Source: Comamonadaceae bacterium (GTDB lineage Bacteria; Pseudomonadota; Gammaproteobacteria; Burkholderiales; Burkholderiaceae_C). Taken from it: a DNA stretch of 33,872 bases. Every line of letters starts with the position of its first letter. Position 1 is the stretch's first letter. The translations under genes were made by a program, and so were the position numbers. A model generated the notes under the pieces. That model saw nothing but the letters and a program-made list of their open reading frames with translations, searched no databases and was not told the origin of the DNA. Shown here in pieces: positions 1 through 33,872 of this stretch. Location of the stretch: contig SEAY01000029.1 of NCBI GenBank assembly GCA_004144865.1, positions 1-33,872 on the forward strand, read 5' to 3'.

Positions 1-1320
1 CTGTTCGAGCGCGACTGCTCGGTGCAGCGCCGCCACCAGAAGGTGCTGGAGGAAGCGCCCGCGCCCGGCATGACGGACGCATTGCGCCGCCGGATGGGCG
101 AGGCCGCCGTGGCCGCCGCCCGGGCGGTGAAGTACGTCGGCGCCGGCACGGTGGAGTTCATCGTGGAGCAGCGGCACGGCGAGATGAACTTCTTCTTCAT
201 GGAGATGAACACGCGCCTGCAGGTGGAGCACCCGGTGACGGAAGCGATCACCGGGCTCGACCTGGTCGAGTGGCAACTGCGCGTGGCGGCCGGAGAGCCC
301 TTGCCGCTGGCGCAGGACGAGTTGCGCATCCGCGGCCATGCGATCGAGGCGCGCATCTGCGCCGAGAATCCGGACAACAACTTCCTGCCGGCCACCGGCA
401 CGCTGCACGTCTACCGCAAGCCGCAGGCCACTGCCTTCGAGCGCGGCGCGGTGCGCGTGGACGACGGCGTGCGCGAGGGCGACCTCATCTCGCCCTTCTA
501 CGATTCCATGATCGCCAAGCTGATCGTGCACGGCGCGACGCGCGAGGAAGCGCTGGCGCGGCTGGACGAGGCGCTGGCCGCCACGCACATCGTGGGACTC
601 AGCACCAACGTGCAGTTCCTGCGCCACGTGGCGAAGAGCCGTTCCTTCGCGCAGGCGGACCTCGACACCGCGTTGATCCAGCGCGAGGCCGCGGTCCTGT
701 TCCACCAGGAGCCGGTGGGGCTGGAGCTTGCCGCGGCGGCCGCGGCCGCGAAGACGCTGCTGGTCGAACGCGCGCAGGAGGGCGCAGACCCCTTCAGCCG
801 GCGCGATGGCTGGCGTTCGCACGGCGTCGCCACGCGGCGGATGGAGTTCGACTTCAACGGGCAGCACGCCAAGGCGGAACTGCTCACGCTGCACGACGGC
901 GCGCTGCTGCTGTCCATAGCCGGACAGGCCGCTCCGCTGTCGTTCCGCGCGATCGACGAGGCGATCGACCTGCACTACGGCGAGCAGCGCACGCGCGCGG
1001 TGGTCTACACGCACGGCGAAGCCGACCACGTGTTCACCTCGCGGGGTGCGACGCAGATCGTCTCGCTGGACCTGCTCGCGCATGCGGGCGAGGGCGCATC
1101 GGAGGGCGGCCGCCTCACGGCGCCAATGCCGGGCAAGGTGGTGTCCTTCGCCGTCAAGGCGGGCGACAAGGTGCAGAAGGGCCAGGCGCTTGCCGTGATG
1201 GAGGCGATGAAGATGGAGCACACCATCGCCGCGCCCGTGGACGGAACGGTGGCCGAGCTTCTGTACGGGCCGGGCGACCAGGTGGCGGAGGGGGCGGAGC
1301 TGCTGAAGTTGACGGCATGA
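1..1320 (+). CDS. mccA: Biotin-dependent acyl-CoA carboxylase alpha subunit, probably 3-methylcrotonyl-CoA carboxylase (5' truncated by window)
   Basis: The frame is open from base 1 to TGA at 1318-1320, so 439 residues are visible and the N-terminal part of the biotin carboxylase domain lies outside the window. Seen: the ATP-grasp signature FMEMNTRLQVEHPVTE (from base 196), the biotin-carboxylase C-terminal segment GHAIEARICAENP, a variable middle region, and a C-terminal biotinyl domain with EAMKMEHT, whose biotin-accepting Lys is codon 1210-1212. The family carboxylates biotin with ATP and bicarbonate and works with a separate carboxyltransferase beta subunit, not seen here. Choice of methylcrotonyl-CoA over acetyl- or propionyl-CoA rests on HMG-CoA lyase lying just downstream, the last step of leucine breakdown; that is inference. 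A family-2 palindrome follows the stop codon. Confidence 0.85.
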   Translation: MFERDCSVQRRHQKVLEEAPAPGMTDALRRRMGEAAVAAARAVKYVGAGTVEFIVEQRHGEMNFFFMEMNTRLQVEHPVTEAITGLDLVEWQLRVAAGEPLPLAQDELRIRGHAIEARICAENPDNNFLPATGTLHVYRKPQATAFERGAVRVDDGVREGDLISPFYDSMIAKLIVHGATREEALARLDEALAATHIVGLSTNVQFLRHVAKSRSFAQADLDTALIQREAAVLFHQEPVGLELAAAAAAAKTLLVERAQEGADPFSRRDGWRSHGVATRRMEFDFNGQHAKAELLTLHDGALLLSIAGQAAPLSFRAIDEAIDLHYGEQRTRAVVYTHGEADHVFTSRGATQIVSLDLLAHAGEGASEGGRLTAPMPGKVVSFAVKAGDKVQKGQALAVMEAMKMEHTIAAPVDGTVAELLYGPGDQVAEGAELLKLTA

Positions 1321-1335
1321 GGCGACCCCGAACGC

Positions 1336-1415
1336 TGTCATTGCGGGCTTGACCCGCAATCCATGCTCGGCCCGGACCATCGCCGCGTGGATCCCGGGTC
1401 GAGCCCGGGATGACA
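1336..1415. repeat. Family-2 palindromic intergenic repeat, copy 1
   Basis: Starts TGTCATTGCGGGCTTGACCC and ends with GGATCCCGGGTC, GAGCCCGGGATGACA. The inner right arm CCCGGGTCGAGCCCGGG is itself self-complementary. A second copy with the same ends lies at 24493-24597. The element fills nearly the whole gap between the carboxylase stop and the dehydrogenase start, and its last ATG (1410) opens a false upstream extension of the next gene. Confidence 0.8.
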
Positions 1416-1430
1416 GCCCCAGGCGGCAAA

Positions 1431-2360
1431 ATGCAAACCATGCGCATCACCGTCTGCTGCACCGACACCAAGATCGCCCCCTGGCTCGCGGGCCTGCGCG
1501 AAGCGCTGCCCGAGGCGGAGATAGCCGACTGGCAGCCCGGTGCGGCCCAGGCCGACTTCGCCGTGGTCTGGGCGCCGCCCCAGCAGTTCCTCGACGAGCA
1601 GCCGGCGCTCAAGGGCATCTTCAACATCGGGGCGGGCGTCGATGCGTTGCTGAAGCTGCGACTGCCGCCGCATGCCGCCGTCGTGCGCCTGGAAGACGCC
1701 GGCATGTCGGTTCAGATGGCCGAGTTCGTCTGCCACGCCCTCATTCGCCACTTCCGCGAACTCGATGCGTACGACCGCGACGCCGCGCAGCAGAAATGGG
1801 GCTTCCGCAAGCCGCGCCTGCGCGCGGACTACCCCGTGGGCGTGATGGGCCTGGGCGTGTTGGGTGAGCGCGTCGCGCAAGCCGTGGCCGCCTTCGAGTT
1901 CCCGGTGCGCGGATGGAGTCGCAGCGCGAAGGAAGTGCCGGGCGTGCAGTGCTTCGCGGGCGCGCCGCAATTCGACGCCTTCCTCGCCGGAACGCGCGTC
2001 CTGGTGAACCTGCTGCCACTCACGCCCGAGACGGACAACATCCTCGATCGGCGCACGCTGGGCAAGCTGCTGCCCGGCGGCTACCTCATCAACGTGGCCC
2101 GCGGCGCGCACCTGGTGGAAGCGGACCTGCTGGCGTTGCTCGACGAGGGCCACCTGGCCGGGGCCGCGCTCGACGTGTTCCGCACCGAGCCGCTGCCGCC
2201 GGACCATCCGTTCTGGCGCCACCCGAAAATCACGGTGACGCCGCACACCTCGGCGCGCACCCTGCGCGAGGAAAGCATCGCTCAGATCGCCCGCAAGATC
2301 ATTGCGTTGTCGCGCGGAGAGCCCATCGCCGGCGTGGTTGACCGGAAGAAAGGATACTGA
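1431..2360 (+). CDS. D-isomer-specific 2-hydroxyacid dehydrogenase (glyoxylate/hydroxypyruvate reductase A-like)
   Basis: 309-residue NAD(P)-dependent cytosolic reductase of the GhrA type; the family reduces glyoxylate or hydroxypyruvate, and the true substrate here is not deducible. Seen: a Rossmann motif GVMGLGVLGERVAQ and the catalytic set Arg (NVARG, about R224), Glu (FRTEPLPP, about E253) and His (TPHTSA, about H272). Length is close to E. coli GhrA (312). Start: ATG 1431 has a weak AGGCGG at 1421-1426; ATG 1440 fits the family N-terminus equally well (then MRITVCCTD). ATG 1410 is part of a palindromic repeat and is unlikely. The gene ends 4 bases before the HMG-CoA lyase start, so the two are probably cotranscribed. 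Confidence 0.85.
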   Translation: MQTMRITVCCTDTKIAPWLAGLREALPEAEIADWQPGAAQADFAVVWAPPQQFLDEQPALKGIFNIGAGVDALLKLRLPPHAAVVRLEDAGMSVQMAEFVCHALIRHFRELDAYDRDAAQQKWGFRKPRLRADYPVGVMGLGVLGERVAQAVAAFEFPVRGWSRSAKEVPGVQCFAGAPQFDAFLAGTRVLVNLLPLTPETDNILDRRTLGKLLPGGYLINVARGAHLVEADLLALLDEGHLAGAALDVFRTEPLPPDHPFWRHPKITVTPHTSARTLREESIAQIARKIIALSRGEPIAGVVDRKKGY

Positions 2361-2364
2361 AGCC

Positions 2365-3273
2365 ATGAAATACCCCAGCAAGGTCAAGCTCGTCGACGTG
2401 GGCCCGCGCGACGGCCTGCAGAACGAGAAGGAGCCGGTTCCCGCGGCTGTGAAGATCGAGCTGGTGCACCGCCTGCAGGACGCCGGCCTGACCGAGATCG
2501 AGGTCACCAGCTTCGTGTCGCCCAAGTGGGTGCCGCAGATGGCGGACAACGCGGACGTGATGGCGGGCATCCGGCGCAAGCCCGGCGTGCGCTACTCCGT
2601 CCTCGTGCCGAACATGAAGGGCTTCGAAGCCGCCGTCCCGACGCGGCCCGACGAGATCGTCGTGTTCGCCGCGGCCAGCGAGGCCTTCAGCCAGCGCAAC
2701 ATCAACTGCTCCATCGCCGAGAGCATCGAGCGCTTCGCGCCGGTGGTCGAGGCCGCGCGCGCGAAAGGCATCCACGTGCGCGGCGCGATCTCGGTGGCGG
2801 TGGGCTGCCCCTACCAGGGCGAGGTGAGCCCCGACGGCGTGGAACTGGTCGCGCGGCTGATGAAGCAGATCGGCGTGCAGCACTGCGGCGTGGCCGACAC
2901 CATAGGCGTGGGCACGCCGCGCAAGGTGCAGGCCGCGATGGAAGCGGCGCTGAAGCACTACGCGCTCGACGACCTCTCCGGCCACTTCCACGACACCTAC
3001 GGCCAGGCGTTGCCCAATACCCTGGCTTGCCTCGAAATGGGAATCTGGCAATTCGATTCCTCCGTCGCGGGGCTCGGCGGCTGTCCCTATGCGAAGGGCG
3101 CCACGGGCAATGTCGCGACGGAAGACGTGGTGTTCATGCTGCACGGCATGGGCATAGACACCGGCATCGACCTCGACAAGCTGGTGGACGCCGGCAATTA
3201 CATCAGCGACTTCCTGGGCCGCAAGCCGAATTCGCGTGCGGCGACCGCGATCCTGAACAAGCGGACGGCGTAA
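2365..3273 (+). CDS. mvaB: Hydroxymethylglutaryl-CoA lyase
   Basis: 302 residues. Cleaves 3-hydroxy-3-methylglutaryl-CoA to acetoacetate and acetyl-CoA, the final step of leucine catabolism. Seen: the N-terminal TIM-barrel motif VDVGPRDGLQNE (catalytic R15, D16), the metal-binding HFHD at residues 210-213, and the family signature GLGGCPYAKGATGNVATED with catalytic Cys at 240. Start ATG 2365 has AAGGA at 2350-2354 and begins 4 bases after the previous stop; an in-frame extension to 2302 is inside the previous gene and lacks support. Its company with an acyl-CoA carboxylase alpha subunit supports a leucine/isovalerate role. Confidence 0.95.
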   Translation: MKYPSKVKLVDVGPRDGLQNEKEPVPAAVKIELVHRLQDAGLTEIEVTSFVSPKWVPQMADNADVMAGIRRKPGVRYSVLVPNMKGFEAAVPTRPDEIVVFAAASEAFSQRNINCSIAESIERFAPVVEAARAKGIHVRGAISVAVGCPYQGEVSPDGVELVARLMKQIGVQHCGVADTIGVGTPRKVQAAMEAALKHYALDDLSGHFHDTYGQALPNTLACLEMGIWQFDSSVAGLGGCPYAKGATGNVATEDVVFMLHGMGIDTGIDLDKLVDAGNYISDFLGRKPNSRAATAILNKRTA

Positions 3274-3274
3274 A

Positions 3275-3355
3275 CGTCGTCCCCGCGCAGGCGGGGACCC
3301 AGGGCATTGAAGCAAAATGCGGGAGCACTGGGTTCCCGCCTTCGCGGGAACGACG
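3275..3355. repeat. Family-1 palindromic repeat, copy 1
   Basis: Left arm CGTCGTCCCCGCGCAGGCGG continuing to GGACCCAGGGC, spacer of about 24 bases, right arm CTGGGTTCCCGCC to GGGAACGACG. Each arm is a short hairpin and the two arms are inverted copies of one another. Begins right after the HMG-CoA lyase stop and ends 7 bases before the next ATG. Confidence 0.9.
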
Positions 3356-3362
3356 AGACTTT

Positions 3363-3866
3363 ATGTGCGGAGCTGAACTCACATCCCTCCCCGAAGGCGT
3401 GCAGCGCGTCGCGCGCGCGCTGCAGGACGCAGGCCACCCCCACGTTCCCGTGATGCTGGACGACGCCGCGCGCACCGCGCAGCAGGCCGCCGATGCCCTG
3501 GGGATCGAGGTGGGGCAGATTGCCAAGAGCATCATCTTTCGCCGCAAGCAGGACGATTCCGCCGTGCTGGTGATCACCTCCGGCGACCGCCGCGTGGACG
3601 AGAAGAAGGTGGACGCGATCGTCGGCAAGACGGGCCGCGCGGATGCGGAATTCGTGAAGGCGAAGACGGGCTTCTCCATCGGCGGCGTGTCGCCCGTCGC
3701 GCACGCGCAGCCGCCGGTCACGCTCATCGATCGCGAGCTGTTCCGCTTCGGGGAGATCTGGGCCGCCGCGGGCCATCCCCACGGCGTGTTCAAGCTGCGG
3801 CCGCAGGACCTGGGACGCCTGACCGGCGCGCCCGTGGCCGACGTGGTGCAGGCGCCGGCCGCATGA
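3363..3866 (+). CDS. YbaK/ProX-family aminoacyl-tRNA deacylase
   Basis: 167 residues, single YbaK/EbsC (tRNA-edit) domain. The family hydrolyses mischarged aminoacyl-tRNA, for example Cys- or Ala-tRNA(Pro), in trans; substrate not predictable here. Seen: the conserved Lys in GQIAKSIIF (K55), ITSGDRRVD, and the substrate-pocket loop SIGGVSPVAHA about residues 112-122. Start ATG 3363 is the first ATG after a palindromic repeat; the frame is open upstream only as a shadow of the previous gene. The stop overlaps the next start as ATGA (3863-3866), implying translational coupling. Confidence 0.88.
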   Translation: MCGAELTSLPEGVQRVARALQDAGHPHVPVMLDDAARTAQQAADALGIEVGQIAKSIIFRRKQDDSAVLVITSGDRRVDEKKVDAIVGKTGRADAEFVKAKTGFSIGGVSPVAHAQPPVTLIDRELFRFGEIWAAAGHPHGVFKLRPQDLGRLTGAPVADVVQAPAA

Positions 3867-4084
3867 ATTCCGCGGCGCAGCTGCTGCTGGAGAAGGCGGA
3901 AGTGCTGGACGCGGAGGGCCCCGTGCCGTCTCCCTGCATTTCGATCTGCCGCATGGATCCCGACACCGAGCTCTGCGTCGGGTGCTTCCGTACGCTCGAC
4001 GAGATCGCCGCGTGGGGGATGGCTGGCGAGGATGACAGGCGCGCGCTGTGGAAGATCCTCGCGGAAAGGGCGCGGCAGGCATGA
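3863..4084 (+). CDS. DUF1289-family small cysteine protein
   Basis: 73 residues. DUF1289 proteins are short and have a conserved four-cysteine pattern, seen here as PSPCISICRMD...ELCVGCFRTLDEI, followed by the helical WKILAERAR tail. The cysteines probably bind metal or an Fe-S cluster; no function is established. The gene overlaps both neighbours by ATGA (3863-3866 and 4081-4084), so the three proteins are made from one message in a coupled way. Confidence 0.85.
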   Translation: MNSAAQLLLEKAEVLDAEGPVPSPCISICRMDPDTELCVGCFRTLDEIAAWGMAGEDDRRALWKILAERARQA

Positions 4085-4719
4085 AGCACATCACTTTCCA
4101 CTTCGACTTCATCTCGCCCTATGCGTACCTCGCCTTCGAGCGGCTGCCCGAGGCGCTGCAGGGCCTGAGCTACGAGGTCGGCTACCGGCCCGTGCTGTTC
4201 GCCGGTTTCCTCAAGCACCACGGCCAGCTGGGCCCGGCGGAGATCGCGCCCAAGCGCGACTGGACCTACCGGCAGGTGCTGTGGCTCGCGCATGCGCACG
4301 GCATCCCGATGCAATTGCCGGCGGCGCATCCGTTCAATCCGCTGGGGCTGCTGCGGCTCGCGCTGGCGTGCGGGCGCGAGGGGCTGGTGAATCGCTACGT
4401 GGCCGAGACGATCTTCCGCCATGCGTGGCGCGGCGGTGCGGACGCGGCCGACGCGAAGCGACTTGAAGCGCTGCGCGCGCAGTTACAGCCGCAGCGCGAT
4501 CCTGCGGGCGCGGACGTGAAGGCGGAGCTCAAGGCCAACACCGATGCCGCCATCGCGCGCGGCCTGTTCGGCGTGCCGACGTGCGAGGTGGATGGCAGGC
4601 TGTTCTGGGGCTTGGACGGCTTGCCGATGCTGCGCGAGTACCTCGAAGGGAATGCGTGGTTCTCGTCGGGGGCGTGGGAGCAGGCTGCGGCCGTTCCGAC
4701 GGGCAAGACTCGCAACTGA
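4081..4719 (+). CDS. 2-hydroxychromene-2-carboxylate isomerase / DsbA-like kappa-GST family protein
   Basis: 212 residues, thioredoxin-fold protein of the DSBA-like/GST-kappa group. In naphthalene degraders such enzymes isomerise 2-hydroxychromene-2-carboxylate with glutathione; most chromosomal homologues act on unknown substrates. Seen: N-terminal FDFISPYAYLA with the GSH-activating Ser at 12, and the C-terminal cis-Pro segment GVPTCEVDGRLFWGLDGLP. Start ATG 4081 overlaps the DUF1289 stop. No ring-cleavage genes are nearby, so a naphthalene role is not supported. A family-1 repeat begins at the base after the stop codon. Confidence 0.85.
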   Translation: MKHITFHFDFISPYAYLAFERLPEALQGLSYEVGYRPVLFAGFLKHHGQLGPAEIAPKRDWTYRQVLWLAHAHGIPMQLPAAHPFNPLGLLRLALACGREGLVNRYVAETIFRHAWRGGADAADAKRLEALRAQLQPQRDPAGADVKAELKANTDAAIARGLFGVPTCEVDGRLFWGLDGLPMLREYLEGNAWFSSGAWEQAAAVPTGKTRN

Positions 4720-4780
4720 CGTCGTTCCCGCGAAGGCGGGGACCCAGGGCGCCCTGGATTCCCGCCTCCGCGGGAATGAC
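4720..4780. repeat. Family-1 palindromic repeat, copy 2
   Basis: Compact copy: CGTCGTTCCCGCGAAGGCGG to GGACCCAGGGC directly abutting GCCCTGGATTCCCGCC to GGGAATGAC, so the two arms form one nearly continuous inverted repeat with almost no spacer. It starts on the base after the isomerase stop and could double as a transcript end. Confidence 0.9.
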
Positions 4781-4867
4781 TACGGAAGGGCTCGCAGCCC
4801 TCCCAACCCACAACATGAAAGCGAACCCCCGGGTTTCACCCGAGTTCGTCAGAGCGTGTTCAGTTTG

Positions 4868-4909
4868 GCGCAAGCGCCGGTTGGTTTCGCGCAAGCGTGC
4901 GTTGGATTC
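4868..4909. promoter_or_regulatory. Two tandem 21-bp direct repeats upstream of the MHS transporter
   Basis: Bases 4868-4888 and 4889-4909 are head-to-tail copies that match at 17 of 21 positions; both begin GCGCAAGCG and contain GTTGG then TTC. Each is preceded by TTT or TTTC. A 21-base spacing is two helical turns, as expected for a regulator binding in tandem on one face. They lie 67-108 bases before the ATG at 4976. Regulator unknown. Confidence 0.5.
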
Positions 4910-4975
4910 GCGTCAGAGCAGGGTCAGAGCCCGGGCGAAGAATCCGCCTGCCTATTCCCACATCTGGAGACAAGC

Positions 4976-6655
4976 ATGGCAGCAACGCTTCCCGCATCGG
5001 CCGCCCGGCCCATGACCGGCGAGGAAAAGAAGGTGATCTTCGCCTCCTCGCTCGGCACCGTATTCGAGTGGTACGACTTCTACCTCTACGGCTCGCTCGC
5101 GGCGATCATCGCCAAGCAGTTCTTCTCGGCGCTCGATCCCACCTCGGCCTTCATCTTCGCGCTGCTCGCGTTCGCCGCCGGCTTCCTGGTGCGGCCCTTC
5201 GGCGCGATCTTCTTCGGCCGCCTGGGCGACATGATCGGCCGCAAGTACACCTTCCTGGTGACGATCCTGATCATGGGCCTGTCGACCTTCATCGTCGGCA
5301 TCCTGCCCTCGTACGCGACCATCGGCGTCGCGGCGCCGGTGATCCTGATCGGGCTGCGCCTGCTGCAGGGCCTCGCGCTCGGCGGCGAGTACGGCGGTGC
5401 CGCGACCTACGTCGCCGAGCATGCGCCGCACGGCAAGCGCGGCGCGTACACGGCGTGGATCCAGACGACCGCGACGCTGGGCCTGTTCCTGTCGCTGATC
5501 GTCATCCTGGGCGTGCGCACTTCGCTGGGCGAAGCGGCCTTCGCCGAGTGGGGCTGGCGCATTCCCTTCATCGTGTCCATCCTGCTGCTCGGCGTCTCGG
5601 TGTGGATCCGCCTGTCGATGAACGAATCGCCGGCGTTCCAGCGCATGAAGGCCGAGGGCAAGACGTCCAAGGCGCCTCTGAAGGAATCCTTCGGCGAGTG
5701 GAAGAACCTGAAGATCGTGATCCTGGCGCTGCTGGGCCTCACCGCCGGCCAGGCGGTGGTGTGGTACTCGGGCCAGTTCTACGCGCTGTTCTTCCTGACG
5801 CAGGCGCTGAAGGTGGACAATGCCACCGCCAACCTGCTGATCGCCGCCGCGCTGGTGATCGGCACGCCGTTCTTCATCATCTTCGGATCGCTGTCCGACC
5901 GGATCGGCCGCAAGCCCATCATCATGGCGGGCTGCCTGCTGGCCGCGCTCACCTACTTCCCGGTGTTCGGCGCCCTGACCAAGGCCGCCAACCCGGACCT
6001 GGCCGCCGCGCAGGCGCGCAACCAGGTGGTGGTGACGGCGCCGTCGGCGGACTGCTCCTTCCAGGGCAGCCCGATCGCCCGCGAGATCGACTTCCGCAGC
6101 TCGTGCGACATCGCCAAGCGCTTCCTGGCACAGAGCTCGGTGAGCTACGAGAACGCCGTCGGCGCCGCCGGCCAGCCGGCCACGGTGAAGATCGGCGAGA
6201 AGGTGATCACGGCGCCGAGCGCGAACGTGGTGAACCAGAAGTTCGACGAGGCGAGCGCCGCTTCCATCGCGTCCTTCAAGAAGGAAGTGAACGAGGCGCT
6301 GAAGGCGGCCGGCTATCCGGCCAAGGCCGACCCTGCGAAGGTCGACAAGGTGATGGTGACGGTGATCCTGACCTACCTGGTGATCCTGGTGACCATGGTG
6401 TACGGGCCGATCGCCGCGATGCTGGTGGAGATGTTCCCCACGCGCATCCGCTACACCTCCATGAGCCTGCCGTACCACATCGGCAACGGCTGGTTCGGCG
6501 GCTTGCTGCCCACCACCGCCTTCGCCATCGTGGCCGCGACGGGCAACATGTACAACGGCCTCTGGTACCCGATCATCATCGCCGCGATGACGTTCGTGAT
6601 CGGCGTCTTCTTCATCAAGGAGACGAAGGACGTGGACATCTACGCCCGCGACTGA
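4976..6655 (+). CDS. MHS-family major facilitator transporter with a long periplasmic loop
   Basis: 559 residues; inner-membrane proton symporter of the metabolite:H+ symporter type (relatives carry proline/betaine, alpha-ketoglutarate, citrate, shikimate); substrate unknown. Seen: EWYDFYLYG in helix 1, the MFS loop motif GRLGDMIGRKYTF after helix 2 and its repeat GSLSDRIGRKP after helix 8, and twelve hydrophobic segments. Between helices 9 and 10 is a hydrophilic insert of about 120 residues (about 339-458) with two cysteines (DCSF and SSCD), which topology puts in the periplasm. Ordinary family members are 430-450 residues, so the insert explains the extra length. Start ATG 4976 has GGAGA at 4966-4970. 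A terminator follows. Confidence 0.88.
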   Translation: MAATLPASAARPMTGEEKKVIFASSLGTVFEWYDFYLYGSLAAIIAKQFFSALDPTSAFIFALLAFAAGFLVRPFGAIFFGRLGDMIGRKYTFLVTILIMGLSTFIVGILPSYATIGVAAPVILIGLRLLQGLALGGEYGGAATYVAEHAPHGKRGAYTAWIQTTATLGLFLSLIVILGVRTSLGEAAFAEWGWRIPFIVSILLLGVSVWIRLSMNESPAFQRMKAEGKTSKAPLKESFGEWKNLKIVILALLGLTAGQAVVWYSGQFYALFFLTQALKVDNATANLLIAAALVIGTPFFIIFGSLSDRIGRKPIIMAGCLLAALTYFPVFGALTKAANPDLAAAQARNQVVVTAPSADCSFQGSPIAREIDFRSSCDIAKRFLAQSSVSYENAVGAAGQPATVKIGEKVITAPSANVVNQKFDEASAASIASFKKEVNEALKAAGYPAKADPAKVDKVMVTVILTYLVILVTMVYGPIAAMLVEMFPTRIRYTSMSLPYHIGNGWFGGLLPTTAFAIVAATGNMYNGLWYPIIIAAMTFVIGVFFIKETKDVDIYARD

Positions 6656-6672
6656 TGTGCGGTGACTGAGTG

Positions 6673-6702
6673 AAGGGCCTTCCCCCGCGGGGAGGGCCTT
6701 TT
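6673..6702 (+). terminator. Rho-independent terminator after the MHS transporter
   Basis: GGCCTTCCCC (6677-6686), short loop, GGGGAGGGCC, one G-T pair in a 10-bp stem, followed by TTTT. It begins about 18 bases after the transporter stop. The small membrane protein at 6732 therefore needs read-through or its own promoter. Confidence 0.75.
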
Positions 6703-6731
6703 GCCCAGCAACCGCTCACCGGGAACACACC

Positions 6732-6875
6732 ATGTGGAAGATCGCAATCGGCTTCGTCGTCTTCGCCGCCCTCGCGCTGTTCGTCATCTTCCAGGCCGGG
6801 GACAAGGTGGACATGGGCGGGGAGAAACACGGCACCGAGACCGTGGCGCCTGCGGAAGGCGGCAAGACGCCCTGA
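6732..6875 (+). CDS. 47-residue single-span membrane protein
   Basis: Short ORF ATG 6732 to TGA 6873-6875. Starts MWKIAIGFVVFAALALFVIF, one transmembrane helix, then a charged tail DKVDMGGEKHGTETVAPAEG. The positive N-terminus predicts the tail is periplasmic. Not a family I can name with certainty; I recall similar small proteins next to MHS transporters in related genera, but that is memory, not evidence from the window. It may be an accessory subunit of the upstream transporter, whose unusual loop is on the same side of the membrane. Confidence 0.6.
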   Translation: MWKIAIGFVVFAALALFVIFQAGDKVDMGGEKHGTETVAPAEGGKTP

Positions 6876-6932
6876 GCTGCGCAGCCCGTCACACGCCGAC
6901 GGGTTCATTCGTCATCCCGCGGATGGGTGATC

Positions 6933-6961
6933 CGTCATTCCCGCGCAGGCGGGTATCCAGG
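6933..6961. repeat. Family-1 left arm, upstream of the GIY-YIG gene
   Basis: CGTCATTCCCGCGCAGGCGG followed by GTATCCAGG: a single arm with no partner nearby on the same side. Its partner arm is the sequence at 7281-7309, on the other side of the GIY-YIG gene. Confidence 0.85.
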
Positions 6962-6983
6962 GCGTCCGCACTACAGTGACCGG

Positions 6984-7307
6984 ATGCGCGAAAGGCAGCC
7001 GGCCGTCTACATCCTCGCGAGCGGGCGCAATGGCACGCTCTATACCGGCGTCACCAGCGACCTGGTGCAGCGTGCCTGGCAGCATCGGGAAGGCGAGGTT
7101 CCGGGATTCACGGAACGCCATGGCGTCAAGCACCTCGTGTACTACGAGATGCACGGCGACATGGAGCATGCGATCGGACGCGAGAAGCGCCTGAAGAAGT
7201 GGAATCGCGCGTGGAAGCTGCGCCTGATCGAGGAGCGCAATCCGCATTGGCGCGATCTCTGGGAGGAGATTCTCGGAAGCCCTGGATTCCCGCGTTCGCG
7301 GGAATGA
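6984..7307 (+). CDS. Single-domain GIY-YIG nuclease
   Basis: 107 residues. GIY-YIG enzymes cut DNA with a Tyr/Arg/Glu active site; small single-domain forms like this (UPF0213/YhbQ-like) have few proven roles. Seen: VYI (Y9) and YTG (Y20-G22) forming the GIY-YIG pair, TSDLVQRAWQH with R30 and H34, and IGREKRLKKW with candidate catalytic Glu E67. The last eight residues, PGFPRSRE (100-107), and the stop codon are encoded by a family-1 palindrome arm, so the natural C-terminus was probably altered or defined by the repeat. Start ATG 6984; the in-frame extension to 6927 is repeat-encoded and rejected. Confidence 0.88.
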   Translation: MRERQPAVYILASGRNGTLYTGVTSDLVQRAWQHREGEVPGFTERHGVKHLVYYEMHGDMEHAIGREKRLKKWNRAWKLRLIEERNPHWRDLWEEILGSPGFPRSRE

Positions 7308-7309
7308 CG
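7281..7309. repeat. Family-1 right arm, overlapping the end of the GIY-YIG gene
   Basis: CCTGGATTCCCGCGTTCGCG then GGAATGACG. It includes the last eight codons and the stop codon (7305-7307) of the nuclease gene. Confidence 0.85.
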
Positions 7310-7315
7310 ATGCAA

Positions 7316-7385
7316 CGTCGTCCCCGCACAAGCGGGGACCCAGGAAGAGCGAACGCTCTGGATTCCCGCCTGCGCGGGAATGACG
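7316..7385. repeat. Family-1 palindromic repeat, second unit of a local cluster
   Basis: Left arm CGTCGTCCCCGCACAAGCGG to GACCCAGG, short spacer GAACGCT, right arm CTGGATTCCCGCCTGCGCGG to GAATGACG. Begins 7 bases after the arm that ends the nuclease gene. Confidence 0.9.
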
Positions 7386-7393
7386 GGGAGCTT

Positions 7394-7459
7394 CGTCGTC
7401 CCCGCGCAGGCGAGGACCCAGGAACGGGCGGTAGCCCTCGATTCCGCCTCGCGGGAAGG
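7394..7459. repeat. Family-1 palindromic repeat, third unit, decayed
   Basis: Left arm CGTCGTCCCCGCGCAGGCGA to GGACCCAGG is nearly intact; the right arm, CTCGATTCCGCCTCGCGGGA, has lost bases. It ends 7 bases before the convergent binding-protein gene. Confidence 0.75.
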
Positions 7460-7465
7460 ACCGGT

Positions 7466-8563
7466 TCAGCGCTTGAACTTCCCGTCCTGCCCGATGATCG
7501 ACAGGTCGGCGAAATCCAGGCCGGTGCGGTCGTCGGGGCCGTAGCCGACCTCCAGTCCGCCGATGTCGAACTTGAGTCCCTCCAGCGCCGCCTGCAACTT
7601 GGCGCGCGTGGGGTTCGGGCCGGCGCGGCGCAGGCCTTCCACCAGCACCTTGGCGGCCGCGTAGCCTTCCAGCATGGCCGGGGTCAATTCCGTGTTCTTC
7701 GCCTTCGCGAGGACCATCGCCTCCTTGATGAAGCCGTAGGCGTACGAACGCTCGTGGGGGAACACCTGGGTGACGATCACGCCGCGGGCCTGGTCGCCGA
7801 GGTTCTTGATGAAACCGCCGGAGGCATTGTTCGACAGCGTCACCACCTGGGCGGCCGACTTCGCGGCGCGCAGTGCCTTCACGCCGTTCGCCACGGTGGT
7901 GCCGGAGCCGATCCACACCACGGCCTGCGAGTCCTTGCCGGTGATGGCCGGGATCACGGTGGCGTAGTCGGGTTCCAGCCGGTGGGCCTTGATCGTGACC
8001 ACCGGCTCGAAGCCGGCCTTCTGGAAGCCATTGCGCGCGCCCTCCAGCCCGTCGGCGCCGAAGGAGTCGTCGGCATGCACCACCGCGATGCGCTTGATGC
8101 CCAGCGTGTGCAGGTGCGTGACGGCCTTCTCGGCCTCGCGTTGGTAGGTCGCCCGCACGTTGAAGACGTGCTTGCGCACCGGCTGGTGCAGCGACATCGC
8201 GCCGGTGGACGGCGCGATCAGCGGCACGCCGTGCTGGTCCAGCAGGGGGATGATCGACTCGGCGTGCGGCGTGCCCCGGTTCAGGAACAGGGCGAGGACG
8301 TTCTTCTCTTCCACCAGCACCTTCGCGTTGGCGGCAGCGATCTTCGGATCGAACTTGTCGTCCATCGAGAGCAGTTCGATCTTCTGCCCGTTCACGCCTC
8401 CCTTGGCGTTGATGCTGTCGATCCACAGCTTGGCGCCGTCGGTGGTCTCCTTCACGCCGGACGCGACCGTGCCGGAGAAGCCGGCCGTCTGGCCGATCAG
8501 GATCTGGGAAAGGCCCCACGCGGGTGCGAGGGCGACGATCGCCGCAACGATGATTCTTTTCAT
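7466..8563 (-). CDS. LivK-like periplasmic substrate-binding protein (branched-chain amino acid type)
   Basis: 365 residues. Type-1 periplasmic binding protein that would deliver a ligand (amino acid, amide or aromatic acid) to an ABC importer. Seen: an N-terminal signal peptide (MKRIIVAAIVALAPAWGLSQ), the opening strand LIGQTAGFSG, LWIDSINAKGGVNGQKIEL, and IAVVHADDSFGADG in the second lobe, all typical of the family. No permease or ATPase gene is near, so it is an orphan in this window. Start ATG 8563 has GGAG about 7 bases upstream. It is divergent from uvrA across a 249-base gap. Confidence 0.88.
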   Translation of the reverse strand: MKRIIVAAIVALAPAWGLSQILIGQTAGFSGTVASGVKETTDGAKLWIDSINAKGGVNGQKIELLSMDDKFDPKIAAANAKVLVEEKNVLALFLNRGTPHAESIIPLLDQHGVPLIAPSTGAMSLHQPVRKHVFNVRATYQREAEKAVTHLHTLGIKRIAVVHADDSFGADGLEGARNGFQKAGFEPVVTIKAHRLEPDYATVIPAITGKDSQAVVWIGSGTTVANGVKALRAAKSAAQVVTLSNNASGGFIKNLGDQARGVIVTQVFPHERSYAYGFIKEAMVLAKAKNTELTPAMLEGYAAAKVLVEGLRRAGPNPTRAKLQAALEGLKFDIGGLEVGYGPDDRTGLDFADLSIIGQDGKFKR

Positions 8564-8812
8564 GGCAACACTCCATCACGGCCGCAGCCGTCTCCGCGCC
8601 GGAGTCTAGGGATAGCTCGACCGTGACGGTCTCCGGGTCATCCCGCGGAATTACGAACTCTTACGTGCGAGGGGGACGCGGCCGGAGAGCACGCGTCCGC
8701 GGGCTGTAAGCGAAATGCCTATGCCCGCCGCAGGGCAGGGACATGGCCGGGCCGCACGGCCGGGCTTGGGCCGCATCCCTAGAATGTCCGGCCTCGCTTC
8801 CAGAAGGCCTCC
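8564..8812. other. Divergent intergenic region with a 13-bp palindrome
   Basis: 249 bases between the binding-protein gene and uvrA. Contains GACCGTGACGGTC at 8619-8631, a perfect 6+1+6 palindrome suited to a dimeric regulator. A TAGAAT at 8780-8785 could be a -10 for uvrA, but I see no good -35. No SOS box (CTGT-N8-ACAG) was seen. Confidence 0.35.
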
Positions 8813-11800
8813 ATGTCCCAGGGATCCATCCGCATCCGCGGAGCCAGACAGCACAACCTCAAGAACATCGACCTGGACCTGCACACCGGCGAACTGACGG
8901 TGGTGACGGGCCCCAGTGGATCCGGCAAGTCCAGCCTGGTCTTCGACACGCTCTATGCCGAGGGGCAGCGGCGCTACGTCGAAACGTTCTCCGCCTATGC
9001 GCGCCAGTTCCTGGAGCGCATGGACAAGCCCGCCGTCGACCGCGTGGAGGGCGTGCCGCCCGCCATCGCGATCGACCAGACCAACCCGGTGCGTTCCTCG
9101 CGCTCCACCGTCGGCACGATGACGGAGCTGAACGACCACCTGAAGCTGCTGTTCGCGCGCGCCGCGCAGCTGTTCGACCGCAAGACGGCCCTGCAGGTGC
9201 GGCACGACTCGCCGGAGACGATCTACGAGCAGCTGATGGAGCGCACGAAGGCGGGCGATCCGCGGCTGGTCGTGACATTCCCGGTGGAGCTGCCCGGCGG
9301 CACCACGCCGGAGGAAGTGGAGCAGTGGCTCGCCGCCAGTGGCTTCACCCGCGTGCAGGCGGAGCGCGAAGTCTCCACGGTGACCGGCCCGCGCAAGGTG
9401 CTGGACGTGGTGGCCGACCGCTTCCGCATCCAGGGCGTGGAGAAGGCGCGTGCGATCGAGGCGATCGAGGTGGCGCTCAAGCGGGGGAGCGGACGGCTGT
9501 CGGTGTACGTGACGGGCGAAGCCCGTCATCCCCGCGCAGGCGGGGACCCAGAGGACGCGCGCAGCGCGTCGAATGCGGACGCCCTGGATCCCCGCCTTCG
9601 CGGGGATGACGAGGTGTGGAAATTCTCCACCGGCCTGCATTGCCCCGACAGCGACATCCGCTACGGCGACCCCGTGCCGTCCATGTTCTCGTTCAACTCG
9701 CCGGTCGGCGCGTGCGAGACCTGTCGTGGCTTCGGCCGCGTGATCGGCGTGGATTACGGCCTGGTGATCCCGAACGACAAGCTCACGCTGCGCGCCGGCG
9801 CCGTCAAGACCTTCCAGACGCCGGCCTGGTCCGAGTCGCAGGACGACATGATGCGGCACGCCGAGTCCGCCGGCATCCCGCGCGACACGCCCTGGTACAA
9901 GCTCACGCCGGAGCAGAAGAACTGGGTGATCCACGGCGCGCCCAACTACCGCGACGGCAACTGGAACCGCCAGTGGTACGGCGTGAAGCGCTTCTTCGAG
10001 TACCTGGAGAGCAAGTCGTACAAGATGCACATCCGCGTGCTGCTGTCCAAGTACCGCAGCTACACGCCGTGCGAGGCCTGCGGGGGCGCGCGCCTGAAGA
10101 CCGAGTCGCTGCTGTGGCGCCTGGGCAGCAAGGCGGACGCGGACGCGGTGCTCGAGCCGGCGAAGCGCTTCCTGCCGGTCGGCGTCGACTGGTCGCGCGG
10201 GCAGCTGGAAGCGCTGCCGGGCCTGACCCTGCACGACCTGATGCTGCTCCCCATCGACAAGCTGCGGCGTTTCTTCGCGCAGGTGGAGCCCGAGGCCGAG
10301 GCGCATGCCGGCGGCGGCGAGCTGCAGGCGCTGAAGCTGCTGTTCGAGGAGATCAACACGCGCTTGCGCTACCTGGTCGACGTGGGCATCGGCTACCTGA
10401 CGCTGGACCGCCAGAGCCGCACGCTGTCGGGCGGCGAAGTGCAGCGCATCAACCTGACCACGGCGCTGGGCACCTCGCTGGTGAACACGCTGTTCGTGCT
10501 GGACGAGCCGAGCATCGGCCTGCACCCGCGCGACATGGGCCGCATCACGCAGGCCATGCATCGGCTGCGCGACGCCGGCAACACGCTGGTGGTGGTGGAG
10601 CACGACCCCGCGGTGATGGTCGCCGCCGACCGCATCATCGACATGGGGCCGGGCCCCGGCGAACGCGGCGGGCAGATCGTGTTCGACGGCACCGTGAACG
10701 ACCTGCGCAGCGCCGACACCCTGACCGGCGCCTACCTGGGCGCGCGCAAGCACGTCGGCATGGGCTTCAAGCGGGCGGTGACCGACGCAACGCCGCGCCT
10801 GGTGCTGGAAGGGGCGCGCGAGCACAACCTGCAGGACCTGCAGGTGGAGTTCCCGCTGCAGCGCATGGTGGTCGTGACGGGCGTGTCGGGCTCGGGCAAG
10901 TCCACGCTGGTGCAGGACATCCTGGCGCCGGCCCTGCTGCGCCACTTCGGCCGCGCGACGGAGACGCCCGGCGCGCACGACCGCGTGCTCGGCGCCGACC
11001 ACCTGGGCGACGTGGTGTTCGTGGACCAGTCGCCCATCGGCAAGACGGCCCGTTCCAACCCGGTGAGCTATGTGGGCGCGTGGGACTCCATCCGCGAGAT
11101 CTTCGCCAATGCGCCGGTCTCGAAGCAGCGCGGCTACACCGCGTCCAAGTTCAGCTTCAACTCGGGCGACGGCCGCTGCCCCACTTGCGGCGGCTCGGGC
11201 TACGAGCACGTGGAGATGCAGTTCCTCTCCGACGTGTACCTGCGCTGCCCGGACTGCGACGGCAAGCGGTACCGGCCCGAGATCCTCGAGATCACCATCG
11301 AGCGCCAGCCGGTGGGCGCGCTGCAGCCGCGCAAGCTCAACGTGGCGGACGTGCTGGAGCTCACCGTCAGCGAAGCCGCCTCGCTGTTCGCGAACGACCG
11401 CGACGTGATCCGCTCGCTGCAGCCCATCGTCGACGTGGGCCTGGAGTACGTGAAGCTGGGCCAGCCGGTGCCCACGCTCTCCGGCGGCGAATCGCAGCGC
11501 CTGAAGCTCGCCGGCTTCCTGGCAGAGGCGGCGCGCTCGCCGAGCCACAGCCGGCAGGGGCTCGCGAAGAAGGGCACGCTGTTCCTGTTCGACGAGCCCA
11601 CCACGGGCCTGCACTTCGACGACATCGCCAAGCTGATGCGCGCCTTGCGCAAGCTGCTGGAAGGTGGCAACTCCCTCATCGTGATCGAGCACAACCTCGA
11701 CGTGATCCGGGCGGCCGACTGGCTGGTGGACCTGGGCCCGGAAGGAGGCGACGGCGGCGGTCTGGTGGTGGCGGAAGGGCCGCCGGAGGAAGTGAAGCTG

Positions 11801-14752
11801 CACCCGGCGTCGCATACGGCGAAGGCGCTGCGGGAGTACGACGGCACGCTGGGCGTGGCCGAGTCCCTGCCTGGCTCCCTCTCCCTCCGGGGGAGGGCTG
11901 GGGAGGGGGCGCGCGCGCAGCGTCCCAACGCCATCCAGATCGTCAACGCCAAGGAGCACAACCTCAAGAACCTCAGCGTCGACATCCCGCACAACAAGTT
12001 CAGCGTGATCACGGGCGTGTCGGGCTCCGGCAAGTCCACGCTCGCCTTCGACATCCTGTTCAACGAGGGCCAGCGGCGCTACCTGGAATCGCTCAACGCG
12101 TACGCGCGTTCGATCGTGCAGCCGGCGGGCCGCCCGGAGGTGGACGCGGTGTACGGCATCCCGCCCACCGTGGCCATCGAACAGCGGCTGTCGCGCGGCG
12201 GGCGCAAGTCCACCGTGGGCACGACGACGGAGGTGTGGCACTTCCTGCGCCTGCTGTACGTGAAGCTGGGCGTGCAGCACTGCGTGAACGACGGCGCGGA
12301 GGTGCGCCCGCAGACGCCCGACAGCATCGTCGCGCTGATCATGAAGCGCTACAAGGGCCAGCACATCGGCCTGCTGGCGCCGCTGGTGATCAACCGCAAG
12401 GGCGTGTACACGGAGCTGGCCGACTGGGCGCGGCCGCGCGGCTACACGCACCTGCGCGTGGACGGCAACTTCCTGCCCACCACCGGCTTCCCGCGCATCG
12501 ACCGCTTCAAGGAGCACACCATCGAACTGCCGGTGTGCGACCTGGACATCACGCCCGCCAACGAGGCGCTGCTGCGCGAGAAGCTGGCGGTGGCGCTGGA
12601 GCACGGCAAGGGCATCCTGCACGTGCTGGCCCCGCTGGACGGCCTGAAGGCCGCTTTCCACTCCGGCAAGCACGACGCCATCGGCAAGGTGGAAGTGTTC
12701 TCCACCCTGCGCGCCTGCCCGGTGTGCGCCACGAGCTATCCCGAGCTGGACCCGCGGCTCTTCTCGTACAACAGCAAGCACGGCTGGTGCCCCGATTGCG
12801 TGGGCACGGGCGTGAAGCTCACGCGCGAGCAGCGCAAGGCCTTCGACGACACCATCGTGAACGCCGACGACAAGGGCCGCGAGCAGACCTTCGCCGAGGC
12901 GGAGGTGGAGGACGTCTCCGAGGAAACCTGCCCCACCTGCCACGGCAGCCGCCTGAACGCGCAGGCCCGTGCGGTGCGCTTCGACAAGACGGCGATCTCC
13001 GACGTGGCCGCCCTCTCCGTGCGTGACGTGCGCCGCTGGGTCGAGAGCCTGCAGGTGCGCGACGTGCTCACCACCCGCGAGCAGGGCATCGCGCGCGACC
13101 TGATCCCCGAGATCCGCTCACGGCTGGAGTTCCTGGAGGAGGTCGGCCTCGGCTACCTCACGCTGGACCGCGGCGCGCCCACGCTTTCGGGCGGCGAGGC
13201 GCAGCGCATCCGGCTCGCGGCGCAGCTCGGGTCCAACCTCCAGGGCGTGTGCTACGTGTTGGACGAGCCCACCATCGGCCTGCATGCGCGCGACAACCAG
13301 ATCCTGCTGGACGCACTGCACAAGCTGGGCGACAAGGGCAACACGCTGGTGGTGGTGGAGCACGACGAGGACACGATCCGGCGCGCCGATCACATCATCG
13401 ACATCGGGCCGAGCGCGGGCAAGCGCGGTGGCCGCGTGATCGCGCAGGGCACCGCCGAAGAGGTGACGCGCTCCGAGGAGTCGCTGACCGGCCGCTACCT
13501 GCTGCACGCGATGAAGCACCCGCTGAAGCCGCGGCGCCTGGTCGATGCGATGCACGGCCGCGAACCGGTCGGCATCCCCGCCGCGGAGGCGCCCGCGCCC
13601 GTCACCAAGGGCAAGAAGGTGAAGTCGCTGCTCGCCCGGCTCGCCTCTTCACTCCCCTCCCCGGGGGAGGGCGCGGGTGCGGGCGTTCCCACCGGCTTCC
13701 TGCGCCTGCAGGGCGCCGACCTGCACAACCTCGACGACGTCGACGTGGACGTCCCGCTGCGGCGCCTGGTGGTCGTCACCGGCGTTTCCGGCTCCGGCAA
13801 GTCGACGCTCGCGCGCGACGTGCTGCTGCACAACGTGCAGTCGGCAGTGCAGCAGCGCTCGACCAAGGCAGGGCGCGACGCCGATGCCGCCGGCAAGCAT
13901 CCGAAATGGGTGGGCTGCAAGTCGCTGGACGGCTACCAATCGATCGACCGCGTGCTCGAAGTGGACCAGACGCCCATCGGCAAGACGCCGCGTTCCTGCC
14001 CGGCCACCTACATCGGCTTCTGGGACACCATCCGCAAGCTGTTCGCCGATACGCTGGAGGCGCGCGCGCGCGGCTACGGGCCGGGCCGCTTCTCCTTCAA
14101 TACGGGCGAGGGCCGCTGCCCGCTGTGCGAGGGCCAGGGCATGCGCACCATCGGCATGAGCTTCCTGCCCGACGTCAAGGTGCCGTGCGAGGCCTGCCAT
14201 GGCGCGCGCTTCAACCCGGAGACGCTGGCCGTCACCTGGCGCGGCAAGAACATCGGCGACGTGCTGCGGATGGAAGTGGACGAGGCGGTGGAGTTCTTCG
14301 CTTCCATGCCCAACATCAGCCATCCGCTGCAACTGCTGCGCGACGTCGGCCTCGGCTATCTCACGCTGGGCCAGCCTTCTCCGACGCTGTCTGGTGGTGA
14401 AGCGCAACGCATCAAGCTGGTGACCGAGCTGTCGAAGGTGCGCGACGACGTCACGCGCCGCGGGCAGAAGGCGCCACACACGCTGTATGTGCTGGACGAG
14501 CCGACGGTGGGCCTGCACATGGCCGACGTGGAGAAGCTGATCCGCGTGCTGCACCGCCTGGTGGACGGCGGCCACAGCGTGGTCGTGATCGAGCACGACC
14601 TCGACGTGGTCGCCGAGGCCGACTGGATCGTCGACCTGGGACCGGACGGCGGTTCCGCCGGCGGGAAGATCGTTGCCGCGGCGCCGCCGGAGGAAGTGGT
14701 GGCGAAGGGCACGCATACCGGGAAGGTGCTGGCGCCGGTGCTGGCGCGCTGA
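8813..14752 (+). CDS. uvrA: Giant tandem UvrA (four ATPase modules), UvrA excinuclease family
   Basis: 1979 residues, about twice normal UvrA (about 940), made of two UvrA-like halves (about 1-1015 and 1040-1979). Walker A GxSGSGKS at residues 33-40, 690-697, 1068-1075, 1657-1664; LSGGE signatures at 538, 889, 1458, 1859; each followed by a DEP Walker B ([36 protein letters not shown]). Zinc motifs include CPTCGGSG with CPDCDGKRY in half 1 and [29 protein letters not shown] in half 2; the first zinc site of half 1 reads CPDS, lacking a Cys. UvrA scans DNA for bulky damage and loads UvrB. Three palindromic repeats lie in frame: residues about 238-266, 1021-1033 and 1611-1624. Such long UvrA proteins exist in Burkholderiales; a role apart from normal UvrA is unproven. 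Confidence 0.9.
9524..9611. repeat. Family-1 palindromic repeat inside uvrA, in frame
   Basis: CGTCATCCCCGCGCAGGCGG to GGACCCAG, spacer of 37 bases, CTGGATCCCCGCCTTCGCGG to GGATGACG. Both arms carry the CATCCCC variant. The reading frame passes through without a stop and gives [14 protein letters not shown]...[10 protein letters not shown] between VYVTGEA and VWKFSTG, a surface loop just before the first zinc site. Confidence 0.92.
11874..11911. repeat. Family-4 palindrome inside uvrA, at the junction of the two halves
   Basis: GGCTCCCTCTCCCTCCGGGG then GAGGGCTGGGGAGGGGG: a pyrimidine arm followed by its inverted purine arm. Translated in frame as [13 protein letters not shown], immediately before the second UvrA half begins ([18 protein letters not shown]). 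Confidence 0.75.
13646..13684. repeat. Family-4-like palindrome inside uvrA, between modules three and four
   Basis: CTCTTCACTCCCCTCCCCGG then GGGAGGGCGCGGGTGCGGG; core CTCCCC-GGGGAG. Translated in frame as [13 protein letters not shown], in the linker before [16 protein letters not shown] of the fourth ATPase module. Confidence 0.7.
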
Positions 14753-14755
14753 GTC

Positions 14756-14837
14756 CGTCATTCCCGCGGAGGCGGGAATCCAGAGCTTCCGCTCCCGTGT
14801 TTCAATGCCCTGGGTCCCCGCCTCCGCGGGGACGACG
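14756..14837. repeat. Family-1 palindromic repeat after uvrA, inverted orientation
   Basis: Left arm CGTCATTCCCGCGGAGGCGG to GAATCCAG, right arm CTGGGTCCCCGCCTCCGCGG to GGACGACG. The order of the ATTCCC and GTCCCC arms is opposite to most copies, so this copy sits in reverse; its spacer, read in reverse, resembles that of the copy at 3275. Confidence 0.9.
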
Positions 14838-14845
14838 CCTGCTCC

Positions 14846-15895
14846 ATGAAAGTCTTCTACAACGACCAGCACCCGCTCCACCACGGACGCCACGAGATGT
14901 TCCGCGGCGAGCTGGTGCCCTGCTTCGAGGTGCCGGCGCGCGCCGACTACGTCCTGCAGGAACTGCGTGCGCGCGGCTTCGGCGAAATCGTTTCCGCCCC
15001 GCGGGCGGAGCGTGCGGCCTTCGAGGGCGTGCACGCGCCGCGCTACCTGGACTTCCTGGAGCACGCCTGGGAGGAGTGGGTGGCGCTGGACCCGGCCAAC
15101 GCCCAGCGCGACGCCTTGCCGTCCTACTGGCCGATCCGCACCTTCCGCTCGGACGTGCTGCCCGCGAGCTTTCCCGCGCGCATGGGCCTGTTCTCGTTCG
15201 ATGCCGGCTCGCCCCTCACTTCCGGCACCTGGCAGGCCGCGCGCCAGGGCGGCGCCTGCGCCGTGGCCGGCGCCGCGCAACTGCTGCAGGGCGACCGTGC
15301 AGCTTTCGTGCTGTCGCGGCCGCCCGGCCACCATGCGGGCCACGATTTCTTCGGCGGGTACTGCTTCATCAACAACGCCGCGGTCGCCGCGCAGCGCCTG
15401 CGCGATGGCGGCCTCGAGAAGGTGGCCGTGCTCGACATCGACTACCACCACGGCAACGGCACGCAGGCGATCTTCTACGAGCGCGCCGACGTGTTCTTCG
15501 CCAGCGTGCACGGCGATCCGCACACCGAGTACCCCTACTACCTCGGCTATGCCGACGAGCGCGGCGCGGGCGCCGGCCTGGGTTGCAACCTCAACCTGCC
15601 TCTGCCGCGTGGCACCGGCTTCGAGCGGTGGCGCGAGGCGCTGCGGCAGGCGCTGCAAGCGGTGGCGGCCTTCGGCGCGCAGGCCCTGGTGGTCTCCCTG
15701 GGACTCGACACGTTCGAATCGGACCCCATCTCGGGCTTCCGCTTGCGCAGCGCGGACTACTTTTCGGTCGGCGAGGACATCGCGTCCGCCGGCCTGCCCA
15801 CCCTGTTCGTCTTCGAAGGTGGCTATGCGGTGGCCGAAGTGGGCATCAACGCTGCCAACGTCCTGGAAGGCTTCGCGGGCCGCGCGGCGCTGTAG
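14846..15895 (+). CDS. Acetylpolyamine amidohydrolase (class II histone-deacetylase fold)
   Basis: 349 residues. Zinc hydrolase that removes acetyl groups from acetylated putrescine, cadaverine or other polyamines. Seen: His pair in PPGHHAGH (H162/H163), zinc ligands D199 and H201 in DIDYHHGNG and D288 in GLDTFESDP, and the transition-state Tyr Y327 in FEGGYA. All are offset by exactly four from the positions I know for Mycoplana ramosa acetylpolyamine amidohydrolase (H158/H159, D195, H197, D284, Y323), which is about 341 residues. This favours that enzyme over acetoin-type deacetylases. Start ATG 14846, 9 bases after a palindromic repeat. Two gamma-glutamyl hydrolases downstream may belong to the same polyamine theme. 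Confidence 0.88.
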   Translation: MKVFYNDQHPLHHGRHEMFRGELVPCFEVPARADYVLQELRARGFGEIVSAPRAERAAFEGVHAPRYLDFLEHAWEEWVALDPANAQRDALPSYWPIRTFRSDVLPASFPARMGLFSFDAGSPLTSGTWQAARQGGACAVAGAAQLLQGDRAAFVLSRPPGHHAGHDFFGGYCFINNAAVAAQRLRDGGLEKVAVLDIDYHHGNGTQAIFYERADVFFASVHGDPHTEYPYYLGYADERGAGAGLGCNLNLPLPRGTGFERWREALRQALQAVAAFGAQALVVSLGLDTFESDPISGFRLRSADYFSVGEDIASAGLPTLFVFEGGYAVAEVGINAANVLEGFAGRAAL

Positions 15896-15981
15896 GCCGG
15901 CGCAGGACATGCTTGACAGCCATCGGCCGACGGGCGCGCACCCGCCTCATCCATAGCCTGCACGCCAGGAGGTTCGCGCAC

Positions 15982-16506
15982 ATGAAGCTCCCGACCCGTC
16001 CCCTGGTGTCCGCCGCGCTCCTGCTGGCGCTTACCGCCTGCGGCGGCGGCCTCAGCGTGAGCATCGGCGACGACGATGACGCTTTCGCCGAGCCGCGATC
16101 GAGCGGGCGGCCCGCTTCGGTGCAGGTCACGGCGGCGAGCGACGCGCGGCTGGAAGGCACCTATGCGTCCGGGGACCTGCGGGTGGGCTCCGTGTTGCGC
16201 TTCTCCGGGACCGGACCGGATTTCTGCGAATTCAGGTTCGATGGCCTGCAGGGGCAGCCGCCCGCGAGTGCGCTCGTGATGCGCGGCAACGTGCGATACC
16301 AGGTGGATACCGGCGAGGTTCTCGGCACCGTGATCTTCGTCGGCGAGGTCCGTTACCGCGCGGAGGGAGGCGCTGTACTGGATCGCGGCGAGAACGCCAT
16401 CGACTACACGGGTGCGACCTTCCGCACGGGCGGGAGCGCCGGCGCGGAACTCACGCTCTCCGGCACCATTCCGATGCGCAACGAAGGCAAGCCGCACGGC
16501 TGCTGA
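15982..16506 (+). CDS. Putative lipoprotein, paralogue 1 of a tandem pair
   Basis: 174 residues. Lipoprotein signal peptide with cleavage before C20 (ALLLALTAC), then GGG and a short acidic stretch (DDDDAFAE). Strong AGGAGG at 15967-15972, nine bases before ATG 15982. The body aligns by eye with the product of the next gene: VTAA-D-L-GTYA, FCEFRFDG, ALVMRGNVRY, DRGENAIDYTGA, LTLSGTIPM, and both end in GC. One internal Cys and the terminal Cys could pair. I recognise no named family; probably beta-rich and periplasmic or surface anchored. Confidence 0.8.
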   Translation: MKLPTRPLVSAALLLALTACGGGLSVSIGDDDDAFAEPRSSGRPASVQVTAASDARLEGTYASGDLRVGSVLRFSGTGPDFCEFRFDGLQGQPPASALVMRGNVRYQVDTGEVLGTVIFVGEVRYRAEGGAVLDRGENAIDYTGATFRTGGSAGAELTLSGTIPMRNEGKPHGC

Positions 16507-16626
16507 CCCTGGGGGCTTGGCCGGGGCGGGCGTAGTCGCGCATCGACGGCTTCATAAGGCGTTCTCCGACACGGCGAGGGTGCAGGCCTACGTAGGCTCG
16601 CGCTTTTCCTCTATTCCGGAACCGCC

Positions 16627-17145
16627 ATGAGAAACCTGAACGCTTCCATCCTCGTGCTCTCGCTCTCCGCCGCGCTGCTCTCCGCCTGTGGCGGGAGCGA
16701 CGAGGGCGCGATCGTCGAAGACGACGATCCCGAGCCTTCGACGATCGCTGCCAGCGTCACCGTGACGGCGGCGGGCGATCCCGCGCTGAACGGGATCTAC
16801 GCGACCGACGGCATCTACCTGAACAACGTCACCAAGGTGAATCCCGTGGGCGGCGACCCCGAGACCTGCCGCTTCAAGTTCACCGGTCCGCGCAACGCCA
16901 CCACGGGCCGCGTGATGGGCGGCGACATCCGGTATATCCCCGGGACCAACAGCCTGCACGTGACCTTCATCGACATCAACAGCGTGGAGTTCCGGCTGGA
17001 TGGAACCACGGGCGCAAGCGTGGACCGCGCCAACAACGAGATCGACTTCACCGGCGCGGTGCTGGTGTCCACGCAGGCCACGGGGCAGAGCATCACCCTG
17101 ACCGGCAGCATCCCGATGCTGCCGAACCGGCCGGAAGGCTGCTGA
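16627..17145 (+). CDS. Putative lipoprotein, paralogue 2 of a tandem pair
   Basis: 172 residues. Lipoprotein signal with C21 (ALLSAC), followed by GGS and an acidic run (VEDDDPEP). Shares with the previous gene the order VTAAGDPALNGIYA, CRFKFTG, GRVMGGDIRY, VEFRLDG, DRANNEIDFTGA, ITLTGSIPM and the terminal GC. Clearly a tandem duplication that has diverged. A hairpin terminator follows at 17174. Function unknown. Confidence 0.8.
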   Translation: MRNLNASILVLSLSAALLSACGGSDEGAIVEDDDPEPSTIAASVTVTAAGDPALNGIYATDGIYLNNVTKVNPVGGDPETCRFKFTGPRNATTGRVMGGDIRYIPGTNSLHVTFIDINSVEFRLDGTTGASVDRANNEIDFTGAVLVSTQATGQSITLTGSIPMLPNRPEGC

Positions 17146-17173
17146 GCGTCGGCTGCGTCTGACGGGCGGAAGA

Positions 17174-17202
17174 GCCCCGGCGGCGCGCGCGCCCGCCGGG
17201 GC
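17174..17202 (+). terminator. Hairpin terminator after the lipoprotein pair
   Basis: GCCCCGGCGG (17174-17183) and CCGCCGGGGC (17193-17202) form a perfect 10-bp GC stem with a nine-base loop. No T run follows, so it may stop transcription weakly or with Rho. Confidence 0.55.
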
Positions 17203-17233
17203 CTTGGCACCATGGCATGCAAAGGCCTCCCGC

Positions 17234-18007
17234 ATGCGCAAGAAAGCACCGCACAAGCCGCTGGTGTGGCTGCCCGCCTGCCACCGCAACCTCGACCTGG
17301 ACGATCCCGGCGGATACAGCGTGCTGGCCGACCGCTACGCGCTGGCCGTCACGCAGCTGGGCCTGCAGCCGGTGCTGTTCCCGATGGCGCTGGCGGAGGA
17401 CATCCCCTGCCTGCTGCCGCTGGTGGACGGCGTGCTGCTCACCGGCTCGCCCTCCAACGTGGAGGCGACGCACTTCGGCGCGACGGCGCTCGCGACCGAC
17501 CTGCTCGACCCGCGGCGCGACAAGCTCACGATGCAGCTGGTGCGCGCCGCGATCGGCGATGCCGTGCCGCTGTTCGGCGTGTGCCGCGGACTGCAGGAGA
17601 TCAACGTCGCCCTGGGCGGGAGCCTGCACCAGCGCGTGCACGAACTGGAGGGCATGCTGGATCACCGGGAGGTGGACAGCGAGGACCTCGAGGAGCAGTT
17701 CGCCGAACGCCATGAAGTGCTGCTGGAGCCGGGCAGCCTGTTCGCCGAATGGGCGGGCGGCACGCGCGCCATGGTGAATTCGCTGCACGGGCAGGGCATC
17801 CAGCGCCTGGGTGAAGGGCTGGTCGCGGAGGCGCATGCGCCCGACGGACTGGTGGAGGGCGTGCGGGTGCAGGGCGCCGATACCTTCGCCTGCGGTGTGC
17901 AATGGCACCCGGAATGGCGCCACGAGCGGCATCCTTTCTACCAGCGCACGCTGGAGGCGTTCGCCTCCGCGTGCCGCGATCGGCGCGGCCGGCGCGAGGA
18001 GGGTTGA
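17234..18007 (+). CDS. Gamma-glutamyl-gamma-aminobutyrate hydrolase-like peptidase C26, first of pair
   Basis: 257 residues, class-I glutamine-amidotransferase-like hydrolase of the PuuD group; PuuD frees GABA from gamma-glutamyl-GABA in putrescine breakdown. Seen: nucleophile C117 in FGVCRGLQEINVALGG, catalytic H225 and E227 in GVQWHPEW, and LLTGSPSNVE near residue 75. Start: ATG 17234 chosen; a TTG at 17204 would add 10 residues but lies at the terminator edge. The stop overlaps the next start as TGATG (18005-18009), so the pair is coupled. Other puu genes are absent here, so the exact gamma-glutamyl substrate is open. Confidence 0.85.
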   Translation: MRKKAPHKPLVWLPACHRNLDLDDPGGYSVLADRYALAVTQLGLQPVLFPMALAEDIPCLLPLVDGVLLTGSPSNVEATHFGATALATDLLDPRRDKLTMQLVRAAIGDAVPLFGVCRGLQEINVALGGSLHQRVHELEGMLDHREVDSEDLEEQFAERHEVLLEPGSLFAEWAGGTRAMVNSLHGQGIQRLGEGLVAEAHAPDGLVEGVRVQGADTFACGVQWHPEWRHERHPFYQRTLEAFASACRDRRGRREEG

Positions 18008-18801
18008 TGGTGCCCGCCGTGTGGGTGGTGGCCAGCCACCGGCTGCTCACGAATCCTTCGGGACACACCCAGCAATACACGGTGATGGACGAAGGAGGGC
18101 AGCGCACCATGCTCAACATGGGGCTGCAGCCCGTGACCTACCCACGCGTGCCGCTGGAGCGGCTGGAGGAGCTGCTCGCCGGCGTGGACGGGATCCTGCT
18201 GGGAGGATCGGACACCAACGTGCATCCGCAGCTGTGGGGCGAGACGCCGGCGCGGCCGGAGTTCGAGTACGACAGCGAGCGCGACGAACTGGCCCATGCA
18301 TTGGTCCGCCTCGCGATCGCGCGGCGCGTGCCGGTGATCGGCTTCTGCCGCGGCTCGCACGACATCAACGTGGCCCTGGGCGGCAGCCTGCACCAGTGGC
18401 TGCGCGACATGCCGGGCCTGGTGAAACACTGGGAAGATCCGCAGGAATCGCTGGAGGAGCAGTACGTGGAGCGCCACTTCGTCACCTGCACGCCGGGCGG
18501 TGAGCTGGAGCGCATCACGGGGATGGGGCGCTTTCCCGCCAGTTCGCTGCACTCGCAGGGCGTGAAGGCCCTGGGCAGCGACCTCGTCGCCGAGGCGCAT
18601 GCCGACGACGGCCTGGTGGAGGCGTTCCGCTGGCATGACCCGTCGACGTTCGCCTGGGGGTTCCAGTTCCATCCGGAATGGGGTTGGCGCTGGCACCCGG
18701 CCTACGGGCGGATCATGAATGCGTACGTGCGCGCGTGCTGGGAGCGGTTCGCGCGGCGCAGTGGCGCGGAAGAGCTACCGCTGCAGCCCGTCGTGGCGTG
18801 A
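18007..18801 (+). CDS. Gamma-glutamyl hydrolase-like peptidase C26, second of pair
   Basis: 264 residues, paralogue of the upstream gene: GILLGGSDTNVHP, nucleophile C114 in GFCRGSHDINVALGG, H222 and E224 in FQFHPEWG, so the triad is intact. Both proteins share NVALGGSLHQ and the EEQ(F/Y)-ERH segment. It differs in having HSQGVKALG where the first has HGQGIQRLG. Start ATG 18007 overlaps the previous stop. Its last 27 bases overlap the convergent HAD gene. Two coupled but divergent active copies suggest either a hetero-oligomer or two substrates. Confidence 0.85.
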   Translation: MVPAVWVVASHRLLTNPSGHTQQYTVMDEGGQRTMLNMGLQPVTYPRVPLERLEELLAGVDGILLGGSDTNVHPQLWGETPARPEFEYDSERDELAHALVRLAIARRVPVIGFCRGSHDINVALGGSLHQWLRDMPGLVKHWEDPQESLEEQYVERHFVTCTPGGELERITGMGRFPASSLHSQGVKALGSDLVAEAHADDGLVEAFRWHDPSTFAWGFQFHPEWGWRWHPAYGRIMNAYVRACWERFARRSGAEELPLQPVVA

Positions 18802-19593
18802 TGCCCGCGCCTGCAGGATGGCGCGCGCCACTTCCGCGAAACCCGCGCCGCGTTCGCCTTGCGTCACGTAGCGCGGCTTGAACGCGAGCTGCGCCTCGAA
18901 GCGGCGGATGTTGGCCACGCCCACGCTGTGGGGGAAGTGCTCGAACATCAGCACGTCGTTGGTGGAGTCGCCAACGTAAACCCAGCGGTCGTGCTCCGCG
19001 TCCAGGTCGCGCCCCAGCAGTTCGCGCACCACCCAGCGGGCGCCGGACAGCTTGTCGTGGCCGCCGTACCAGCCGTTGATGTGGATCGAACTCACGGTCG
19101 CATTCATGCCCTGCGCGCGCATGATCGCGACGACCTGCTCGATGCGCTCCTGCGGCAGGTGCGCGAACTCGCTGTGGTCGATGGCGATGTCCGTCTCGCG
19201 CCCGCCGCTGTCGCGGGAGATCGTGGCGCCGGGCACCTCGCGCACGATGCGCTGCGCAACCTCCTGCATGCGGGCGTAGTTGGCCGCGCGCGTGGCCGCG
19301 TCCTGGGTGTAGAGCTTGCGCAGGGGCGCGCCGGCACCCCGGTGCGTGAGGGCGACCGAGCCGTTTTCGGCCACGATGGCATCGACCGGCCACGCGCGCG
19401 CGAAGGGTTCGCTCCAGCCCACCGGCCGGCCCGTGACCGGAATCACGTGAAGGCCGGCATCGGCGAGGGACTGCAGGGCCCGCACGACGTCCGCGCCGAC
19501 GACGCCTTCGGTGGTGAGCGTGTCGTCGATGTCGGTGAGCACGCCCACGAGGCCCGCGCGGGCGGGCGCGGGCCATTCGGCCAGCGGCTGCAT
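18775..19593 (-). CDS. HAD-IIB family phosphatase
   Basis: 272 residues, haloacid-dehalogenase superfamily with a type-IIB cap (Cof/sugar-phosphatase group). Seen: motif I LTDIDDTLT with nucleophile D21 and acid D23, motif II PVTGRP, an insert cap carrying NGWYGGHDKLSGA, and motif IV GDSTNDVLMFE. Substrate not predictable. Start ATG 19593, 14 bases after the S41 gene stop, so probably the last gene of a prfC-S41-HAD transcript. Its 3' end overlaps the convergent hydrolase by 27 bases. Confidence 0.85.
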   Translation of the reverse strand: MQPLAEWPAPARAGLVGVLTDIDDTLTTEGVVGADVVRALQSLADAGLHVIPVTGRPVGWSEPFARAWPVDAIVAENGSVALTHRGAGAPLRKLYTQDAATRAANYARMQEVAQRIVREVPGATISRDSGGRETDIAIDHSEFAHLPQERIEQVVAIMRAQGMNATVSSIHINGWYGGHDKLSGARWVVRELLGRDLDAEHDRWVYVGDSTNDVLMFEHFPHSVGVANIRRFEAQLAFKPRYVTQGERGAGFAEVARAILQARASRHDGLQR

Positions 19594-19607
19594 GGAAGCG
19601 GGGCGGC

Positions 19608-20837
19608 TCACCGCTCGGCGCGCTGCTGCGGCAGCAACAGGCGTCCGGTGTACGGGCGGCCGGCGGTTTCGCGTTCCACGATCGGCTGGCCCGCGCTCTG
19701 CACGCCGGTGGCGGTTCCCGCCGGGCACTGCCCGTTGTTCGCGATGTAGAAGTGGGCGGCGCCCAGGAGTTCGTCGGACGTGCTTTCCGCCGGCGTGGCG
19801 GCGTTGTCCGTGACCGTGCACATCGGCTGGAACCCGGCCTGGTAGTCGCCGAAGCCCTTGGCATTGGTGCCCTGGAACTCGATGGGGAAGTAGGCGACGC
19901 CGCAGTTGTCCTTGCGGGTGAAGCCATAGGGCTTGCCGCAGGTGGTGGTGCCCACGCGGATCACGGCCACGTCGATGCCGCGCAGGCTGTTGATGATGGA
20001 TTCGCTGGCCGAGCAGGTTCTTCCGGTGGTGAGGACGAACACGCGCGGCAGGCTCAGCTGCGGCAGCGGCGTGCCCGCCGCGTAGTCGCGCTCGGTGAAC
20101 TGCGCCCTGCTGGAGAACTTCAGGACGCTGCTGTCCGTGAGCGACTGGCGCTTGGCGTTGTAGCGCAGCTGCTCGAACACCTTCCCTTCGCTGGCCGGCC
20201 CCGTGATCATCGAGGCCGCCGCCAATGCGACGTAGAGGTAGCCTCCGGAGTTCGCGCGCAGGTCGAGCACGAGGTCCTGCACGGCCGCGTTCTTCATCTG
20301 CTGGAAGGCGTTGATCAAGTGGTCCTGCGCGCCGCTCGAGTGGTCGGTGAACTGGATGTAGCCGACGCTGCGGCCGGCGACGCTGTCCACGCGCACCACG
20401 GGCACGGGATTGGTGCCGTCGTGGTTCTTGACGACGTTGGCCGGCGTGCCGTCCTGCAGCAGCGACATGTCCTGCGCCTGAGCGGTGGGAATCGCGGCGC
20501 TGAAACGGTCCTTGGGCTGTCCGGTCGCATCGGGCGTGCGCACCAGCAGCGCATTGAAGTAGTCAGGCGCCCTCGTGTAGGCGTTCGCGTCCACGGCCGG
20601 GATCTCGTCGTACCAGAGGTAGACCTCGTCCATGTAGGCCCGCACGAACTTCTTCTGGCGATCGACCGAACAGCTCTGCGGCTCGCCGGGGACTTCGGCA
20701 TAGCGCGCGGAGCCGCCCGGAGGTACTCCGGTGGAAGGAGGAGCGCCGTCGTCGCCGCCGCCCCCACCGCACCCCGCCAGCAGCACGAGGACCGCGACCG
20801 TGGCGGCGAAGGGGCGAAGGAGGCTGAGCGTCTTCAT
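19608..20837 (-). CDS. S41-family (C-terminal processing type) peptidase lipoprotein
   Basis: 409 residues, exported lipoprotein: signal peptide with lipobox LLAGC (C23) and a glycine run. Seen: an N-terminal helical segment (YMDEVYLWYDEIP), then the S41 core VGYIQFTDHS, LVLDLRANSGGYLY, the nucleophile region TTGRTCSASESIIN and GTTTCGKPYG, where the general-base Lys is expected. The PDZ domain usual between helical segment and core is not evident: only about 35 residues separate RFSAAIP from VPVVRVD. Probably periplasmic proteolysis of unfolded or signalling proteins; partner unknown. Start ATG 20837; the prfC stop is 55 bases upstream. Confidence 0.85.
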   Translation of the reverse strand: MKTLSLLRPFAATVAVLVLLAGCGGGGGDDGAPPSTGVPPGGSARYAEVPGEPQSCSVDRQKKFVRAYMDEVYLWYDEIPAVDANAYTRAPDYFNALLVRTPDATGQPKDRFSAAIPTAQAQDMSLLQDGTPANVVKNHDGTNPVPVVRVDSVAGRSVGYIQFTDHSSGAQDHLINAFQQMKNAAVQDLVLDLRANSGGYLYVALAAASMITGPASEGKVFEQLRYNAKRQSLTDSSVLKFSSRAQFTERDYAAGTPLPQLSLPRVFVLTTGRTCSASESIINSLRGIDVAVIRVGTTTCGKPYGFTRKDNCGVAYFPIEFQGTNAKGFGDYQAGFQPMCTVTDNAATPAESTSDELLGAAHFYIANNGQCPAGTATGVQSAGQPIVERETAGRPYTGRLLLPQQRAER

Positions 20838-20892
20838 GGGGTGGGTTTCCGGTTCGAGCGGTGATTATTGCCGTGGCTGCCGCCCGCGAGGC

Positions 20893-22533
20893 TCACCCCG
20901 CGTTCTGCAGCGACAGCCCGGCGTGCTCGCGCAACAGGTGGAAGTGGATCTTGGGAAATCTTTCCTGTGCGAGCCGCACGTCGTAAGGCGAGGTGCAGAG
21001 GAAGGCCAGTGCGTCCGCGGCGTCCAGCGCGAGGCGCTGCGGGTAGGCATCGGTAAAGGCCTTGAGCTCGGCGGGCGTGTCGGCCGTGATCCAGCGCGCC
21101 CCGGTGTAAGGGCAGCCTTCCAGCCGCACGTCGCAGTCGTACTCGGTCTTCAGGCGGTGCTGCACCACTTCGAACTGCAGCTGGCCGACGGCGCCCAGCA
21201 GCATGGGGCCGCCCACTTCGGGGCGGAACACCTGGATCGCGCCCTCCTCGCCGAGCTGCGCCAGCCCCTGCTGCAGCTGCTTGGTGCGCAGCGGGTTCTT
21301 CAGGACCACCACCATGAACAGTTCCGGCGCGAAGAATGGCAGGCCGGTGTACTGCAGGTTCACCGAGCCGTCGGTGATGGTGTCGCCCAGCTGCACGCCG
21401 CCGTGCGTGGTGAAACCGATGATGTCGCCGGCAAAGGCCTCGTCCACGGCCTCGCGCCGCTGCGACAGGAAGGTGACGACGGAGGTGGGACGCAGCTCCT
21501 TGCCGGTGCGCTGCACCTTCAGCTTCATGCCCGGCGTGTACTTGCCCGAGGCCATGCGCACGAACGCGATGCGATCGCGGTGCGAGGGATCCATGTTGGC
21601 CTGCACCTTGAACACCACGCCGGAGAAGGCGGTGTCGTCCGGTTCCACGATGCGCTCCACGGGCTGGCGGTTGACGATCGCCGTGCTCTTGCGCGACTGC
21701 GGCGCCGGCGCGAGGTCGACCAGCGCGTCCAGCACTTCCATCACGCCGAAGTTGTTGACCGCCGAGCCGAAGAACACCGGCGTCTGCTTCGCGGCGAGGA
21801 AGGCCGCATGGTCCCATTCCGGCGACGCGCCGGCCGCGAGTTCCATGCTCTCCGCCGCGGCTACGTACTCGCCATCGAAGCGCTTCGTGAGCTCCGCGGC
21901 GTCGGCCAGCGGGACCGTGTCGAAATCCTGCGGGCGGCGCTCGCTGCCCGACTCGAACACGGTCATGGCCTGCGTGCGAAGGTTCATGATGCCGCCGAAG
22001 CTCTTGCCCTTGCCGACCGGCCAGGTCATGGGCACGCAGGGCATGCCCAGCTCGCGCTCGACCTCGTCGAGGATGTCCAGCGGCTCGCGCACCTCGCGGT
22101 CCATCTTGTTGACGAAGGTGATGATGGGCGTGTCGCGCTGGCGGCAGACCTCGATCAGCCGCCGCGTCTGCGCTTCCACGCCGTTCGCGGCGTCGATCAC
22201 CATCAGCGCCGCGTCCACCGCGGTGAGCACGCGGTAGGTGTCTTCGGAGAAGTCCTTGTGGCCGGGCGTGTCCAGCAGGTTGATCACGTGGTCGCGGTAC
22301 AGCATCTGCATCACGGACGAAGCCACCGAAATGCCGCGCTGCTTCTCGATCTCCATCCAGTCGGAGGTGGCGTGGCGCGAGGCCTTGCGTCCCTTCACCG
22401 CCCCGGCGATCTGGATTGCGCCGGAGAACAGCAGCAGCTTCTCCGTCAACGTGGTCTTGCCCGCGTCGGGGTGGGAGATGATGGCGAAGGTGCGGCGGCG
22501 CCGGACTTCGGCGGCGAGGGGCGATGCGGACAA
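20893..22533 (-). CDS. prfC: Peptide chain release factor 3
   Basis: 546 residues (E. coli RF3 529). GTPase that ejects RF1/RF2 from the ribosome after termination. Seen: G1 SHPDAGKTT (20-28), KQRGISVASS (G2), DTPGHKDFSED (G3), FVNKMDRE (G4), and the RF3-specific C-terminal part (FEVVQHRLKTEYDCDV). Start is TTG at 22533: no in-frame ATG lies between the upstream stop (22585 region) and Met60, homologues begin close to RRRRTFAIISHPDAGKT, and GGAG sits about 7 bases upstream. Divergent from the polymerase-domain gene across 83 bases. Confidence 0.95.
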   Translation of the reverse strand: MSASPLAAEVRRRRTFAIISHPDAGKTTLTEKLLLFSGAIQIAGAVKGRKASRHATSDWMEIEKQRGISVASSVMQMLYRDHVINLLDTPGHKDFSEDTYRVLTAVDAALMVIDAANGVEAQTRRLIEVCRQRDTPIITFVNKMDREVREPLDILDEVERELGMPCVPMTWPVGKGKSFGGIMNLRTQAMTVFESGSERRPQDFDTVPLADAAELTKRFDGEYVAAAESMELAAGASPEWDHAAFLAAKQTPVFFGSAVNNFGVMEVLDALVDLAPAPQSRKSTAIVNRQPVERIVEPDDTAFSGVVFKVQANMDPSHRDRIAFVRMASGKYTPGMKLKVQRTGKELRPTSVVTFLSQRREAVDEAFAGDIIGFTTHGGVQLGDTITDGSVNLQYTGLPFFAPELFMVVVLKNPLRTKQLQQGLAQLGEEGAIQVFRPEVGGPMLLGAVGQLQFEVVQHRLKTEYDCDVRLEGCPYTGARWITADTPAELKAFTDAYPQRLALDAADALAFLCTSPYDVRLAQERFPKIHFHLLREHAGLSLQNAG

Positions 22534-22616
22534 GCGGGGCTCCGGAATGGCAACGGCCGTCTGTTGACGGCCGCGTCTGACCCCTTATTGTGCCGTGGCG
22601 GTGTAGTTTCTTCCGC

Positions 22617-23843
22617 ATGGCGCAGGCAAAGGACGAGATCACGCTGGGGATTGGCGACCGGGAGGTGGTGGTCACCCATCCGGGCAAGCTGCTGATCGCC
22701 GAGGCGCGCGTCACCAAGCTGGATCTCGTGAACTATTACCTGGCTGTGGCGGAAGGCGCCCTGCGCGGGGCGGGCGGCCGGCCCTGCGTGCTGGTGCGCT
22801 ATCCCAACGGCATTGGCGAGGAGTTCTTCTTCCAGAAGCGCGCCCCGGCCAAGCGGCCCGATTGGCTGGAGGTGGCGGAGATCCGCTTTCCCTCGGGGCG
22901 GACGGCGGAGGAGGTCGTCCCGCGGCATCCCGCCGACCTGGCCTGGATGGCCAACCTCGCCTGCCTCGAACTGCATCCGCATCCGGTGCGCGCCGAGGAT
23001 CTCGACCATCCCGATGAGCTTCGCGTCGATCTCGACCCGGTGCCCGGCGTCGCCTGGCCGCAGATCCGGCAGGTGGCCGGCGTCGTGGACGAGGTGCTGA
23101 CCGAGCTGGGGCTGAAAGGCTGGCCCAAGACTTCGGGCTCGCGCGGCATCCACGTGCTGGTGCGCATCGAGCCGAAGTGGACCTTCGACGAGGTGCGGCG
23201 AGCAGCGCTCGCACTGGCGCGCGAAGTGGAGCGGCGGGCGCCGCGGCTCGCCACCAGTGCCTGGTGGAAGGAGGAGCGGCAGGGCGTCTTCGTGGACTAC
23301 AACCAGAACGCGAAGGACCGCACCGTCACCTCGGCGTACTCGGTGCGCCCCAAGCCGGACGCGCGCGTGTCCGCGCCGGTGAGCTGGAAGGAGCTGGAGG
23401 CCTGCGACCCGGCGGACTTCACGCTGCACACGATGCCGGAGCGCTTCAGGAAGATCGGCGATCCGCATGCGGAGATCGATGCCTGGCGCTGCTCGCTGGA
23501 GCCGCTGCTGGAGCTGTCGCGCCGGCAGGAGGCCGAAGGGCAGGGCGACGCGCCCTGGCCGCCGCACTATCGCAAGGCCGCGGGCGAGCCGCGGCGGGCA
23601 CCGCCTTCGACGGCGCGGCAGAAGAAGCCGCTGATCGAGGTGGCGCGCGCGGAACGCGAGGCGGAGGCAGTCGCCGCCGCGGAGGCGTGGAAGGCGAAGC
23701 ATCCGAAGGCGGCCGCGCACCTCGAACCGGCGGACGTGCTGGTGGACCGGATGCGGGGTTCGTCGTCGCTCTGGTACCGGGTGCGGATCAACCTGGAGCA
23801 TGTGCCGGCGCGGTTGCGGCCGAAATCGGACAAGCCGAAATAG
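22617..23843 (+). CDS. Stand-alone LigD-type polymerase/primase domain (PrimPol)
   Basis: 408 residues. Archaeo-eukaryotic primase-fold polymerase; relatives fill short gaps and extend ends with ribo- or deoxynucleotides. Seen: metal ligands D138 and D140 in LRVDLDP and D227 in VFVDYNQNAKDRT, at almost the same numbering as mycobacterial LigD polymerase domain (137, 139, 227), and the phosphate motif TSGSRGIHVL. Residues about 290-408 form an Ala/Lys/Pro-rich extension ending in a conserved-looking RGSSSLWYRVRINLEHVP. There is no ligase or nuclease domain fused. Next genes are a DNA glycosylase and an ATP-dependent ligase; no Ku gene is in view. Start ATG 22617; ATG 22590 lies upstream in frame but without support. 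Confidence 0.88.
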   Translation: MAQAKDEITLGIGDREVVVTHPGKLLIAEARVTKLDLVNYYLAVAEGALRGAGGRPCVLVRYPNGIGEEFFFQKRAPAKRPDWLEVAEIRFPSGRTAEEVVPRHPADLAWMANLACLELHPHPVRAEDLDHPDELRVDLDPVPGVAWPQIRQVAGVVDEVLTELGLKGWPKTSGSRGIHVLVRIEPKWTFDEVRRAALALAREVERRAPRLATSAWWKEERQGVFVDYNQNAKDRTVTSAYSVRPKPDARVSAPVSWKELEACDPADFTLHTMPERFRKIGDPHAEIDAWRCSLEPLLELSRRQEAEGQGDAPWPPHYRKAAGEPRRAPPSTARQKKPLIEVARAEREAEAVAAAEAWKAKHPKAAAHLEPADVLVDRMRGSSSLWYRVRINLEHVPARLRPKSDKPK

Positions 23844-23848
23844 GCACC

Positions 23849-23917
23849 GTCGTCCCCGCGGAGGCGGGGACCCAGGGCATTCGGAAGCCCTGGATTCCCG
23901 CCTGCGCGGGAATGACG
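23849..23917. repeat. Family-1 palindromic repeat between polymerase and tag genes
   Basis: CGTCGTCCCCGCGGAGGCGG to GGACCCAGGGC, spacer ATTCGGAAGC, then CCTGGATTCCCGCCTGCGCG to GGAATGACG. Starts six bases after the polymerase stop and ends 19 bases before the tag start. Confidence 0.9.
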
Positions 23918-23936
23918 GAGTCCGTACGATGCGCGC

Positions 23937-24509
23937 ATGAACCAAGCCCCGCACCGCTGCCCCTGGGCCAACGGCGACGACGCCCTGATGGCGAAGTACC
24001 ACGACGAGGAGTGGGGCGTGCCGCAGCGCGACGCCCGCCTGCTGTGGGAGATGCTGATGCTGGAAGGCTTCCAGGCGGGGCTGTCCTGGCGCACGGTGCT
24101 GCACAAGCGCGAAGCCTTCCGCAAGGCTTTCGCCGGCTTCGATCCCGGGAAGGTGGCCCGCTTCGGCGCGCCGCAAGTGGAAAGGCTGGTGCAGGACCCG
24201 GGCATCATCCGCTCGCGCGCCAAGATCGAGGCGACCATCGCCGCGGCCAAGATCTACTGCGACATGCAGGAGCGCGGCGAGGACTTCGCGGATTTCTGCT
24301 GGTCGTTCACGGGCGGCAAGGTGCTGCGGGGCGACGGTCGTTCGGCGCCGGCGAGCACGCCGAAGGCCGAGGAGATCTCGAAGGAGCTCAAGCGCCGCGG
24401 CTTCAAGTTCGTGGGACCGGTGATCGTGTATGCGTGGATGCAGGCGGTGGGGATCGTGGACGACCACGCGCGCAACTGCTTCCGGAGAGAGGTGTCATTG
24501 CGGGCTTGA
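23937..24509 (+). CDS. tag: DNA-3-methyladenine glycosylase I
   Basis: 190 residues. Removes 3-methyladenine from alkylated DNA, leaving an abasic site. Seen: N-terminal RCPWANGDD...KYHDEEWG giving zinc ligands C8 and H22; LEGFQAGLSWRTVLHKRE, the base pocket with the conserved Glu and Trp; and C-terminal DDHARNCFR giving zinc ligands H177 and C181. E. coli Tag uses the equivalent C4, H17, H175, C179. The final residues SLRA and the stop codon come from a family-2 palindrome (24493 onward). Start ATG 23937. Lies between a gap-filling type polymerase and a DNA ligase. Confidence 0.95.
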   Translation: MNQAPHRCPWANGDDALMAKYHDEEWGVPQRDARLLWEMLMLEGFQAGLSWRTVLHKREAFRKAFAGFDPGKVARFGAPQVERLVQDPGIIRSRAKIEATIAAAKIYCDMQERGEDFADFCWSFTGGKVLRGDGRSAPASTPKAEEISKELKRRGFKFVGPVIVYAWMQAVGIVDDHARNCFRREVSLRA

Positions 24510-24597
24510 CCCCGGATCAAGTCCGGGGCAGGCTCCGCAATCCACGACGAGGCCCGATCAAGCGCCGCATGGATCCCGGGTCAAGCCCGGGATGACA
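24493..24597. repeat. Family-2 palindromic repeat, copy 2, overlapping the end of tag
   Basis: Starts TGTCATTGCGGGCTTGACCC, has an inner palindrome CCCCGGATCAAGTCCGGGG, and ends GGATCCCGGGTCAAGCCCGG then GATGACA. Same ends as 1336-1415 but about 25 bases longer. It supplies the stop codon of tag and fills the gap to the convergent ligase gene. Confidence 0.85.
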
Positions 24598-24618
24598 ACA
24601 GTGGGGCTGCCCGGTGCC

Positions 24619-25698
24619 TCACGCCCCGAACACCTTGGCCAGCTCGAATGGCGTGGTCACCTCCAGCTGGTCGTACCGGCATTCCTCCGCCGGCTTGTCC
24701 GGTCGCCAGCGCAGGAACACCGCGGCGTGGCGGAAACGGTTGGCCTGCATGTGGTCGTACTTCACTTCGACGACGCGCTCCGGCCGCAGCGGGACCCAGC
24801 TCAGGTCCTTGCCGCCGCTCCAGCGGCTTTGCGCGCCCGGCATGCGCTGCGCGTCGCCGACCTGCGAGCCCGCCCATTCGCGCCACGGATGGTTCTCCAC
24901 GCCTGTGCGCAGGGGCTCGAGTTCCTTCGCGAGCTGCTCGCGCACGCTCATGGTGAAGGAAGACGTCACGCCCACGTGCTGCAGCACGCCGGCGTCGTCG
25001 TAGAGCCCCAGCAGCAGCGAGCCCACCGCGTCGTCGCGGTCCTTGTACCAGCGGAAGCCGGCCACCACGCAGTCGGCGCTGCGCACGTGCTTGATCTTCA
25101 GCATCGCCCGCTTGCCGGGCTGGTAGGGCGCCGATTCCAGCTTGGCGATCACGCCGTCGAGGCCCGCGCCTTCGAACTTCTCGAGCCACTCCTCGGCCTG
25201 GGCGCGATCGCGCGTCACCGGCGTCAGGTGCAGCGGCGGCGCGGCCTTGCCGAGCAGGCGCTCAAGGCGCACGCGCCGCTCCGATTGCGGCAGCTCCATG
25301 GTGGACTTGCCGCCGGCGCCCAGCAGGTCGAAGGCGACGAAGCTCGCCGGCGTCTCCTTGGCGAGCCGCGCGATGCGCGAGGGGGCGGGGTGGATGCGCT
25401 GCTGCAGGGCGTCGAAGTCCAGCCCGCCGGCGCCCGCCACGACGATCTCGCCATCGAGCACGCAGCCCTTGGGCAACTGCTCGTGCAGGGCCTTCTCCAA
25501 CTCCGGGAAGTAGCGGTTGAGCGGGCGCAGGTCGCGGCTTTGCAGGTAGGTCTGCTCGTTGCCGCGGAACACCAGCGCGCGGAAACCGTCCCACTTGGGC
25601 TCGAACAGGAAGCCCTCTTCGGTGGGCAGGGCTTCGGCGATCTTGGCGAGCATCGGCTCGATGGGGGCGGTGGGAGCGTTGGGCAGGGCGGAAGCCAT
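24619..25698 (-). CDS. ATP-dependent DNA ligase (LigC/LigD ligase-domain type)
   Basis: 359 residues. Joins DNA nicks through an adenylated lysine. Seen: motif I EPKWDGFRA with K35, ESRDL-like SRDLRPLNRYFPEL, motif III-IIIa segments LDGEIVV and FVAFDLL, motif IV GLDGVIAKL, motif V KRAMLKIK, and an OB-fold C-terminal part with SWVPLRPERVVEVKYDHMQ. No polymerase or phosphoesterase domain is attached, so it is the size of stand-alone LigC. Start ATG 25698 chosen; the open frame to 25881 shows no homology-like sequence. Convergent with tag; together with the polymerase gene it forms a possible short-gap repair set. Confidence 0.9.
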   Translation of the reverse strand: MASALPNAPTAPIEPMLAKIAEALPTEEGFLFEPKWDGFRALVFRGNEQTYLQSRDLRPLNRYFPELEKALHEQLPKGCVLDGEIVVAGAGGLDFDALQQRIHPAPSRIARLAKETPASFVAFDLLGAGGKSTMELPQSERRVRLERLLGKAAPPLHLTPVTRDRAQAEEWLEKFEGAGLDGVIAKLESAPYQPGKRAMLKIKHVRSADCVVAGFRWYKDRDDAVGSLLLGLYDDAGVLQHVGVTSSFTMSVREQLAKELEPLRTGVENHPWREWAGSQVGDAQRMPGAQSRWSGGKDLSWVPLRPERVVEVKYDHMQANRFRHAAVFLRWRPDKPAEECRYDQLEVTTPFELAKVFGA

Positions 25699-25916
25699 GC
25701 CCGTTTGTAACGGTTCGCGGTGCCGCCGTGGGAGCCAGGGCGATGAAATAACCCCGTGCAGGCTGGCGGACATGGGTCGGCCATTAGAATCAGGGTAAAC
25801 CCTAGGCGCGCCCACCAGGCCCCGCCTTCCCGACGTCCGCCTGCCGTGACCACCGCGGCCTGCGCGGGGCGCCGGCTTCATCGCCGCTTCGCCACTTTCC
25901 CGTTAGGAATCCCGCC

Positions 25917-26894
25917 ATGCAGGCCCTCGTCCGCCTGAGCCAGTTCGTCGGCAAGACCTTTGCCGCCTGGGTGCTGCTGTTCGCAGTGCTCGCCTTCTTC
26001 GCCCCCGCGCAATTCCGCTGGATCGCCGCGTGGATCGTCCCGCTGCTGGGGATCATCATGTTCGGCATGGGGCTGACCCTGTCGAAGGAGGACTTCCGCG
26101 AGGTCTTTCGCCGGCCCGTCGACGTGCTGATCGGCGTACTCGGGCAGTTCATCATCATGCCGGGCCTGGCGTGGCTGCTGTGCCGGGCGCTGCAGCTGCC
26201 GCCGGAGATCGCGATCGGCGTGATCCTGGTGGGGTGCTGCCCGGGCGGCACGGCTTCCAACGTGATGACCTTCCTCGGCCGCGGGGACGTCGCCCTGTCG
26301 GTCGCGATCACCTCCGTGACGACGCTGCTGGCGCCCCTCGTGACGCCGGCCCTCATCTACCTGCTGGCCAGCCAGTGGCTGGAGGTGAGCGCGACGGCCA
26401 TGTTCTGGTCGATCGTGCAGGTGGTCGTGCTGCCGATCGCGCTGGGCGTGGTGGCCCAGTCGTTGCTGCGCGACAAGGTGAAGCTGGCGGTGGGCGTGCT
26501 GCCGCTGGTGTCGGTGGTCGCCATCGTGGCGATCGTCGCCGCCGTGGTGGCGGCCAACCAGCCGAAGATCGCCGCCAGCGGCGCGCTGGTCTTCGCCGTG
26601 GTGGTGCTGCACAACGGCCTGGGGCTGCTGCTCGGCTACTGGCTGGGCAAGCTCACCGGCCGCAGCGTCGCCAAGCGCAAGACGCTCGCGATCGAGGTCG
26701 GCATGCAGAACTCCGGCCTGGGCGCCGCGCTGGCGGCGGCGCATTTCTCGCCGCTGGCCGCGGTGCCGAGCGCCATCTTCAGTGTCTGGCACAACATCTC
26801 GGGCGGGCTGGTCGCGACTTATTTCCGGCGCGTGCCCAACAGCCCGGAGGACGAGGCGGCCGCGCCGGCTGCCGCCGAGGCTGCGCGGGCCTGA
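25917..26894 (+). CDS. Bile acid:sodium symporter (BASS) family transporter
   Basis: 325 residues, inner-membrane protein with about nine to ten hydrophobic helices. Seen: the two discontinuous-helix signatures of the family, [20 protein letters not shown] (about residues 101-120) and [15 protein letters not shown] (about 259-273). Bacterial members move organic acids such as ketopantoate (PanS) or others with sodium; substrate unknown. A hydrophilic Ala/Glu-rich tail ends the protein. Start ATG 25917 follows the 218-base divergent gap from the ligase gene. The ahcY promoter and riboswitch begin within 20 bases of its stop. Confidence 0.88.
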
Positions 26895-26900
26895 GTCCGC

Positions 26901-26906
26901 TAAAAT
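26901..26906 (+). promoter_or_regulatory. Probable -10 element for ahcY
   Basis: TAAAAT at 26901-26906, the only AT-rich hexamer in this GC-rich gap. Transcription from it would begin near 26912-26914, exactly at the 5' edge of the SAH aptamer. No convincing -35 was found at the usual distance. Confidence 0.5.
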
Positions 26907-26913
26907 CGCGCCA

Positions 26914-26976
26914 ACCGAGGAGCGTTGCAGCGTCCGCAATGGACGCGAGGCTCGGAACCACGCAACGACGCTCACC
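26914..26976 (+). ncRNA. SAH riboswitch upstream of ahcY
   Basis: Matches the known S-adenosylhomocysteine riboswitch layout: CCGAG (26915-26919) pairs with CTCGG (26951-26955); GCGTCC (26930-26935) and GGACGC (26941-26946) close an inner hairpin; GAGCG (26920-26924) pairs with CGCTC (26969-26973) and TTGC with GCAA (26962-26965), forming the pseudoknot. The conserved GAGGAGCGTTGC and ACGCAACGACGCTCACCC strings are present. SAH binding is known to switch on ahcY in related bacteria. The GCTCACC at the 3' edge (26970-26976) can instead pair with GGTGAGC at 26991-26997, a likely switching stem. Confidence 0.9.
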
Positions 26977-27049
26977 CACCCTTCGCGTGCGGTGAGCTCC
27001 CCCGTTCCCCCGAGAAGAGTGGCTGACCAACCCTGCCTTTGGAGCCACC

Positions 27050-28486
<1,437 letters not shown>

Positions 28487-28488
28487 TT

Positions 28489-28564
28489 CGTCGTCCCCGC
28501 GTAGGCGGGGACCCAGGGCGCCCGAATGCGGAAGCCCTGGATTCCCGCCTCCGCGGGAATGACG
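28489..28564. repeat. Family-1 palindromic repeat between ahcY and tlyA
   Basis: CGTCGTCCCCGCGTAGGCGG to GGACCCAGGGC, spacer GCCCGAATGCGGAAGC, right arm CCTGGATTCCCGCCTCCGCG to GGAATGACG. Starts two bases after the ahcY stop. Confidence 0.9.
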
Positions 28565-28575
28565 GAGCAACACCC

Positions 28576-29370
28576 ATGCGTGCCGACCAGCTCCTCGTCG
28601 ACCGCGGACTCGCCGCCTCCCGCTCGCAGGCGCAGCGCCTGATCGCGTCCGGCGTGCGCTGGTTCGACGGCGCGGCCTGGAAGCGCGTGGCCAAGAACGG
28701 CGACGAGCTCCCCGCGGGCGCGCAGGTCGAACTGCTGGACACGGCGGAATCCCGCTATGTCTCGCGCGGCGGCTTGAAGCTCGAGGGCGCCTTGCGCACA
28801 GCCGGCATCGATCCCACCGACTGGAACTGCCTCGACGTGGGCCAGTCCACCGGCGGCTTCACCGATTGCCTGCTGCAGCATGGCGCCGCGCGCGTGACCG
28901 GCGTGGACGTCGGCCACGGCCAGCTGCACCCCAGGCTGCGGTCCGACCCGCGGGTCACGGCCATCGAGAAGCTGAATGCGCGCGAGCTGGATGCCCGCCA
29001 CGTGGGTGGCGACTTCGACTTGATCGTCGGCGACCTCTCGTTCATCTCGCTGACACTGGTTCTGCCGGCGCTGGTTCCGTTGCTCAGAGCTGGGGTGCCT
29101 GCGGCAACCCAGCCTACGGGTCCCGCACCACGCCAGAGCGCGGGCGGCCAATTGCTGATGCTGGCCAAGCCGCAGTTCGAGCTGCAGCCGGCGCAGATCG
29201 GCAAGGGCGGCGTCGTGCGCGACGCGGCCCTCTATGCGGTGGTCGAGCAGCGCCTGCGCGATGCCTGTGCCATGCTGGGCCTCACGGTGCGCGGCTGGTA
29301 CGACAGCCCGATCGCCGGGGGCGATGGCAACCGCGAATTCTTCCTCCATGCCCAGACGAGGAGCCATTGA
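28576..29370 (+). CDS. tlyA: TlyA-family rRNA 2'-O-methyltransferase with a repeat-encoded insert
   Basis: 264 residues. N-terminal S4 RNA-binding domain (RADQLLVDRGLAASRSQAQR) and an FtsJ-like methyltransferase: CLDVGQSTGGFTDCLL is the SAM site, DLIVGDLSFISLTLVLPAL the following strand, LMLAKPQFEL a core motif with the catalytic Lys. In mycobacteria TlyA methylates cytidines of 16S and 23S rRNA; the target here is not shown. Between LVPLLR and GGQLLML is an extra stretch of about 20 residues (about 170-190, AGVPAATQPTGPAPRQSA) encoded by a family-3 palindrome. Start ATG 28576. The stop overlaps the metF start as TGATG. Confidence 0.88.
   Translation: MRADQLLVDRGLAASRSQAQRLIASGVRWFDGAAWKRVAKNGDELPAGAQVELLDTAESRYVSRGGLKLEGALRTAGIDPTDWNCLDVGQSTGGFTDCLLQHGAARVTGVDVGHGQLHPRLRSDPRVTAIEKLNARELDARHVGGDFDLIVGDLSFISLTLVLPALVPLLRAGVPAATQPTGPAPRQSAGGQLLMLAKPQFELQPAQIGKGGVVRDAALYAVVEQRLRDACAMLGLTVRGWYDSPIAGGDGNREFFLHAQTRSH
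29085..29118. repeat. Family-3 palindrome inside tlyA, in frame
   Basis: GCTGGGGTGCC (29089-29099), loop TGC, GGCAACCCAGC (29103-29113) then CTACG: one mismatch in an 11-bp stem. The CCCAGCCTAC end matches the family-3 copy before rplM. Probably extends to about 29140. No frame shift results. Confidence 0.65.
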
Positions 29371-30191
29371 TGCTTCCCATCAGCCTCGAATTCTTCCCCC
29401 CCAAGACGCCCGAAGGCGCGGACAAGCTGCGCGCCGTGCGCCAGCAGCTGTATGCGCTCAAGCCCGAGTTCTGCTCGGTCACCTACGGCGCCGGCGGTTC
29501 CACCCACGCGGGCACCTTCACCACGGTCAGCGAGATCCTCGCCGAAGGCGTGGATGCCGCCAGCCATTTTTCCTGCATAGGCGCCACGCGCGCGCGGGTG
29601 CGTGACCAGCTCGCGCAGTTGCAGGCCATGGGCGTCAAGCGCCTGGTGGCGCTGCGCGGCGACCTGCCCAGCGGCTATGGCATCGGTGGCGAGTTCCAGT
29701 ACGCCAGCGAACTGGTGGAGTTCATCCGCGCCGAGACGGGACGCGCGTTCCGCATCGAGGTCGCCTGCTATCCCGAGACGCATCCGCAAGCGAAATCGCC
29801 GCAGGCGGACCTGCAGGCCTTCGTGGCGAAGGTGCGCGCGGGCGCCGATGCGGCCATCACGCAGTACTTCTACAACGCCGACTCGTACTTCCGTTTCGTC
29901 GACGAGGCCCGCAAGCTGGGCGCGGACGTGCCCGTGGTGCCCGGCATCATGCCGATCACCAATTCGAGCCAGCTGCTGCGCTTCTCGGATGCCTGCGGCG
30001 CCGAGGTTCCCCGCTGGGTGCGGCTGCGGCTGCAGGCCTTCGGCGACGATGCGGCCTCGATCAAGGCCTTCGGCCACGAGGTCGTGGCAAGCCTGTGCGA
30101 GCGCCTGGTGCGCGGCGGGGCGCCGGCGCTGCACTTCTACACGATGAACCAGGCGCAGGCGACGTCGGCGCTGTGCGGGGCGTTGAAGTAG
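29370..30191 (+). CDS. metF: 5,10-methylenetetrahydrofolate reductase
   Basis: 273 residues (E. coli MetF 296). FAD enzyme that reduces methylene-THF to methyl-THF, the methyl donor for homocysteine remethylation. Seen: N-terminal LEFFPPKTPEG, SVTYGAGGSTH, LVALRGDLPSGYG, ITQYFYN and PGIMPITN, all on the expected TIM-barrel order. Start ATG 29370 overlaps the tlyA stop, so expression is coupled. With ahcY it completes the methyl cycle apart from methionine synthase, which is not here. Confidence 0.95.
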   Translation: MLPISLEFFPPKTPEGADKLRAVRQQLYALKPEFCSVTYGAGGSTHAGTFTTVSEILAEGVDAASHFSCIGATRARVRDQLAQLQAMGVKRLVALRGDLPSGYGIGGEFQYASELVEFIRAETGRAFRIEVACYPETHPQAKSPQADLQAFVAKVRAGADAAITQYFYNADSYFRFVDEARKLGADVPVVPGIMPITNSSQLLRFSDACGAEVPRWVRLRLQAFGDDAASIKAFGHEVVASLCERLVRGGAPALHFYTMNQAQATSALCGALK

Positions 30192-30200
30192 GCGCGGGGC

Positions 30201-30288
30201 GTCGGGGTTCGGCTTCGCGCTTACCCCGACCTACAGGCCGGCATCGCGCCTCGTAGGGCGGGGTGAGCGGCGCAGCCCGAACCCCGCC
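30201..30288. repeat. Family-3 palindromic repeat pair after metF
   Basis: First arm GTCGGGGTTCGGCTTCGCGC to TTACCCCGACCTACA is a hairpin; second arm CGTAGGGCGGGGTGAGCGG to CGAACCCCGCC is its inverted copy. It fills the gap between convergent metF and the ClpP-like gene and may end both transcripts. Confidence 0.8.
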
Positions 30289-30305
30289 ATCCTGGGAAAC
30301 CGTGC

Positions 30306-30899
30306 CTACCGCTTGATGTCCGTCTTGTGGTTGATGATCCGCCCCACCAGCCCGTACTCGATCGCTTCTTCCGCGCTCAGCCAGCGATCGCGTTCGATGT
30401 CCTCCAGCACGCCTTCCAGTGGCCGCCCCGTCTCGCGCGAGATAGTCTGGGCGATGCGTTCGCGCGCCTTGATGATTTCCTGCGCGTGGATGGCGATGTC
30501 GCTCGCCGGTCCGCCGGCGCCGCCGGAGGGCTGGTGGATCAGGAAGCGGGTGTTGGGCGTGCAGAAGCGGCGCTCCTTCGGCACGGACAGGTAGAGGTGC
30601 GTCGCCGCGCTGCCCACCCAGCCGGTGCCGATCATGTTCACCGGCGCCTGGATGAAGCGGATGATGTCGTGGATCGCGTCGCCGGACTCCAGGTGGCCGC
30701 CGGGGGAGCTCACCAGCATGTCGATGGGTGCCGCCGAATCGGCGTCCAGCGCGATCAGCCGGCGAGCGATGTCGCTGGCCGACTGGTCGCTGATGGCGCC
30801 GAACAGCAGCACGGTGCGGGATTTGAAGGCCTTTTCTTCGAGGAAGGCGTTGCGGGGTTCGGCCGTGGCGGCCGGGGTTTCGGGATCGGGTTGCTCCAT
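30306..30899 (-). CDS. ClpP-like serine protease
   Basis: 197 residues, ClpP/crotonase fold. Catalytic triad is complete: S97 in GWVGSAATHLYLS, H122 in RFLIHQPSGG, D171 in IERDRWLSAEEA, the same numbers as mature E. coli ClpP. However the usual GQAASMGA around Ser is replaced by GWVGSAATH, and the segment before Asp is four residues shorter than in ClpP. No clpX or clpA gene is near. It is likely a ClpP paralogue working with an unlinked Clp ATPase or as part of a mixed tetradecamer. Start ATG 30899 has AAGGAGC seven bases upstream; the longer open frame is rejected. Confidence 0.85.
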   Translation of the reverse strand: MEQPDPETPAATAEPRNAFLEEKAFKSRTVLLFGAISDQSASDIARRLIALDADSAAPIDMLVSSPGGHLESGDAIHDIIRFIQAPVNMIGTGWVGSAATHLYLSVPKERRFCTPNTRFLIHQPSGGAGGPASDIAIHAQEIIKARERIAQTISRETGRPLEGVLEDIERDRWLSAEEAIEYGLVGRIINHKTDIKR

Positions 30900-30960
30900 G
30901 CGTGCTCCTTGCATGAGACGCATCATGCCAAAACGCCGCGGCCCTTCGGGACGAAGGGCC

Positions 30961-31848
30961 CTAGGCGAGCGAGCGTGCGACGCGCAAAGCGTGCGGCGCA
31001 TAGCCCGCGCCGAACAGCACCACGTGGTTGAGCAGGTGATACAGCTGGTACAGCGCCAGGCACTCCGGCCCCGGCCAATGCCCGCCCGCTTCCTCGTAGG
31101 CGGAGCGAAACCCGGGCGGCGGGCTGCCGAACAGCTCCATCATCGCCAGCTCCGCGCCCGGGTCCGAGCAGGACACGGCGGGATCGAACACCACCGGCGT
31201 GCCGTCCGCCAGCATCTCCCAGTTGCCCTGCCACAGGTCGCCGTGGATCAGCGCGGGCCGCGGCGGGGGCTCGCCGGAGAGGATGCGGGGCAGCGCTTCG
31301 GCCACCGCTTCCACGGCATCGCGCAGTTCGGCGGCGTGGGGGGAGAGGCGGTCCCTCATGCAGTCCAAACGGGCCTTGGCCCAGAACGCCATCCAGCCGG
31401 TGCGGCTGGGCTGGTGCAGCGGCGTGTTCCGCTGCGGCGTGGCGCCGATGTAGTTGTCGCTGCGCCAGCCGAACGACGCCGGCTCGAGGGGGCAGGGTGC
31501 GGCGTGGAGGGCGGCCAGCGCCTGGCCGACTCGGCGGCCGAAGCTGGCATCCGGCCGCGCGAAATCCAGCCACTCGAGCGCCAGCAGCATGCCGCCGCCA
31601 GGCCGCTCGCTCAGCGAGTCCACGGCGGGCACGCGGATGCAGCCGGTGGCCGCCAGGGCGCGCACGCCATCCGCTTCCGCGCGCAGCATCGCCGCTCCGG
31701 CCGGGCCCGCGCTCTTCACGAACAGCTTCTGCTTCCCGCGCTGGGCTTGCCAGGTGTCGCAGAACGCGCTGCTGCCCAGGGGCCTCAGCTTCCAGCGCCC
31801 GTCCAGGAGGGTGGGCGACCCGGGCTGCAAGGCGACGCGAGTCTGCAT
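30961..31848 (-). CDS. Fructosamine kinase family protein
   Basis: 295 residues, aminoglycoside-phosphotransferase-like kinase. Family members phosphorylate ketosamines (fructosamine, ribulosamine) on glycated amines or proteins, so they self-detach. Seen: ATP-site LFVKSAG, LLALEWLDF, the catalytic loop LIHGDLWQGNW and the metal-binding FDPAVSCSDPGAELAM. ATG 31848 chosen; GTG 31866 would add six residues, and neither has a clear ribosome site. The ClpP-like gene starts 61 bases downstream on the same strand and may be cotranscribed. Confidence 0.88.
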   Translation of the reverse strand: MQTRVALQPGSPTLLDGRWKLRPLGSSAFCDTWQAQRGKQKLFVKSAGPAGAAMLRAEADGVRALAATGCIRVPAVDSLSERPGGGMLLALEWLDFARPDASFGRRVGQALAALHAAPCPLEPASFGWRSDNYIGATPQRNTPLHQPSRTGWMAFWAKARLDCMRDRLSPHAAELRDAVEAVAEALPRILSGEPPPRPALIHGDLWQGNWEMLADGTPVVFDPAVSCSDPGAELAMMELFGSPPPGFRSAYEEAGGHWPGPECLALYQLYHLLNHVVLFGAGYAPHALRVARSLA

Positions 31849-32166
31849 GATGCATTGTCGCGACACGCGCGGGTCCGGCGGTCTTGAGAAGATGTATCGC
31901 TGTCACAGTTTTGTGACAGCGTTCCCACGGCTGAGGCAGCGGGGAGGCTCTCCGGACTGCAGGCCCGTGGCAAACGGCCCTTGCGCGCTTTTGGCGGGCT
32001 TTTCGAGTGAAATTGGCCGAAAAAGACAGATCCTCGCGGCGCGGCACGACGCGCCGTGTGTGCCTGCGTAGGCGGTATCTGATGGGCACGTAGTCCGTTT
32101 CCTACGGATACAGACCCAATCGGTGCGTACACAGTCCCCGTGCTCGGCTGTGGCAAGCTCTGCGCC
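31849..32166. other. Divergent intergenic region (318 bp)
   Basis: No gene seen on either strand. It holds a perfect inverted repeat at 31898-31921 and a smaller TCCGT-TTCCT-ACGGA at about 32094-32108, plus a relatively AT-rich stretch at 31990-32025 with TTTTCG and GAAAAAG. It probably contains promoters for both flanking genes. Confidence 0.5.
31898..31921. promoter_or_regulatory. Perfect 10-bp inverted repeat, putative operator
   Basis: CGCTGTCACA (31898-31907), GTTT, TGTGACAGCG (31912-31921). The TGTGACA/TGTCACA halves resemble targets of CRP/FNR or GntR-type dimers. It lies about 50 bases before the fructosamine kinase start. As an RNA it would be a stable hairpin, but no T run follows. 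Confidence 0.5.
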
Positions 32167-32691
32167 ATGCAGAAGCAGCTCTTCAGTCAAGGGACCTTGC
32201 TGTCCATCGCCGCCCTTGCCCTGCTGGCCGGATGTGCCACAGCGGCGCCTACGCGGACGGCGTCCGCCAATTGCAACGCACCCACGGCAGAGGTGCTCCA
32301 GCGTGTCAACGCGGCCCGCGCGGCCGGGCAGCGTTGCGGCAGCCGCATGATGCAGCCGGCGCGTCCGCTCAACTGGGACAACCGGCTTTATTCGGCTGCC
32401 GCGGCACATGCCAAGGACATGGCGCGTCGCAACTACATCGAACACCGCAGCCCCGAAGGGGTGGAAGTGACCCAGCGGGTGGATGCCAGCCAGTACCCCT
32501 GGAAGAGCGTGGGTGAGAACCTCGCCGCCGGCGATCTCACCCTCGACGGCGCCGTCGAAGGCTGGATCGGCAGCTCGCAGCACTGCGAGAACATGATGGA
32601 TCCGAAGTTCGTCGACGTCGCCGTGGCCTGCGTGTCGCGCTCCGGCACCGACCTCGGAACCTACTGGACCATGGTCCTGGCCCGCAAGTAA
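32167..32691 (+). CDS. CAP-domain (SCP/YkwD-like) lipoprotein
   Basis: 174 residues. Lipobox LLAGC with C23, then a CAP domain: LNWDNRLYSAAAAHAKDMAR, the GENLAAG motif, and GWIGSSQHCENMMDP, with EHRSPEG giving the conserved cavity His/Glu. Two cysteines beyond the lipid Cys (SANCNAP, QRCGS) and two late ones (QHCEN, VACV) could form disulfides, fitting export. Bacterial CAP proteins have no settled biochemical role. Start ATG 32167; the GTG extension at 32140 would put residues before the signal peptide. Confidence 0.85.
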   Translation: MQKQLFSQGTLLSIAALALLAGCATAAPTRTASANCNAPTAEVLQRVNAARAAGQRCGSRMMQPARPLNWDNRLYSAAAAHAKDMARRNYIEHRSPEGVEVTQRVDASQYPWKSVGENLAAGDLTLDGAVEGWIGSSQHCENMMDPKFVDVAVACVSRSGTDLGTYWTMVLARK

Positions 32692-33591
32692 TCAGCCGCC
32701 CGCTTCCACGGCCTGCGCCTGGCCGCGTCCACGCCCCAGCACCTCCAGCACCTGCGGCAACTCCTGCTGCAGCGCGCCCTTGAGGGTGTGCGGGGGATTC
32801 ACCAGGAAGACGCCGCTCGCCGTGAGCCCCGGCCGCGGGGCCTGTTCGCCCGGCGTGGGCGCGCGGGCGGGTGATTGCCCGATGTTGAGGGTGGCGTGCA
32901 GCCAGGGCCGCCCGGCCTGGTTCGCCAGCGTCTTCAGCCGGCGGGGCAGTTCGTGCGCCTCCGGGCGCGGGATCACCGGGTACCAGACCATGTAGGTGCC
33001 GGTGGCGAACTTCTTCAGGCTTTCCTGGATGCAGGCCGCCACGCGCCCGTAATCCGTCTTGATCTCGTAGCTGGGATCGATCAGCACCAGTCCGCGCCGC
33101 GACGGCGGCGGGATCAGCGCGCGCAATCCTTCGAAGCCGTCTTCGCGCTTCAGGCCCACCTGGCGGCCGGCATGCAGCTGGTCGACGTGCGTCGCCAGGG
33201 ACTTGCTGTCCGTCGGATGCAGCTCGAACAGCCACAGCTTGTCGCGGGGTTCCTGCCTCAGCAGCGCCTGGGTGATGAAGGGCGATCCCGGGTACACGCG
33301 GCGGCGGCCGGCGGGATTGAAGCTCGCGACCAGCGCGAGGTAGTCGGACACCAGCGGGGGTGGTTCCGCCGCCAGGGGGCTGGCCACGAGCTTCAGGAAT
33401 CCGTCAGCCGCCTCCCCGGAGGTGGCGGCGAATTCGTCGTCGAGGCGGTACAAGCCGGCGCCGGCGTGCGTGTCGACCACCGTCAACGCCGTGGGCTTGG
33501 CGGTGAGGTGCTTCACGACGGCGATCAGCACCATGTGCTTGAGGACGTCCGCGTGGTTGCCGGCATGGAAGCCGTGGCGGTAGCTGAACAT
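32692..33591 (-). CDS. rlmJ: 23S rRNA (adenine-2030-N6)-methyltransferase RlmJ
   Basis: 299 residues (E. coli RlmJ 280). Methylates A2030 of 23S rRNA. Seen: N-terminal MFSYRHGFHAGNHADVLKH, VVDTHAGAGLY as SAM site, YPGSPFI, LFELHPTDS, and the catalytic motif LIDPSYEIKTDY, where the usual DPPY reads DPSY. C-terminal FLVNPPHTLKG is typical. A Pro/Gly/Ala-rich tail follows. It ends on the base after the CAP gene stop (convergent). Confidence 0.95.
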   Translation of the reverse strand: MFSYRHGFHAGNHADVLKHMVLIAVVKHLTAKPTALTVVDTHAGAGLYRLDDEFAATSGEAADGFLKLVASPLAAEPPPLVSDYLALVASFNPAGRRRVYPGSPFITQALLRQEPRDKLWLFELHPTDSKSLATHVDQLHAGRQVGLKREDGFEGLRALIPPPSRRGLVLIDPSYEIKTDYGRVAACIQESLKKFATGTYMVWYPVIPRPEAHELPRRLKTLANQAGRPWLHATLNIGQSPARAPTPGEQAPRPGLTASGVFLVNPPHTLKGALQQELPQVLEVLGRGRGQAQAVEAGG

Positions 33592-33603
33592 AGGGGCGGG
33601 ATG

Positions 33604-33639
33604 GTAGCTGGGGTTCGCTGGCGCTCACCGCCAGCCTAC
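33604..33639. repeat. Family-3 palindrome upstream of rlmJ
   Basis: GTAGCTGGGGTTCGCTGGCG then CTCACCGCCAGCCTAC. Outer GTAG-CTGG pairs with CCAGCCTAC; inner CGCTGGCG and CGCCAGC also pair in part. It lies in the gap between rlmJ and the rplM promoter. Confidence 0.7.
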
Positions 33640-33701
33640 AGGATCGGGGCCGCCGGGACGCAGGCTGGCGCTGTGCGCAGCGGATCCCCGGCATCCGCCG
33701 C

Positions 33702-33707
33702 TATAAT
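33702..33707 (+). promoter_or_regulatory. -10 element of the rplM promoter
   Basis: Perfect TATAAT at 33702-33707, striking in this GC-rich sequence. Transcription would begin near 33713-33715, leaving a leader of about 112 bases before the rplM ATG. No strong -35 hexamer is seen at 17 bases. Confidence 0.7.
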
Positions 33708-33713
33708 GCCGGG

Positions 33714-33766
33714 TTCCGTAGCGCCAGTGGCCCCGCGACGGAAGCTTCATCTCCCACCTAAGAGAT
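33714..33766 (+). promoter_or_regulatory. Structured rplM leader, possible L13 autoregulation site
   Basis: Two hairpins: TTCCGT (33714-33719) with ACGGAA (33738-33743), and ATCTC (33749-33753) with GAGAT (33762-33766). E. coli rplM-rpsI is known to be feedback-controlled by L13 through its leader; whether this leader acts so is inference. Confidence 0.4.
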
Positions 33767-33825
33767 CCCCGCCAGAGGGAAACCGACCGTGGAAAAGGGC
33801 CCGCCAAACCAAACTCGAGAGTCTT

Positions 33826-33872
33826 ATGACCACCACTGTCAGCGCCAAGCCCGCTGACGTGAAGCACGAGTG
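33826..33872 (+). CDS. rplM: Ribosomal protein L13 (5' end only)
   Basis: Fifteen codons plus two bases are visible: MTTTVSAKPADVKHE, then TG. The SAKPA-V-HEW start is what L13 of Comamonadaceae shows before WFVIDATDK. The strong TATAAT promoter and long structured leader fit a ribosomal protein operon, usually followed by rpsI. Identification rests on a short match, so confidence is moderate. Confidence 0.75.
   Translation, partial: MTTTVSAKPADVKHE

Follow-up and report, generated by a model that had tools for sequence, protein, structure and literature searches.

A small GIY-YIG nuclease gene between inverted CGTC-tagged REPs: a candidate mobile unit, and a candidate enzyme for the spread of a common bacterial repeat class

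The window considered here (the whole stretch of DNA that was analysed, 33,872 nucleotides from a Comamonadaceae bacterium) carries a gene for a small GIY-YIG nuclease that is enclosed by two inverted copies of a palindromic repeat (Table 1). The first-pass annotation had described this arrangement, including a right arm that supplies the final codons of the gene, and its coordinates for gene and arms are confirmed; the stop codon, a TGA, indeed lies inside the right arm. Both arms are contained in a 36-nt inverted repeat, the halves of which (6933-6968 and 7274-7309) are 89% complementary.

Table 1. Coordinates of the gene-bearing unit and of related repeats in the window.
Feature	Position	Strand	Basis or remark
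Left arm: CGTC-tagged REP (29 nt) with inner tail	6933..6968	+	Tag outward; short hairpin by folding
29-nt palindrome of left arm	6933-6961	+	
GIY-YIG nuclease gene, 107 aa	6984..7307	+	PF01541, E 1.2e-13; final codons and stop within right arm
Right arm: CGTC-tagged REP with inner tail CGGAAGC	7274..7309	-	Tag outward; hairpin by folding
29-nt palindrome of right arm	7281-7309	-	
Gene-less REP dimer, tags outward	7316..7385		Beats 200 shuffles in folding, z -5.4
Gene-less REP dimer, partly decayed (right arm with 4 mismatches)	about 7394..7461		Arm scan
Gene-less REP dimer, family of 6933-7309 arms	3276..3354		Arm scan
Gene-less REP dimer, family of 6933-7309 arms	4721..4780		Arm scan
Gene-less REP dimer, in-frame insert in uvrA-like gene (name by sight from sequence)	9522..9611		Relatives aligned
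Gene-less REP dimer directly after uvrA-like gene	14757..14836		Arm scan
Gene-less REP dimer, inner tail CGGAAGCCCT in spacer	23849..23916		Arm scan, folding
Gene-less REP dimer, spacer end = GCGGAAGCCCT	28490..28563		Arm scan
Single REP resembling ATCCCGGG-stem arm beside second paralogue (type B)	1389..1414	-	Motif also right of second GIY-YIG gene in L002
Single REP resembling ATCCCGGG-stem arm beside second paralogue (type B)	24571..24596	-	Arm scan

Repeats of the same family recur along the window. An arm scan of its whole length, with a limit of four mismatches, returned 26 matches, 17 with 0-1 mismatches and nine at the four-mismatch limit, at which ten Markov sequences used as a control gave 4.7 matches on average. 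Sixteen of the 17 good matches pair, either as head-to-head dimers or as the gene-bearing unit, and the 17th (at 7395) is the left arm of a dimer with a decayed right arm; of the two further copies that had been said to follow the gene directly, the nearer is clear and the farther only partly preserved. The bases just inside the right arm, TCGGAAGC, had likewise been matched to gene-less copies, and this match is real at 23849 and 28490, where it corresponds to an inner tail of the REP; the tail is common but not universal, in that among 26 gene-less dimers from the window and the genus loci an exact GCTTCC stands in the first 12 spacer bases of eight, an exact GGAAGC in the last 12 of nine, and at least one of the two in 14. 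As the gene-bearing arms and some gene-less dimers share this tail, the gene occupies the place of a dimer's spacer. Elsewhere in the window, an SAH riboswitch (RF01057, 57 bits) lies at 26911-26980 on the forward strand.

The arms fit a repeat class that has been described before. CGTC-tagged REPs, as defined by Di Nocera et al. (2013, PMC3733652), have a CGTC or TGTC tag, an 8-9 bp stem mostly starting with AT, a 4-5 nt loop and a CCA tail, and form head-to-head dimers; according to that paper they occur in species of five phyla, with Neisseria dRS3 as a member, and the agent of their spread is left open, no dedicated transposase being reported and the main text containing no instance of 'giy'. 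The window arms (CGTCATTCCCGCG-loop-CGGGAATCCA) show the tag, stem, loop and tail of this definition, the window's genome (G000) holds a high copy number of such elements (111 exact matches to the CGTC-1 pattern), and close REP neighbours in the window and the genus loci are mostly head-to-head (26 HH, 13 TT and 4 HT). A literature search, with preprints outside its scope, revealed no link between GIY-YIG proteins and REPs in the titles or abstract beginnings of the matches listed, and earlier notice elsewhere is possible.

Pfam recognises only PF01541 in the 107-residue protein, over residues 7-79. An AlphaFold2 model (mean pLDDT 88.5) has its nearest solved folds, as judged by Foldseek, in UPF0213 (1zg2), Slx1 and the UvrC N-domain; these similarities are modest (E 2e-3 and weaker), with the UPF0213 protein 1zg2 being the best match by both structure and sequence. 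Tyr9, Tyr20, Arg30 and Glu67 are invariant across 37 aligned rows, and we take these, from I-TevI and UvrC, to be the catalytic positions. Prokaryotic Slx1-like proteins are listed in PMC1564403 as being without the C-terminal Asn, and for Asn86 of the window's protein we assert no role. With a median dN/dS of 0.21 for type A (the window's paralogue; 21 pairs) and 0.18 for type B (six pairs from four genes, a fifth with a stop in the range having been dropped), the protein is maintained by purifying selection. No match was found to a known defence gene or an NCBIfam family, and GenBank phages yielded just two weak matches, so that phages as carriers are without support there.

Inverted flanks are a general property of genes of this kind. 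In a blind test, the left flank of each gene was compared with the reverse complement of its right flank, shifted positions in the same loci serving as the control. When 185 genomes of the class were searched at the protein level, 40 of them yielded 57 matches in total, and every one of these loci was taken; 40 of the 55 testable genes scored above the 99th percentile of 771 controls (15 fell below), 38 exceeded the control maximum, and at least one gene passed in 32 of the 39 testable genomes, nearly all of different families. Within the phylum, a profile search of 299 genomes found a match in 80, and the best 82 by score of roughly 150 matches were taken: 49 of the 68 nearer genes and 12 of the 14 weaker ones lay above the 99th percentile of 671 controls (19 and two below), with 11 and four, respectively, above a control maximum that is high because some control positions fall on other repeats. 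A scan of GTDB species genomes, from which the best 80 of at least 542 relatives were kept, extended the set to 13 phyla as labelled in the records (Pseudomonadota 57, Planctomycetota 5, Chloroflexota 3, Hydrogenedentota 3, and nine others), some of which may be binning errors since many of these relatives are metagenome-assembled; here 60 of 80 exceeded the 99th percentile of 792 controls and 20 did not. Some of the genes below the percentile have one arm, or displaced arms, and at L213, an apparent exception, both arms have been forced apart by another repeat.

At one fixed threshold, and with the 14 weaker loci and a few gene fragments counted in, 178 of 239 loci have an inverted flanking repeat; the same is true of 19 of the 982 other ORFs that were called mechanically, at 150 aa or more, within these loci. 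The remaining 61 of the 239 are without clear inverted flanks. A strict CGTC-hairpin definition places hairpins on both sides in 120 of the 239 loci, compared with five of 2949 shifted positions, four loci near contig ends being excluded from both the flank count and the hairpin count. The expectation that homologues would carry flanking arms far above chance is thus borne out, with shared descent not fully removed from the wider-set tests, and the stems of the flanking repeats differ between lineages. In the 120 loci the nearest hairpins have their tags outward in 77, inward in 24 and in the same direction in 19; at the tags-inward loci, Azospirillum among them, the gene lies between dimers and not inside one. 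For a copy on a Rhizobium plasmid (L294), just one of the two flanks carries a REP. At three loci (L037, L038 and L039) the draft contigs stop no more than about 210 bases from the gene, which fits the tendency of repeats to break assemblies.

Chance was rejected as the source of the inverted flanks on the strength of the shifted positions, the other ORFs and a reversed pattern. So was the idea that such flanks are a trait of any small GIY-YIG gene: none of eight YhbQ/UPF0213-like genes, typed by sight and drawn from REP-rich genomes without the subject gene, was flanked, their best flank score being 13.5 against a control 99th percentile of 15 (101 positions). One UvrC gene was also tested and had no inverted flanking repeats. 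A divergent GIY-YIG subfamily within the phylum (L154-L166) has inverted flanks of other repeat families (CCTCATCCTGAGG..., GTTCGCCCTGAGCTTGTCGAAGGGC...) in 12 of 13 cases, and L167, with a similar score, has none.

The window's genome holds a second GIY-YIG gene (contig C72) that has another REP, GTCATTGCGGGCTTGACCCGCAATCCA and its relatives, on its flanks. Within the genus, 14 of 60 genomes have a match to the gene (in the class, 40 of 185). With types assigned by protein identity and the fragments L122-L124 excluded, only A-type palindromes lie within 220 bp of paralogue A in eight of eight loci (in L110 on the downstream side only, by the strict pattern), and only B-type palindromes within 220 bp of paralogue B in seven of seven (Fisher p 1.6e-4 if the loci are independent); a third gene, L115, at 60% identity, has neither but another stem. 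At L123 (about 4977-5152, G200:C39) a C-terminal gene fragment abuts a type B REP that is followed by another palindrome, and looks like an internally deleted unit.

Copy number follows the same pairing. REP-A has a median of 66 in the eight genomes with gene A versus 0 in the 52 others (p 7e-5), and REP-B a median of 27 in the seven with gene B versus 0 in 51 others (p 5e-5), two genomes with B fragments only being excluded (26 versus 0 on their inclusion). Genomes with A only have 0, 0, 0, 0 and 29 copies of REP-B, those with B only, fragments included, 0, 0, 1, 3, 8 and 17 of REP-A, and both families occur together in G000, G231, G239 and G193. Across the 60 genomes this is a double dissociation, in which the copy number of each REP family tracks its own paralogue and not the other; G246, with gene A, has no REP-A because its arms carry another stem. 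In the class, the REP pattern is present in 27 of 40 genomes with the gene and 28 of 145 without it (odds ratio 8.7, p 1.8e-8). The link between gene and copy number that had been suggested at the outset holds for the medians of the genus but is not strict: eight of the 145 gene-less class genomes have at least ten copies, as do, for REP-A and REP-B respectively, five and nine of the 46 genus genomes with neither gene, one gene-less genus genome having 114 REP-B. The gene tree needs 42 changes of stem label, and 300 shuffles never gave fewer than 49 (22 against 27 without the named set; 18 against 19 for class, phylum and plasmid loci alone); relatedness can yield such clustering, and we rely instead on the within-genus paralogue test.

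The genes change position. Judged by the flanks available, the eight type A loci occupy seven distinct places, the window and L110 sharing one and L113 and L114 having a single shared 67% match, on opposite sides; the seven type B loci are all in distinct places (with one upstream flank missing). A gene at the same syntenic place without any repeat, which would have told against the first-pass annotation, was not seen: at L110, the sole orthologous site found, a left arm persists in decayed form and REPs lie about 130-300 bp downstream. In G207 the genes that flank the unit in the window are present, but both the nuclease gene and the REPs are missing from the gap between them; the equivalent gaps of G200, G198 and G192 are free of REPs too, those of G198 and G192 holding other sequence. 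A comparable case is found in Azospirillum lipoferum, where the gene sits between two REP dimers in a sufB-sufC gap of 617 bp; this gap is without gene or REP in A. ramasamyi, A. oryzae, A. sp. B510, A. argentinense and A. thermophilum, with the four annotated empty gaps measuring 55-129 bp, and in Shinella PSBB067 it holds a unit with another REP. The same gap has a DUF559 gene in Sphingomonas parapaucimobilis (L301 1018-1428). Such empty sites may reflect either gain or loss of the unit.

Evidence that bears on movement in trans comes from G027, in which three units, 99% identical and with an N-terminally deleted gene, lie in three places, as would be expected of units mobilised by a protein supplied from elsewhere. 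Gene-less dimers appear, from alignment, to move too: at the site in the uvrA-like gene (9522-9611), one of 23 aligned relatives has such a REP dimer, 15 have no insert and seven have other inserts, one of the seven (L330, from a genome with gene B) being a type-B-like dimer. This one loop (window, L323-L330) holds an A-type dimer, a B-type-like dimer, a GGGGTCAGACCCC-type repeat and further inserts in different relatives, which gives it the look of a site that tolerates insertion. The uvrA, suf and Pseudomonas comparisons revealed neither a target-site duplication nor an exact junction. The repeated unit of G027 has sharp ends and extends beyond the REPs, with no duplication established, and that of G095 is larger than the REP-bounded unit. 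The G095 units (L064, L065 and L072) lie inside longer inverted ends (GGCGTTGTTGAATAAATAACC in L065), which to our eye resemble the end of an IS5-family element; given the larger repeated units in both genomes and the IS-like ends in G095, another transposase may have moved those.

Synthesising these observations, we give a probability of about two in three to the reading that positions 6933-7309 are a mobile unit, made up of inverted CGTC-tagged REPs around a small GIY-YIG nuclease gene, with the nuclease dedicated to that REP family and acting on its palindromes. A RAYT-like part for the nuclease, as first suggested from the window alone, has gained support from the flank, copy-number and synteny comparisons, and the unit may well be the 'autonomous parent' of the repeat family. 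We envisage that the protein would recognise the folded palindrome of its own REP, either as a single strand or as a cruciform, and nick near the CGTC tag at both inverted arms; this would start movement of the gene-bearing unit or, far more often, of short gene-less dimers in trans, the latter representing non-autonomous copies. GIY-YIG enzymes are hydrolases that are not known to form a covalent link to DNA, and for this reason the host would have to rejoin the ends by ligase or repair, in contrast to what RAYTs do by their HUH mechanism. Cleavage and transposition by the GIY-YIG nuclease are what we infer from comparison of sequences, and most likely both units and gene-less dimers would begin to transpose after nicking that is directed by the hairpin.

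The main rival to this reading, which we nonetheless consider unlikely, is homing, whereby the nuclease would cut gene-less REP dimers at other places, either in its own genome or following transfer, and the gene would be copied into them by recombination across the arms they share, the REPs themselves spreading by some other route. GIY-YIG is described as a classic homing-endonuclease fold (PMC1564403), the gene replaces the dimer spacer in 77 of 120 loci, the window gene is joined by an inner tail of the gene-less dimer kind, and the tags-inward loci resemble a gene placed between dimers. Against this, REPs are absent from the empty sites, both those of the five Azospirillum species and those of G207, G200, G198 and G192, such that under homing the target REP must have come first and left no trace in relatives; nor does homing alone explain why REP copy number tracks the matching paralogue. 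We regard it as very improbable that the REPs are moved by a RAYT, an IS or a phage integrase with the GIY-YIG gene simply carried along, REP-rich gaps tolerating insertions. A Y1 transposase match in the genome, the G095 unit within longer repeats with IS-like ends, and Neisseria dRS3, a member of the same REP class that is known as a phage insertion site, can be cited for such carriage, but the Y1 gene sits in terminal repeats of its own (GGGGTCAGA type) with no CGTC arm within 3.3 kb beyond one chance-level match, flanks are seen at just 19 of 982 other ORFs and none of eight other small GIY-YIG genes, and paralogue-specific stems would not be expected.

A RAYT as the mover of the CGTC REPs was rejected, the sole Y1 match in G000 (a draft, 93% complete) lying in GGGGTCAGA-type terminal repeats without CGTC arms. 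That match (L005, G000:C160:13727-14023) is within inverted GGGGTCAGATTCCAATTA repeats, like the TIRYT genes described in PMC3733652. Least probable of all, to our mind, is a host function, in which the protein would be a repair or structure-specific nuclease of Slx1/UvrC kind and the REPs would merely regulate or terminate its transcript: the nearest solved folds (UPF0213, Slx1 and UvrC), the stop codon supplied by the right arm, and three small COG2827 genes of Caulobacter that PMC1839093 discusses in terms of repair, one of them having an SOS box, all lend it something, yet patchy presence (14 of 60 genus and 40 of 185 class genomes), changing positions and close relatives in 13 phyla by label are unlike a housekeeping gene, and REP copy number would not be expected to track a paralogue.

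Returning to the unit as a mobile element with its own dedicated nuclease, its closest parallel is the RAYT-REP system (REPtron/REPIN, GTAG-tagged), which likewise places its nuclease gene within a pair of inverted palindromic REPs, has numerous short dimers without the gene at other sites and has repeat-specific enzymes; there, too, REPs without a matching enzyme gene occur (PMC3733652). RAYTs are Y1/HUH transposases and their REPs have a GTAG tag, whereas here we find a GIY-YIG fold and a CGTC tag, and as these two defining features differ we do not class the system as RAYT-REP. Its arms fit the CGTC-tagged REPs, the class that includes dRS3, for which the account in PMC3733652 gives no dedicated transposase. 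With GIY-YIG homing endonucleases of I-TevI type it has in common the catalytic fold and selfish spread, but the protein is single-domain, no intron or intein is seen and the flanks are multi-copy REPs. NUMOD modules are associated with such endonucleases (PMC1564403) and NUMOD-type C-terminal modules were not found here by Pfam, although free-standing homing forms without DNA-binding modules exist, so that this absence alone does not exclude homing. The small YhbQ/UPF0213 proteins are similar in size and fold but, in the eight genes typed by sight, lack the inverted flanks. MITEs and their parent IS provide a further analogy, in that short non-autonomous copies share the ends of a gene-bearing copy, and partly deleted gene copies exist here as well; the ends here are, however, self-complementary hairpins, no target-site duplication was found, and there is no known transposase.

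We know of no homologous system in the role of mobilising REPs, and it is because none is known or was found that we call the GIY-YIG/REP system new. We hold at even odds the broader proposal that it represents an undescribed class of mobile element, in which a GIY-YIG hydrolase, and not an HUH, DDE or serine/tyrosine enzyme, would act as the dedicated mobilising nuclease through recognition of its own palindrome hairpin, and would have generated CGTC REPs, Neisseria dRS3 among them, across many phyla; further repeat families would be brought in by the related subfamily, with its CCTCATCCTGAGG..CGAAGGAYGAGG or GTTCGCCCTGAGCTTGTCGAAGGGC repeats. A more cautious name may be a 'non-homologous counterpart of the REPtron'.

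Judged from these comparisons, there is a good case for the GIY-YIG nuclease as a candidate for the enzyme that has been missing from accounts of how this common bacterial repeat class spreads. As nuclease clades match repeats, the spread of CGTC REPs becomes testable with one protein and one oligonucleotide. If the proposal is true, elements of REP type have at least two origins, with enzymes unrelated to each other; the many genes annotated merely as 'GIY-YIG nuclease family protein' would gain a function, and the protein would possibly offer a new hairpin-directed DNA tool.
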